A stretch of DNA of 64,000 nt from Gammaproteobacteria bacterium (GTDB taxonomy: Bacteria > Pseudomonadota > Gammaproteobacteria > Steroidobacterales > Steroidobacteraceae), in NCBI GenBank assembly GCA_005878835.1, contig VBMV01000062.1:40796-104795 (forward strand), read 5' to 3'. Positions within the stretch are counted from its first letter, which is position 1. The number at the start of each line of letters is the position of its first letter. A program made the translations under genes and the position numbers. Positions 1 to 64,000 of this stretch are shown here, in pieces. Below the pieces are notes generated by a model. The model was not told the DNA's origin, made no database searches, and worked only from the letters and a program-made list of their open reading frames with translations.

Positions 1-919
1 CGGTGACCACGCTGCAATCGTCGAGGATCTGGTAGCCGGATTCATGGCCGATGAAGATCTGCACCCCTTCGGCCTTCAGGCTCTGGTCGAGCAGGTGCAG
101 AAAGTCGCGCTTTTCGTTGAACGCCTCGAACAGCCGCCGCAGCTTCTCCATGCCGGTGAGCTCGGCCATGCCCATGAGGTTGGTCTCGCCCTTGATGACG
201 TACTCGAGCCGCCCTTCCGCGCCGCTCTCGAACACCTGCTGGGCGACCGCGATCGCCTCCAGCATGATCTGGTTCATGTGTGCGTGTGCCTCGGACAGCT
301 GGCGCAGGATCTCCTGGCGCACCTCGCGCAGCGTGCGCCCGCGGAACTGCTCGTTCAGAAAGTTCGAGGCACGCTTGAGCTCGTCGGGCGAGTAATGGCG
401 CTCGAGCTGGATGATGCGGTTCTGCACCTCGCGGTCGTTGAACACCAGTACCACCAGCACCCGGTTCTCCGACAGCGCGACGAACTCCATCTGGGTGATG
501 GAGGCCTGCCGGGTGCGCGGCAGCGTCACCACACCGGCGAGCTGGGTCGCGCTCGACAGCACCTGCGACACCGTCGCGATCAGGTCCGTGGGGTGGTCGC
601 GGCTCGCCTCGACCTGGCGGCGCAGCTCGGCGCTCGCCGCCTCATCGAGCGGCCGCAGCTGCAGCAGTGTGTCGACGAAGAAACGGTAGCCCTTGTCGGT
701 GGGTACACGGCCGGCGGAGGTATGGGGTGAGGCGACGAACCCCAGCTCCTCGAGATCCGCCATGACGTTGCGCACGGTGGCCGAGCTGAGCTGCAGCCCG
801 GATTCGCGCGATAGCGCCCGCGAGCCCACCGGCTGACCGTCCCGGATGTAACTCTCGATGAGTATGCGCAGCAGGTGCTGAGCCCGCTCGCCTAGTGCCT
901 CGTCCCGATCGTGTGCCAT
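1..919 (-). CDS. hrcA: Heat-inducible transcription repressor HrcA (3' end cut by window edge)
   Basis: Reverse complement from ATG at 919 reads MAHDRDEALGERAQHLLRILIESYIRDGQPVGSRALSRESGLQLSSATVRNVMADLEELGFVASPHTSAGRVPTDKGYRFFVD, matching the HrcA N-terminal HTH. Open to the window edge. Confidence 0.93.
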   Translation of the reverse strand, partial: MAHDRDEALGERAQHLLRILIESYIRDGQPVGSRALSRESGLQLSSATVRNVMADLEELGFVASPHTSAGRVPTDKGYRFFVDTLLQLRPLDEAASAELRRQVEASRDHPTDLIATVSQVLSSATQLAGVVTLPRTRQASITQMEFVALSENRVLVVLVFNDREVQNRIIQLERHYSPDELKRASNFLNEQFRGRTLREVRQEILRQLSEAHAHMNQIMLEAIAVAQQVFESGAEGRLEYVIKGETNLMGMAELTGMEKLRRLFEAFNEKRDFLHLLDQSLKAEGVQIFIGHESGYQILDDCSVVT

Positions 920-1063
920 AAGCCGATCATGCACAGCCGCGGGCGGAAAGCTAGCTTTGGCGTGCGTCGACCGTCAAGCACGCCCTCACCAGGCTGTTGC
1001 CGGGGATGGGAATTGCGCCATTGGCTGGAAGGCGCGCCAGCGTGTTACAAAGGCCCGCCCGCA

Positions 1064-1978
1064 ATGCGGGCGGCTTTACAGGGGGCTGCCTTGGCCTTTC
1101 CGGTGCGCTGCTGCGCCTTAGTAGGCAGATTCGCGGATCCGCGCATCGCGGAGAGCGTGAGCACGCTGCTGCCGCACCTCGCCAGCCGGGGCGTGCAGGT
1201 GCTGGTGAGTGAGAAGGCCATGCTCGCCGCAAGCGCCACCGCGGTCACACGCGTCCCGGAACGGGAGTTTGGCGAGCGTGCCGACCTGGTCATCGCCATC
1301 GGCGGTGACGGCACGCTGCTGTACGCCGCGCGCCTGGTCGCGCGCCACGGCGTGCCGCTGCTCGGCGTCAACCGCGGGCGCCTCGGGTTCCTCACCGACG
1401 TCATGCCGCAGGACATGCTGCCCTCGGTGGACGCGGCCCTCGCCGGGCAGCTGGACGCGGACGAGCGGCCGCTCCTGGCGGCGCAGCTGCACGGCGCCCC
1501 CGGACAGCTGGCGCAGGGCTACGCGCTCAATGACGTGGTGATGCAGAAACGCGAGACCGGGCGCACGCTCGACTTCGAGACCCGCATCAACGACCATTAT
1601 GTCAACACGCACGACGGTGACGGCATCATCGTGGCGAGCGCCACCGGCTCGACCGCCTACGCGCTCTCGTGCGGTGGCCCGATCATCGAACCGCACCTGG
1701 AGGCGCTGGTGATCGCCCCGATCTGCGCCCACACCCTGTCGGATCGCCCGATCGTGGTGTCGGCGCGCTCGGTCATCGACGTGGCGCTGCTCGAGCGCCC
1801 CGACACCCAGGCGCAGGTCACCTGCGACGGCGCAGTGCTCGGCGCCCTCGTGCCCGGCGGCCGCCTGGAGGTGCGCGCCGCCACCGAGCGCATCACCCTG
1901 CTGCACCCCGCAGACCACGACTACTACAAGCTGCTGCGCTCGAAACTGCACTGGGGCCGCGGCAGCTTCGAGCGCTGA
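1064..1978 (+). CDS. nadK: NAD kinase
   Basis: ORF 911..1978; GGDGTLL, GVNRGRLGFLTD and ATGSTAYALSCGGPI motifs. Likely start ATG 1064. Confidence 0.93.
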   Translation: MRAALQGAALAFPVRCCALVGRFADPRIAESVSTLLPHLASRGVQVLVSEKAMLAASATAVTRVPEREFGERADLVIAIGGDGTLLYAARLVARHGVPLLGVNRGRLGFLTDVMPQDMLPSVDAALAGQLDADERPLLAAQLHGAPGQLAQGYALNDVVMQKRETGRTLDFETRINDHYVNTHDGDGIIVASATGSTAYALSCGGPIIEPHLEALVIAPICAHTLSDRPIVVSARSVIDVALLERPDTQAQVTCDGAVLGALVPGGRLEVRAATERITLLHPADHDYYKLLRSKLHWGRGSFER

Positions 1979-1984
1979 AGCCGC

Positions 1985-3805
1985 ATGCTCACCCACCTGC
2001 AGATCCGCGACTTCGCCATCATCGATTCGGTGGAGCTCGAGTTGCGTCGCGGCCTGACGGTGCTCACCGGCGAGACCGGCGCGGGCAAATCGATCCTGGT
2101 GGACGCGCTGCAGCTGCTCGCCGGAGGCCGCGCCGGCGCCGAGGTGGTGCGCCACGGCGCCGAGCGCGCGGAAGTGTCTGGCACCTTCGAGCTCGGTGAG
2201 GCCCCGCCCGAGCTGCGGCAGTTGCTCGAGGAGCAGTCCGTCAGCGGCACCGGCGAGCTCACCGTGCGCCGGGTGGTGGCAGCGGATGGACGCTCGCGCG
2301 CCTACCTGAACGGGCAGACGGTGCCGGTACAGCTGCTGCGCGAGGCCGGCAACATCCTCATCGATATCCACGGCCAGCATGAATTCCAGTCCCTGACGCG
2401 CAGCGCCGCGCAGCGCACGTTGCTCGATGGCTACGGCTCCCTCACCGGGCTCACCACCCAGGTCGGTACCGCCCACCGGGAGTGGCTCGAGCTCCTCAAC
2501 CGCACCCTGGAACTGGAGAGCAAGGCGCGCGACCGCGACACCCGCCTCGAGCTGCTGCGCTATCAGGCGCAGGAGCTGCAGGCCCTGCAGCTGAAGGCCG
2601 GCGAGATCGACGCGCTCGGCGAGGAACGCGCGCGGCTCGCCAACCGCGGGCGGCTCGCGCAGGGTGCGCAGACGGCCCTCGCGGAGCTGTACGAGAACGA
2701 AGCCGCGAGCGCGCATGCCGGCGTGAGCCGCGCGCTGCAGGCCCTGCGCGGACTCGCGGCCCTCGATGGCAAGCTCGCCGCCGTGCTGCCGATGCTGGAG
2801 GAAGCCTCGATTCAGGTGCGCGAGGCGGCGCGTGAGCTGGAACGCTACCGCGAGACCCTCGACGTCGACGCGGCGCGCCAGGACGAGGTCGAAAGACGCC
2901 TGGCGGCGATCGAGGAGCTCTCGCGCAAGCACCGCGTGGCCGCGGGCGAGCTCGATGAGCGCGCGCGGCAGCTGGCGGTGGAGCTGGCGACGCTCGAGCG
3001 CGCCGAGACCGACCTCGCCACGCTGCGCAAGGAGCTGGCCGCGGCGCTGCAGGCCTACCGCGCGCAGGCCCAGGAGCTGTCCGGCAGGCGGGCCGGCGCC
3101 GCGGCGGCCCTCGCCCGGGACATCTCGGCGCGTATGCAGACGCTCGGCATGTCCGGCGGGCGCTTCGAGGCGGACGTGACCCAGCAGGGCAACGCCGATC
3201 CCACCGAACACGGCATCGACCAGATCGAGTTCCGGGTGTCCGCCAACCCGGGCCAGCCGCCGCGCGCGCTCGCCAAGGTCGCCTCCGGCGGCGAGCTGGC
3301 GCGCCTGTCCCTCGCCGTGCAGGTGGCGTGCAGCGCCGATGCGACGCGCTGCATGGTGTTCGATGAGGTCGACGCCGGGATCGGCGGCGCGGTGGCCGAG
3401 ATCGTCGGCCGCGAGCTGCGCGCGCTCGGCGCAGGCGCCCAGGTGCTGTGCGTGACGCATCTGCCGCAGGTGGCCTGCCAGGCGCATCACCAGCTGCGCG
3501 TCACCAAGCTCACCGACGGGCGCACCACGCGCATCACGGTCAGCGAGCTCAGCGCCAAGGATCGCGTCGAGGAGCTGGCGCGCATGCTGGGCGGCATCGA
3601 GGTGAGCGGCAAGGCGCGCGAGCACGCCCGCGAGATGCTGCACGCCGCCACCCTGGTGCCGGGCAAAGCGGTGCGCGGGGAAGCCGACCACGCCCCGCCC
3701 GCCTCCGGGGAGACGACCCCGGTGGCCACGCTGCGCGGTGTGGTGCCGCCCGCCGAGGACGAGACCGTGCGACAGCCGCGGCCGCCCGCCGCCCGGGGCC
3801 GCTAG
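1985..3805 (+). CDS. recN: DNA repair protein RecN
   Basis: MLTHLQIRDFAIIDSVELELRRGLTVLTGETGAGKSILVDAL, with C-terminal VFDEVDAGIGG and VTHLPQVA. Confidence 0.96.
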   Translation: MLTHLQIRDFAIIDSVELELRRGLTVLTGETGAGKSILVDALQLLAGGRAGAEVVRHGAERAEVSGTFELGEAPPELRQLLEEQSVSGTGELTVRRVVAADGRSRAYLNGQTVPVQLLREAGNILIDIHGQHEFQSLTRSAAQRTLLDGYGSLTGLTTQVGTAHREWLELLNRTLELESKARDRDTRLELLRYQAQELQALQLKAGEIDALGEERARLANRGRLAQGAQTALAELYENEAASAHAGVSRALQALRGLAALDGKLAAVLPMLEEASIQVREAARELERYRETLDVDAARQDEVERRLAAIEELSRKHRVAAGELDERARQLAVELATLERAETDLATLRKELAAALQAYRAQAQELSGRRAGAAAALARDISARMQTLGMSGGRFEADVTQQGNADPTEHGIDQIEFRVSANPGQPPRALAKVASGGELARLSLAVQVACSADATRCMVFDEVDAGIGGAVAEIVGRELRALGAGAQVLCVTHLPQVACQAHHQLRVTKLTDGRTTRITVSELSAKDRVEELARMLGGIEVSGKAREHAREMLHAATLVPGKAVRGEADHAPPASGETTPVATLRGVVPPAEDETVRQPRPPAARGR

Positions 3806-4230
3806 CCGTTCTTGCGGAAGGCGCAGTTCGGGCGCTTGCAGCGCCCATAAAGAATCAGTGAGTGATCGCGGATCGTGAAGCCGAGTTTGTGCGCCACGGC
3901 GGTCTGGCGCTCCTCTATCCCTGAGTCCATGAACTCCTCCACGCGGCCGCAGTCCTGGCACACGATGTGGTCGTGATGGGTCCCCTGGTTGAGCTCGAAC
4001 ACCGCCATGCCGTCTTCGAAGTGATGGCGCGTGACGAGGCCTGCGGCCTCGAACTGGGTGAGTACGCGGTACACAGTGGCCAGGCCAATGTCCTCATTGG
4101 ATTCCAGCAGCGTCCGATAGATGTCCTCGGCGGACATGTGCCGGGTCGCGCTGCCCTCGAGAATCTCCAGGATCTTCAGGCGCGGCAGCGTCACCTTCAA
4201 ACCCGCTTTGCGCAGGTCCTTGCCTTCCAC
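3802..4230 (-). CDS. fur: Ferric uptake regulator Fur
   Basis: DLRKAGLKVTLPRLKILEILE..HHDHIVCQDCGRVEEF. GTG start at 4230 preferred over the ORF start at 4347. Confidence 0.93.
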   Translation of the reverse strand: MEGKDLRKAGLKVTLPRLKILEILEGSATRHMSAEDIYRTLLESNEDIGLATVYRVLTQFEAAGLVTRHHFEDGMAVFELNQGTHHDHIVCQDCGRVEEFMDSGIEERQTAVAHKLGFTIRDHSLILYGRCKRPNCAFRKNG

Positions 4231-4285
4231 GCGCACTCTCCGGCGAACCGCGGCAGCCTCAGCTGCGGGCGATCCGTGATCAGGT

Positions 4286-4693
4286 ATGATTGCCGGGATG
4301 ATTATCCTCCATCGGGCGCAGCTGCGCCTACCCTTGGGCGCGTTCACGGCCCTCCTGCTCGCGAGCGCGCTCAGCGCCTGCGTCTATCGCATGAACATCC
4401 AGCAGGGCAACTACCTGGAAGGCAAGACGGTCGATCAGCTGCAGGTCGGCATGACACGCAGCCAGGTGCGCTACCTGCTCGGCACGCCGCTGGTGCCGGC
4501 GGTGTTCGACAAGGACCGCTGGGACTACGTGTACTACTTCAAGCACGGGCGCCTGCGCAGACCCGAGGAACGCCACCTGATCGTGTACTTCGCCCAGGAC
4601 AAGGTGTCGCGCTTCGAACGCGACAACGTGCCGAATGCACCACCGCAGGCGCCCGACCAGGGGCCGCCGGTGTCGAAGTTCCCGACGATCTGA
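4286..4693 (+). CDS. bamE: Outer membrane assembly lipoprotein BamE (SmpA/OmlA)
   Basis: Lipoprotein signal ending LSAC; YRMNIQQGNYLEGKTVDQLQVGMTRSQVRYLLGTPLV. Divergent from fur, as is common. Confidence 0.93.
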   Translation: MIAGMIILHRAQLRLPLGAFTALLLASALSACVYRMNIQQGNYLEGKTVDQLQVGMTRSQVRYLLGTPLVPAVFDKDRWDYVYYFKHGRLRRPEERHLIVYFAQDKVSRFERDNVPNAPPQAPDQGPPVSKFPTI

Positions 4694-4699
4694 GGCGCC

Positions 4700-5008
4700 T
4701 CAGGTCTTGCCGCTGCGGCGCTCATGCCGCACGCGCTCGCGCCGCCGCTCGCGCGGGTCGCGGCGCAGCGGCCGGTACAGCTCGATGCGATCGCCGTCCG
4801 CGCACACATCGGTGCGCGCGCGCGGTTCGCCGAAGATACCTATGGCGGCTGAATCCCACGGGATCGGTGCGGCCGGATCGGCGGCGGCGCGCGCCGCCGC
4901 CAGCGCATCGGCGATGCTCGCGTGCAGCGGCAGCTCGATGCTCCACAGGTATTGACGTGCGCGCGTCGCGTAGGCGACGACGCAGCGTTTGCCGGCCGCC
5001 GGCCTCAC
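4700..5008 (-). CDS. rnfH: RnfH family protein (UPF0125)
   Basis: QYLWSIELPLHASIADALAAA..IGIFGEPRARTDVCADGDRIELYRPLRRDPRERRRERV; 4-bp overlap with ratA. Confidence 0.85.
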   Translation of the reverse strand: MRPAAGKRCVVAYATRARQYLWSIELPLHASIADALAAARAAADPAAPIPWDSAAIGIFGEPRARTDVCADGDRIELYRPLRRDPRERRRERVRHERRSGKT

Positions 5009-5448
5009 GGCCGCGCCCGGGCGCGCGCCACGAAGGCATCCAGCAGCGAGCCGATGATCGCCGCGAACTGCGAATCGAACAGCAGTGCGGTCAGCGGGTT
5101 GCGGAACGCAAAGCGCATGGTGAGCTCCACGCGGCAGCCGTTGCTCTCGATCGGCAACAGCCGCCACTCGCCCTGCAGGGTGCGAAACGGCCCGCTCACC
5201 AGCTGCATGCGGATGCTGCGCTCGGGCTCGAGCGTGTTGCGCGTGGTGAACTCACCGTGCAACGCGCCCCGCCGGATGCCCAGCGTCGCGACGATCTCCT
5301 GCTGCGAGCGCGACTGCACCCGGGCATGGGTGCACCACGGCAGGAACTGCGGATAGCTCTCGATGTCATTGATCAGCGCGAACAGCTCGGCAGCCGGCTT
5401 GCCGACCAGCGCCGAGCGCTTGACCTCTCGCATGCGGCATTGTCCCAT
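5005..5448 (-). CDS. ratA: Type II toxin-antitoxin system RatA family toxin (START-like)
   Basis: [34 protein letters not shown]; canonical position divergent from smpB. Confidence 0.92.
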
Positions 5449-5477
5449 TACCCCTGGGGGATGACCAAAGACGGCGG

Positions 5478-5945
5478 ATGACCAAAGACGCGCCAGCGCC
5501 CCGACTGATCGCCGAGAACCGCAAGGCGCGCTTCGACTACTTCATCGAGGAGCGCTACGAGGCGGGACTGGCGCTGCAGGGCTGGGAGGTCAAGGCCATG
5601 CGCGCCGGGCGCGCGCAGCTGCAGGAAGCCTATGTCTACCTGCGCGGCGGCGAGGCGTTCCTCATCGGCGCGCACCTCTCACCCCTGCCCACCGCCTCCA
5701 CGCACGTGACGCCCGACCCGGTGCGCACCCGCAAGCTGCTGCTCAAGCGCAGCGAGCTGCAGGGACTGATCGGCGCGGTGGAACGGCGCGGCTACACGAT
5801 CGTGCCGCTGGAGCTGTACTGGAAGAACGGCCGCGCCAAAGTGCAGGTCGGGCTCGCCAAGGGCAAGAAGCAGCACGACAAGCGCGCGGTGCAGAAGGAG
5901 CGCGACTGGCAGCGCGACAAGGCACGCCTGTTGCGACGCGGCTGA
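5478..5945 (+). CDS. smpB: SsrA-binding protein SmpB
   Basis: [40 protein letters not shown]; immediately upstream of ssrA. Confidence 0.96.
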
Positions 5946-5996
5946 GAAGACGCGCGGGGCGGCCCCAGGTGGTATGCTGGTGATGTGAAAGCTGAA

Positions 5997-6639
5997 GGGG
6001 GCGACCGGTTTCGACGCGGGTTGCGAACCTTCAGGGGCGTACCGAGGTGCAGTGCCCTCGTTAATCCTGCTGCAAATCATAGTTGCCAACGACGACAACT
6101 ACGCTCTGGCTGCCTAACCGCAGCTGACCTCTGACCGGCTCGTGCCTGTGCGACCGAATCAGGGGACGCGCTCACAGGATCGCGCTCCGGCGTGCGACAG
6201 GCCGGTGCGTTAAGAGTCACTGTCCGCTGGCGTTGCGTCTTCCCTGCTCCTCGGGTAGCGCCGCGCGAGAAACAAAGAGAGAGCTACGTACGTAGATCCT
6301 GAAGTCTAGGACTTGCGGACGGGGGTTCGATCGAGGGTCGCGCCAAATCGCGAGGTTTGGCTGATAACGGAGCTCACATCGGCGAAACCTGACGGCGCCT
6401 CTCAACAGGGGCGGCATGGCAACGTCGAGGGGTAGGAAGAGGGCCAACCTCAGGCCTGCCCTGTAGAGACTCATAGACCCGCCGACGGCACAGCGCCTGG
6501 GCGGGCACTAGGATCCAGCCGGCTGTGGCGGCTGGATAACACGCTCCGCGTCCACGCACCGCCTTCAGCGGCGCGCGGACGAAGGCATAGTCCAGCCCGC
6601 GGCGAAAGCCACGGATGTGCTGTCCCCCCGCCTCCACCA
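5997..6639 (+). ncRNA. ssrA: tmRNA (ssrA), interrupted in the T-loop: exon 1 5997-6331, exon 2 6623-6639
   Basis: 5' end GGGGGCG pairs over 7 bp with 3' CGCCTCC followed by ACCA (6629-6639). Tag ORF at 6085-6117: GCC AAC GAC GAC AAC TAC GCT CTG GCT GCC TAA = ANDDNYALAA*. T-stem GGGGG (6321-6325) pairs with CCCCC (6624-6628) only after removal of 6332-6622. Confidence 0.95.
6332..6622 (+). mobile_element. Group I intron (291 nt) in the tmRNA T-loop
   Basis: 5' exon ends in U (6331) and intron ends in G (6622), as group I splicing requires. P1: exon GGUUCGAU (6324-6331) with IGS GUCGCGCC (6337-6344), one mismatch, terminal U.G. P7-like GACU (6468-6471) with AGUC (6589-6592) inside an S-like AAGGCAUAGUCC. 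P8 CCCGCC/GGCGGG. P9 GGC-GAAA-GCC GNRA hairpin. Splicing restores T-loop TTCGATT. Confidence 0.88.
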
Positions 6640-6644
6640 ACCGG

Positions 6645-6674
6645 CGGTTCCCGGCCCTAAGCGGCCGGGAACCG
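6645..6674 (+). terminator. Strong GC-rich hairpin just after tmRNA 3' end
   Basis: CGGTTCCCGGCC-CTAAGC-GGCCGGGAACCG, a perfect 12-bp stem starting 6 nt past the CCA. No U-tract, so terminator or processing role is uncertain. A second hairpin GCCCGGGC-CGAAC-GCCCGGGC follows at 6677-6697. Confidence 0.5.
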
Positions 6675-6811
6675 ATGCCCGGGCCGAACGCCCGGGCGCC
6701 ATCGCCAGCCGCGCGGCGCGCATAATTCCTCAGATCCACCAGATTCTCGGCCTGTGCTTTGACAGGCATTGCAGGCAGAATCCTGAGAACCCAGCAAATG
6801 CATGGGGTTGC

Positions 6812-7261
6812 GTGCCTCCAAGGCAACTCTCCGACAGCGAGGCGGCGTATCTGGCCGGGATCATAGACGGCGAGGGCACCATTACGCTCACGAGGACGCA
6901 TCGGGGCGAGAATCGTCGCCCGGTGGTAAGCATCAGCAGTACGGAGTTGCCCCTGCTTTTTTATGTGCGGTCGGTGGTAGGCGCAGGAAGGATTACGAGG
7001 AAGGTCCGCGCGCATGAGCACCACTCACCCAGCTTCGCTTACACCATCTCCAGCCGGCAGGCCCTAACGTTGCTGGGTCGGGTCTCGCCGTATCTTCGCA
7101 CGTACAAGGCCGGGCGCGCCTGCCTTCTCCTCGAGGAGTACGTCCGCGTTACCCCTCGGAATGGACGCTATACACCGCACCAGCGCGCCGCACGTCAAGC
7201 CTTTGAGCAGCGCTTCTTTGCCAACTCAGTGCGCGCAAAAGCGCACATGAGGCAACTCTAG
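6812..7261 (+). CDS. LAGLIDADG family homing endonuclease (single motif)
   Basis: In ORF 6617..7261: LSDSEAAYLAGIIDGEGTITLTRTHRGENRRPVVSISSTELPLLFYVRSVVGAGRIT..YTISSRQALTLLGRVSPYLRTYKAGRACLLLEEY. GTG at 6812 is the likely start; the frame stays open back to GTG 6617. Confidence 0.85.
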   Translation: MPPRQLSDSEAAYLAGIIDGEGTITLTRTHRGENRRPVVSISSTELPLLFYVRSVVGAGRITRKVRAHEHHSPSFAYTISSRQALTLLGRVSPYLRTYKAGRACLLLEEYVRVTPRNGRYTPHQRAARQAFEQRFFANSVRAKAHMRQL

Positions 7262-7395
7262 CCGCGTCTGTCGCCCGTTAGCTGTTCTGGGCGTGAGATG
7301 TACAGCTCAGGTGTCACCCCACTGTCGCCGCCTGCCGCGCGGTGCGCTGCTGCGCGGGCTGGACTGAGGCGCGCCATCGCGGCGCCGCCTGAGCG

Positions 7396-8320
7396 TCAGG
7401 AATCGCGCCGCCCGTCCAGCGAGACGAGCCTCCCATACAGGTCCGGCCGCCGGTCGCGGAACACGAACCAGTTGTCGCGCAGCCGCGCCGTGGCCTCCAG
7501 GTCGAAGACGTGGATCAGGAGCGCATCGCCCTCCTCGGGCGCCTCGGCGACTTTCGCGCCCATGGCGTCCGCGATGAACGATGAGCCGTAGAAGCGGATG
7601 TACAGCCCCTGCGGGTCCTGCAGCGAGCGCTCCAGTCCATAGCGGTTGGCGGCGAGCAGCGGGATGAGGTTGGCCGCCGCGTGTCCCTGCTGGGTGCGCT
7701 GCCAGTGCTCGCGCGAGTTCACCGGCAGTGCCGGAGGCGGCTCGGTGCCGATCGCGGTCGGAAACAGCAACAGCTCCGCCCCCATGAGCGCCATGACGCG
7801 CGCGGTCTCGGGAAACCACTGATCCCAGCAGATGCCGACGCCGAGGCGCGCGAAACGCGTGTTCCAGACTCTGAATCCCGTGTCGCCCGGGGAGAAGTAG
7901 TTCTTTTCCTGGTAGCCCGGCCCATTGGGAATGTGCGACTTGCGGTACACGCCGAGGTTGGTGCCGTCGGCGTCCAGGATCGCGATCGAATTGAAGCAGG
8001 CGGGACCCGCGCGCTCGAAGAAGCTGATCGGCAGCACCACGCCGAGCTCGCGCGCCAGGGGTGCGAAGTGAGCGATGGCGCGGTTGTCGGCGGCCGCACG
8101 CGCCAGACCCAGGTGACGCGCGTCCTGCTCGATGCAGAAATACGGCGTCTCGAACAGCTCGGGCAGGAGGATGACCTGCGCGCCCCGCGCGGCCGCCTGG
8201 CGCACCAGCTGCTCAGCCCGGGCGATGTTGCCCTCGATGTCCCAGTCGCACGCCATCTGGATGGCGGCCACCGTCACCGCTCGGGGCGTGCGCCGGAAAT
8301 GCTCAGGGCCTCCAGGCATC
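7396..8320 (-). CDS. Carbon-nitrogen hydrolase, N-carbamoylputrescine amidase-like
   Basis: VAAIQMACDWDIEGNIARAEQLVRQAAARGAQVILLPELFETPYFC..RKSHIPNGPGYQEKNYFSPGDTGF..GVGICWDQWFPE. Confidence 0.85.
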
Positions 8321-8327
8321 GATTGCC

Positions 8328-9290
8328 CTAGGTGCGCACCCGGCGCTCGGCGAGGGAGCGGTGCACCTGCTCCGTGATGCGCATGGCGGTCTCCAGCGCC
8401 ATGAGTCCGGCCTCGCCCGGAACCACCGGCGCGCGGCCGGTGCGAATGCACTCCAGAAATGAGTCGATCTCCGCCTGGAGCGCATCGCCGGGCTCCAGAC
8501 TCTGCTCCTCGATGGTCACCGGCAGCGCGCCCGGGGCATCCGCCGGCACGCGCTTGCGGATGAGTGTCAGGATCTTCTGCTGCAGGTCGAGCGACAGATA
8601 GGCGTCGTCCTCGAAAATGCGCATTTTTCGCTCGGTCTTGAGGCTGACCCGCGAGGCGGTGGCATTCGCGACGCAGCCGTTGGCGAAGCGGATGCGCGCG
8701 TTGGCGATGTCGATACCTTCAGAGAACACCGGCGTGCCCACCGCGTCGATGGAGGTGATCGGCGCGCCGACGATGGTCTGCACGATATCGATGTCGTGGA
8801 TCATGAGGTCGAGCACCACGTTCACGTCGGTGCCGCGCTCGCGATAGGGCGCGAGGCGATGACATTCGACGAAGCGCGGTGAGCGCAGATGCGGCTCGGC
8901 CGCCAGTATGGCGGCGTTGAAACGCTCGAGGTGCCCGACCTGCAGGACGCGCCTGACGCGCGCGGCGAGCGCAATCAGCTCGCGCGCCTGCGCCGGCGTA
9001 TCCGTGATCGGCTTCTCCACCAGCACGTGCGCGCCGGCTTCGAGGAAGTCACGCGCGATGGCAAAGTGCGCCGGGGTGGGTGTGGCCACGCTCACCGCCT
9101 CGACGCTGCCCAGGAGCGTGCGGTAGTCGCTCACGGCACGTGTCTTGAGCTCGGCGGCGAGCTGCTCACGCGCCTCGGGCTGCGAATCCGCGACCGCGAC
9201 CAGCTCGCAGCCCGCCGCCTGCGCGTATTTGTGTGCGTGAAAGCGGCCCAGGTAGCCCACGCCGATGACCGCGGCTCTGATTTTCTGCAT
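8328..9290 (-). CDS. Gfo/Idh/MocA family oxidoreductase
   Basis: IRAAVIGVGYLGRFHAHKYAQA..LVEKPITDTPAQARELIALA..QVGHLERFNAA. Confidence 0.88.
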   Translation of the reverse strand: MQKIRAAVIGVGYLGRFHAHKYAQAAGCELVAVADSQPEAREQLAAELKTRAVSDYRTLLGSVEAVSVATPTPAHFAIARDFLEAGAHVLVEKPITDTPAQARELIALAARVRRVLQVGHLERFNAAILAAEPHLRSPRFVECHRLAPYRERGTDVNVVLDLMIHDIDIVQTIVGAPITSIDAVGTPVFSEGIDIANARIRFANGCVANATASRVSLKTERKMRIFEDDAYLSLDLQQKILTLIRKRVPADAPGALPVTIEEQSLEPGDALQAEIDSFLECIRTGRAPVVPGEAGLMALETAMRITEQVHRSLAERRVRT

Positions 9291-9359
9291 GAGAAGGCTA
9301 TTATGCCCGCCCGCGCGGGCATGCCCGCAGGGTAACTGTCAAGGAACGGCTGCCAGCCA

Positions 9360-9722
9360 ATGCCTCCACCGCCCCCGACCGAAGGAACGGCACCCCTGGA
9401 GCGCCTGGCGCACCTGCGCGATACCTACGGCGCACTGCCGCGAGCGCGGCGCGAGCTGGTCATTTTCGGCCTGGCGCTGCTGTGCGGGCTCATCGTGATG
9501 CCGTTTCTCATCTGGTTCGCCGGCAGCCGCGTGCTCGGGCCTTATACCCACGGCCAGAATGCACACGCCGGCCCGTTCGCCCTGGTGGCGGATTTCTTCC
9601 TGGGGCTGCTCCACGGGTCGGCGGTGTTCTGGGCCGTGGCGCTCGGGCCGGCGGTGCTGCTGCTGGCGATCCGCCTGTTCGTCGCCCTGGTGCGGGCGCT
9701 GCCGGCCTCGGGCGACGACTGA
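9360..9722 (+). CDS. Small integral membrane protein, unknown function
   Basis: ORF of 120 aa with two hydrophobic segments (ELVIFGLALLCGLIVMPFLIWF; SAVFWAVALGPAVLLLAIRLFVALV). Confidence 0.55.
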   Translation: MPPPPPTEGTAPLERLAHLRDTYGALPRARRELVIFGLALLCGLIVMPFLIWFAGSRVLGPYTHGQNAHAGPFALVADFFLGLLHGSAVFWAVALGPAVLLLAIRLFVALVRALPASGDD

Positions 9723-9773
9723 GGCGGGCGGCCGGCGCGCCCGTGCTGTCTCAGGCCTGAGGACCGCGGCGCC

Positions 9774-10097
9774 TCACTTCGGCCAGTACATCCACACCGC
9801 CATGGCCAGCATGGCCAGGGTCGCCCCATGGGCGGCGAGGCGCCAGGAGCGCTCGCGCAGCTCCCCGTAGAAGCTGCCGGCCGAGGCCGCCGAAAATAGC
9901 GTAAAGACCGCTATCGCGCGCAGCAATGGGGCGTGCTCGGGGGCGAACCGCGCCTCGTCGGCCGGCAGGAACAGGATGACAATCCAGGTCATCAGGAGCC
10001 CGATGGCCAGGGCCACGGCCGACCCCATGACGATTCCCAGCAACGCGGTCAGAGGTCTCACGATGTGAGGGCCGTACTTGCTAAAGACGAACCGCAC
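9774..10097 (-). CDS. Small integral membrane protein, unknown function
   Basis: ORF of 107 aa with hydrophobic stretches (PLTALLGIVMGSAVALAIGLLMTWIVILF). Convergent with the ORF at 9360. Confidence 0.55.
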   Translation of the reverse strand: MRFVFSKYGPHIVRPLTALLGIVMGSAVALAIGLLMTWIVILFLPADEARFAPEHAPLLRAIAVFTLFSAASAGSFYGELRERSWRLAAHGATLAMLAMAVWMYWPK

Positions 10098-10140
10098 GCT
10101 CTACCTTAGCCCCAAGAGTCTACCGAACCTGCGAGCCCTC

Positions 10141-12255
10141 ATGACGACCCTAGCCCTGCGCCGATCCTGGATAACCGCCGCGGCCCTGCTGGTACTGGCC
10201 CTGGCGCTCGCCGGCTCCGCGCAGGCCCCGGCCGGCACCTCGCCATTGCCTGCGGGGACGCTGGCGCCCTCCGACACTCAGCGGGCGACCGCGCGCCGGG
10301 TCGGTCGCATCCTCGAGGAGGCGCACTACAGCCGCGCGGCGCTCGACGAGCGGATGTCGGATGTGGTCTACCACCGCTATCTGGAATTCCTCGACGGGCA
10401 GCGCAGCTACTTCCTCGCCAACGACGTCCAGGAGTTCAACGCTTACCGCCTGCGGTTCGGCGACATGATCCGCACCGGCGACATCGATCCGGCGTACCTG
10501 ATCTTCGCGCGCTTCCAGCAGCGCAACCGCGAGCGCATGCAGCATGCGATCGAGCTGCTCAAGAGCGAGCCTGACTGGACGGCGAACGAGTCGTTCGAGT
10601 TCGACCGCGCGCACGCCGCCTGGCCGCTCGATCAGGCCGCGATGGACGAGTTGTGGCGCAAGCGCGTCAAGAACGATGCGCTGTCGCTGATGCTCACCGG
10701 CAAGGCCTGGCCGGATGCGGCCGAGGTTCTGCGCAAGCGCTACGAGCGCGTGCTCAAGCGCGTCGACCAGGTGAGCAGCGAGGACGTATTCGAAGGTCTG
10801 ATGAACGCCTACGCGCGCGCCTTCGATCCGCACTCGAGCTACTTCTCACCGCGCAGCTCCGAGGAGTATCGCATCCAGATGAGCCTCAACTACGAGGGCA
10901 TCGGCGCCTCGCTCCAGGTGGTGGACGATTACGTCACCATCATGAACGTGCTCGAAGGCGGCCCGGCGGCAGCAGCCGGCACGCTCAGCACCAACGACCG
11001 CATCATCGGTGTGGGTCAGGGACACGAGGGTCCGTTCACCGACGTCATCGGCTGGCGGCTGGATGACGTGGTGCAGCTGATCCGCGGCAAGGCCGGCACG
11101 TCGGTGCGCCTGCAGGTACTGCCGGCCGGCGCGGCCCCTGGGAGCCCCGAGAAGGTCATGGAGTTCGTGCGCAACAAGGTGACGCTCGAAGCGCAGGCCG
11201 CGCACAAGGAAGTGAAGACCGTGGCGCGCAACGGCCGCGCGCTCAAGATCGGGGTGATCACGGTGCCCGGGTTCTACCAGGACATTGCCGCGCAGAATGC
11301 CGGCGACCAGAACTACCGCAGCACCACGCACGATGTGCTGAAACTGCTGCGCGAGCTCAAGAGCGAGAACGTGGATGGCCTGGTCCTCGACCTGCGCGGT
11401 GACGGCGGCGGCTACCTCCCCGAGGCCACGGCGCTCACCGGACTTTTCATCAATCACGGCCCGGTGGTGCAGCTGCGCGATACCGCAGGCAGGCTCGAGG
11501 TGCTGGATGACCCGGAGCCCGCACCGGCCTACGACGGTCCGCTCGCAGTGCTGGTCGATCGCCTCAGCGCCTCGGCCTCGGAGATCTTCGCCGGCGCGAT
11601 CCAGGACTATCACCGCGGCGTGATCCTCGGCCAGACCACCTTCGGCAAGGGCACGGTGCAGAACCTGGTGCCCCTCGATCGCTGGTCGCCGAAGCCGGTG
11701 AACGGACAGCTGACCGTGACCATCGGCAAGTTCTACCGGGTCACGGGCGAGAGCACCCAGCACCGCGGTGTGGAACCTGACGTGCCGCTTGCCTCGCCCC
11801 TGGACATCAAGGAGATCGGCGAGAGCGCGCTGGAGTCCGCCCTGCCCTGGGATCGCATCGCCGGGGTCCCCTTCAGGATGAGTGCCGGCACGGCCGCTGC
11901 CCCGCCGGTCGCGGCACTGGCGACGGAGGAGGATGCGCGCGCGCAGCACGATCCGGACTACCGCTGGCTGGTGTCGGACATCGCCGCCATCGACTCGGTG
12001 CGCGGGCAGCACAGTGTGTCGCTCAACCTCAAGGCGCGGCGCGACGAGCGCGCCCGGATCGAGGGCGAGCGCCTGGCGCGGGAGAACAGCCGGCGGGCGG
12101 CGAAGAACCTGCCGGCGCTGAAGAGCGTCGAGGAGCTCGACAAGTCCAAGGACGAGGCCGCCGACGTGGTGCTCGAGCAGGCGACCCAGGTCATGGCCGA
12201 CATGGTGACCGGGGCGCACCCGCAGCCACCGCAAAAGACCGCGCGCGCCAGTTAG
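10141..12255 (+). CDS. prc: Carboxy-terminal (tail-specific) processing protease Prc
   Basis: PDZ region (GIGASLQVVDDYVTIMNVLEGGPAAAAG) and S41 catalytic region (VDRLSASASEIFAGAIQDYHRGVILGQTTFGKGTVQ). Confidence 0.92.
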   Translation: MTTLALRRSWITAAALLVLALALAGSAQAPAGTSPLPAGTLAPSDTQRATARRVGRILEEAHYSRAALDERMSDVVYHRYLEFLDGQRSYFLANDVQEFNAYRLRFGDMIRTGDIDPAYLIFARFQQRNRERMQHAIELLKSEPDWTANESFEFDRAHAAWPLDQAAMDELWRKRVKNDALSLMLTGKAWPDAAEVLRKRYERVLKRVDQVSSEDVFEGLMNAYARAFDPHSSYFSPRSSEEYRIQMSLNYEGIGASLQVVDDYVTIMNVLEGGPAAAAGTLSTNDRIIGVGQGHEGPFTDVIGWRLDDVVQLIRGKAGTSVRLQVLPAGAAPGSPEKVMEFVRNKVTLEAQAAHKEVKTVARNGRALKIGVITVPGFYQDIAAQNAGDQNYRSTTHDVLKLLRELKSENVDGLVLDLRGDGGGYLPEATALTGLFINHGPVVQLRDTAGRLEVLDDPEPAPAYDGPLAVLVDRLSASASEIFAGAIQDYHRGVILGQTTFGKGTVQNLVPLDRWSPKPVNGQLTVTIGKFYRVTGESTQHRGVEPDVPLASPLDIKEIGESALESALPWDRIAGVPFRMSAGTAAAPPVAALATEEDARAQHDPDYRWLVSDIAAIDSVRGQHSVSLNLKARRDERARIEGERLARENSRRAAKNLPALKSVEELDKSKDEAADVVLEQATQVMADMVTGAHPQPPQKTARAS

Positions 12256-12320
12256 GAGCGGGCCAGCGCCGCAGCCTGCGGGCGCCGCATCCGCGCGCGC
12301 CGGGCGCGGTGAGCGGAGTT

Positions 12321-13385
12321 TCAGCGCAGCAGGATCCGGAACAGGTCCCAGGTGTCCTCGGCGAGCACGTTCGGCAGCGGCGCATCGGCCCGCGGCCCCG
12401 CCGCCGGCAGCACGTCGCCTTCGGTGAACGCGAGCGAGTTAGGCGCCGGCGAGGTGTCGGTCTCGCCGCGGTAGCGCGCCACGCGCTGCAGCCTCTCGCT
12501 GCGGGCGCGGATCTCCTGGGTAACACCCTCGCGCGCGCTGATCAGAGTGTGTGCGCGCGCGATCTGGCCCATCAACAGCACGCATTCCCTGGGCGAGCCG
12601 TAGTCGTCGGCGGTCTCACGGCGGGCGATCGCCTCGCGCGCCAGCGTCAGCATCGGGGCCTTGAGTGGCAGCAGGCGCAGGCATAGCGCTTCCGCATAGG
12701 CGATGGCGGTGAGATTGATCGCGCGCCGCGCCGGCAGCGTCAGTCCCGGAAACCCCGGTGTGGCCTCGCCGGCGATTTCCTCGAGCCCGAGCTGCGCCTC
12801 GCCGAGTGACACCCCGGCGCTCACCACCGCCGCTGCGGCGACGCCGATGCGCCGCTGCAGCGCGCGGCGCTTGAAGTAGTGCCAGACGCGGGTGAGCGCC
12901 GCCCGCTCCTTTTCCACTGCCGCAAGCTGTGCGGTGGCCTGCTCGTGCAGCCCCTGGGCTGCGCGCAACACGCCCTCGGCGCCCGGGCGGCGGGCGAACT
13001 GGCGGCGATTGTGCTGGGCCAGGTGTGCGCGCCGCTCGCGCTCCTCCTGCTGCCGCACCAGATCGGCGACCATTTGGCTGATGAGCTCGCGGCCCGTCTG
13101 CCACAGGCGGCGCAGCTGATAGAACACCAGCGCCGGGTAAGCGGTCTCGGCGGCGCCCAGGCGCCCCTCGAGCGTATTGAGCATGTCCTGCACGCGCTGG
13201 GTGGCACCTTCCTGCTGCTTGAGCAGGTCCTTGAGGCGGAAGGTCTCCTCCTGCAGCCCGCCGTAGGCCTTCTTGAGCTCGGCGCGGTTGCGAAACAGCG
13301 CCAGCACCCGGTGATCCTCATCATCGGGTTGGCCATCCGGGCGGAGGCTGAGCTTGAGAAAGCCGAGTTGACGCAGCGCCTTCAT
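12321..13385 (-). CDS. Conserved hypothetical protein, coiled-coil rich
   Basis: 354-aa ORF (MKALRQLGFLKLSLRPDGQPDDEDHRVLALFRNRAELKKAYGGLQEETFRLKDLLKQQEGATQRVQDML..). No family recognised. Confidence 0.6.
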   Translation of the reverse strand: MKALRQLGFLKLSLRPDGQPDDEDHRVLALFRNRAELKKAYGGLQEETFRLKDLLKQQEGATQRVQDMLNTLEGRLGAAETAYPALVFYQLRRLWQTGRELISQMVADLVRQQEERERRAHLAQHNRRQFARRPGAEGVLRAAQGLHEQATAQLAAVEKERAALTRVWHYFKRRALQRRIGVAAAAVVSAGVSLGEAQLGLEEIAGEATPGFPGLTLPARRAINLTAIAYAEALCLRLLPLKAPMLTLAREAIARRETADDYGSPRECVLLMGQIARAHTLISAREGVTQEIRARSERLQRVARYRGETDTSPAPNSLAFTEGDVLPAAGPRADAPLPNVLAEDTWDLFRILLR

Positions 13386-13413
13386 GAGGGTATCGGCGGC
13401 CGACCGCCCCCGC

Positions 13414-13911
13414 TCATGCGCCGGCTTCGGGCTCCGTGCTGGATGAGAAGCGATGACCTCGCTCCACGCAGTATTCCAGCCACTTATTTAACATCATGTT
13501 GCGCGCCCAACGCTGATCCAGTTCACGCTCCGCGCGAGTGCGCAGCGAGCGCAGCAGCGGCTGACTGTGAACCGCGGCCCATTGCCGCGCCTCGACCAGG
13601 TGCGCGTCATGGTAGATGCGCACCTGCATGTCGGGGTACGGCAGGGAGCCGTGCATATGGGGCAGCAGGTAGGTCAGATTCACTGTACTGGTGTACGGGG
13701 AGCGCTCGGTCACGGTGAGAACGAGGTCACAATCCCCACGCACGCTGGACCGGTACCGGCCGGTGAGCGCCGTCAGCTTTCCGGCCAGCCAGCCGAAGCG
13801 TATGAAGTTGCTCTCGTACAGTCCCATGAGCGCGACGAAGCTGCGCGGCCGCGCGCGCCACGAAACCGGGGTCTGTGTGTCAGTGAGCAGCACGCGCCGA
13901 CTATAACGCAC
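13414..13911 (-). CDS. DUF1249 domain protein (YqiB-like)
   Basis: LMGLYESNFIRFGWLAG..LTVTERSPYTSTVNLTYLLPHMHGSLPYPDMQVRIYHDAHLVE. Confidence 0.82.
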   Translation of the reverse strand: MRYSRRVLLTDTQTPVSWRARPRSFVALMGLYESNFIRFGWLAGKLTALTGRYRSSVRGDCDLVLTVTERSPYTSTVNLTYLLPHMHGSLPYPDMQVRIYHDAHLVEARQWAAVHSQPLLRSLRTRAERELDQRWARNMMLNKWLEYCVERGHRFSSSTEPEAGA

Positions 13912-14043
13912 AAGGCCTGGCCTGCAAGCCGATCGCGGCGCGAATTTGTCGCTGCCGGCGCCCGGCCGGCGCTTGCAAGTTTCGTGCGACCTGACACGCG
14001 CGCCGCGAGTCGTGCAACAATATGCAGCTTGCGGGCGCGGGCG

Positions 14044-14865
14044 CTACGGGCGCAGCCGCCGCTCGATGCCGCTGGTGTTCAGAATGCGGCTGGCGATCTC
14101 CTCGATGGAGCACTCGGTGGTATCGAGCCACGGCAGCGCGTAGCGCGCGAACAGCGCCTCCGCGGCGCGCAGCTCGTACTGCACCTGCTGCTGCGAGGCG
14201 TAGCGGCTGTCCGGGCGGCGCTCGGTGCGGATCTGCTGCAGCCGCTCCGGTTTGATGGTCAGCGCATAGAGCTTGGAGCGGAACGGCTCCAGTCGCGGCG
14301 GCAGTCTGCCGGCTTCGAGATCGTCCTCGGTGAGCGGATAGTTGGCGGCGAACACCCCGTATTGCAGCGCCAGATACAGGCAGGTCGGAGTCTTGCCGAC
14401 CCGCGATACTCCGACCAGCACCACATCGGCGAGCGCGTAGTCGCCGCCGCTGCCGTCGTCGTTGGCGAGCGCGAAGTTGGTGGCGTTGATGCGCGTCGTG
14501 TATGCGGCGAGATCGGCCATGCCGTGCGCCCGGCCGGCGCGGTGCGTCGAGCGCGTGTCGAGCTCGCGCTCGAGCGGACCGACAAACGTCGAGAACAGAT
14601 CCAGGAACAGGGCATTCGCCGCCACGACGATCTCGCGCAGCTCGTCCTGCACCAGCGTGCTGAACACGATCGGCCGCAGGCCCTCCTCCTCGGCCGCGTG
14701 GTTGATGCGCCGGACGGCCTCCTGCGCCTTGTCAACGCTCGACACAAATGGCAAAGTCAGCGGGCGAAATTCCAGCCCCTCGAACTGCGTCATGAGACTG
14801 TGGCCCAGTGTTTCCGCAGTCACACCCGTCTGGTCCGAGACGAAAAATACCGTTCGACGGCTCAC
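14044..14865 (-). CDS. ppsR: PEP synthase regulatory protein (PSRP, DUF299)
   Basis: RTVFFVSDQTGVTAETLGHSLMTQFEGLEF..VGVSRVGKTPTCLYLALQYGVFAANYPLTEDDL; divergent from ppsA. Confidence 0.92.
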   Translation of the reverse strand: MSRRTVFFVSDQTGVTAETLGHSLMTQFEGLEFRPLTLPFVSSVDKAQEAVRRINHAAEEEGLRPIVFSTLVQDELREIVVAANALFLDLFSTFVGPLERELDTRSTHRAGRAHGMADLAAYTTRINATNFALANDDGSGGDYALADVVLVGVSRVGKTPTCLYLALQYGVFAANYPLTEDDLEAGRLPPRLEPFRSKLYALTIKPERLQQIRTERRPDSRYASQQQVQYELRAAEALFARYALPWLDTTECSIEEIASRILNTSGIERRLRP

Positions 14866-14962
14866 GGCGCGAGTGTCCCCTCCGGGCTGGTGCGAGCGGT
14901 GAACAGTGTTTCACCCGGGGCGCGCGCCGGCAAGCGCCAGGCGTCGACCTGCAGGAGCGTTC

Positions 14963-17327
14963 TTGAAAGCCTACGTCATCCCCTTCGAGCAGCTGACGAT
15001 GCGCGACGTAGAGACGGTCGGCGGCAAGAACGCCTCGCTCGGGGAGATGATCGGCTCGCTCGCCAGGCTCGGCGTGCAGGTGCCCGGCGGGTTCGCCACC
15101 ACCGCGCACGCCTACCGCGAGTTCCTCGAACAGGGCGGGCTGGCCGCGCGCATCCGCGCCGAGCTCACCGAGCTCGACGTCGATGACGTGGCGCGGCTCG
15201 CCGCCACCGGAGCGCGCATCCGTCAGTGGATTCTCGCCACCCCCTTTCCGCCCGCCCTGACGGCGGCGGTGAGCGCACAGCTGCAGCGCATGAGCGCGGG
15301 CGGCGATCTGGCCGTGGCGGTACGCTCCTCGGCGACCGCCGAGGATCTGCCCGAGGCCTCCTTCGCCGGCCAGCAGGAGAGCTTCCTGCGAGGCTGAAGT
15401 GCTCAAGGCGATGCACGAGGTGTTTGCCTCGCTGTTCAACGACCGGGCGATCTCCTACCGCGTACATCAGGGGTTCGATCACGCCGCGGTGGCCTTGTCG
15501 GCCGGCGTGCAGCACATGGTGAGGAGCGACCTGGGCGCGAGCGGCGTCATGTTCACGCTCGACACCGACTCGGGCTTTCGCGAGGTGGTGCTCATCACCG
15601 CCGCGTGGGGCCTGGGCGAGACCGTGGTCCAGGGCGCCGTCAATCCCGATGAGTTCTACGTCTACAAACCCGCGCTGCGCGCCGGCAAGCTCGCGATCCT
15701 GCGCCGCAACCTCGGCGCCAAGGCGGTGAAGATGGTGTACGCGCCGGCGGGCTCACCCGCGCGCGTGCAGACGCTGGCGGTGCCGCCGGCGGACCGGCGC
15801 CGCTTCTGCCTGAGCGACGCCGATATCGTCACGCTGGCGCGCCAGGCGCTGATCATCGAAGAGCATTACGGCCGGCCGATGGACATCGAGTGGGCGCGCG
15901 ACGGCACCTCGGGCGCGATCCTCATCCTGCAGGCGCGGCCCGAGACGGTGCAGAGCCGCGTCGGCCGTACCATTCAGCGTTACGCTCTCAAGGGCCGCTC
16001 GCGGGTGCTGGCCACCGGCCGCAGCATCGGCCAGCGCATCGGCGCCGGAGCCGCGCGCGTCATCCGCGACGCGGGCGAGATGGCGCGCGTGCAGAGCGGC
16101 GAGGTGCTGGTCGCCGACATGACCGATCCGGACTGGGAGCCGGTCATGAAGCGCGCCGCCGCGATCGTCACCAACCGCGGCGGCCGCACCTGTCACGCGG
16201 CCATCATCGCGCGCGAGCTGGGGATCCCCGCGGTGGTCGGCTGCGGCGATGCCACGCAACGCATCCGCGAGGGACAGGACGTGACCGTGTCGTGCGCCGA
16301 GGGCGACACCGGGCACGTGTACGAAGGGCTGTTGCAGTTCGAACGCAGGCAGATCGAGCTCGATGCGCTGCCGCCGATCCCGGTCAAGATCATGATGAAC
16401 GTCGGCAACCCCGAGCGCGCCTTCGATTTCGCCAACATCCCGCACCGCGGCGTGGGGCTCGCGCGGCTCGAGTTCATCATCAACCGCATGATCGGCGTGC
16501 ATCCGCGTGCGCTGCTCGAGTTCGACCGCCTGGACGGGGAGCTGCAGGAGCAGATCCGCGCGCAGATGGCCGGGTATTCCACCCCGGTAGACTTCTACGT
16601 GGAGAAGCTCGCCGAGGGGATCGCGCAGATCGCCGCGGCGTTCGCCCCCGAGCCGGTCATCGTGCGGCTCTCGGACTTCAAGTCCAACGAGTACGCCAAC
16701 CTCATCGGCGGCAGCCGCTACGAACCGCAGGAGGAGAACCCGATGCTGGGCTTCCGCGGCGCCGCGCGCTACGTCGACGAGGCCTTCCGCCCCTGCTTCG
16801 AGCTCGAGTGCCGGGCGCTCAAGCGGGTGCGCGAGGCCATGGGCCTCACCAACGTGCAGGTCATGGTGCCGTTCGTGAGGAGCGTCGCCGAGGCGCGCCA
16901 GGTCACGGCACTGCTCGCGCACAACGGCCTGCAACGCGGCGCGCAGGGGCTCAAGGTGATCATGATGTGCGAGCTGCCCACCAACGCGCTGCTCGCCGAG
17001 CAGTACCTCGAGCACTTCGACGGCATGTCCATCGGCTCGAACGACATGACACAGCTCACCCTGGGACTGGACCGCGACTCGGCGATCATGGCGGGCCACT
17101 TCGACGAGCGTGACGAAGCGGTGCGCAAGCTCCTGGCGATGGCGATCAGCGCCTGCCGCAAACACGGCAAGTACGTCGGCATCTGCGGCCAGGGGCCGTC
17201 GGATCACCCCGACCTGGCGCGCTGGCTGCTCGATCAGGGCATCGAGAGCATGTCCCTCAACCCCGATACGGTGGTGGAGACCTGGCTGTTCCTCGCCCAG
17301 GCGCCGGCGCCCGGCCGGGCCTCCTGA
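14963..17327 (+). pseudogene. ppsA: Phosphoenolpyruvate synthase PpsA, disrupted by frameshift near 15386-15399
   Basis: ORF 14906..15397 (probable TTG start at 14963) ends ..[15 protein letters not shown] 15399..17327 continues in another frame with [44 protein letters not shown]. Compared with the usual FAGQQETFLNVxG..[13 protein letters not shown], about 11 nt (NVRG region) is missing. Confidence 0.85.
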
Positions 17328-17387
17328 CACCCGCGGCGCGCACCTGCGCGCACTGCGGCGCAGCGCCGTGGCGCACGCGCATCGCGG

Positions 17388-17780
17388 CTACGCGCGCGAC
17401 AGATCCCGGAGCTTCGCCTCGGAGGCGGCGCGATCCTTGTCGTCGAACGGCTCGATGTCGACGTGCTCGAGCGTGGCGCGCTCGAGGCAGCGCACGTTGA
17501 CGCTGTAGCCGTCGGGATTGGAGCGTGGCACGTAGAAGGACTTCACGCCGCAGCGGCGGCAGAACAGATGCCGCGCAGTGCCGGTGTTGAAGCGGTATTC
17601 GCTCAGGCTCTCCGCCCCGCGCAGCAGCCGGAAGCGCGTGCGCGGCACGATCAGGTGCAGGTAGCCGCTCATGCGGCAGATCGAGCAGTTGCACTCGCTC
17701 GCCGTGAGGCGCGCCGGCGCATCCACCTCGAAGGCAACCGCGCCGCAATGGCAGCCGCCGCGATGCGTCACCAGCGGCAC
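17388..17780 (-). CDS. GFA/CENP-V family (Gfa-like zinc) protein
   Basis: GGCHCGAVAFEVDAP..CNCSICRMSGYLHLIVPRTRFRLLRG..HLFCRRCGVKSFYVPRSNPDGYSVNVRCLE; CxC and CxxC zinc ligands. Confidence 0.85.
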   Translation of the reverse strand: MPLVTHRGGCHCGAVAFEVDAPARLTASECNCSICRMSGYLHLIVPRTRFRLLRGAESLSEYRFNTGTARHLFCRRCGVKSFYVPRSNPDGYSVNVRCLERATLEHVDIEPFDDKDRAASEAKLRDLSRA

Positions 17781-17784
17781 GGTC

Positions 17785-18351
17785 TCAGGCGCTCCCGCTG
17801 CCGGCGTAAGCCGGCGCGAACAACCACGCGCGGTAGTGCCGCAGCTCGCGGATCGATTCGTGGATATCCGCGTGCGCGAGGTGGGTCCCCTGCTTGACGA
17901 AACTCTCGGCCACCGCCGGCGCCCAGCGGCGCGCCAGCTCCTTCAGCGTGCTGACGTCGAGATTGCGGTAGTGGAAGAAGTGTTCGAGCTCGGGCATGCA
18001 GCGCGCGAGAAAGCGACGGTCCTGGCAGATGCTGTTGCCGCACATCGGCGAGCTGCCGGCATTGACCAGCGGCGCGAGGAACTCGAGCGTGCGCTGCTGG
18101 GCCTCGGCGACGCTGGTGCGGCTCGCGCGCACCCGCGCCAGCAGGCCCGAGGAGCTGTGCTGGCGCTGATTCCAGTCGTCCATGCGCGCGAGCACCTCAT
18201 CGGGCTGATGGATGGCGAGCACCGGGCCATCGGCGATGAGCTCCAGATCCCGGTCGGTCACCACGGTGGCGATCTCGATGATCGAATCGGTGTCGGGCTT
18301 CAGACCCGTCATCTCCAGATCGATCCAGACCAGATAGTCGCCGCTCGGCAT
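17785..18351 (-). CDS. orn: Oligoribonuclease
   Basis: [96 protein letters not shown]. Confidence 0.95.
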
Positions 18352-18428
18352 GGCGCGTGGGTAGTGATAGCGTGTCTTGACCGCGCAACAGGCAATCCGA
18401 GTGTAGCAGACGACCGCTCACCCGCCGC

Positions 18429-19316
18429 ATGAAGCAGACTCTGGTAGGACGCGTGATCGCCAGCTTCGGCCGGCACCTGCTGGTGCGCGAGCCCGGCGGC
18501 CGGGAAGTGCGGGCGCGTCCGTTCGGGCGCTCCCTCACCGTAGTGTGCGGCGATGAGGTGCGCTGCCGCCTCGATGCACGCCACGATGAGGTGCACGTGG
18601 TGGAAGTGCTGCCGCGGCGCACGGCGCTGTATCGCGCCAACCTGCGCGGCGGCGCCGAACCGGTGGTGGCCAACCTCACGCGGCTGCTGGTGGTGCTCGC
18701 GCCGCTCCCGGCACCGGACCTGTTCATCGTGGACCGCTACCTGGCTGCGGCCACCGCCGCCGGACTCGCCGCGACCCTCATCGTGAACAAGAGTGACCTC
18801 GGCATCGACGCGGCGCTTACCGCCGAGCTCGCGGTGTACCGCGCCGCCGGCTACGACGCCGTCACCTGCTCGGCCGAAAGCGGCAGCGGGGTTGGGCAGC
18901 TGCGTGCCCTCCTCACGCCCGGCGCGGTGGCCGCCCTGGTCGGACAATCCGGGGTCGGCAAGTCCTCGCTCGTGCAGTGCCTCGTGCCGCAGGCGCAGGT
19001 CGCGATCGGCGCACTGGTGCGTGCGGAGGATGGACGGCACACCACCACCGCCGCGCGCCTGTTCGATCTGCCACACGGCGCCGCGCTGATCGACTCCCCG
19101 GGGGTGCGCGACTTTGCGCCCGCCGCCGCGGCACTCGATGAGCGCACCCTCGGCTTCGTGGAGGTGGAACGCCTGGCTCCCGGGTGCCGTTTCAGCGATT
19201 GCCGCCACCTGCGCGAGCCGGGATGCGCGGTGCGCGCGGCAGCCGCGGGCGGTGCGCTGCATGCGCGCCGCTACGAGAGCTACCGGCGGCTGCGCCGCCT
19301 GCGCGAGGAGCGCTAA
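18429..19316 (+). CDS. rsgA: Ribosome small subunit-dependent GTPase A
   Basis: [56 protein letters not shown]. Confidence 0.94.
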
Positions 19317-19912
19317 CTGACCGACTGCCGCCCGGCGAGCGCGTGCGCCAGCGTGCCGCCGTCGACGTACTCGAGCTCGCCCCCGACCGGCACGCCGTGG
19401 GCGATGCGAGTGGCGCGGATGCCGCGCCGCGCGGCCAGCTCACCGAGGAAATGGGCCGTCGCCTCGCCCTCGACCGTGGAGTTGGTGGCCAGGATCAGCT
19501 CGCGCACCCCGCCCTGCGCCAGGATCGCCTCGAGCTCGCGCACGCCGAGCTGCTCGGGGCCGATGCCATCGAGCGGCGACAGGTGCCCCATGAGCACGAA
19601 GTAGCGGCCACGGTAGCTGCCGGAGGACTCGATCGCGACCACGTCGGCGGGCGACTCGACCGCGCACAGCAGCGCTGCGTCGCGCTGCGGCGCGGCGCAG
19701 ATCGCGCACAACTCCCCTTCGGTGAGCATGCGGCAGCGCCGGCAGCGGGCCACGGATTGCAGCGCCGCATCGAGCGCCTCGGCCAGCGCACGCGCCCCTG
19801 GCCGGCCCTCCTGCAGCAGGTGGAACGCCATGCGCTGCGCAGTCTTGGGCCCGACTCCGGGCAGGGTGTGCAGCGCGTCGATCAGGCGGGCGAGATGCGG
19901 CGAATGCTTCAT
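19313..19912 (-). CDS. recR: Recombination protein RecR
   Basis: [83 protein letters not shown]. Confidence 0.95.
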
Positions 19913-19922
19913 CGCGCGCGCT

Positions 19923-20246
19923 TCAAAAGGGCAGCTTCATTCCCGGCGGCAGCTGCAGTCCCGCGGTCAGGCTCGCCATCTTCTGCTGCACGCGCGCCTC
20001 GACCTTGTGCACGGCGTCGTTGGTCGCGGCCGCGATCAGATCCTCGAGCATCTCGCGGTCCTCGCCACTGATCGCGGGCTCGATCTGCACGCGCTTCACT
20101 TCGTGGCGGCCGCTCATGGTGACCTTCACCATGCCGCCGCCGGCTTCTCCGACCACCTCGATGGTGCCGATCTCGGCCTGGGCCTTCTGCATGTTCTCCT
20201 GCATCGCCTGGGCCTGCTTCATCAGGTCGTCGAAGTTGCCTCGCAT
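19923..20246 (-). CDS. YbaB/EbfC family nucleoid-associated protein
   Basis: [46 protein letters not shown]; recR-ybaB-dnaX order. Confidence 0.92.
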
Positions 20247-20292
20247 GAGAGTCACTGCCTGTCAGGCGCGCGCGCCCGGATTGGACCTGGAG

Positions 20293-21888
20293 TCATTTTA
20301 CCGGACGCACGCTCTCGGGCAGCACCGTCGCACCAAAGCGCTCGCGCAGCCCCTGCACGCCGGGGTCGGCCTCGAACGCGCGCCGTGCGGCTGCCAGCTC
20401 CTGCTCGGAGACGCGCCGCGCGAGAAGCGCCGGCGTCTCGGCGCCCGCACCCCCGGCCTGAAACTCCAGCCGCACCGGCTCGCCGTAGTAGCGCGACAGC
20501 GCCTGGGCCAGCTTTTCCTCCTGCGCCGGCGTGCGCACCGGCTGGTTGCGTGCATCTACGCCCAAGCGCACGAGCGCGCCCTGGCGGCCGAGGAACACGC
20601 AGTGGCTGGCGAGCTGGCGCGCCGCGCCCGAGAGCTCCAGCGCGTTCACGATACTCGCCCAGGGGTCGGCGGCGCCTGCCGCCTCGGCAGGACTGCCGGC
20701 GCCGGTGGGGCCGCCGGCCCCGGGAGCGCTGCCGGCACCCGCAGCGCTCGCCGCCGCGCGCGCCGCGGGCTCCGCGGCCGGCGTACGCGTCACGCCGGAC
20801 TCGCCCGCCGGGCGGAAGGCGATCATCCGCAGCAACGTCATCTCGAAGCCGGTGCGCGGCTCGGGAGCGAGCCCGAGATCGCGCCGGCCGATGATCGCGG
20901 TCTGATAGAACAGCTGCACGTCCTCGGCGCTGAGGGCGCGCGCGAGCCGCTCGAGCAACTCGGGGGTGTACAGCTCATCGCCCTCGTAATCGCTCACCGC
21001 CTGGCGCAGCCCGATGCGCACCAGGAGCGAGGCGAGCTCATCGAGCACCTGCGCGTAATCGGGCGCGAACTCCTCGAGCGACTGCGCGCAGCGCACCAGG
21101 GCGGTGGTGTCGGCGGCCGCCAGCAGCTCCACGATGCGCACCACGTGATCGCGCGAGATCGTGCCCAGCATGGCGCGCGCCTGTGCCTCGCCCGCCTGCC
21201 CGCCGCCGAACGCGATCAGCTGATCCAGGAGCGACAGCGCGTCGCGCATGCTGCCGTCGGCCGCCTGCGCCACCAGCTTCAGGCCCGCGGCGTCGAACCC
21301 CACCCCCTCCTGCTCGAGAATCCGGCGCATGTGAGCCGCGATGTCCGCGACCGGCAGCCGTTTCAGGTTGAACTGCAGGCAGCGCGACAGCACGGTCACG
21401 GGCAGCTTCTGCGGATCGGTGGTCGCGAGCAGGAACTTCACGTGCGGCGGCGGTTCCTCGAGGGTCTTCAGCAGCGCGTTGAACGAGTGGGCCGAGAGCA
21501 TGTGCACCTCGTCGATGAGGTACACCTTGTAGCGGCCGCGCGCCGGGGCGTACTGCACGTTATCGAGCAGCTCGCGAGTGTCGTCCACCTTGGTGCGCGA
21601 GGCGGCATCCACCTCGATGAGATCCGGGAAGCGGCCGGCGTCGATCTCGCGGCAGCTCGCGCATTCACCGCACGGCTCGGCGGTGACGCCCGTCTCGCAG
21701 TTGAGGCACTTGGCGAGGATCCGCGCGATGGTCGTCTTGCCGACGCCGCGCGTGCCGGTGAACAGGAACGCGTGATGCACGCGTCCGCTCTCGAGCGCGT
21801 TCACGAGCGCACGCCGCACGTGCTCCTGGCCAATCAACTCAGAGAATGTCTTCGGGCGCCATGTGCGCGCCAGTGCTGTGTAGCTCAT
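20293..21888 (-). CDS. dnaX: DNA polymerase III subunit gamma/tau
   Basis: MSYTALARTWRPKTFSELIGQEHVRRALVNALESGRVHHAFLFTGTRGVGKTTIARILAKCLNCE. Confidence 0.95.
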   Translation of the reverse strand: MSYTALARTWRPKTFSELIGQEHVRRALVNALESGRVHHAFLFTGTRGVGKTTIARILAKCLNCETGVTAEPCGECASCREIDAGRFPDLIEVDAASRTKVDDTRELLDNVQYAPARGRYKVYLIDEVHMLSAHSFNALLKTLEEPPPHVKFLLATTDPQKLPVTVLSRCLQFNLKRLPVADIAAHMRRILEQEGVGFDAAGLKLVAQAADGSMRDALSLLDQLIAFGGGQAGEAQARAMLGTISRDHVVRIVELLAAADTTALVRCAQSLEEFAPDYAQVLDELASLLVRIGLRQAVSDYEGDELYTPELLERLARALSAEDVQLFYQTAIIGRRDLGLAPEPRTGFEMTLLRMIAFRPAGESGVTRTPAAEPAARAAASAAGAGSAPGAGGPTGAGSPAEAAGAADPWASIVNALELSGAARQLASHCVFLGRQGALVRLGVDARNQPVRTPAQEEKLAQALSRYYGEPVRLEFQAGGAGAETPALLARRVSEQELAAARRAFEADPGVQGLRERFGATVLPESVRPVK

Positions 21889-21920
21889 GAACGGTCCCAA
21901 AATGCGCGAGCGTTGGAGGC

Positions 21921-22027
21921 GGCCCGCACCAGCTCAAGCTCCGGCACCCGACATCGCCGCTGCCGCTGCTGCCTTCCGGCCCTGACGGGGTTCACGACTG
22001 GTCGTCGCGGAGAAACCGATGCGGGCC
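21921..22027 (-). ncRNA. ffs: Bacterial small signal recognition particle RNA (4.5S)
   Basis: Reverse complement GGCCCGCATCGG..CGTCAGGGCCGGAAGGCAGCAGC..GGTGCGGGCC has the conserved SRP hairpin (GUCAGG-CCGGAAGG-CAGCAGC) and paired termini. Confidence 0.88.
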
Positions 22028-22125
22028 ACCATAGTCACGCCACTCGTGCCGTGCCGGTGGCGGGAGCCGCTGAACTAAATCATGCTGCACCCGGCGAGCA
22101 CCATGCACGACTGTTTATCATCATT

Positions 22126-22217
22126 TGGCGGAGAGGGTGGGATTCGAACCCACGAACACCCGTTGAGATGTTACTGGAATTCCAGTCCAGCGCCTTAGAC
22201 CGCTCGGCCACCTCTCC
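22126..22217 (-). tRNA. tRNA-Ser (GGA)
   Basis: Reverse complement GGAGAGGTGGCCGAGCGGTCTAAGGCGCTGGACTGGAATTCCAG..GTTCGAATCCCACCCTCTCCGCCA; anticodon GGA, long variable arm, CCA encoded. Confidence 0.95.
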
Positions 22218-22234
22218 AATCAATTACTTACGCA

Positions 22235-22522
22235 TCAGGCCTGCCGCGGCGGCGCGGGCTGGCGGGTCTTGAACGGCGGCGGCTCATCCAGACACGGCTC
22301 CCTGCCCTTGCGAGCCGGAGGCGCCGGCTCGGTGAGCGCCGGTATGCGCAGCGCGCTGCTGGTCTCGGGGGCATCGAGTCCGGCGGGAACTTTGAGCGGT
22401 GCAACGCTCTTCGCGCCCATGTACGCCTGCGGCCCGTGACAGGACTTGGCACGCAACGCGTGGCAAGCGCACAGCGCCAGCAGCAGCGGTGCGAGCCATA
22501 CCATTGCGCTAACAGACTTCAC
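22235..22522 (-). CDS. Short lipoprotein resembling only the N-terminal segment of BamC
   Basis: 95 aa; lipobox-like LCAC, then AYMGAKSVAPLKVPAGLDAPETSSALRIPAL, similar to the BamC lasso region; directly downstream of dapA, the usual bamC locus. Confidence 0.55.
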   Translation of the reverse strand: MKSVSAMVWLAPLLLALCACHALRAKSCHGPQAYMGAKSVAPLKVPAGLDAPETSSALRIPALTEPAPPARKGREPCLDEPPPFKTRQPAPPRQA

Positions 22523-22565
22523 TCATGAACCTCGTTCGCTTTCGCAAAGCCGCGCTACGCGCACT

Positions 22566-23444
22566 TCAGGGCAACGCGCCCGCCGCGCGCGCAGCCGCCC
22601 GCACGCCTGCCTGATACTGCGCCGCCAACGGCGTGAGCGGTAATCTTATCCCGGTCGCGATCAGACCCATCTGCGCCAGCGCCCACTTCACCGGGATCGG
22701 ATTCGCCTCCACAAACAGCTCACGGTGCAGGGCGCTCAAGCGCTCATCGAGCCGCTGCGCCCCGGTGCCGTCCCCGGCCAGCGCCGCGGCCACCATCTGC
22801 GCCATCGGACGCGGAGCCACGTTGGCGGTGACCGAGATTACCCCGCGCGCGCCCGCGGCGATGCTCGCGCGCGCAGTGGCGTCATCGCCGCTCAGAACCA
22901 CGAAGTCCCTGCCGCAGCTGTCGATGAGCTCGCGCACGCGCGGCGCTTCCGGCACCGCCTCCTTGACGCCGACGATTCCGGCAACCTTCGCCAGGCGCGC
23001 CACCGTCGCCGGTTTCATATCGACCGCCGTGCGCGCCGGAACGTTGTACAACAGTAGCGGCTTGCGCGCGGCCGCAGCTGCCGCGGCGAAGTGCAGGTAC
23101 AGTCCCTCCTGCGTCGGCCGGTTGTATGCCGGGGTCACGAGCAGCAGCCCGTCGATGGGCAACTGCGACAGCCAGCCGACCCGCTCCACGGTGTCCGCGG
23201 TGCTGCTGGTGCCCGCGCCGGCGATCACCGCGACACGCCCGCCCAGCTGCGCGCACGCGCGCTGCGTCAGCTCGCGCAGCTCCGCGTCGCGCAACGTCGC
23301 CGACTCGCCGGTCGTGCCGCCGACGACGATGCCGTTGGTGCCGTTCGCCAGGTGGAACTCGAGCAGGCGCGCCCAGGCTTCCAGATCGACCGCGCCGTCG
23401 GGTCGCATGGGAGTGACGATGGCAACCAGGCTGCCTGAAAACAT
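22566..23444 (-). CDS. dapA: 4-hydroxy-tetrahydrodipicolinate synthase
   Basis: MFSGSLVAIVTPMRPDGAVDLEAW..GTTGESATL..LLVTPAYNRPTQEGLYLHF..YNVPARTAVDM. Confidence 0.95.
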   Translation of the reverse strand: MFSGSLVAIVTPMRPDGAVDLEAWARLLEFHLANGTNGIVVGGTTGESATLRDAELRELTQRACAQLGGRVAVIAGAGTSSTADTVERVGWLSQLPIDGLLLVTPAYNRPTQEGLYLHFAAAAAAARKPLLLYNVPARTAVDMKPATVARLAKVAGIVGVKEAVPEAPRVRELIDSCGRDFVVLSGDDATARASIAAGARGVISVTANVAPRPMAQMVAAALAGDGTGAQRLDERLSALHRELFVEANPIPVKWALAQMGLIATGIRLPLTPLAAQYQAGVRAAARAAGALP

Positions 23445-23606
23445 GAGACCTGCATGCGTTGCGCGGGGAGCGTCTGATGTTACGAGTGACGCTTGCGTCT
23501 AAGCAAGCCTCAAAGCGCGCGCCGGCCCGCCAGGGTCGCAACCCGCCCCCGCTCCCGGTACACTCAAAGCCGGGCGAATCGCCAGCAGAACACCCGCCAC
23601 CCACAG

Positions 23607-24137
23607 ATGAAGCAGCACCTGGCCGTTTCGGCGATCGGCAGCGACCGCACGGGGATGGTTCATGAGCTGACCCGCGTAATCAGCGAGTCCGGCGGCAACA
23701 TCAGCGAAAGCCGCATGGCGAACCTCGGCACGGAATTCGCGATGTTGTTGCTGGTGTCGGGCAACTGGCACGCGCTGGCGAAGCTGGAAACCGAGCTCAA
23801 GCGTCTCGCCGAGACCAGCAACCTCAGCATTCACCTGAAGCGCACCGAGCCGCGCACGCCGCGCACCGACATGCTGCCGTACTCGATCGACGTGGTATGC
23901 CTCGATCAGAGCGGCATCGTCTCGGGGTTGTCGGGCTTCTTCGCCACGCGCGGGATCGACATCGCCGAAGTCTCGACCCGCAGCTACCCGGCCGCGCATA
24001 CCGGCGCACCCATGTTCGCGGTGCAGATGATCGTCAACGTCCCGAGCCGCATTCACGTGGCGCACCTGCGCGAAGAGTTCATGGAATTCTGCGATTCGCT
24101 CAACCTCGACGCCATTCTCGAACCGGTCAAGTCCTGA
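23607..24137 (+). CDS. gcvR: GcvR-like ACT-domain protein (glycine cleavage repressor family)
   Basis: MKQHLAVSAIGSDRTGMVHELTRVISESGGNISESRMANLGTEFAMLLLVSG; two ACT repeats; adjacent to dapA. Confidence 0.82.
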   Translation: MKQHLAVSAIGSDRTGMVHELTRVISESGGNISESRMANLGTEFAMLLLVSGNWHALAKLETELKRLAETSNLSIHLKRTEPRTPRTDMLPYSIDVVCLDQSGIVSGLSGFFATRGIDIAEVSTRSYPAAHTGAPMFAVQMIVNVPSRIHVAHLREEFMEFCDSLNLDAILEPVKS

Positions 24138-24141
24138 AAAA

Positions 24142-25629
24142 GTGATGACTACGATCACGCAGCGCGGCCTCTATGAACCCGGTCCCACCGCCGCTTCGGG
24201 CGAGTCACGGGAAATGAAGCCCCAGCCGCGCGCCGGCCGGCGCCTGTTCGTACTGGACACCAACGTGCTGATGCACGATCCGACCGCGATCTTCCGCTTC
24301 GAGGAGCACGACGTATATCTGCCCATGGTGGTGCTCGAGGAGCTCGACGCGCACAAGAAGGGCCTGTCGGAAGCCTCGCGCAACGTGCGCCAGGTGAGCC
24401 GCTTCCTGGACGACATGATGCGCGACGCCACCAAGGAGCAGATCGACCGCGGCCTGCAGCTGCCCAGCGGCTACTCGGGCAACCACGGCAAGAAACCCTC
24501 CACCGGGCGGCTGTTTTTCCAGACGCGCCAGCTGCCGAGCGTGCTGCCGGACGGCCTGCCGGGGCAAGGCGCCGACAATGCCATCCTCGCGCAGGTGCTG
24601 GCGCTGCAGAACGAGCACCAGGACGAGCGCGTCATTCTCGTTTCCAAGGACATCAACCTGCGCATCAAGGCGGCGGTGCTCGGCGTGCACGCCGAGGACT
24701 ACTACAGCGACAAGACCCTCGAGGATGCCGACATCCTCTACAGCGGCATGACGGCGCTGCCGGCGGACTTCTGGGAGCGGCACGGCAAGGACATGCGCTC
24801 GTGGAAGGAAGCCGACCGCACCTTCTATGAAATCACCGGCCCCGCGGTACACGACTGGCAGCCGAACCAGGGAGTGTTCGAGGACGTCCCGGAAGGCATC
24901 GAGGGCCTGGTGCGCAAGATGAGCGGCGATACCGCCACCATCGAGCTGACGCGCGACCATCGCAACGAGCGCCACAATGTCTGGGGCGTCACGGCGCGCA
25001 ACCGTGAGCAGAACTTCGCGCTCAACCTGCTGATGGATCCGGAAATCGACTTCGTCACGGTGCTCGGGCCAGCCGGCACCGGCAAGACGCTGCTGGCGCT
25101 CGCCGCCGGCCTCATGCAGACGCTGGAAACCAACCGCTTCGTGGAAATCATCATGACGCGCGTGACCATCCCGCTCGGCGAAGACATCGGCTTCCTGCCC
25201 GGCACCGAGGAGGAGAAGATGGAGCCGTGGATGGGTGCGCTCATCGACAATCTCGAGGTGCTCACCGGGTCCCAGGAGGGAGGCAACTGGGGCCGCGCGG
25301 CCACCAACGACCTGTTGCGCAACCGGATCAAGATCCGCTCGCTGAACTTCATGCGCGGGCGCACCTTCCTCAACCGCTTCCTGATCCTGGACGAGGCGCA
25401 GAACCTCACGCCGAAGCAGATGAAGGCGCTGATCACCCGCGCCGGCCCTGGCACCAAGCTCGCCTGCCTCGGCAACATCGCCCAGATCGATTCGCCCTAC
25501 CTTACGGAGATGACCTCCGGTCTCACCTATGCCGTGAATCGCTTCCGCGGCTGGCCGCATTCCGGGCATGTCACCCTGGTGCGCGGGGAGCGCTCGCGGC
25601 TGGCCGATTTCGCCTCGGACATCCTCTAG
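24142..25629 (+). CDS. PIN domain-PhoH family ATPase
   Basis: N-terminal PIN (RLFVLDTNVLMHDPTAIFRFEEHDVYLPMVVLEELD) and C-terminal PhoH (GPAGTGKTLLALAAGL..FLILDEAQNLTPKQMKALITRAGPGTK). Confidence 0.92.
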   Translation: MMTTITQRGLYEPGPTAASGESREMKPQPRAGRRLFVLDTNVLMHDPTAIFRFEEHDVYLPMVVLEELDAHKKGLSEASRNVRQVSRFLDDMMRDATKEQIDRGLQLPSGYSGNHGKKPSTGRLFFQTRQLPSVLPDGLPGQGADNAILAQVLALQNEHQDERVILVSKDINLRIKAAVLGVHAEDYYSDKTLEDADILYSGMTALPADFWERHGKDMRSWKEADRTFYEITGPAVHDWQPNQGVFEDVPEGIEGLVRKMSGDTATIELTRDHRNERHNVWGVTARNREQNFALNLLMDPEIDFVTVLGPAGTGKTLLALAAGLMQTLETNRFVEIIMTRVTIPLGEDIGFLPGTEEEKMEPWMGALIDNLEVLTGSQEGGNWGRAATNDLLRNRIKIRSLNFMRGRTFLNRFLILDEAQNLTPKQMKALITRAGPGTKLACLGNIAQIDSPYLTEMTSGLTYAVNRFRGWPHSGHVTLVRGERSRLADFASDIL

Positions 25630-25721
25630 GTGTACGCTGCAGTGCGTCTCGCAGAGCGTCTTTGTAAGCCTCTGTAAACCTGGGGAAACTCCTGACCGCC
25701 ATCGGCGGTCAAAGTGCGATC

Positions 25722-27263
25722 ATGCGCCGTCTGCTTCCGGCCCTCGCGGCCGCCCTCCTCAGCCTCGCCGGCGTCGCGTTCGCGGACGACCCGCCGTCGA
25801 CGCCGCTGATCCTGAGCACGCCGGCGGCGGGCTCGGACCTGCCCGACATGGGCAGTCCCGCGGCTGCGGTGCTGTCGCGGAGCGACGAGTACCGCCTCGG
25901 GGCCATGGTGGCGCACCAGCTGCGCGACCAGAACGCGCTGCTCGAGGACCCGGAAGTCAGCGAGTACGTGAACGGGGTGGGCCTGCGGCTCGCCTCGCAG
26001 AGCGCCGAAGGCGGCCGGGGCTTCCAGTACTTCGTCATCAAGGACCCGGCCATCAACGCGTTCGCCGTCCCGGGCGGCTTCGTGTTCATCAACGCGGGAA
26101 CGGTGCTCGCGAGCTCGACCGAATCGGAGCTGGCGGGCGTCATGGCGCACGAGACCGCGCACGTCACGCAGCATCACATCGCGCGCATGATCCGCAACCA
26201 GCAGCAGCAGAGCATCGCCTCCGCGGCCGCGCTGCTGGCGGCGATCCTGCTCGGCGCCATCGGCGGCGGGCAGGCGATGGAGGGCGGCATCGCCGCCGCC
26301 CAGGGTGTCGCCGCCCAGCAGCAGATCAACTTCACGCGCGACAACGAATGGGAAGCCGACCGCGTGGGCATCGGCTTTCTCGCCGGCGCCGGCTTCGATC
26401 CCAATGGGATGGGCCAGATGTTCGAGACCATGAGCCGCCACGAAGGACTCGCCGTCACCTACATCCCGGCGATGCTGATCGATCACCCGATGACCTCCGA
26501 TCGCATCGCCGAGCAGCGCGCCCGGGCGGCGCAGTTTCCGCCCCGCAAGGGCAAGGATTCGCGCAGCTATGAGCTCATCCGCGAGCGGGTGCGCGTGCTG
26601 ACGGGGACCGGAGACGTGGATGTCGCGCAGGCTTACGCCCAGAAACTCGCACGCGGCCACGCCGGGCTCGGCAACCGCTACGGCGAGGCGCTGGCGCTGA
26701 TGGCCGGCAACCGCGCGGATGAGGCAGCGACGGTGCTCGCGCCGCTCGTGCAGCAGCACGAGGCGCTCACCCTGCTGCACGTCGCCCTCGGCCAGGCGCA
26801 GGCCCAGGCCGGACACTTCGACGAGGCGCTGGCGACCTTCCAGCACGCCGAGGAGCTCTTTCCGCGCAACGTGCCGGTCACCGTGCGCTACGCGGAGACA
26901 CTCATGGCCGCGGGCCGGCCCGCGGACGCGCACAACATGCTGCTCGACCTGTTCAACAACGTGCCGCCCACGCCGGACCAGATCCGCCTCACGGCCCTCG
27001 CCGCCAGCGCCGCGGGTGATGCCGGCGATGCCTATTTCTACATGGGCGAATACCAGATCGCGGGCGGGGACCTGGCGCTTGCGGCCCAGCAGCTGCAGCT
27101 GGCGCTCGCCTCTCCCAACATCAGCACCATACAGCGCCAGCGCTATCAGGCCCGCCTCGATGAGGTGCGCGACTACCTCGCGAGCACGCGCAAGCGCCGC
27201 GTGACCGACAGCGGTGACGGTCGGGGTCAGCAGACCGGCCAGCCGCGCGGCGGCGGGCACTGA
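25722..27263 (+). CDS. bepA: M48 family metalloprotease, BepA/YfgC-like, with TPR
   Basis: AGVMAHETAHVTQHH (HExxH), signal peptide, C-terminal TPR-like repeats. Confidence 0.87.
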   Translation: MRRLLPALAAALLSLAGVAFADDPPSTPLILSTPAAGSDLPDMGSPAAAVLSRSDEYRLGAMVAHQLRDQNALLEDPEVSEYVNGVGLRLASQSAEGGRGFQYFVIKDPAINAFAVPGGFVFINAGTVLASSTESELAGVMAHETAHVTQHHIARMIRNQQQQSIASAAALLAAILLGAIGGGQAMEGGIAAAQGVAAQQQINFTRDNEWEADRVGIGFLAGAGFDPNGMGQMFETMSRHEGLAVTYIPAMLIDHPMTSDRIAEQRARAAQFPPRKGKDSRSYELIRERVRVLTGTGDVDVAQAYAQKLARGHAGLGNRYGEALALMAGNRADEAATVLAPLVQQHEALTLLHVALGQAQAQAGHFDEALATFQHAEELFPRNVPVTVRYAETLMAAGRPADAHNMLLDLFNNVPPTPDQIRLTALAASAAGDAGDAYFYMGEYQIAGGDLALAAQQLQLALASPNISTIQRQRYQARLDEVRDYLASTRKRRVTDSGDGRGQQTGQPRGGGH

Positions 27264-27337
27264 CCTGAAGCGCAGGGGGCGGGACTCGCCGCGCGCGGCT
27301 GCTACAATGCGCGCTTCGTTTGCCTCCCCCACCCCCT

Positions 27338-28096
27338 ATGCGATCGACAATCCGGCTGTCACTGTTAGCCCTCGGTCTGCTGCTGACGCTCGGCTGCGCG
27401 GCGCTGCCGCCCGGCAAACGCGATCCGCGCGATCCGTGGGAGCGAATGAACCGCGCCACCTATCGCTTCAACGACAGGTTCGACCGGGCGATCTTCCAGC
27501 CGGTGGCACGCGGCTACCGCAAGGTCACACCGCAGCTCGTGCAAACCGGCGTGAGCAACTTCTTCGATAACCTCGAATATCCGGTCGTCATGGTCAATGA
27601 CCTGCTGCAGGGCCAATTCAGGCCCTTCGTATCGGACACCGGACGGCTGCTGCTCAACACCACCGTCGGCATCGGCGGTCTGACGGACCCGGCCACGCGG
27701 GTGGGCCTCGACAAGAACGACCGCGATTTCGGCCAGACGCTCGGCAAGTGGGGCGTCGGCGTCGGACCTTATCTGGTGATTCCGATTCTTGGCCCCTGTG
27801 ATGTCCGCGATGCGGTCGGCCGCGTTGGCGATGAGTACAGCAATCCGCGGCATTACATCCGCAACACCTATGTCGATTACGGGCTGGCGCTGTTGCGAGC
27901 GATCGACACGCGCACACGGCTGCTGGAGGCGCAGGGCGCCATCGACAGTGCCTACGATCCGTATGCCTTTGTGCGCGGCGTCTACCTGCAGCACCGCGCC
28001 TTCAAGGTCAACGGCGGGCAGTCAACCGAGGAGGAGCAGCAGGAGCAGAAACTGCTGGAGGAATCGGAGCAGGACCAGGCACCGCCGCCGCATTGA
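27338..28096 (+). CDS. mlaA: Phospholipid-binding lipoprotein MlaA (VacJ)
   Basis: Lipobox LTLGCA; RDPWERMNRATYRFNDRFDRAIFQPVARGYRKVTPQ..GLDKNDRDFGQTLGKWGVGVGPYLVIPILGP. Confidence 0.94.
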   Translation: MRSTIRLSLLALGLLLTLGCAALPPGKRDPRDPWERMNRATYRFNDRFDRAIFQPVARGYRKVTPQLVQTGVSNFFDNLEYPVVMVNDLLQGQFRPFVSDTGRLLLNTTVGIGGLTDPATRVGLDKNDRDFGQTLGKWGVGVGPYLVIPILGPCDVRDAVGRVGDEYSNPRHYIRNTYVDYGLALLRAIDTRTRLLEAQGAIDSAYDPYAFVRGVYLQHRAFKVNGGQSTEEEQQEQKLLEESEQDQAPPPH

Positions 28097-28149
28097 TCGA
28101 GGCGGCCGGCGGCGGCGCGCCTGAAGGCTGCCGCGGCGGCGGGCGCACC

Positions 28150-28482
28150 TCAGACGCCGCGCTCGAGCAGCCCCTCGACCTCGCTGATCCGGCCCAGCGC
28201 CACCAGACCCTGCGGCAGATGCGTGTAGCGCAGCGCGCGGCCGGCGCGCTTCATGGCGCCCAGCCAGTCCAGCAGCACCGCGAGACCGGCGCTGTCGGCG
28301 GCGGTAACGCCACCGCAATCGACCTCGAGCTCGCGCGCCGCGGCGCTTGCGAGGCAGTGCAGGCCCCGCTGCCTCGCCTGGCGCGCGGTCGCAAACGTCA
28401 GCGGCCCCCGGGCCACGAACCTACCATTCGCCGACGCCACCAGCTCGAACGACCCGCTCGCCTCGGGCGCCGCGGTTTTCAT
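28150..28482 (-). CDS. mlaB: STAS-domain protein MlaB
   Basis: ELEVDCGGVTAADSAGLAVLLDWLGAMKRAGRALRYTHLPQGL; overlaps mlaC. Confidence 0.85.
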   Translation of the reverse strand: MKTAAPEASGSFELVASANGRFVARGPLTFATARQARQRGLHCLASAAARELEVDCGGVTAADSAGLAVLLDWLGAMKRAGRALRYTHLPQGLVALGRISEVEGLLERGV

Positions 28483-29204
28483 CCGCTCTTGTCGCCGGTC
28501 TGTTTACCGATCGCTCCGGGCTTCTCACCCGCCTCGAGGCGCTTGATGACCGCGTCGATCCCCTGCGCCTCGATCTGTTCGCCGAAGTCCGTGCGGTAGC
28601 TGTTGACGTAGCTGATACCGTCGATCACCACGTCCCACGCCTTCCAGCCCTGTGGCGTCCTGTGCAGGTAGTAGTTGACGGCCACGCGATCGCCGTTGGC
28701 GCGCTTCACCTCGGTGCGCACCGTAGCCCGTGTCGCGTCCGGATCGACCTTGGTGGGGAAGATCTTGAGCCGCTCGGCGGTGAAGTCGACCAGCGCGCTG
28801 CCGTAGTTCGTGAGCAGTGAGTGATAGAAGGCGTCGATGAAGTGCTGGCGCTGCTCGGGAGTCGCGCTGCGCCAGTGCGCACCGAGCACCAGGCGCGCCG
28901 AAGCCTCGGTGTCGAAGTGCGGCAGCAGGTACTTGTCGACCAGTTGCCCGACCTTCGCCGGGTCACGGCGGTACGCATCGCGATCCTTGTCGAGATCCCC
29001 GAGCATGCCCTGGGCGGCGTTCTGCACGACCTCGGTGGGTCCTTCGCCGGCGGGCGCGGTCGCCGCGGGCGCGGGCTGCGCCTGCGACGCGGGCGGGGTC
29101 TGCGGTTGCGCGTTTGCAAATCCCGCCGGCGCGCAAGCTGCTGCTGTGGCTGCCAGCCGGCACGCCAGCCACAAGCCGGTCAATACCACTGTCGTGTGTC
29201 TCAT
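28479..29204 (-). CDS. mlaC: Periplasmic phospholipid-binding protein MlaC
   Basis: VDKYLLPHFDTEASARLVLGAHWRSATPEQRQHFIDAFYHSLLTNYGSAL. Confidence 0.93.
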   Translation of the reverse strand: MRHTTVVLTGLWLACRLAATAAACAPAGFANAQPQTPPASQAQPAPAATAPAGEGPTEVVQNAAQGMLGDLDKDRDAYRRDPAKVGQLVDKYLLPHFDTEASARLVLGAHWRSATPEQRQHFIDAFYHSLLTNYGSALVDFTAERLKIFPTKVDPDATRATVRTEVKRANGDRVAVNYYLHRTPQGWKAWDVVIDGISYVNSYRTDFGEQIEAQGIDAVIKRLEAGEKPGAIGKQTGDKSG

Positions 29205-29722
29205 TTCCTGGACTCCGCCCTGCTGTGGTTGTCCGCGCCCTGGCCCTCGCCGCCACCCTTGCTCGAGTAGTTCGCGAAGAACTTGTTGATCAGACTCTCG
29301 AGCACGATGGCGGACTGAGTCTGCTCAATGCGGCTGCCGTCCTTGAGGTAGCTGTCGAGTCCTCCGGGGCTGATGCCGATGTATTTGCCCCCGAGCAGCC
29401 CCTGGGTCTGGATGCTGGCGTAGCTGTCCTCGGGAATCTGGTTGTACTGGGGGTCGACGCGCAGGCCGACCACGGCCTTGTAGTCCTTGGAATCGAAACG
29501 GATGCCCTCCACCTCGCCCACGCGCACCCCCGCCATGGTCACCGGGGCGCCCACCTTGAGGTCACCGATGTTGTCGAACTCGGCGCTCACGTGATAGCCG
29601 GCCCGCGGGGCGCCGAACTTCACACCGCTCGCCGGCAGCTGCGTGGTGAGAAACAGCAACGCGGCGAAACCCAGCAGCACGAACAGGCCGGTTCCGATCT
29701 CGAGAGTGCGATTGGCGCGCAT
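29201..29722 (-). CDS. mlaD: MlaD MCE-family lipid transport protein
   Basis: TLEIGTGLFVLLGFAALLFLTTQ..VSAEFDNIGDLKVGAPVTMAGVRVGEVEGI. Confidence 0.94.
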   Translation of the reverse strand: MRANRTLEIGTGLFVLLGFAALLFLTTQLPASGVKFGAPRAGYHVSAEFDNIGDLKVGAPVTMAGVRVGEVEGIRFDSKDYKAVVGLRVDPQYNQIPEDSYASIQTQGLLGGKYIGISPGGLDSYLKDGSRIEQTQSAIVLESLINKFFANYSSKGGGEGQGADNHSRAESRK

Positions 29723-29738
29723 GGCTTCAAGTCTCCCG

Positions 29739-30506
29739 TTACAGGAATGCCGCAGTCAACACATAGTCCAACAGCAGCGTGATCACCGAGGAGGCTACCA
29801 CGGTGCGCGTGGTCGCGAGCCCGACTCCTTCCGCGGTCGGCTCGGCGTGATAGCCCTCGTGCACCGCGATCAGGCTGCAGGCGACGCCGAACACCAGGCT
29901 CTTCACCACGCCCTCGGTGACGTCATGCAGCCCGACCGAGCCCTGCATCTGCGACCAGAACACTCCCTTGTCGACCCCCATGAGCTGCACGCCGACGAGC
30001 TGCGCGCCGTAGAGCCCGATCACGCTGAAGATCACGGCGAGCAGCGGCATCGCGACCACACCGCCCAGAAACCGCGGCGCGGCGACGTGGCGCAGCGGAT
30101 CGACCGCCATGACTTCCATCGCCGTCAGCTGATCGGTGGCGCGCATCAGGCCGATCTCCGAGGTCAGCGCCGTGCCGGCGCGGCCGGCGAACAGCAACGC
30201 GGTGATGACCGGACTGAGCTCCTTCAGCAGCCCGAGCGCCGCGGCCGTGCCGAGCGCCTCCTCGGATCCGAAGCGCTGCAGCAGATTGAAGGCCTGCAGG
30301 CCGAGCACCATGCCGACAAACAGTCCCGACAGCATGATGATGATGAGCGAGCGGGCCCCGGCGTTGTAGATCTGATGCACCAGCAGGCGCGGCCGGCCCA
30401 GCGCCGGCACGCACTCGAGGAGCAAGCGGACGAGGAAGATCGTCACCGCCCCGAGCCGGCGCACGCCTTCGAGGATGAAGCCGTCGCCGCCGCGCTGGTT
30501 CATCAC
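29739..30506 (-). CDS. mlaE: MlaE ABC permease
   Basis: GLFVGMVLGLQAFNLLQRFG..SPVITALLFAGRAGTALTSEIGLMRATDQLTAMEVMAVDPLRHV. Confidence 0.94.
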   Translation of the reverse strand: MMNQRGGDGFILEGVRRLGAVTIFLVRLLLECVPALGRPRLLVHQIYNAGARSLIIIMLSGLFVGMVLGLQAFNLLQRFGSEEALGTAAALGLLKELSPVITALLFAGRAGTALTSEIGLMRATDQLTAMEVMAVDPLRHVAAPRFLGGVVAMPLLAVIFSVIGLYGAQLVGVQLMGVDKGVFWSQMQGSVGLHDVTEGVVKSLVFGVACSLIAVHEGYHAEPTAEGVGLATTRTVVASSVITLLLDYVLTAAFL

Positions 30507-31348
30507 TCGTCCGCCGTGAACAGCTGCGCGGCGTAATCGGGCGCCGGGTAGTGGAACGCCACCGGACCGTCGGCGCTGCCGGTCATGAATTGCTGCACCG
30601 CCGCCGAATCGCTGGCACGCAGCTGCGCCGGGGGGCCGGCGGCCGCGACCCGCCCCCCCGACAACAGATAGCTGTGGTCGGCGATGGTCGCGAGCTCGCG
30701 CACGTCGTGGGAGACCACGATGCTGGTGATCCCGGGCGCCTCGTTCATGTGCTTGATGAGGCGCAGGATGACGCCGAGCGAGATCGGATCGAGCCCGACG
30801 AACGGCTCGTCGTAAATCAGCACCTCCGGGTCCAGGACAATGGCGCGCGCCAGCGCCACGCGCCGCGCCATGCCGCCCGACAGCTCCCCAGGCATCAGCC
30901 CGGCAGCGCCCCGAAGACCGACGGCCTGCAGCTTGGTGAGCACCAGCTTGTGGATCAGCGCTTCGGGCAGATCGGTGTGCTCACGCACCGGGAAGGCGAC
31001 GTTCTCGAACACGTCCATGTCGGTGAGCAGCGCGCCGTTCTGGAACAGCATGCCCATGCGCTTGCGCAGGGCGTAGATGCCGCCGCGGCTCAAAGCCGCC
31101 AGATCCTCACCGAACACCCTCACCTCGCCGCGATCGGCGGCGATCTGCGCCGTGATCAGCTTGAGCAGCGTCGTCTTGCCGGTACCGCTGGGCCCCATGA
31201 TGGCGGTGATGCGTCCGCGCCGGACCTGCACGTCCACCCCGGCGAAAATCGGCCGCCCGCCCACGGCGTAGTGCACGCCGCGCACGTCGACCACCACGTC
31301 AGCCGCTGCAGCGCGTGACGCGGGTTGCGGGGATGCCGGGCTTGTCAC
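30503..31348 (-). CDS. mlaF: MlaF ABC ATP-binding protein
   Basis: GPSGTGKTTLLKLI..LSGGMARRVALARAIVLDPEVLIYDEPFVGLDPI. Confidence 0.94.
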   Translation of the reverse strand: MTSPASPQPASRAAAADVVVDVRGVHYAVGGRPIFAGVDVQVRRGRITAIMGPSGTGKTTLLKLITAQIAADRGEVRVFGEDLAALSRGGIYALRKRMGMLFQNGALLTDMDVFENVAFPVREHTDLPEALIHKLVLTKLQAVGLRGAAGLMPGELSGGMARRVALARAIVLDPEVLIYDEPFVGLDPISLGVILRLIKHMNEAPGITSIVVSHDVRELATIADHSYLLSGGRVAAAGPPAQLRASDSAAVQQFMTGSADGPVAFHYPAPDYAAQLFTADE

Positions 31349-31372
31349 GCGATCGCGGTGGGCGCCTTACGC

Positions 31373-32413
31373 TCAGGCGGCCTGGCTCTCCATGTCGGGC
31401 GCGTAGCGCCCGGTGGTCGCCAGGCCATTGAGCCTGGCGCGCTTGGCATATTCTTTCTGGCCGGCGGCGAAATTCGCGGCGACTCCGCCCCACGCCTTGA
31501 GCGCGGTGTCCTGCAGCGCGCGGCCGTAGCTGAAGGTCAGTGACCACGGCAGCGGCCCGAGCTTGTTCATGAGCGAAAGGTGCAGCGTCGCCTCCGTCGG
31601 GGACTGCCCGCCGGACAGGAACGCGATGCCCGGCACCGCCGGCGGGACATGGCGCCGCAGCACGCGCAGCGTGGCCTCCGCCACGGCCTGCGGCGGCGCC
31701 CGATTCGCGGCCTTCTTGCCCGAGATCACCATGTTGGGCTTGAGCACCATGCCCTCCAGCAGCACACGGTGCTCGAACAGCTCCCGGAACACGCGCTCGA
31801 GCACGGCCTCGGTCACCTGCTCACAGCGCTCGATCGAGTGTGCGCCGTCCATGAGCACCTCCGGCTCGACGATCGGCACGATGTCGTTCTCCTGGCACAG
31901 CGCCGCATAGCGCGCCAGCGCATGCGCGTTCGCCGCGACGGCGAACGCGCTGGGAATAGTGCCCTCGGCAATATCGATGACTGCGCGCCATTTGGCGAAG
32001 CGCGCACCGAGCCCGCGGTATTCGACGAGCCGCTCGCGCAGGCCGTCGAGCCCCTCGGTGATGGTCTCGCCGCTGAAACCGGCGAGCGGCTTGGCGCCCA
32101 GGTCCACCTTGATACCCGGGATGATCCCTTGCTTCGTCAGGTACTGCGGGAACGGCGTGCCGTCCCGGGTCTTCTGGCGGATGGTCTCGTCGTACAGGAT
32201 GACGCCGCTGACCGACTCGGCGGCGCCGGGGGCCGTGAACAACATTTCCCGATAGGTGCGGCGATGCTCCTCGGTCGACTCCAGCTTGATGCCATCGAAG
32301 CGCTTCTTGATGGTGCCGCCGCTCTCGTCCGCGGCGAGGATCCCCTTGCCCCTGGCGACCATTGCGCCGGCAACACGCATCAGCTCACTCGAGTTCATCG
32401 TCGAATCCTCCAC
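31373..32413 (-). CDS. Class I fructose-bisphosphate aldolase
   Basis: VARGKGILAADESGGTIKKRFDGIKLESTEEHRRTYREMLF..GMVLKPNMVISGKKA..IAFLSGGQSPTEATLHLSLMN. Confidence 0.93.
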   Translation of the reverse strand: MEDSTMNSSELMRVAGAMVARGKGILAADESGGTIKKRFDGIKLESTEEHRRTYREMLFTAPGAAESVSGVILYDETIRQKTRDGTPFPQYLTKQGIIPGIKVDLGAKPLAGFSGETITEGLDGLRERLVEYRGLGARFAKWRAVIDIAEGTIPSAFAVAANAHALARYAALCQENDIVPIVEPEVLMDGAHSIERCEQVTEAVLERVFRELFEHRVLLEGMVLKPNMVISGKKAANRAPPQAVAEATLRVLRRHVPPAVPGIAFLSGGQSPTEATLHLSLMNKLGPLPWSLTFSYGRALQDTALKAWGGVAANFAAGQKEYAKRARLNGLATTGRYAPDMESQAA

Positions 32414-32603
32414 TATCGTCGGCGTACGCCTTCAGGAGCGCGCCAGGCGCGCGGCGCGCAGCCGTGCTGATGACTACCCCTGGAAATGGGGGCGCCAAGG
32501 ATAGCAAATCAGCCCGCCGGCCGACCGCATGGCCGCTGCGGCCGAGTGCCACGCTGCCGCGCCCGCTCGGGCCGCCACCGGCCGGGCTTGGTTCCACCTG
32601 CAA

Positions 32604-32627
32604 TTAGTACTAAACTAGTCCTAGTTT
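32604..32627 (+). promoter_or_regulatory. Palindromic operator upstream of the Rrf2-family suf regulator
   Basis: TTAGTACTAA (32604-32613) overlaps AAACTAG-TC-CTAGTTT (32612-32627), a perfect 7+7 palindrome ending 15 bp before the regulator ATG. Confidence 0.6.
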
Positions 32628-32641
32628 CAGAGGGCACTGCC

Positions 32642-33114
32642 ATGCTGCGCATGAGCCGGCTTACCGACTACGCCACCGTGCTGCTCGCCGCGCTCGCGGG
32701 CGAGCCCGGGCGGGTGCAGACCGCGGCCTCGCTCGCCGAGCAGACGCGCATCGCCGCCCCTACGGTGTGCAAGCTTCTCAAGCAGCTGCAGCGCGCGGGC
32801 CTGGTGACTTCGACCCGCGGTCTGCACGGCGGCTACCAGCTCTCGCGCCCGGCGGCGCAGATCAGCGCGGCGGCGATACTGGATGCGCTCGAGGGTCCGG
32901 TGGCGCTCACCGACTGCTCCGCGGGACACGGTAACTGCGAGATCGAGGATAGCTGCCGCGTCGGGCGCGTGTGGCAGCGCCTGAACCTTGCCTTCCGCCG
33001 CTCGCTCTACGAGGTGAGTCTGGCGCAGCTCGCGGGACTCGAGGCCGCTCCCGCACGGCTGCCGGCGCTCGAGCGTGAGATGAAGGCGGCGGGGGCGCGC
33101 GCGCCGGTGCGATC

Positions 33115-33118
<4 letters not shown>
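32642..33118 (+). CDS. Rrf2 family SUF system Fe-S regulator
   Basis: MLRMSRLTDYATVLLAALAGEPGRVQTAASLAEQTRIAAPTVCKLLKQLQRAGLVTSTRGLHGGYQLSRPA; cysteines C..GHGNCEIEDSC; first gene of the suf operon. Confidence 0.92.
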
Positions 33119-35646
<2,528 letters not shown>

Positions 35647-35647
35647 C

Positions 35648-36418
35648 ATGGCAGCTTCCCGGACCCCCCTCCTCGCCATCGACGATCTGCACGTCAGCGT
35701 CGAGGGCAAGAAGATCCTGAACGGGCTCACGCTCCAGGTGAGGGCGGGCGAAGTGCACGCCATCATGGGACCGAACGGCTCGGGCAAGAGCACGCTCGCG
35801 CACGTGCTCGCCGGCCGTCCCGGCTATGAGATCACCGCCGGCACGGTGAGCTACGAAGGGCGCGACCTGCTGGCGCTCGCCCCCGAGGAGCGTGCCCGCC
35901 AAGGGGTGTTTCTCGGCTTCCAGTACCCGGTCGAGATCCCCGGAGTGAACAACGTCTATCTGCTGAAGGCCGCCGTCAACGCCGTGCGCCAGCAGCGTGG
36001 CCTGCCCGAAGTCGACGCCTTCGAATTCCTGGGGCTGGTGCGCGAGAAGATGAAGCGCATGCACATCGAGGACAGCTTCCTGTCCCGGGGCGTGAACGAG
36101 GGGTTCTCGGGCGGTGAGAAGAAGCGCAACGAAGTGCTGCAGATGCTGGTGCTCGAGCCGCGGCTGGCGATTCTCGATGAAACCGACTCCGGGCTCGACA
36201 TCGACGCCCTCAAGGTGGTCGCGGCGGGCGTGAACTCCCAGCGCTCGCCCGAGCGCGCGTGCCTGCTGGTCACGCATTATCAGCGCCTGCTCGAATACGT
36301 GGTGCCGGATATCGTGCACGTGCTGGTGCGCGGACGCATCGCCAGGAGCGGCGATCGCACCCTGGCGCTGGAACTGGAGCGGCGCGGCTACGACTGGGTC
36401 ACAGGCGAGGCGGCCTGA
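35648..36418 (+). CDS. sufC: Fe-S cluster assembly ATPase SufC
   Basis: GPNGSGKSTLAHVLAGRPGYEITAGTVSYEGRDLLAL..FSGGEKKRNEVLQMLVLEPRLAILDETDSGLDIDALKVV. Confidence 0.96.
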   Translation: MAASRTPLLAIDDLHVSVEGKKILNGLTLQVRAGEVHAIMGPNGSGKSTLAHVLAGRPGYEITAGTVSYEGRDLLALAPEERARQGVFLGFQYPVEIPGVNNVYLLKAAVNAVRQQRGLPEVDAFEFLGLVREKMKRMHIEDSFLSRGVNEGFSGGEKKRNEVLQMLVLEPRLAILDETDSGLDIDALKVVAAGVNSQRSPERACLLVTHYQRLLEYVVPDIVHVLVRGRIARSGDRTLALELERRGYDWVTGEAA

Positions 36419-36425
36419 GGTTTCC

Positions 36426-37739
36426 ATGAGCACGCCTCTCACCGCCCGCATCGTCGAGGAACACGCGAACGCCTCGCGCGCACTGCCGCCGGCCGGGCCC
36501 ACGGCGGCACGCCGGCGCACGGCGCTCGCCGCACTCACGGCGAGCGGCTTGCCGACATCGCGCGATGAGAACTGGAAATACGCGAACCTGCGTCCGCTCG
36601 AGCGCCTGCGATTCGTTCCCGCAGCACCGGCACAGCCGGTCGCGGCAACGGATCTGCCGGCCGCGATCCCCGGCTTTGCGCGCTACGTGTTCGTGGATGG
36701 TGCGTTTGCGCCGGCACTCTCCGCGGCGCTGAATGCCACCGCCACCGCGGTCACGCCGCTCTGCGCGGCCGGCGATGCCGCCGGCACATCGGCCGCGCCC
36801 GCGCACACTCCGGGCGCCGACGCGGATGAGCGCTTTGCACTGCTGAACGAGGCGTTCGCCACCGATGGCGCGGCCATCCGCGTCGCCGCGCACCCGGAAG
36901 AGCCGGTGCGCCTGGAGCTGGTGTTCGTGGCGAGCGCGGATGCGCACAGCGGCGCATCGTACCCGCGCCTGGAACTGCGGCTCGAGAGCCAAGCGCAGCT
37001 GCTGCTCATCGAGCGGCATGTCAGCGCCGGCCCCGGCGCGAGCTTTGTGAACAGCGCCGTGACGGTCGATGTCGGCGCCGGCGCCACGCTGCACCATTAC
37101 CGGCTGCAGGAGCTGGCGGTGCGCGCCATCGTATTCGACACGCTCTGCGCCGCAGTCGGCCGCGACGCCTGCTACCGGCTGCACGGCATCAATATCGGCG
37201 CGCAGTCGGCCCGCTCCACCCTCGCGGTGCGACTCACCGGGGAGCGCGCCGACCTCAGGCTCGCGGTGGTGGCGCTGGGCGAGCACCAGCAGGTCCAGGA
37301 TACCTACGCGCGGGTCGAGCACGCCGCGCCCCGGGCACACACCGAACAGGTGTTTCGCGGAATTTCCGCCGGTCGCGCACGCGTGGCTTTCAACGGCAAG
37401 ATCGTGGTGGGGAGCGAGGCGCACGGGACGGATTCGCGCCAGTCGTTGCGCGGACTGCTCGCCGGTCCGGAAGCGGAGATCGACGTGCGGCCGCAGCTGG
37501 AGATCTACACCGACGAGGTGCGCTGCAGCCACGGCGCCACCGCCGGCAAGCTCGATGAGAACATGCTGTTCTACCTGCTGTCGCGGGGACTCGAGCCCGA
37601 GGTCGCGCAGCGGCTGCTGAAGTGGGCGTTCCTCGAGGACGTGGTCGCGAAGATCGGGGTTGCAGAGCTGCGCCGCCAGATCGAGGAGCGCCTGGCGCTG
37701 CAGGTACCCGAGCCCTTCGCGCGTGCGGAGTCAGCATGA
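36426..37739 (+). CDS. sufD: Fe-S cluster assembly protein SufD
   Basis: SRDENWKYANLRPLERLRF..CSHGATAGKLDENMLFYLLSRGLEPEVAQRLLKWAFLEDV. Confidence 0.94.
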   Translation: MSTPLTARIVEEHANASRALPPAGPTAARRRTALAALTASGLPTSRDENWKYANLRPLERLRFVPAAPAQPVAATDLPAAIPGFARYVFVDGAFAPALSAALNATATAVTPLCAAGDAAGTSAAPAHTPGADADERFALLNEAFATDGAAIRVAAHPEEPVRLELVFVASADAHSGASYPRLELRLESQAQLLLIERHVSAGPGASFVNSAVTVDVGAGATLHHYRLQELAVRAIVFDTLCAAVGRDACYRLHGINIGAQSARSTLAVRLTGERADLRLAVVALGEHQQVQDTYARVEHAAPRAHTEQVFRGISAGRARVAFNGKIVVGSEAHGTDSRQSLRGLLAGPEAEIDVRPQLEIYTDEVRCSHGATAGKLDENMLFYLLSRGLEPEVAQRLLKWAFLEDVVAKIGVAELRRQIEERLALQVPEPFARAESA

Positions 37740-38989
37740 TGGCCGCCAACGTCTCACTCGCCGCGCCGCCGCCGTTCGACGCCGAGCGCGTGCGCGGCGA
37801 CTTTCCCATCCTCGATACCATGGTGAACGGGCGTCCGCTGGTGTATCTGGACAGCGCCGCCTCCGCGCAGCGCCCGCTGGCGGTGCTGCGCGCGGTCGAG
37901 GACTACGAGACCCACTCGCACGCCAACGTGCATCGCGGCGTGCATGCCCTCAGTCAGGCGGCTACCGCCGCGTACGAGGGCGCGCGCGAGCGTGTACGGC
38001 GTTTCATCAACGCCCGCAGTGCACGCGAGATCATTTTTGTGCGCGGCACCACCGAGGCGATCAACCTCATCGCGCAGGCCTGGGGCCGCCCGCGCCTGCG
38101 GGCCGGCGACCAGATCCTCATCAGCGCGCTCGAGCATCACGCCAACATCGTCCCCTGGCAGATGCTGTGCGAGCAGACCGGCTGCACCCTCAAGGTGGCG
38201 CCGATCAACCGCCGCGGCGAGCTGCAGCTGGAGGAGTTCCTGAAACTCCTCGGCCCGCACACGCGCCTGGTGGCGGTGGCGCACGTGTCCAACGCCCTCG
38301 GCACGGTGCTGCCGCTGAAGCCCCTCATCGAGGCGGCCCATGCACACGGCGCGCTGGTGCTCATCGACGGGGCGCAGGCGGTGCCGCACGCGCGCCTCGA
38401 CGTGCGCGCGCTCGGCGCCGATTTCTACGCCTTCTCCGGCCACAAGCTCTACGGACCCACGGGGATCGGGGTGCTCTACGGACGCGAGGAGCTGCTCACG
38501 GCCATGCCGCCGTGGCAGGGGGGCGGCGACATGATCCTGACGGTGTCGTTCGAGAAGACCACCTACAACGAGCTGCCGTGGAAATTCGAGGCCGGCACGC
38601 CCAACATGTCCGGCGCCGTCGGTCTCGCGGCCGCCATGGACTACCTCGAGGGCCTGGGTGTGGAGGCGATCGCCGCGCATGAGCAGCGCCTGCTGCAGCT
38701 GGCCACGGCGGAGCTCGCCCGCCTGCCGGACATCGAGATCATCGGCACCGCGGCGCACAAGGCCTCCGTGCTGTCGTTCACCATGAAGGGCGTGCACCCG
38801 CATGACCTCGGCACGATCCTCGACGCCGAGGGGGTTGCGGTGCGCACCGGCCATCACTGCGCCATGCCGGTCATGACGTTCTTCGGGCTGCCGGCGACGG
38901 CGCGCGCCTCTTTCGGCTGTTACAACACCGAGCGCGACGTGGCGAGCCTGGTGCAGGCGCTCGGCAAGGCGCGCGAGGTGCTCGCCTGA
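37736..38989 (+). CDS. sufS: Cysteine desulfurase SufS
   Basis: YLDSAASAQRPLAVL..FVRGTTEAINLIAQAWG..SALEHHANIVPWQML..AFSGHKLYGPTGIGVLYGR..VAVRTGHHCAMPVM. Confidence 0.95.
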   Translation: MMAANVSLAAPPPFDAERVRGDFPILDTMVNGRPLVYLDSAASAQRPLAVLRAVEDYETHSHANVHRGVHALSQAATAAYEGARERVRRFINARSAREIIFVRGTTEAINLIAQAWGRPRLRAGDQILISALEHHANIVPWQMLCEQTGCTLKVAPINRRGELQLEEFLKLLGPHTRLVAVAHVSNALGTVLPLKPLIEAAHAHGALVLIDGAQAVPHARLDVRALGADFYAFSGHKLYGPTGIGVLYGREELLTAMPPWQGGGDMILTVSFEKTTYNELPWKFEAGTPNMSGAVGLAAAMDYLEGLGVEAIAAHEQRLLQLATAELARLPDIEIIGTAAHKASVLSFTMKGVHPHDLGTILDAEGVAVRTGHHCAMPVMTFFGLPATARASFGCYNTERDVASLVQALGKAREVLA

Positions 38990-39432
38990 TGGACCTCAAG
39001 GACCTGTACCGCGACGTGATCCTGGATCACAACCGCCACCCGCGCAACTTCGGCCGCATCGAGCCGGCCGACGGCCGCGCCGAAGGGCACAATCCGCTGT
39101 GCGGCGACCGGCTGTCGGTGTTCGTGGTGCTGGACGGCGAGCGCGTCGCGGACATCCGCTTCGAGGGCCGGGGCTGCGCCATTTCCACCGCCTCGGCGTC
39201 CCTGATGACGGAGGCGGTCAAGGGCAAGGACCGCACCGCGATCCGCGAGCTGTTCGATAAGGTGCACGCGCTGCTGACACGCTCCGATACGCAATCCGAC
39301 GGCGCGCTCGGCAAGCTGGCCGCGCTGTCCGGAGTGCGGGAATTTCCGGCGCGCGTGAAGTGCGCGAGCCTCTGCTGGCACACGCTCAATGCGGCGCTCG
39401 AGCACGGTGCGGCGACGGTATCCACCGAGTAG
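38989..39432 (+). CDS. sufU: SUF system NifU/SufU-type scaffold protein
   Basis: LYRDVILDHNRHPRNFGRIEPADGRAEGHNPLCGDRLSVFVVLDGERVADIRFEGRGCAISTASASLMTEAVKG..RVKCASLCWHTL. Confidence 0.92.
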   Translation: MDLKDLYRDVILDHNRHPRNFGRIEPADGRAEGHNPLCGDRLSVFVVLDGERVADIRFEGRGCAISTASASLMTEAVKGKDRTAIRELFDKVHALLTRSDTQSDGALGKLAALSGVREFPARVKCASLCWHTLNAALEHGAATVSTE

Positions 39433-39440
39433 CGGCGGCG

Positions 39441-39992
39441 ATGCGCAGACACGAGAACGAGCCCTTTGTCGTCAACCGCGAGGTGCGCGCGGTGATCGTC
39501 CCGGCCGGCCAGGAGGTGAAACTCAAGCCCGGCCAGGCCGGCTACATCACCCAGGCCCTCGGCGGCAGCTTCACCGTGTACCTCGAGGGCAACCTGTTCC
39601 GCATCGCCGGCGAGGACGCCGACGCCATCGGCCAGGAGGCGGTCAAAGCACCCGAGTTGCCGCCCAATGCCAACGAGGAGGATGTGCGCAAGCTCGCCTG
39701 GGAGCAGATGCGCGCCTGCTACGACCCGGAGATCCCGATCAACATCGTCGACCTGGGTCTGGTGTACGCCTGCGACGTGAGGCAGAACGAGGACGGCAGT
39801 CGCACCGTGGAGGCGCAGATCACCCTCACCGCCCCGGGCTGCGGTATGGGCGAGATCCTGGTGGAGGACGTACGCGACAAGATCCAGCGGATCCCGACGG
39901 TGCGCGAGGCGCGCGTGACGCTGACCTTCGATCCCCCCTGGAACCAGACCATGATGTCCGAGGCCGCACGCCTGCAGACCGGGATGTTTTAA
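39441..39992 (+). CDS. sufT: Fe-S cluster assembly factor SufT (DUF59/MIP18 domain)
   Basis: MRACYDPEIPINIVDLGLVYACDV..ITLTAPGCGMGEILVEDVRDKIQRIPTVREARVTLTFDPPWNQTMMSEAARL. Confidence 0.92.
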   Translation: MRRHENEPFVVNREVRAVIVPAGQEVKLKPGQAGYITQALGGSFTVYLEGNLFRIAGEDADAIGQEAVKAPELPPNANEEDVRKLAWEQMRACYDPEIPINIVDLGLVYACDVRQNEDGSRTVEAQITLTAPGCGMGEILVEDVRDKIQRIPTVREARVTLTFDPPWNQTMMSEAARLQTGMF

Positions 39993-39999
39993 CGACGGC

Positions 40000-40317
40000 A
40001 TGAGCTCCCGATGGGTCGATATCGGCGCCGCGGACGCGGTCAGCGAGAGCTCGCCCCTCGCGGTGGAGGTCGACGGCGTGGCGGTGGTCGTCGTACGTTG
40101 CGGCGCCGAGCTGTACGCGGTAGAAGACCGTTGCACGCACGACGGCGAGTCGCTCAGCGGGGCGCAAGTGGAAGCCTGCCAGATCATCTGCCCGCGCCAT
40201 GGTGCGCATTTCTGCCTGCGCACCGGTGAGGCACTCACGCCGCCGGCCTACGAGCCGCTGCGCACCTATCGGGCGCGCGAGGAGCACGGCCGGATTCTGC
40301 TGGAGCGGCCGGCGTGA
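40000..40317 (+). CDS. Non-heme Rieske 2Fe-2S ferredoxin
   Basis: CTHDGESLSGAQVEACQIICPRHGAHFCLRTGEAL (CxH..CxxH). Confidence 0.9.
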   Translation: MSSRWVDIGAADAVSESSPLAVEVDGVAVVVVRCGAELYAVEDRCTHDGESLSGAQVEACQIICPRHGAHFCLRTGEALTPPAYEPLRTYRAREEHGRILLERPA

Positions 40318-40327
40318 GGCGCGGCGC

Positions 40328-40840
40328 ATGAAGCGGCTGACTCTCATGCGGCATGCGGATGCGCGCTGGAACGATCCGGCCATTACCGACCTGGAGCGTC
40401 CCCTGAACCGGCGCGGGACCGCCGCGGCGGAAGTCATGGCGCGGCGGCTCCTCGACCTGGAGCTCATTCCGGACCTGCTGCTGGCAAGCCCGGCGCGCCG
40501 TACACAGCAGACCGCCGACATCGTGGCGCGTGAGCTCTCGCTGCCTGCCAGGCGCGTGCGGCGCGAGGAGGCGCTGTATCTGGCGAGCGCATCGGACATG
40601 CTGAAGCTGGTGTATGGCACCGGCCCGCGCGTTGCGCACCTGCTGCTGGTCGCTCACAATCCGGGCGTGTCGGAGCTGGCGCAGCTGCTGCTGCGGCAGC
40701 ACGGCAGCGCCGGGTTGCCCACCGCCGCGGTGTGCTCGATCGCCTTCGATGCCGCACAGTGGGCCGTCATCGGCTCCGCCACGGTCACCGACGTGCAGCG
40801 TGAGAAGCCTCCGGCACGGCTGTTCGGGCTGCTGGGCTGA
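40328..40840 (+). CDS. sixA: Phosphohistidine phosphatase SixA-like
   Basis: KRLTLMRHADARWNDPAITDLERPLNRRGTAAAEVMARRL..SPARRTQQTADIV..LLLVAHNPGVSELAQLL. Confidence 0.9.
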   Translation: MKRLTLMRHADARWNDPAITDLERPLNRRGTAAAEVMARRLLDLELIPDLLLASPARRTQQTADIVARELSLPARRVRREEALYLASASDMLKLVYGTGPRVAHLLLVAHNPGVSELAQLLLRQHGSAGLPTAAVCSIAFDAAQWAVIGSATVTDVQREKPPARLFGLLG

Positions 40841-40876
40841 CGCGTCAGGCCGGCGCGCGCAGCTGCCGCTCTTGCC

Positions 40877-42244
40877 TCAACACTCCGGCACGTTGACCGC
40901 GAGCCCCCCCTGCGAGGTCTCCTTGTAAATGCTGGACATGTCCGCGCCGGTCTGACGCATGGTGGCGATCACCTGGTCGAGCGACACCTTGTGCGTGCCA
41001 TCGCCGCGCATACTCAAGCGCGCGGCGTTGATGGCCTTGACCGCCCCCATGGCGTTGCGCTCGATGCAGGGAATCTGCACCAGCCCCGCCACCGGGTCGC
41101 AGGTGAGACCCAGGTTGTGCTCCATGCCGATCTCGGCGGCGTTTTCGATCTGCTCGCTGGTGCCCTGGAGCGCCGCCACCAGGCCCGCCGCGGCCATCGA
41201 GCAGGCCACACCCACTTCGCCCATACAACCCATCTCCGCCCCCGAGATGGAGGCGTTTTTCTTGTAAAGCATGCCCATCGCCGCCGCCACCAGCAGGAAC
41301 CGTACCACGCCCTCATCGTTCGCGCCCGGCTCGAAGCGGCGATAAAAGTGCAGCACCGCCGGGACGATGCCCGCGGCGCCGTTGGTGGGAGCCGTGACCA
41401 CACGGCCGCCGGCGGCGTTCTCCTCGTTCACCGCCAGCGCGTAGGCGTTGACCCAGTCCATGACGTCCAGCGGTCCCGCCTGAGCGCTCTCGGTCAGCAT
41501 GCGGTACAACCGCGGCGCGCGCCGGCGCACCTTGAGGACTCCGGGCAGGAGCCCGGTCTGCCGGAAGCCGCGCTCGACACACGCCTGCATCACCTGCCAC
41601 AGGTGCAGGAGCTTGGCGCGCACCTGCGCCTCGCCCGTCCAGCTACACTCGTTCGCCAGTACCAGCTCGTACATTTCCAGCCCGTGCTCACGGCACAGGG
41701 CGAGCAACTGCGCACCCGAGGTGAACGAGTACGGGGGCGCCGCTCGGCTACCCGCCTCGCGCCCCTCCTGCTCCTCGCCGCGCACGATGAAGCCACCGCC
41801 GATGGAGTAGTAGTCCTCCTCGCGGAGCCTCCTGCGATCGGACCCCAGCGCGGTGAAGCGCATGCCGTTGGAATGCCCCGGCAGGCGCTCGTGGTGCATG
41901 AACAGGAGCTGCATCGGCTCATCGAAGGCGATCTCGTGCTCGCCGGCCAGGCGAATGCGCCCGCTGGTGCGGATGCGCTGCACGGTGGGTTCGATGCTGT
42001 CGGGGTCAACGCTTTCGGGCTCGGCGCCCTCGAGCCCTGCAAGGATCGCACGGTCCGTGCCATGGCCCACCCCGGTGAATGCGAGTGACCCGTATAGACG
42101 CACGGCGATCTCCTGCGTCGTGCCGAGCAGGCCATCGCGCTCGAGGCCGAAGGCGAACTCGCGCGCCGCCCGCATCGGACCCATGGTGTGCGAGCTCGAT
42201 GGCCCGATACCCACCTTGAAAATATCGAAAACGCTTAATGTCAT
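40877..42244 (-). CDS. sdaA: L-serine ammonia-lyase
   Basis: [53 protein letters not shown]-like [21 protein letters not shown]. Confidence 0.94.
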
Positions 42245-42341
42245 GCATTACCCGGCAACGGCCGCCCCGGGGCTTACCCCCTGAAGTTCAGTGTGCAGCG
42301 TAACGCGGCTGCCGACATGCTTTGCGGCGACCTGCGGCGGC

Positions 42342-42749
42342 TCAAACGCGACCCCGCAGGCGCCGCAGCAGCCGACGATCGTGTTTGTCGGGCCGCGCCG
42401 CAGGACGCGGCGTGAGCCCGGCAGCGAGCTTCATGCGCGTAGCGAACTCGGCGCCGCGCGCCACGCTTGCGGGCGTCTCCTCGTAGCACCGCGCCGCCGC
42501 CGCCGCAGGTCCCCGGCGCTGCGGCACGGCAGCGACCGCACACTCAAATCGCACCGTGCCGCGCGCGAAGCTCACCCGGTCCCCGGGACGCACTTCGTGG
42601 GCGGGCTTCACGCGCTCGCCGTTCACGTGCACTCTGCCACCGGCCACCGCCTGCGCCGCCAGCGAGCGTGACTTGAACAGGCGCACGGCGAACAGCCAGC
42701 GGTCGATACGGGCGGTCCCGGGATGGCCGCTTGCTGCGGGCTCGGACAT
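42342..42749 (-). CDS. hslR: S4-domain RNA-binding heat shock protein Hsp15-like
   Basis: ARIDRWLFAVRLFKSRSLAAQAVAGGRVHVNGERVKPAHEVRPGDRV. Confidence 0.87.
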   Translation of the reverse strand: MSEPAASGHPGTARIDRWLFAVRLFKSRSLAAQAVAGGRVHVNGERVKPAHEVRPGDRVSFARGTVRFECAVAAVPQRRGPAAAAARCYEETPASVARGAEFATRMKLAAGLTPRPAARPDKHDRRLLRRLRGRV

Positions 42750-42774
42750 TGAGCCTCAAGTATAATTACATGTC

Positions 42775-43959
42775 ATGAATCAGGCTGTCATCGAGCGCCT
42801 GCGCGGCGAGCTCACCGGTTTGCGCGAGCAGGGACTGTACAAGAGCGAGCGGGTGCTCGCCGGCCCCCAGGGCGGCGTGGTACGCGCCGGCGAGCGCGAC
42901 GTCATCAACCTGTGCGCCAATAACTACCTGGGTCTCGCCAACCACCCGGTGGTGCGTGCGGCGGCGCAGCGCGCGATCGATGAGTACGGCTACGGTATGG
43001 CCTCGGTGCGCTTCATCTGCGGCACGCAGACCACCCACAAGGCGCTCGAGCAGCGCCTCGCCCGCTTCCTCGGCACCGAGGACGTGATCCTGTATTCATC
43101 CTGCTTCGACGCCAACGGGGGCCTGTTCGAGACGCTCCTCGATGAGCGCGACGCGGTGATCTCGGACGCGCTCAATCACGCGAGCATCATCGACGGCATT
43201 CGCCTGTGCAAGGCGCAGCGCTACCGCTACGCCAACGGCGACCTGGCGGAACTCGAGCAGTGCCTGCGCCAAGCGCAGGGCGCCCGCACGCGCCTCATCG
43301 CCACCGACGGCGTATTCTCGATGGATGGCTTCATCGCCAGCTTGCGCGAGATCTGCGATCTGGCGGCGCGCTACGACGCCCTGGTGATGGTCGATGATTC
43401 GCATGCCACCGGCTTCATGGGGCCCACGGGGCGGGGTACGCCCGAGCACTGCGGCGTCGCCGCGCGCGTCGACATCCTCACCGGCACGCTGGGCAAGGCC
43501 CTCGGCGGGGGGAGCGGCGGCTACGTCGCCGCGCGAGCTGAAGTCATCGAGTGGCTGCGGCAGCGTTCGCGTCCCTACCTCTTCTCCAACAGCATTCCGC
43601 CGGTGGTGGCCGCCGCGAGCCTCGCGGTGCTCGAGCTCCTGGAGCACACCCCGCAGCTGCGCGCACAGCTGTTCGAGAACACGCGCCTGTTCCGCGCCGG
43701 CCTCGCCAGGGCCGGCTTCGAGCTCAGGCCGGGCGAGCATCCCATCATCCCGGTGATGATCGGGGACGCAGCGCTCGCCGGGCGCATGGCTGACCGCTTG
43801 CTGGAGCGCGGGGTATATGTCATCGGCTTCTCCTATCCGGTGGTCCCCAAAGGGCAGGCGCGCATCCGCACGCAGCTGTCCGCGGCGCTCACGCGCGAGC
43901 AGCTCGAGCGCGCCGTGGACGCCTTCACCGGCGTCGGCCGCGAGCTCGGCGTGCTTTAG
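42775..43959 (+). CDS. kbl: Glycine C-acetyltransferase (2-amino-3-ketobutyrate CoA ligase)
   Basis: [72 protein letters not shown]; followed by tdh. Confidence 0.95.
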
Positions 43960-43969
43960 CGAGCAAATC

Positions 43970-45001
43970 ATGAAAGCACTGGTCAAGCAGGAGGCGGCAC
44001 CCGGTATCTGGCTCGAGGACATCCCCGAGCCCAAGGTCGGCCCCAACGACGTGCTGATCGAGATCGCCAAGACCGCGATCTGCGGCACCGACATGCACAT
44101 CTACAACTGGGACGCCTGGGCGCAGAAAACCATTCCGGTGCCGATGGCCGTGGGTCATGAGTATTGCGGCCGCATCGTCGAGCTCGGCTCGGAAGTGAAG
44201 GGCCTGAAAAAGGGCGATCGCGTTTCGGGCGAGGGCCACATCACCTGCGGTTACTGCCGCAACTGTCGTGCCGGCCGCCGCCACCTGTGCCGCAATACCG
44301 TCGGCGTCGGCGTCAACCGCCCGGGTGCCTTCGCCCAGTACCTGGCGATTCCGGCCGACAACACCTTCAGACTCAGCGATTCGATCCCGGATGACATCGC
44401 CGCCATCCTCGACCCGTTCGGCAACGCCACTCATACCGCACTCGCCTTCAACGTGGTGGGTGAGGACGTGCTGATCACCGGCGCCGGCCCCATCGGCATC
44501 ATGGCCACCGCGGTCGCGCGCTTCACCGGCGCGCGCCACATCGTCATCACCGACGTCAACGACTATCGCCTGGAGCTGGCACGCAGGATGGGCGCCACGC
44601 GCGCCATCAACGTGCAGCGCGAGTCACTGGATCAGACCATGAAGGATCTGGGGATGCAGGAGGGCTTCGACGTCGGCCTCGAGATGTCAGGCAATGCGGC
44701 CGCGTTGCGCGACATGCTGCGCACCATGCATCACGGCGGCTCCATCGCCGTGCTCGGCATTCCGCCCGAGGAGACGGCCATCGACTGGAGCCAGGTGATC
44801 TTCAAGGGCCTCACCCTCAAGGGCATCTACGGCCGCGAGATGTTCGAAACCTGGTACAAAATGGCGAGCCTGCTGCAGAGCGGACTGAAGCTCGAACCGG
44901 TCATCACCCATCACTTCCGGGCGCAGGAATACCTCAAGGGCTTCGAGACCATGGGTTCGGGCCAGTCCGGCAAGGTGATCCTCGACTGGTCGACGCTGTA
45001 G
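43970..45001 (+). CDS. tdh: L-threonine 3-dehydrogenase
   Basis: [65 protein letters not shown]. Confidence 0.96.
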
Positions 45002-45004
45002 CGG

Positions 45005-46840
45005 CTACCGCGTCTCGCAGAAACAGTAGGCGTACAGGCGGTTCGGCACGCTGAAGCGGCTCAGGCGCTGAACCTCGCGCGTCAGCGGATCGAAGCGCTG
45101 CGCGAGGTCGCGCAGCGCGAGCTCGCCCGGGCCGGCGCGCAGCAGCGCCTGCGCCGCGCGCGAGCGCAGTTGCAGCGCCAGCTCCTGCGCCCAGGTGAGC
45201 TCGGGCTCGAGGAACTCGGCCGTATAGTCGCTGAGCTTGGCGCGGCGCGCGGCGGCCTTGACCGCGTCGCTGAAGGAACCGAGCTGATCGACCAGGCCCA
45301 GGCGGTGTGCGTCCGTGCCTGCCCACACCCGCCCCTGGGCGATGGCATCGACCTGTTCGTGGGTCTTGTTGCGGCCGCTGGCCACGCGCGCGAGGAACTC
45401 GTCGTAGCCGCGGTTGATCTGCGATTGCAGCAGCGCGCGCGCCTCCTCGCCCAGCGGTCGATCGATGCGCAGCTGCCCCGAGAGCGGCGTCGTACCGACG
45501 CCGTCGACGCTGACTCCGACCTTGCCGAGGGTGCGGTCGACGGTCGGAATGATGGCGAAGATGCCGATCGAGCCGGTGAGCGTCGCCGGGCTCGCCCAGA
45601 TCTCGTCCGCCGGCGCCGAGATGTAATAGCCGCCGGAGGCGGCGTAACCGCTCATCGACACCACCACGGGCTTGCCCGCGGCGCGCAGCGCCAGCAGCTC
45701 GCGATAGATCTGTTCGGAGGCCAGGACGCTCCCCCCGGGGCTGTCGACGCGCAGCACCAGCGCCTTCACGTCCTTGTCGAGGCGCGCGGCGCGGATCAGC
45801 CGTGCGGTGGACTCTCCGCCCACGGTGCCCGGCGGCTGATCGCCGTCGAGGATCTCGCCGGCGGCCACGATCACCCCGACGCGCGGCTTGCCGTCGGCGT
45901 GCAGCTTCTTCTCGGCGCGCGCATAGCGCACGTAATCCGCCGCCGGCACCGACTTGAAGGATCCGCTCGAGTCGTCCTGACCGACGAGCTCGATCAGCCG
46001 CCGCTCGACCTCGAGGCGCGACCTGATGCCGGTGATGAGGCCCGCCTGCAGCGCGACCTGCGGGGCGTCCCCGCCGGCTGCGGGCACGGTCTTCGCCAGG
46101 GACGCGACATACTTGGTCAGCGCATCGGCCGGCAGCTTGCGCGCGCGGGTCACGGCCTGCTGGTAGCTGCTCCAGAGCGCGTTGAGGTAGCTGCGGCTCT
46201 CCTCGCGGTCTTCGGGCGACATGCCGGTGCGCGTATAGGTCTCGACGGCGCTCTTGAAGGCACCGACGCGGAACACGTTGATGTCCACGCCGAGCTTGTC
46301 GAGCGCGTCCTTCAGGTAGGTGCGGTAGCGGTCGTAGCCGTCGAGCAGCACGAAGCCCATCGGATCGAGGTAGATCTCGTCGGCCTGGGCGGCGAGGTAG
46401 TAGCGCTCCTGGGTGAACTCCGTGCCGTAGGCGATCACTTTCTTGCCGCTGGCGCGGAATTCGCGCAGTGCGCCGGCCAGCTCTTCGAGCGTGACCTGGG
46501 TCGCGCCTGCGAATTTCTCCAGATCCAGCGCCACGGCCGGAATACGCCGGTCGCTCGCCGCCGCGTGGATCGAGTCGGTCAGATCCCACAGCAGCGTCTC
46601 CGCGTGACCCTCCCCACGTGCCTGCTCGACCGCGCGCGTCACCGGGGCGCCCGAGAGCTGCTCGACCAGCTCCCCCTGGGGAGCGATGAGCAGCGCCGCC
46701 CGCGCCGGGATCCGCGGCACGCCGGCGCGCAGCACCCCCACCAGCACGGCAACGATCGCCAGCAGCACGAGGAGATGCAGGACCTTGCGCAGGCCGTCCA
46801 GGCCGCGCCACAGGCCGGAGAAAAACGAACGCGGCGTCAT
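45005..46840 (-). CDS. sppA: Signal peptide peptidase SppA (67K type)
   Basis: VDSPGGSVLASEQIYRELLALRAAGKPVVVSMSGYAASGGYYISAPADEIWASPATLTGSIGIF. Confidence 0.94.
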   Translation of the reverse strand: MTPRSFFSGLWRGLDGLRKVLHLLVLLAIVAVLVGVLRAGVPRIPARAALLIAPQGELVEQLSGAPVTRAVEQARGEGHAETLLWDLTDSIHAAASDRRIPAVALDLEKFAGATQVTLEELAGALREFRASGKKVIAYGTEFTQERYYLAAQADEIYLDPMGFVLLDGYDRYRTYLKDALDKLGVDINVFRVGAFKSAVETYTRTGMSPEDREESRSYLNALWSSYQQAVTRARKLPADALTKYVASLAKTVPAAGGDAPQVALQAGLITGIRSRLEVERRLIELVGQDDSSGSFKSVPAADYVRYARAEKKLHADGKPRVGVIVAAGEILDGDQPPGTVGGESTARLIRAARLDKDVKALVLRVDSPGGSVLASEQIYRELLALRAAGKPVVVSMSGYAASGGYYISAPADEIWASPATLTGSIGIFAIIPTVDRTLGKVGVSVDGVGTTPLSGQLRIDRPLGEEARALLQSQINRGYDEFLARVASGRNKTHEQVDAIAQGRVWAGTDAHRLGLVDQLGSFSDAVKAAARRAKLSDYTAEFLEPELTWAQELALQLRSRAAQALLRAGPGELALRDLAQRFDPLTREVQRLSRFSVPNRLYAYCFCETR

Positions 46841-46850
46841 ATCTATCCCT

Positions 46851-47204
46851 TTAGATCTTTTCCTCGATCCTCGCAGCCTTGCCGGACAGATCGCGCAGAT
46901 AGTAGAGCTTGGCGCGGCGCACGCTGCCGCGGCGCTTGACGGAGATCTCGCTGATCGCCGGGCTGTAGGTCTGGAAGACGCGCTCGACGCCCTCGCCGTG
47001 AGAGATCTTGCGCACCGTGAACGAGGAGTTGAGTCCGCGGTTGCTGCGCGCGATCACGACGCCCTCGTAAGCTTGGACACGCTCACGGTCGCCCTCTACC
47101 ACCTTGACCTGCACCACCACGGTGTCGCCGGGCTTGAAGTCCGGAACCTTGCGGGTCATGCGCTGCTTCTCGATTTCCTGGATTATCCTGCTCATATCAA
47201 TCAC
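46851..47204 (-). CDS. rplS: 50S ribosomal protein L19
   Basis: [62 protein letters not shown]. Confidence 0.97.
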
Positions 47205-47989
47205 CTCGATCTTGGCTTCCAGCCGCGCGTGCGGCCCGAAGCGTCAGCATCACTACTGGCGCCGGTTTGGAGCTCATCCAGTGCGCGCCGCGCCTCGGGC
47301 GCGAGCTGCGCGTTCGCCAGCAGGTCGGGCCGGCGCTCCACGGTGCGGGCCACCGCCTGCGCCAGCCGCCAGCGGCGGATGTCGGCGTGGTCACCGGACA
47401 GCAGCACCGGCGGCACGCCCCGGCCTTCAAACACTTCCGGCCGTGTGTAATGCGGCCCCTCGAGCAGACCGTGCGCGAAGGAATCCTCGACGCTCGAGCG
47501 CTCATCCCCCAGTGCCCCGGGCAACAGCCGCGCCACGGCGTCGATGATCACCAGCGCCGGCAGCTCCCCGCCCGAGAGCACGTAGTCGCCCACCGACAAC
47601 TCGCGATCAATGCCGAGCTCGACCACCCGCTCGTCCACCCCCTCGTACCGCCCGGCCAGCAACAGCAAACCCGGCCGTGCCGCCAGCTCCCACGCCTGCG
47701 CCTGGCCAAAGAGCCGACCCTGCGCCGACAGGTACACCCGCGGGCTTCCCGGCGGCAGTCGCGCGTGGGCCGCGCGGATCGCGGCCAGCAGCGGCTCGGG
47801 TTTCATCACCATGCCCGGACCGCCCCCGTAGGGGCGATCATCGACCGTGCGATGCGCGTCGCTGGCGTGCAGGCGCGGATCTTCTGTCGCCACGCTCATC
47901 AGCCCGCGAGCGATGGCGCGCCCGACGATGCCAAACTCGAGCGCTCCCGCGATCATGCGCGGAAACAGCGTGACAACCTCGATCTTCAT
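47201..47989 (-). CDS. trmD: tRNA (guanine-N1)-methyltransferase
   Basis: [56 protein letters not shown]. Confidence 0.96.
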
Positions 47990-47997
47990 GGAGCCTT

Positions 47998-48504
47998 CTA
48001 TTCCAGCTCCGCTGGCCAGTCCACCAGAATCGTGCGCGCCGCCGGATCCACCTGGCGCAGATGGCGCGGCACCGCCGGCACCCAATGCTCGCGCCCGCCC
48101 GGCGCCTGCGTCACCATCACCGCACCGCCCGGCATATCCACGAAGTGGCTCACCGTGCCGAGCTCCGCACCCTCGAGGTTGCGGACGCTGAAGCCCACCA
48201 GATCCGCGCGGTAGTACTCGCGCTCACCCGGCGGCGGCAGCGCCGCGCGATCCACCTCCACGACCGCACCGGTGAGTGCGGCGGCCTCGTGCCGGTCCGC
48301 TACGCCTTCCAGGTGCGCGACCAGCCCGTCTGCGTGCGCACGAGCCTCAGTGACGCGCCGCGTGAGCCGCTCGCCGCTGGCGAGCCTCAGAACCCATTCC
48401 CGGTACTCCAGCAGCCGGCGCGGCGGATCGGTATGCGACTGGACATGAACCCAGCCCTTGATGCCGTACGGCGCCCCCAGCCGACCCAGCTCCACCCACG
48501 TCAC
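47998..48504 (-). CDS. rimM: Ribosome maturation factor RimM
   Basis: [52 protein letters not shown]. Confidence 0.93.
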
Positions 48505-48532
48505 GGCCCGCGGGCCTCACCCTAAGCCTGCT

Positions 48533-48787
48533 TCAGGCCGTCGCCTGCTTGCGGTAGGAGGCCACAAGAGTGCGCACCCGGTCCGAGGGTTGCGCGCCCT
48601 GACCCACCCAATAGTCGATGCGCGGCAGATCGAGCTTGAGCTTTTGCTCGCCGCGGCGGGCAATGGGGTTGAAGAACCCCACGTGCTCCAGGCTCAGCCC
48701 GCCCTGGCGCTTGCGGCTGTCGGTCACGACGACGTGATAGAAGGGCTGGTTGCGCGCCCCGCGCCGCGTCAGGCGGATGGTTACCAT
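48533..48787 (-). CDS. rpsP: 30S ribosomal protein S16
   Basis: MVTIRLTRRGARNQPFYHVVVTDSRKRQGGLSLEHVGFFNP. Confidence 0.97.
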   Translation of the reverse strand: MVTIRLTRRGARNQPFYHVVVTDSRKRQGGLSLEHVGFFNPIARRGEQKLKLDLPRIDYWVGQGAQPSDRVRTLVASYRKQATA

Positions 48788-48910
48788 GATTGTATCGCTC
48801 TCGTTCCGACGGGCGAGCGCAAAGGGGCCGCCCAAAAAAGAGCGCGGATTCTACGCAACCTGCGAATCCTGCGCCAGTTTTTCCACGTAACTCGCCGCCA
48901 CCGACGCAAG

Positions 48911-50257
48911 CTAAGGCGGCAGGCCGCCCTTCAAGGCGCCCATGAGCTGCCGCAGCCCCCCGCCCTTCATGCTTTTCATGACGCGCTGCATCTGCAGGAA
49001 CTGCTTCAGCAGCCGGTTCACGTCCTGTACCTGCACGCCCGAGCCCCCGGCAATGCGCCGGCGTCGCGAGCCGTCGATGATCGCCGGGCTTCGCCGCTCG
49101 CGGGGGGTCATGGAATTGATGATGGCGATCTGCCGGCGCAGGTCCCGATCCCCCTGGTCCGCCGACACGGCCCCCTTCCTGGCCACCACCCCGGGAAGTT
49201 TGTCGAGCAGCGCGCCGACGCCGCCCATTCTCTGAAGCTGCTCGAGCTGACTCTTCAGATCCACCATGTCGAAGCCCTTGCCCTTGAGGGCCTTGCGCGT
49301 CAGGCGCTCGGCTTCCTGGGTGTCGACCTGGCGGTGAACCTGTTCGACCAGGCTCACGACATCGCCCATGCCGAGAATACGCGAGGCCATGCGCTCGGGG
49401 TCGAAGTGCTCGAGCGCCTCAGGTTTCTCCCCGACGCCGACGAACACGATGGGTTTGCCGGTGACCTGGCGCACCGACAGTGCCGCACCCCCGCGCGCGT
49501 CCCCGTCGGCCTTGGTGAGGATCACCCCGGTGAGCTCGAGTGCCGCCCCGAACGCCCGCGCCGCGTTCACCGCGTCCTGGCCGGCCATGGCGTCCACCAC
49601 GAACAGGCGCTCGGCGCAGCCGACCGCGGCGTCGATGTCGCGCACTTCGGCCATGAGACTCTCATCCACGTGCAGCCGCCCGGCGGTGTCCACGATCAGG
49701 GCATCGAACACCCCGCTGCGGGCGCGCTCGAGCGCCGCGCGCGCAATCGATGCGGGAGCCTGCTCGCGCCCGGCGGCGAAGTACTCGGCCTGCACCTGGC
49801 CCGCCAGACGCTCGAGCTGCAGCATCGCGGCCGGCCGGCGCACGTCGGTGCTGGCGAGCAGCACGCGCTTGCGCTCGCGCTCGATCAGCCACCGCGCGAG
49901 CTTCGCCGCGGTGGTGGTCTTGCCGGCGCCCTGCAGGCCCGCCAGCAGCACTACGACCGGCGGTTGCGCGCGCAGCTTCCAGGGCACGCCCGAGCCGCCC
50001 ATGAGCCGCGCCAGCTCGGTGTGCAGAATGCCGATGAACGCCTGACCCGGCGTCAGGCTCGCGAGCACCTCGGCGCCGAGCGCCTTGGCCCTGACCGACT
50101 CGATGAATGCCTTGACCACCGGCAGCGCGACGTCCGCTTCCAGCAGCGCGACGCGCGCCTCGCGCAGCGTCGCTGCGACGTTCTCGTCCGTGATCCGCCC
50201 GCGGCCGCGCAGATTCTCGATGGTGCGCGACAGGCGCGCCGTCAGGTGGTCGAACAT
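48911..50257 (-). CDS. ffh: Signal recognition particle protein Ffh
   Basis: MFDHLTARLSRTIENLRGRGRITDENVAATLREARVALLEADVALPVVKAF..GLQGAGKTTTAAKLA; M-domain present. Confidence 0.96.
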   Translation of the reverse strand: MFDHLTARLSRTIENLRGRGRITDENVAATLREARVALLEADVALPVVKAFIESVRAKALGAEVLASLTPGQAFIGILHTELARLMGGSGVPWKLRAQPPVVVLLAGLQGAGKTTTAAKLARWLIERERKRVLLASTDVRRPAAMLQLERLAGQVQAEYFAAGREQAPASIARAALERARSGVFDALIVDTAGRLHVDESLMAEVRDIDAAVGCAERLFVVDAMAGQDAVNAARAFGAALELTGVILTKADGDARGGAALSVRQVTGKPIVFVGVGEKPEALEHFDPERMASRILGMGDVVSLVEQVHRQVDTQEAERLTRKALKGKGFDMVDLKSQLEQLQRMGGVGALLDKLPGVVARKGAVSADQGDRDLRRQIAIINSMTPRERRSPAIIDGSRRRRIAGGSGVQVQDVNRLLKQFLQMQRVMKSMKGGGLRQLMGALKGGLPP

Positions 50258-50388
50258 GACTTGGGCAGGTGTCGGAGTGTCGATTATAGGGTCGCGGCGG
50301 CGGTTTTCCGCCAGTGGGGCAGTTTTCCCGCTCGCGACGCCAAGTATGCTAGAGCGTCCGGGCCGCCACCAAACCGAGGGATGCCGCC

Positions 50389-51690
50389 TTGAACGTCGCT
50401 TCCAACGCCCCGCTGCTGCTGGCGCTGCTCGTGCTGCTGGTTATCGTCGCCTTCTCATCGGGCACCGAAGTTGCGATGCTCTCGGTCAACCGCTACCGGA
50501 TCAGGCACCGGGCGCAGTCCGGCCAGGGCACCGCCCGGGTGCTCGAGCGGCTGCTGCAGAAGCCCGATGACTGGCTGGGCGCGAACCTCGTCATCCTCGC
50601 CGCCGCCAGTGTGTTCTCCTCCGCCATCGCGACCATCCTCGCGCAGCGCACCGGCTACCCCTACGCCGTGCCGCTCGCCGGCGTGCTGCTCACGATCGTG
50701 GTGATCGTGTTCTGCGAGCTGGCGCCGAAGATCTACGCGGCGGCGAATCCGGAAGGGGTGGCGCTGCACGCCGCCGGCATCTACCGCGTGCTGGTGCTGG
50801 TGGCGCGGCCGGCGCTGTGGCTCACCAACACCATGGCGTACGGCTTTCTGCGGCTGTTCGGCGTGGTGCGCGCCGCCGTCACCACCCAGACCCTGAGCGC
50901 CGAGGAGCTGCGCACGGTGGTCACCGAGGCCGCGCCGGTGATTCCCGCGCGGCACCGGCAGATGCTGCTGTCGATCCTCGACCTGGGGCGCATCACGGTG
51001 AACGACATCATGATCCCCCGGCAGGAGATCTCCGGCATCGACGTGAGCGAGGGCTGGGAGGACATTCTCGATCAGCTGCGGCAGACTCCGCACACGCGGC
51101 TGCCGGTGTACGAAGGCGAGCTCGACAACCTCATCGGCCTGCTGCACATGAAGCGCGTGGCGCACGAGCTGGTGCGCGGCACCCTGAGCCGCGAGCGGCT
51201 CATCGAGATCGCGCGCGGCCGCGAGTCGTACTTCGTGCCCGAAGGCACCGCGCTCAACGTGCAGCTCGGGCAGTTCCAGCGCAACCGCCGCCGGCTGGCC
51301 TTCGTCGTCAACGAGTATGGCGACATCGAGGGGCTGGTGACGCTCGAGGACATTCTCGAGGAGATCGTCGGGGAGTTCACCACCGATCCGGCCACGGTGA
51401 CGCACAAGGACGTGCACACCGAGCGCCCCGGGGTGTTCATCGTCAACGCCAGTGCCACCATCCGCGCGCTCAACCGGGCGCTGGGGTGGCAGCTGCCGAC
51501 CGGGGGACCCAAGACCGTCAACGGCCTGCTGCTCGAGCACCTGGAGACCATTCCGGACTCCGGCACCATGGTGCGGGTCGGTGCCTATGAGTTCGAGGTG
51601 CTGCAGGTGAGCGACAACGCCATCCGCACCGTGCGGATGCGCCCGCCGGCGGGCGCCAAACCCCCGGTGGCGGTTACGCGCTCGCCGTGA
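50389..51690 (+). CDS. CNNM/CBS-domain transporter-associated protein (HlyC/CorC family)
   Basis: DUF21 transmembrane region then CBS pair (ITVNDIMIPRQEISGIDVSEGW..FVVNEYGDIEGLVTLEDILEEIVGEF). Confidence 0.9.
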   Translation: MNVASNAPLLLALLVLLVIVAFSSGTEVAMLSVNRYRIRHRAQSGQGTARVLERLLQKPDDWLGANLVILAAASVFSSAIATILAQRTGYPYAVPLAGVLLTIVVIVFCELAPKIYAAANPEGVALHAAGIYRVLVLVARPALWLTNTMAYGFLRLFGVVRAAVTTQTLSAEELRTVVTEAAPVIPARHRQMLLSILDLGRITVNDIMIPRQEISGIDVSEGWEDILDQLRQTPHTRLPVYEGELDNLIGLLHMKRVAHELVRGTLSRERLIEIARGRESYFVPEGTALNVQLGQFQRNRRRLAFVVNEYGDIEGLVTLEDILEEIVGEFTTDPATVTHKDVHTERPGVFIVNASATIRALNRALGWQLPTGGPKTVNGLLLEHLETIPDSGTMVRVGAYEFEVLQVSDNAIRTVRMRPPAGAKPPVAVTRSP

Positions 51691-53020
51691 ACGCCGCCTC
51701 CAGCGCCTCGCCCACGCGTGCCACCGCGAGCACCGTGAGCCCGGCGGGCGGTTTGCGCGGCGCATTGTCGCGCGGCACGATCGCGACGCGAAACCCCTGC
51801 GTGCACGCTTCGCGCAGCCGCTCGTCCCCGTAGGCGACCGGGCGTACCTCGCCGGTGAGCCCGAGCTCCCCGAAGGCCACGAGCTGGGCCGGTAGCGCAC
51901 GGCCCTTGAGGCTGGAAGCGAGCGCGATCAGCACCGGCAAATCCCAGGCGGTCTCGGTGATCTGAATGCCGCCGACCACGTTCACGAACACGTCGTGCTC
52001 CTGCAGCGACATATCCGCGTGCCGGTTGGCTGCGGCCAGCAGCATCGCCAGGCGATTCGCGTCGAGCCCCTGCGCGATGCGCCGCGGCGCGCCGAAGCGC
52101 ATGCGGTCCACCAGCGCCTGCAGCTCGATCAGCAGCGGCCGCCCGCCCTCGCGCGTCACCGTCACGACGCTACCGGCGGCCGGCTGCGCCGCGCGCGAGA
52201 GAAAAATGGCCGCCGGGTTCCTGACCTCCTTCAATCCGCTCGCGCTCATGGCGAAGAAGCCCAGCTCGTTCACCGCGCCGAAGCGGTTCTTGGTGGCACG
52301 CACGATGCGATAGCGGCTGCCGGCTTCGCTTTCGAAGTACAGCACGGTGTCCACCAGGTGCTCGAGCAGGCGCGGGCCGGCGATCGTGCCCTCCTTGGTC
52401 ACGTGGCCGACGATGATGACGGCGGTGCCGCTCGACTTGGCGTAGCGCACCAGCTGCGCGGTGCACTCGCGCAGCTGCGACACCGCGCCCGCCCCCGCGC
52501 CCGCGCTCCCCGACTGCACGGTCTGAATCGAATCGATGACCAGCACGGCCGCGCGCCGCTCTGCGGCAAGCGCCAGGATCGACGCCAGATCGGTGTCCGC
52601 CACCACGCCGAGGGCCCCGGCCGTGAGCGCCAGACGCTGCGCACGCAGGCCGATCTGGGCCACCGACTCCTCGCCGCTGGCGTAGATCACCGGGCGTGAG
52701 GCGGCCACACGAGCCGCGACCTGCAGCAGGAGCGTGGACTTGCCGATGCCCGGGTCGCCCCCCAGCAGGATCACCGACCCCGGGACGATGCCCCCGCCCA
52801 AGACCCGGTCCAGCTCCGCCTGGCCGCTGCCAAAGCGCCGGGCATCCTCCGCGGGTGGCCTCCCCAGGCTCACGGCGGCCGCCGGCGCGGCGGGCCGAGT
52901 CCGCGCCGGGTTGCGCTGCTCGAGGGAATTCCACTCGCCGCACAGCGGGCACTGCCCCTGCCACTTGAGGGTCTCACCCCCGCAGGAGCCACATACGAAC
53001 ACCGCATTCGGGCGAGCCAT
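51674..53020 (-). CDS. radA: DNA repair protein RadA
   Basis: CGSCGGETLKWQGQCPLCGEWNSLEQ..GGDPGIGKSTLLLQVAARVA..KNRFGAVNELGFF. Confidence 0.95.
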   Translation of the reverse strand: MARPNAVFVCGSCGGETLKWQGQCPLCGEWNSLEQRNPARTRPAAPAAAVSLGRPPAEDARRFGSGQAELDRVLGGGIVPGSVILLGGDPGIGKSTLLLQVAARVAASRPVIYASGEESVAQIGLRAQRLALTAGALGVVADTDLASILALAAERRAAVLVIDSIQTVQSGSAGAGAGAVSQLRECTAQLVRYAKSSGTAVIIVGHVTKEGTIAGPRLLEHLVDTVLYFESEAGSRYRIVRATKNRFGAVNELGFFAMSASGLKEVRNPAAIFLSRAAQPAAGSVVTVTREGGRPLLIELQALVDRMRFGAPRRIAQGLDANRLAMLLAAANRHADMSLQEHDVFVNVVGGIQITETAWDLPVLIALASSLKGRALPAQLVAFGELGLTGEVRPVAYGDERLREACTQGFRVAIVPRDNAPRKPPAGLTVLAVARVGEALEAAFTASA

Positions 53021-53201
53021 CGATGCGCCTTCGGTCAACTTTCGGCTAGGATTCGCGGCCGGGGGAGGCCCGATTGGCTTCTTTTGTGACCAAAGCCGCC
53101 CGGCCTGCCTGCTGGCGATGCTAGCTTATGCCGGCTTGAATCGGGGACGGGAAAGTGACGCGTATCACAATCGGAGGACCACTGGCGTGCCGGGCCGCAG
53201 C

Positions 53202-54026
53202 ATGAGCTTGCGCAACAAGCTGCGTTTCGTCGGGCTCACCGACACCGGCAAGGTCCGCGAGCACAACGAGGATACCATTGCCGTTGATCCGGACATCGGG
53301 CTGCTGGTGCTCGCCGACGGCATGGGCGGCTACAACGCCGGCGAAGTCGCGAGCGGCATCGCCGTGAAGACCATCGTCAACCTGGTGCGCGAGCACGTGG
53401 AGCGCGAAGACCTTTCGGTACCGGACCGTGAGTCCGGCCTGTCACGACCCAACATCATCCTGCGCGATGCCATCAGCCGTGCCAACAAGATCATCTATCA
53501 GACTGCGCGCACCCAGCCGCAATGCGAGGGTATGGGGACCACGGTGGTCGCGGCGTTGTTCTTCGACAACAAGGTCACCATCGCGCACGTGGGCGATTCG
53601 CGGCTGTACCGCCAGCGCGCTGACAAGCTCGAGCAGGTGACCATGGATCACTCCCTGCTGCAGGAGCTCGTCGACCGGGGCTTTTACTCCGCCGAGGAAG
53701 CACAGCGCGCGGGAAACAAGAACTACGTCACACGCGCGCTCGGGGTCGAGTCGAACGTGGACGTGGAGATCCAGGAAGTGCCGGTGGGCAAGGGCGAGGT
53801 GTTCATCCTGTGCTCGGACGGTCTTTCGGACATGGTCGAGGACGAAGATATTCACTTAACGATCAATACCTTTAGTGCTAACCTTGACACGGTCGCCAAG
53901 CAATTGATCCAGCTGGCCAATGACAATGGAGGCCGGGACAACGTCTCGGTGGTGATGGCGCACATCATGGATGCGTTCCCGGCTCGCACTAAGATATTCG
54001 ACAAGATCCTGGGTTGGTTCGGCTGA
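53202..54026 (+). CDS. PP2C family Ser/Thr protein phosphatase
   Basis: TDTGKVREHNEDTIAVDPDIGLLVLADGMGGYNAGEVASGIAV..VAHVGDSRLYR-type motif..ILCSDGLSDMVEDEDI. Confidence 0.9.
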   Translation: MSLRNKLRFVGLTDTGKVREHNEDTIAVDPDIGLLVLADGMGGYNAGEVASGIAVKTIVNLVREHVEREDLSVPDRESGLSRPNIILRDAISRANKIIYQTARTQPQCEGMGTTVVAALFFDNKVTIAHVGDSRLYRQRADKLEQVTMDHSLLQELVDRGFYSAEEAQRAGNKNYVTRALGVESNVDVEIQEVPVGKGEVFILCSDGLSDMVEDEDIHLTINTFSANLDTVAKQLIQLANDNGGRDNVSVVMAHIMDAFPARTKIFDKILGWFG

Positions 54027-54048
54027 CACGCGAGAGGGGCAAAAGCAC

Positions 54049-54762
54049 ATGGCAAGGTTGGTCTTGAGCCTGGATAGCCAGGTGATGGCGGAATACAACA
54101 TGAACAAGGAGCGCTACACCATCGGGCGGCTCCCTGACAACGACATCCGCATTGACAACGCTGCCGTCAGCGGTCACCACTCGCTGATCATCAACATCCT
54201 CAACGACTCGTTCCTCGAGGATCTGAACAGCACCAATGGCACCTACGTCAACGGCAAGCTGATCAAGAAGCATGCCCTGCAGCACGGCGACGTCATCACC
54301 GTCGGTCACCACCAGCTGCGCTTCGTCGAGGACGACGAGCAGCAGGACGAATTCGAGAAGACCATGGTGATCCAGCCCTCCGCCCGGCCGGTGGAGAGGG
54401 TGCGCGCGGCAGCCGAGGCCGCCGAGCAGGTCGGCGGCTCGCTGACCGGGACCGCGCGCACACGCGCGCTCGCGGACGGCGCCGCGGCGCTCAAGAAGGC
54501 GAAACTGCAGGTGCTGTCGGGGGCGTTCGCAGGCCGCGAGGTCGAGCTCAACAAGGCCCTCACCACGCTCGGGCGTCCCGGGGTGCAGGTGGCCGCCATC
54601 ACGCGCCGCGCCGAGGCCTATTACATCGTGCACGTCGACAGCGGCAAGGCCAACGACTACCCCTTGCTCAACGGTACCCCGATCGGAGCCCAGGCGACGC
54701 GCCTTTCCGACAACGACGTGATTCAACTCGCCGGCGTGAAGATGGGGTTCTTCGTGAACTGA
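54049..54762 (+). CDS. FHA domain-containing protein (two FHA-like regions)
   Basis: YTIGRLPDNDIRIDNAAVSGHHSLIINILNDSFLEDLNSTNGTYVNGKLIKKHALQHGDVITVG; second FHA-like LTTLGRPGVQVAAITRRAEAYYIVHV. Confidence 0.88.
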   Translation: MARLVLSLDSQVMAEYNMNKERYTIGRLPDNDIRIDNAAVSGHHSLIINILNDSFLEDLNSTNGTYVNGKLIKKHALQHGDVITVGHHQLRFVEDDEQQDEFEKTMVIQPSARPVERVRAAAEAAEQVGGSLTGTARTRALADGAAALKKAKLQVLSGAFAGREVELNKALTTLGRPGVQVAAITRRAEAYYIVHVDSGKANDYPLLNGTPIGAQATRLSDNDVIQLAGVKMGFFVN

Positions 54763-54798
54763 GGGCGCCCGCTGCAGCGCAACAAAGCCGTCGCGACT

Positions 54799-55893
54799 TT
54801 AGCCCGCCTCGGGGCGGCCGACGACCAATGGCACGCGCGGGTTCACCGCGCACAGCAGCTCGTACGGGATCGTCCCGGCGTGGCGTGCCACCTCTTCAAC
54901 CGCGAGTCCCGGCCCCCACAGGAGCGCCGGCGTGCCGATGTGCACCCCGCCAAGCTCCGACACGTCCACCGCCAGCATGTCCATCGACACCCGGCCGGCG
55001 AGCGGTGCGCGCCGACCGTCCACCAGCACCGGCGCACCGGGGGCGAGACTGCGGTGCACGCCATCCCCGTAACCGCCCGCGATGATCGCAATCACCGAAT
55101 CGCGCGCCGCGACCCAGGCTCCGCCGTAGCCGACGCGCTCGCCGCGCGCCACGCGCCGCACCGCGATCACCGAGCTCTCGAGCGTCATCACGGGCTTCAG
55201 GCCCAGGTCGGCCGCCGAACAGTCGGCAAACGGGGAGGCACCGTAGAGCGCCACTCCCGGGCGCACCCAGTCGCACTGCAGGGGCACCGCGCCAAATAGC
55301 CCCGCAGAGTTGGCGATGCTCACCGGGTACGCGAGACCCCGCGTCGCCTGACGGAAACGCGCCAGCTGCTCGCGCGTCACGGCATCATCGCGCTCGTTGG
55401 CGCACGCCAGATGCGTCAGCAGGCGCAGCTCGCGCGCGGGGGGCGCGAGGCCCTGCAGGCGCCCGAGCGCAGCGGCGAATTCCGCCACGGGGAAGCCGAG
55501 GCGATTCATGCCGGTATCGATCTTGATCCATAGCACGAAGCGCTGCGCGCCGCCCTGCGGCCGCTCGAGCAGCCCGATCTGCAGCGCGTCGTGCACCACC
55601 AGGTCGAGGCGGTGCTCGGCCGCCCGCTCGAGCTGCTGCGCGTCGAACACCCCCTCGAGCAGCACGATGGGCTGAGTGATGCCAGCGCGGCGCAGCACGA
55701 TCCCCTCCTCCAGGCGCGCCACGCCGAACGCGTCCGCGGCGGCCAGCGCGCTCGCCGTCGCCATCAGCCCGTGCCCGTAAGCGTTGGCCTTGACCACCGC
55801 CATCACCCGGGCGCCGCCGGCGCGCGCACGGATGCGGCCGAAGTTGTGCTGCAGGGCGTTGGTATCGATGACGGCGCGGATGTGGCCGCTCAC
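54799..55893 (-). CDS. alr: Alanine racemase
   Basis: AVIDTNALQHNFGRIRARAGGARVMAVVKANAYGHGL..VGYGGAWVA..AGYGDGVHRSL. Confidence 0.95.
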   Translation of the reverse strand: MSGHIRAVIDTNALQHNFGRIRARAGGARVMAVVKANAYGHGLMATASALAAADAFGVARLEEGIVLRRAGITQPIVLLEGVFDAQQLERAAEHRLDLVVHDALQIGLLERPQGGAQRFVLWIKIDTGMNRLGFPVAEFAAALGRLQGLAPPARELRLLTHLACANERDDAVTREQLARFRQATRGLAYPVSIANSAGLFGAVPLQCDWVRPGVALYGASPFADCSAADLGLKPVMTLESSVIAVRRVARGERVGYGGAWVAARDSVIAIIAGGYGDGVHRSLAPGAPVLVDGRRAPLAGRVSMDMLAVDVSELGGVHIGTPALLWGPGLAVEEVARHAGTIPYELLCAVNPRVPLVVGRPEAG

Positions 55894-57296
55894 CGCAACA
55901 CGCCCTCCGCGTAGCTGTCGGGGAGGTAGTTGGCGAAGCGCGTGAACTGCCCCTGGAAGGTGAGCAGGAAGGTGCCGATCTCGCCGTTGCGGTGCTTCAC
56001 CAGGTCTATTTCCGCGACGCCCTTCTTGGTGGTGTTGCGGTCGTAGACCTCTTCGCGATAGATGAGCAGGATCAGGTCCGCGTCCTGTTCGAGAGATCCA
56101 GATTCGCGCAGGTCCGACATCACCGGCCGCTTGTGCTCGCGCTGCTCGACCGCACGGTTGAGCTGCGAGAGTGCGATCACCGGCACCTGCAGCTCCTTGG
56201 CGAGCGCCTTGAGGCCGCGCGAGATCTCGGCAATCTCGGTGGCGCGGTTTTCCCGCGTGCCCGGCACGTACATCAGCTGCAGGTAGTCGACCACGATGAG
56301 ATTCAAGCCGTGCTCGCGCTTGACGCGCCGCGCGCGGGCGCGCAGCTCCGTGGGGTTGAGGGCCGGAGTCTCGTCGACGAAGATCTTGGCCTCCGACAGC
56401 TGGCTGGTCGCGCCGGTGATGCGCACCCAGTCGTCGTCGGAAATGCGGCCGCTGCGCAGACTGTTGAGCGGCACGCCCCCGATCGAGGACAGCATGCGGG
56501 TGATGACCTGCTCGGCGGGCATTTCCATGCTGAAGAGCGCCACCGAGGCGCGGGTGCCGGGGTGCACGGCCGCGTATTCGGCCATGTTCACGGCGAGCGT
56601 GGTCTTGCCCATCGAGGGCCGTCCGGCGACGATCATCAGATCCCCGCCGCGCAAGCCGCCGGTGAGCTTGTCGAAGTCGGTGAATCCGGTCGGCAGGCCG
56701 CGCAGCTTGTCGGGATTGTTGTGCCAGTCATCGATCTGATCGATGACACCCGGCAGGAGCTGGCGCACCGGCACCGCGCCGTCGCGCTTGCGGAAGCTCC
56801 CTTCGGCGATATCGAAGACACGCTGCTCGGCGCGGTCGACGAGCTCGCGCGCGGTCTCGCCATCGTTGTTGAACACGGCGGAGGCGATGTCGGTGCCGGC
56901 GCGGATCAGCTGCCGCAGCAGCGAGCGCTCGCGCACGATGTCCGCGTAGGCGCGCGCGTTGGCGGCCGTCGGGGTATCCCGTGCCACCGAGCTCAGGTAG
57001 GCGAGGCCGCCGGCCGGCTCGAGCTTGCCGGTGCGCTCCAGCTGCTGAGACACCGTCACCACGTCGCAGGGCTTGCCTTCGCCGGCGAGCGTGCCGATGG
57101 CGGCAAAGATCAACTGGTGATCGGGACGGTAGAAGTCCTCCTGCGTGATGACGTCCGCGACATTGTCCCAGGCCACCGGATCGATCATCAGGCCGCCCAG
57201 CACCGCCTGCTCGGCCTCGACCGAATGCGGCGGTACGGGCGCGTCCAGCAGTGCGACCGAGCCCGAATCCGAGCGCGCCTTGGCGGAACCGGCCAC
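55890..57296 (-). CDS. dnaB: Replicative DNA helicase DnaB
   Basis: PHSVEAEQAVLGGLMIDPVAWDNVADVI..GGDLMIVAGRPSMGKTTLAVNMAEYAA. Confidence 0.96.
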   Translation of the reverse strand: MAGSAKARSDSGSVALLDAPVPPHSVEAEQAVLGGLMIDPVAWDNVADVITQEDFYRPDHQLIFAAIGTLAGEGKPCDVVTVSQQLERTGKLEPAGGLAYLSSVARDTPTAANARAYADIVRERSLLRQLIRAGTDIASAVFNNDGETARELVDRAEQRVFDIAEGSFRKRDGAVPVRQLLPGVIDQIDDWHNNPDKLRGLPTGFTDFDKLTGGLRGGDLMIVAGRPSMGKTTLAVNMAEYAAVHPGTRASVALFSMEMPAEQVITRMLSSIGGVPLNSLRSGRISDDDWVRITGATSQLSEAKIFVDETPALNPTELRARARRVKREHGLNLIVVDYLQLMYVPGTRENRATEIAEISRGLKALAKELQVPVIALSQLNRAVEQREHKRPVMSDLRESGSLEQDADLILLIYREEVYDRNTTKKGVAEIDLVKHRNGEIGTFLLTFQGQFTRFANYLPDSYAEGVLR

Positions 57297-57320
57297 CGCG
57301 ATTGTGCCTCCCGCTCGGCG

Positions 57321-57770
57321 CTACTCTTCCGCCACGATCGTCACGTGCAGCGGCACGTCGACGTCGGCGTGCAGATGCAGGTTGATCAGGTGCTCGCCCA
57401 GCATACGCAGCGGGCCGGTCGGCAGGCGCACTTCACTGCGCTCGATGTTGAAGCCATCGCGCGTGCAGGCCTCGGCGACGTCGCTGGTGCCGATCGAGCC
57501 GAACAGCTTCCCCTCGGTGCCGGCCTTGGCATGAATGACGAGCTTGAAATCCCTGATGGCGGCCGCCCGCTCCTCCGCGGAAACCAGCTGCTCGCGCGCC
57601 AGGCGCTCGAGCTCGGTGCGGCGTGCCTCGAAGCGCGCAATGTTCTCGGGAGTCGCCAGGGTCGCCTTGCCCTGCGGCAGCAGAAAATTGCGGCCGTAGC
57701 CGGAGCGCACCTTCACGCGCTCGCCGATGTTGCCGAGATTGGCGACCTTCTGCAGGAGAATCACTTCCAT
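57321..57770 (-). CDS. rplI: 50S ribosomal protein L9
   Basis: MEVILLQKVANLGNIGERVKVRSGYGRNFLLPQGKATLAT. Confidence 0.97.
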   Translation of the reverse strand: MEVILLQKVANLGNIGERVKVRSGYGRNFLLPQGKATLATPENIARFEARRTELERLAREQLVSAEERAAAIRDFKLVIHAKAGTEGKLFGSIGTSDVAEACTRDGFNIERSEVRLPTGPLRMLGEHLINLHLHADVDVPLHVTIVAEE

Positions 57771-57780
57771 CGAGGTGGCC

Positions 57781-58041
57781 TCAGTGCTGATCGGTGTAGG
57801 GCAGCAGCGCCAGAAAGCGCGCCCGTTTGATCGCCACCGCTAGCTGGCGCTGATAGAAGGATTTCGTGCCGGTGATGCGGCTCGGAACGATCTTGCCCGT
57901 CTCGGTGACATAGCCCTTCAGGGTGGCGAGATCCTTGTAGTCGATCGACTTCACGCCTTCGGCGGTGAAGCGGCAGAACTTGCGGCGACGCGAGAAGCGG
58001 CTGCCGCCGCCGCTCCCGCGCTGGTCTCTGGACATTGCCAT
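57781..58041 (-). CDS. rpsR: 30S ribosomal protein S18
   Basis: [66 protein letters not shown]. Confidence 0.97.
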
Positions 58042-58099
58042 GGCTGTTATTCCTCGAATACGTCAGTTGCTGACATGCCGGTGCGGATGCGCACCGCGC

Positions 58100-58516
58100 T
58101 CACACGCTCTCGGCGACCGAGTTGTCTTCGTCGTCGGGCGGCGCGACGCCGTCGTCGCGCGCGCGGTCGCGGCGCCGACCACCCTCGCCCTCCTCGTCCG
58201 CGGCCTTCGCCATCGGGGAGGGCTCGGTCACGGCGGCATCCATGTTCACCACCAGATGACGCAGCACCGCGTCGCTGAAGCGGAAGGAGCCGGTGAGCTC
58301 GCCGAGCGTCTTCTGATCGGTCTCGATGTTCATCAGTACGTAGTGTGCCTTGTGCACCTTGGCGAGCGGATAGGCGAGCTGGCGGCGCCCCCAGTCCTCC
58401 AGGCGGTGAACGTGGCCGCCGCCGGCGGCGATCATGCCCTTGTAGCGCTCGATCATCGCGGGCACCTGCTCGCTCTGATCCGGATGCACCAGGAAGACGA
58501 TCTCGTAATGCCTCAT
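58100..58516 (-). CDS. rpsF: 30S ribosomal protein S6
   Basis: [65 protein letters not shown]. Confidence 0.96.
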
Positions 58517-58648
58517 TGTGTGCTCCTTGCGGATTGAGCCGCCCGGATTCAAGGCTCGCCCGGTGCGGCAAGGAGATGCGCGGACGGATAAAAAGGGGCG
58601 CGAAGCATACTGAAACCGCCTCGCCGCTGCAATGCCACGGAACCACGC

Positions 58649-59392
58649 TCAGTGCGCCTGCCTCTGGCGCACCGCCTCGTACAGCAGCATACCGGCGGCC
58701 ACCGACACGTTGAGACTCTCGACCGCGCCGAGCTGCGGCAGCCTGACCAGAAAATCGCAGGTCTGTCGCGTCAGGTGCCGCAAGCCGGTGCCTTCGGCCC
58801 CGAGCACCAGCACCACCGGCCCCAGGAGATCCGCCTGGTGCGCACCCTTGTCCCCCGCGGCGTCCGCGCCGATGACCCACAGACCCGCCTGCTTGAGGAG
58901 CCTCAGGGTGCGCACCAGGTTGGTCACTGCGACCACGGGGGTCGTTTCCGCCGCGCCAACCGCCACTTTGCGTACGGTGGGCGTGACCTGCGCGGCCCGG
59001 TCGCGCGGCACGATCACGCCGAGTGCGCCGCAGGCATCCGCGCTGCGCAGACAGGCGCCGAGATTGTGCGGGTCCTGCACGCCATCGAGCGCCAGCAGCA
59101 ACGGAGCGCTCACGTTCTGCAGAGCCGCTAGCAGCTCATCCTCGCTCCAGGGCGGCAGTGGCGTGATGTCGGCGGCTACACCCTGATGGGCGACGTCGCC
59201 CAGCAGCTGCTGCAGCGCGCGCAGCTCGACGCGCTGCACCGGTCGATGGTGGCGCCGCGCCAGCTCGTCGATGGCGCGCACGCGCGGATCGTCGCGCTGC
59301 TGCGCAATGCGCACGCCGTGCACGCGCTCGGGATGGCGCTCCAGCATGACGCGCACCGCGTGCAGGCCGTAGATCGTGTCGGTGCCCTTCAT
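58649..59392 (-). CDS. rlmB: 23S rRNA (guanosine-2'-O-)-methyltransferase RlmB
   Basis: IYGLHAVRVMLERHPERV..LLALDGVQDPHNLGACLRSADACGALGVIVPRDRA..ESLNVSVAAGMLLYEAVRQR. Confidence 0.95.
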   Translation of the reverse strand: MKGTDTIYGLHAVRVMLERHPERVHGVRIAQQRDDPRVRAIDELARRHHRPVQRVELRALQQLLGDVAHQGVAADITPLPPWSEDELLAALQNVSAPLLLALDGVQDPHNLGACLRSADACGALGVIVPRDRAAQVTPTVRKVAVGAAETTPVVAVTNLVRTLRLLKQAGLWVIGADAAGDKGAHQADLLGPVVLVLGAEGTGLRHLTRQTCDFLVRLPQLGAVESLNVSVAAGMLLYEAVRQRQAH

Positions 59393-59426
59393 CGCGGTGC
59401 TCGCCGCCACGGCCGGTCGCCCGCGG

Positions 59427-61529
59427 CTAGGCCTCTTCCGCCAGCGCGAGGTCGACCAGGCCTTCGATGGGATTCACGGCGGTCACCAGCACCCGCACGT
59501 GCGCGCCGGTGCGCAGCCGCCGTCCCGTGCGCCGGCCCCGCCAGGCGTGACCGTCGTCCTCCATGACGTACTGATCATCCCGCAGGTTGTCGATGTGCAG
59601 CAGGCCGTCCACGGCGACGTCCAGGATCTGCACGAAGCAGCCGAACTCCACGACGGTGGTGATCAGCCCCTGGAACGTCTGCCCGATGCGCTCCTTTAAA
59701 TAGGTGCATTTGAGGAATCCGGAGACGTAGCGGTCCGCCTCATCGGCACGCTTCTCCAGCCGCGAGGTGCTCTCACCCAGAGCACTGAGCTCCGCGGTCG
59801 CGTAGCGCACGCCCGAGCCGCCCTGGGCTCCGATCAGCGCCTTGAGGGTCCGGTGCACGACCAGGTCCGGGTAGCGGCGGATGGGTGAGGTGAAATGCGC
59901 GTAGTGAGTGAGCGCCAGTCCGAAGTGTCCGATGTTGGCCGGCTGATAGACCGCCTGCGGCATCGACCGGATCACCAGCGACTCTACGAATGCGCGCTCC
60001 GGCGCGTTGCCCACGCGCTGCGCGATCGCCTGCAAGTCCCGCGTGGTCACGGTCTTCGGTATGCGGGCATCGATGCCCAGTGCTTTAAGGGTTGCCGTGA
60101 GGCGCTCGAGCTTCTCATCCTCCGGCTGGCCGTGCACCCGATAGAGCGTCGGAACGTGCGCCTTCTCGAGCGCCTCGGCCACCGCGACGTTCGCCAGAAT
60201 CATGCACTCCTCGATGAGGCGGTGCGCATCGTTGCGTGCGCGCAGCTCGATGGCGCGCACCCGCTCGCCGGCGTCGATGACGAATTCGGCTTCCGCCGCA
60301 TCGAAATCCAGCGCACCCCGGTGGCCGCGCGCCTTGTAGAGCGCGCGGTAGACATCGACCAGCACCATGAGAGGCTCGAGCAGCGGACCGAGCTGGGTGC
60401 GCGCCGCCGGCCGGCCCACGAACAACGCGTCGTTCGCGAGGGTGTACGTGAGGCGCGCCGCCGAGCGCATCACCGCCGGATAGAAGCGTGCGTTCTTGAG
60501 GGCACCGCCGCGGCTGACCACCATGTCCGCGGCAAAGCACAGGCGATCGACCCGCGGCGCGAGCGAACACAGGTGATCCGACAGCGCGGTAGGCAGCATC
60601 GGCAGCACGCGCGTGGGGAAGTAGACCGACGTACCGCGCATCTGCGCTTCGGCATCCACGGCACTCCCCGGCCTCACGTAGTGACTCACGTCGGCGATCG
60701 CCACGATGAGGCGCAAGCCCCCGGCGTGCGGCTCGGCATACACCGCATCGTCGAAATCGCGCGCATCGTCGCCATCGATGGTGACGAGCGGAAGCTCGCG
60801 CAGATCCACGCGCTCGTTCGCTTCGCGCGTATCGACCTGGTCACCGTGCGCCTGCGCCTCGCGCAGCGCCGCGGCCGGAAACTCGTGCGGCAGATCGAAG
60901 CGTGCGATCGCCGATTCGGTGGCGAGCTCGACCGGCCGATCCGGGTCCAGACGCTTGCCGATCACCGCGTGGGCGCCAGAAGCCGAGCCGGCGTGACGCG
61001 TGATCCGGGCGATCACCCAATCGCCGCTGCGCGCGCCGTGCAGGTCCTGCGGCGCCACCGCACAGCGCAGCTGCAGGCGCCGATCCGCTGCGTTCACCCA
61101 GGCGCTGCGCCCCTGCACCTCCACGGTGCCGAGAAACGCACTCACCCCGCGCTCCAGCACCTGCTGCACCGCGCCCGACCAGCGATCGGTCGCATCACGC
61201 GACACCTTCACGCGCAGCCGGTCGCCGTGCATCACGCCACGCATTTCCGGCGGCGGCAGAAACACGCTTTCCTTGAATCCCTCCACGCGCAGGAACCCGT
61301 AGCCGGCGCGATTGGCGCTGACCGTGCCCTCAACGAGCGAGCCCGGCCTCACGTTGGAATCAGGCGGCACGGACCTTCCGGCGCGCACGCTCGAGCGCGC
61401 GCCGTGGCCCGTGGCCTCGGCCCGCCCGCCGCCCCCGGATGTAGCGCCGCGCGACCTGCCACCGCGGCTCTTCGACGCCGCACCAGCGCCGCGGTCGCGC
61501 GGGCCGAACTTTCCTCTACGCGCCTTCAA
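59427..61529 (-). CDS. rnr: Ribonuclease R
   Basis: ITIDGDDARDFDDAVYAE..IADVSHYVRPGSAVDAEAQMRGTSVYFPTRVLPMLP..C-terminal S1 domain. Start uncertain (TTG 61529 proposed). Confidence 0.94.
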   Translation of the reverse strand: MKARRGKFGPRDRGAGAASKSRGGRSRGATSGGGGRAEATGHGARSSVRAGRSVPPDSNVRPGSLVEGTVSANRAGYGFLRVEGFKESVFLPPPEMRGVMHGDRLRVKVSRDATDRWSGAVQQVLERGVSAFLGTVEVQGRSAWVNAADRRLQLRCAVAPQDLHGARSGDWVIARITRHAGSASGAHAVIGKRLDPDRPVELATESAIARFDLPHEFPAAALREAQAHGDQVDTREANERVDLRELPLVTIDGDDARDFDDAVYAEPHAGGLRLIVAIADVSHYVRPGSAVDAEAQMRGTSVYFPTRVLPMLPTALSDHLCSLAPRVDRLCFAADMVVSRGGALKNARFYPAVMRSAARLTYTLANDALFVGRPAARTQLGPLLEPLMVLVDVYRALYKARGHRGALDFDAAEAEFVIDAGERVRAIELRARNDAHRLIEECMILANVAVAEALEKAHVPTLYRVHGQPEDEKLERLTATLKALGIDARIPKTVTTRDLQAIAQRVGNAPERAFVESLVIRSMPQAVYQPANIGHFGLALTHYAHFTSPIRRYPDLVVHRTLKALIGAQGGSGVRYATAELSALGESTSRLEKRADEADRYVSGFLKCTYLKERIGQTFQGLITTVVEFGCFVQILDVAVDGLLHIDNLRDDQYVMEDDGHAWRGRRTGRRLRTGAHVRVLVTAVNPIEGLVDLALAEEA

Positions 61530-61575
61530 TTGACAGCCCCCGGACCCGTGCGTACATTTCGCGGCCTTCCTCGCC

Positions 61576-61658
<83 letters not shown>

Positions 61659-62159
61659 TTCTTTCTTATTTTTCAATTTATTATGAGTTTGTATAAATGT
61701 CATTTCGAGTACCGTAAGGCTCGCACTTCTGTTTGGCACTATAGAGGATCCGGGTACCGAGCACGTACCCAAACTCTTTCCGCAACTCCGCTGATTAGCG
61801 GTCTGATATGGCCTGACCTGTCAAGTGGCACAACGCATCTTCCTCGCATTTTCTTCACGATAATGATCTGAGGCAACAAACAGGCGGACGAGCAACGCGA
61901 CGCGCAGGCAGTCATGGCGACGATGGATCACACTGATATCCGCGGATTGGTTACCGACACTTCATCTATCCGTCGCGGGGCTGCCTACACTCTAGGGTCG
62001 GGGATCATCGCGATGGATGCCCACATAGACCGCTCGAGGATTCCCCTCATCGGGCCTGCGCATCGCGTTGCGCCTCCGCTGTTAGGTGTGGAGCTTAGAT
62101 TGTTCGGTCGTGTAGTGTGACCTCCCGATGTGTTGGCCTGGCTGGTATTCGCTGTGAGT

Positions 62160-63242
62160 TCAGGTCGCCAGTTTCACCTGCCGGGCGATATCCCAGAGAA
62201 AACCGGCGAGCTCTCGAGCAATGGCGACGCAGATCTTGTTCGGGTGCAGCTTGCGCGAGCTCAAGCGCCGATAGCGGTGCGCCAGGCGCAGCTGTGCCCG
62301 CCAGGCGATCTCGCGCACCGCTTTGGGTTGACCCTCCTGGCGGATCTGCAGAACGCGACTGAGGCGCGCGGGGAAGCGGTAATTCCACGCCGCTTCCACC
62401 AGCACCCGCCGCGCATGGCTGTTGCCGGTCTTGGTGATATCCCCCTGGCGGCGGGTGTCGCCGGTGGAGTACTCCGAGGGCACCAGGCCCAAAAATCCCA
62501 TCAGCTCGGTGGGGTGGGCAAAGCGGCCGAAGTCGCCAATCTCGGCGGTGAGCGTTACGGCGGCCACAAAATCAATGCCGCGCAGAGTGGCAAGCCCCGC
62601 CACGAGCGGCTTCAGGCGCCAGTGCTCGGCTTGGGTGCGCAGCGCTTCGGTCAGCCGCTCGACCCGCTCATGCCCTTCGCGCACCGCCTGACGATATTCG
62701 GCAAAGGCGATGTCCTGCGCGGGGTGGGCAAAGCTCACCGCCGCCAGATAGCGCTCATGGGCGAGCGTCCAGGAACTCTTCCCGCCGTAGCGATGACCGT
62801 GCCGCAGCAGCAGCGCCTTCAGTTGCTGGCGGGCTTTCAGCCGCGCTCTCACGCCATCCTCGCGCGCCCGCGACAGATCCCGCATCGCCTCATCGCCTTC
62901 ATCGGGCACGATCACCTTCACCAGATCGCCCGAGCGTGCCAGGCGCGCCAAGGTGAGTGCATCGCGGCGATCGGTCTTGATGCGCTCCCCGGGACGGCGC
63001 GCGATCTTGCCCGCCCCGACCACCTCGCAGCTATAGCCGCGCGAGCGCAGCTGTCGGGCCAGTCCATAGCCGCAGGGGCCTGCCTCGTACACCACCAGCA
63101 TCGTCTCGGGTTTGCCCAGACTCTTCAGTGCCTTGAGCAGTTGCCCCAGATCCGGGTTCTCCCGTCCAGCCTCAGCCTCCCCTATCGCGGTGGAATCCTT
63201 GTGAACGTCCAATCCGACGAACGAAGTGATAGTCTCACTCAC
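62160..63242 (-). CDS. IS110 family transposase (DEDD/Tnp_20)
   Basis: GLDVHKDSTAIGEAE..VVYEAGPCGYGLARQL..KTDRRDALTLARLARSGDL..GLVPSEYSTGDTRRQGDITKTGNSHARRVLVEAAW. GTG at 63242 preceded by AGAGGAGG. Confidence 0.93.
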   Translation of the reverse strand: MSETITSFVGLDVHKDSTAIGEAEAGRENPDLGQLLKALKSLGKPETMLVVYEAGPCGYGLARQLRSRGYSCEVVGAGKIARRPGERIKTDRRDALTLARLARSGDLVKVIVPDEGDEAMRDLSRAREDGVRARLKARQQLKALLLRHGHRYGGKSSWTLAHERYLAAVSFAHPAQDIAFAEYRQAVREGHERVERLTEALRTQAEHWRLKPLVAGLATLRGIDFVAAVTLTAEIGDFGRFAHPTELMGFLGLVPSEYSTGDTRRQGDITKTGNSHARRVLVEAAWNYRFPARLSRVLQIRQEGQPKAVREIAWRAQLRLAHRYRRLSSRKLHPNKICVAIARELAGFLWDIARQVKLAT

Positions 63243-63243
63243 G

Positions 63244-63343
63244 GGTCTGCCTCCTCTGAATGTTTGCGGCAACACGCCCTCGGGCGTTTCCGCATGTGGC
63301 TCGGCGCACTTCGGTGCGCAACCCACGATACTGGAGGCAGACC
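63244..63343 (-). ncRNA. Candidate structured leader / bridge RNA region of the IS110 element
   Basis: 11-bp inverted repeat GGTCTGCCTCC (63244-63254) / GGAGGCAGACC (63333-63343) encloses two further hairpins: TGCGG..ACGCC/GGCGT..CCGCA and GTGG..GCGCAC-TTCG-GTGCGC..CCAC. Confidence 0.5.
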
Positions 63344-63559
63344 TCTTACCCTTCACTCTCCGCATGACCCTGACTCCACCAAGTCAGGCCATGATGTCTA
63401 GATCGCGGCGCTCTCGTAACTAACGCGGCGCCCTGCGCCGATCTGTCGCGCGCATCGATGGCGCACGTTTTTGACCTTATGCTCTCTAAGAAGCCTCGTA
63501 TCCCCGACAGCTCTCCCCACGGCTGCCATGCGGAGCTGCCGTATATCGCCGGTACGCAA

Positions 63560-63887
63560 GCGTGGGAGGGAGTTGCTAGGCGGAGTTCTGTTTTCAGCCG
63601 CTCGACGAACCGCACCATGTCAATGGCCATTCGCTCATGGGTGCCGGTGCCAATGGGCGCGACACCCTCTGTCGCTTCGATCTTGAACTCAATGCGGCGA
63701 CCATCGACCTTGGCCGCTCCTTAAGGAAGGGCTTGATCGCGTTGAGAGCAGCGTTCTCCATGGCCATGATCATGACCGGTGTCGCCAATACGGGTGGCAA
63801 AGTAGCGTCCTTGAAGCGATTGGCAAGGTGTTCAGCGGTTACCACCAGCGTGAATGAACCGTTGGGTCCTACCGGTACAGACGCCAT
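63560..63887 (-). pseudogene. Thioesterase (FlK-like hotdog family) remnant with internal deletion and frameshift
   Basis: N-terminal frame MASVPVGPNGSFTLVVTAEHLANRFKDATLPPVLATPVMIMAMENAALNAIKPFLKE; C-terminal half in another frame GAAKVDGRRIEFKIEATEGVAPIGTGTHERMAIDMVRFVERLKTEL. Middle segment missing near 63720. Confidence 0.7.
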
Positions 63888-64000
63888 GAGATTGTTCCTG
63901 GGGACTTGTTACGCCGCAAGAACTGTGCACAACGAACCGTGCACGGCGCCTTCTGCCAAGGCTGCGAGCTGCTTCCCGGAAGAGAACGCGCCGCTCATAA

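Follow-up and report, generated by a model that had tools for sequence, protein, structure and literature searches.

In a 64,000-nucleotide stretch of a high-GC gammaproteobacterial MAG (G000, contig C122; the whole stretch is referred to as the window), we found a free-standing LAGLIDADG endonuclease gene that lies outside the intron of an interrupted ssrA (tmRNA) gene, past the CCA end, as the initial annotation had described. The layout on which that annotation built its proposal, an ORF-less intron beside a free-standing endonuclease gene, is present in the window and recurs in several phyla. We consider collaborative homing to be the probable explanation of this layout: judged from sequence comparison, the enzyme would cut intronless ssrA near the T-loop, and the intron and the endonuclease gene would be copied together.

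The ssrA gene of the window and its intron

The features around ssrA are collected in Table 1. Rfam RF00023 (tmRNA) matches positions 6004-6333 with an E-value of 2.6e-59 and the match stops within the T-loop, whereas an ARAGORN run did not detect the ssrA gene of the window. The insertion point lies after TTCGAT in the T-loop (TTCGAT^T), and the boundaries follow the rules for tmRNA T-loop introns, with a U-G pair in P1, a G at the 3' end of the intron and a T-arm that is reconstituted when the insert is taken out. The known introns at T-loop position 7 of tmRNA (Williams 2002; PMC11915505) share the site, the size (293 nt on average) and these boundary rules with the insert. The Rfam model RF00028 did not detect the intron of the window even at an E-value of 1, and a covariation fold was used for the intron in its place. 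The consensus fold of 23 homologous inserts with their exon flanks comprises 71 pairs; compensatory changes occur in 42 of these, and the U-G pair of P1, at the 5' splice site, does not vary among the 23 aligned inserts. Judged by this covariation, the helices are group I-like and the insert is a group I intron. Positions 6332-6622 contain no ORF of note, and the earlier description of a 291-nt intron without a reading frame of its own thus holds, now with covarying helices and the invariant P1 pair. Promoter and terminator scans of 6600-7400 found nothing, and a plasmid search gave no match.

Table 1. Features of the window around ssrA, numbered from the first letter of the window.
Feature	Positions	Strand	Basis
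smpB, tmRNA partner protein	5478-5945	+	Pfam PF01668, E 2.8e-57
ssrA (tmRNA) 5' exon, ending ...GGGGGTTCGAT in the T-loop	5998-6331	+	Rfam; 5' strand of the acceptor from sequence
Group I intron (by covariation), 291 nt, ORF-less, T-loop position 7	6332-6622	+	reconstituted T-arm and acceptor stem; covariation
ssrA 3' exon TCCCCCCGCCTCCACCA, 17 nt	6623-6639	+	complementary to the T-stem and acceptor strands of the 5' exon
GC-rich hairpin after the CCA end, no T-run; probable ssrA terminator	6646-6673	+	read from sequence; terminator scan negative
Segment with the endonuclease gene, absent in sister genome G034	6672-7318		pairwise alignment
Free-standing LAGLIDADG endonuclease gene (predicted), GTG start, 149 aa	6812-7261	+	Pfam, PHROG, model, fold, profile alignment

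The protein is a predicted homodimeric LAGLIDADG endonuclease

The endonuclease gene starts 172 nt past the tmRNA CCA and 190 nt past the 3' splice site. The reading frame of 6617-7261 given initially is indeed open; its first part (6617-6811) is an in-frame extension across the tmRNA 3' exon that the gene does not require, and the start is the GTG at 6812. Pfam LAGLIDADG_3 matches the protein at the cut-off (22.9 bits, cut-off 22.5), and the best family match is PHROG 5046 (phrog_5046, E 6.9e-24). This family is named 'HNH endonuclease' in phages, whereas the match in the window is a LAGLIDADG protein by sequence and fold, and the HNH label appears to be wrong. The AlphaFold model of the 149-aa protein has a pLDDT of 93.1, and its nearest folds in the PDB by Foldseek are I-MsoI, I-CvuI and I-CreI (E 1e-7, TM 0.6-0.7), with the alpha-beta-beta-alpha-beta-beta-alpha arrangement of I-CreI. 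There is a single LAGLIDADG motif per chain; its AGIIDGEGT stretch, in which the helix carries the terminal acidic residue, is invariant across 29 relatives, as is the lysine K99. In I-CreI, the lysine of the KQKQAN stretch and the second acidic residue are catalytic. In the profile alignment, K99 matches the KQKQAN lysine of I-CreI-type chains, and the invariant motif E of the family aligns with the I-CreI acidic residue. The three structural neighbors thus share the fold, the one motif per chain and the aligned active-site residues with the window protein, but they are encoded in 23S rRNA introns and are only 16-22% identical to it. From the model and the alignment, the product of 6812-7261 is predicted to be a LAGLIDADG homing endonuclease that acts as a homodimer; the close members of its family are found at ssrA.

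Degeneracy of the gene, which had been raised as a possible objection, was not found: the frame is open, and comparison with the closest homologue (G021) gives pN 0.18 against pS 0.75 (pN/pS 0.24), which indicates a gene under purifying selection. That the gene is an inactive leftover kept by chance would suit the many relatives that are truncated or contain stops; given the open frame, the low pN/pS and the invariant motif residues in the window, we regard it as extremely improbable.

Relatives of the endonuclease at ssrA

Among 85,000 species genomes, 39 relatives were found, and at 32 of these loci a tmRNA lies within 3 kb of the endonuclease gene (Rfam); the 3' exon could be placed in nearly all of the 32, with the endonuclease gene beyond it. 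The ssrA-adjacent relatives (40-79% identity) come from Pseudomonadota, Bacillota, Nitrospirota and other bacteria and lie outside the ssrA gene, on the same strand in Pseudomonadota and Nitrospirota and tail-to-tail in Bacillota. Twelve of 258 Gammaproteobacteria have a match; apart from the window, ssrA adjoins it in most, and the rest are on short loci or close to the end of a contig. When 20 genomes or virus records with the gene were searched with a profile, each had it at a single site, and this site was at ssrA in 20/20. More distant relatives, with less than about 40% identity, are found at other places, as in a phage set and in L047, where the gene is beside 16S rRNA. In two Bacillus ssrA genes (L024, L027), the acceptor end of the 3' exon reads ACTA and not ACCA, so that CCA is not fully encoded.

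In a tree of 66 sequences, the same-strand proteobacterial genes, including that of the window, and the convergent Bacillota genes form two groups. The exceptions are L039, a same-strand gene within the Bacillota group, and L013 and L014, convergent genes beside intronless ssrA within the proteobacterial group. Orientation therefore switches inside clades, and the association of the gene with ssrA is not one frozen arrangement; the tree is unrooted and is read here without a direction of change between layouts.

Several other layouts occur in the family. In three phage contigs forming one clade (L079, L081, L083), the gene is inside the ssrA intron and antisense; this T-loop intron (tmRNA strand 2826-3530) separates the two halves of the T-arm by 668-675 nt. 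L034, a deltaproteobacterial MAG, likewise has the gene within its ssrA intron, here in sense orientation and between both P7 strands; in its sister L039 the gene lies outside the intron. A degenerate copy is found within the 511-nt intron of L044. Because of the precedent of intron-encoded genes, the intron-internal members may be expected to target the intron site. In two virus contigs, L190 (2920-3565) and L191 (2960-3440), the ssrA gene is permuted and intronless, and the endonuclease gene lies in the intervening sequence of the permuted tmRNA, immediately past the acceptor end (in L191 the permuted tmRNA was read by eye). In phage L192 (2914-3410), the start codon of the homologue directly follows the CCA of a tRNA-Ser gene.

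The gene also stands beside intronless ssrA in L013 and L014 of the candidate phyla radiation (for L014 this affiliation is deduced from its position in the tree and its small genome), where the two genes are tail-to-tail, in phage contigs L080 and L082, and in G346. Since several relatives adjoin intronless ssrA, the enzyme is not strictly dependent on the intron and can persist without it; by these cases it would also home to ssrA lacking an intron. The initial annotation had named relatives that carry the gene without the intron in unrelated loci as evidence against its reading. The first half of this was seen at the intronless ssrA genes, and the second was not: no close relative sits at an unrelated locus.

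Gain and loss in the genus of the window

Within the genus of the window, 10/28 ssrA genes contain the intron, scattered on a tree of smpB and ssrA that demands at least seven changes of intron presence, of which starred branches make six unavoidable. The gene, or a remnant that can still be recognised, is found in 3/10 intron-bearing and 1/18 intronless genomes (p 0.12, an underpowered comparison). An intact gene is present in two genomes, the window and G021; G035 keeps two gene fragments, a C-terminal stretch of the gene was seen by eye in the flank of G027, and the intronless G003 keeps a remnant. The intron of G034 is 96.6% identical to that of the window, and the endonuclease gene is absent there (Table 1). 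Taken together, the pattern looks like the cycle of gain, fixation and decay of homing genes.

Between the window and G021, pS is 0.75 for the endonuclease gene and 0.41 for the flanking CN_hydrolase gene, with an amino-acid identity of 77% for both, and GC3 is 72% in the endonuclease gene against 92% in smpB. Because pS is above that of the flanking gene and GC3 is below that of smpB, we suggest that the endonuclease gene may have arrived horizontally, from outside, although codon bias and saturation limit this comparison. In Bacillota, endonuclease and intron distances correlate beyond the ssrA exon distance (partial r 0.62, p 0.0005); at nine same-strand loci the corresponding correlation is not significant (partial r 0.10).

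Co-occurrence of gene and intron in Bacillales

We searched 349 Bacillales genomes for the gene with a profile and for the intron with an intron-core pattern, and found the gene or a remnant in 53 and the intron pattern in 82. Both occur in 46 genomes, the gene only in 7, the intron only in 36 and neither in 260 (odds ratio 47, p 2e-27). A stricter recount with weak and false matches removed gives 44, 5, 37 and 263 in the same order (p 9e-28); it leaves out the weak matches G142, G279 and G427, which are different proteins or far from ssrA. A separate scan showed that 81 of the 82 intron-pattern genomes have no uninterrupted ssrA; the exception is G418, whose pattern match is a false positive, its ssrA being uninterrupted. 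These genomes are mutually related, and the p-values therefore overstate the evidence, for which the independent support is the recurrence in other phyla. The co-occurrence of intron and gene expected from the initial annotation is thus pronounced in Bacillales and weak in the genus of the window. Counted from the introns, 44/81 Bacillales ssrA introns (54%) share their genome with the gene or a remnant of it, which nearly always lies a short way downstream and outside the intron. Many copies are truncated or contain stops. By this sample, an external gene would be more common in Bacillales than one within the intron. An altered T-loop in gene-bearing intronless ssrA was considered as a form of target-site immunity and dropped, because its sequence, TTCGACT, is the common intronless T-loop of Bacillales.

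The main rival to collaborative homing is that the enzyme spreads itself alone by targeting a site within the ssrA 3' end or immediately past it, with the intron as an independent guest that happens to use the same conserved T-arm or as a hitchhiker in the copied tract; the only differences between the two readings are where the cut falls and whether an intron prevents it. The genes beside intronless ssrA in bacteria and phages, those in permuted ssrA, the single case after tRNA-Ser and the remnant in the intronless genus member all fit this reading, but the odds ratio of 47 for the intron, and the presence of family members within the intron in two separate clades, speak against it, and we consider it unlikely. 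The co-occurrence would also be expected if the protein were a maturase that aids splicing and therefore stays close, and some LAGLIDADG proteins are maturases, with the bI3 maturase (2ab5) and I-AniI among the distant matches. Many introns, however, have no enzyme gene or only a remnant, as in the 36 intron-only Bacillales genomes and G034, the enzyme gene also occurs beside intronless ssrA, and a purely trans-acting helper need not adjoin the intron. A maturase is a less likely reading than homing, and we give it very little credence.

In 38/46 genomes with both, the gene is found downstream of the intron core at a distance of 188 to 1317 nt and is always convergent. In four others (G258, G351, G212, G387), the gene is convergent but 6-41 kb from the ssrA intron, and these gaps probably represent insertions of elements at the 3' end of ssrA, although no attachment repeats were found at the far side of the four loci. 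Since ssrA is a known island site, such distances would also suit an integrase-type island attached at the ssrA 3' end, with the enzyme gene and the intron as its cargo. The same may be said of L173, L179 and L080, in which 18-26 nt of the ssrA 3' end are present a second time, close behind the enzyme gene. Nevertheless, no repeat of the ssrA 3' end of at least 12 nt occurs within about 3.5 kb in the window, and there is none at nearly all other loci; direct repeats were found at only three endonuclease loci, and no integrase-like ORF was seen by eye between or right after the repeat copies, so that the pair of a direct repeat and an integrase gene that marks such islands was not seen. In several phyla, moreover, the gene is found at the same short distance. 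Island cargo is therefore, like the maturase, a less likely reading, and we hold it to be very unlikely. The second copies (L173, 1930-1957; L179, 1904-1931; L080, about 3410-3440) may mark the end of an old island or a scar left by repair of the cut. A separate case is L188 (G119, contig C10), where more than 30 nt of the intron 3' end and 3' exon recur 1.7 kb downstream, as would be expected after integration of an element into an intron-bearing ssrA.

Discussion

Under collaborative homing, the enzyme would recognise the conserved T-arm DNA of intronless ssrA, which is partly palindromic and therefore suits a homodimer, and would cut it where the intron is inserted (TTCGAT^T) or close by. 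An intron of 291 nt would interrupt the recognition site and protect the carrier allele. When carrier DNA meets an intronless allele, repair of the break would copy the adjacent enzyme gene along with the intron and the 17-nt 3' exon; once fixation is reached, the enzyme gene would decay or be lost by deletion and the intron would stay. We infer the T-arm as the target because the endonuclease gene lies on the 3' side of the T-arm in every ssrA architecture, and the cut site, the protection by the intron and the joint conversion are likewise our predictions. Collaborative homing is favoured by the single placement at ssrA, the association with the intron in Bacillales, the recurrence in either orientation, the family members within ssrA introns, the distance correlation in Bacillota, the scattered intron in the genus, the signs of horizontal arrival and the aligned active-site residues. 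Against it stand the genes at intronless and permuted ssrA and after a tRNA-Ser, the non-significant correlation at the nine same-strand loci, and the observation that most intron-bearing genomes of the genus lack an intact enzyme gene.

Collaborative homing itself is known from phages, where F-CphI lies beside the psbA intron of cyanophage S-PM2 and further cases come from a T3/T7-like phage and the ICP1 terminase (PMC3984707, PMC10448857); how this layout arises is unclear (PMC10448857). The phage loci share with the window the ORF-less group I intron that adjoins a free-standing homing endonuclease gene, and at these loci the intron site is the presumed or demonstrated target of the enzyme, while at ssrA this target is predicted. 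The phage cases concern protein genes and HNH, Endo VII-like or GIY-YIG enzymes; the system of the window differs in that it involves a bacterial chromosomal RNA gene, a LAGLIDADG enzyme with predicted cleavage, and several phyla. Group I introns in ssrA are likewise known, and what appears to be new is the homing gene outside the ssrA intron: the initial annotation knew of no such arrangement for bacterial ssrA, and the papers that we consulted contain no report of one.

A recent survey (PMC11915505, 2025) counted homing genes inside 36/883 ssrA introns (4%), compared with 54% of archaeal rRNA introns. It counts homing genes only inside the intron and mentions none outside, and a survey confined to introns would not count the genes described here, because they sit outside. 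The adjacent gene may account for part of the shortage of homing enzymes inside ssrA introns. Extending this beyond the window, we lean towards the view, with only a little more confidence than doubt, that a cross-phylum endonuclease family specialised on the ssrA 3' end drives the spread of ssrA introns in trans from a position directly outside the gene, that this explains part of the scarcity of internal enzymes, and that all stages of a proposed pathway to mobile introns, namely the enzyme alone, the enzyme with a separate intron and the enzyme inside the intron, are preserved.

So far, descriptions of collaborative homing have come from a few phage loci; the layout reported here recurs across bacterial chromosomes and sits on a ribosome-rescue gene. 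All intermediate layouts are found in one enzyme family, with a scattered and recent distribution, and the model and its direction can therefore be tested with many natural allele pairs.
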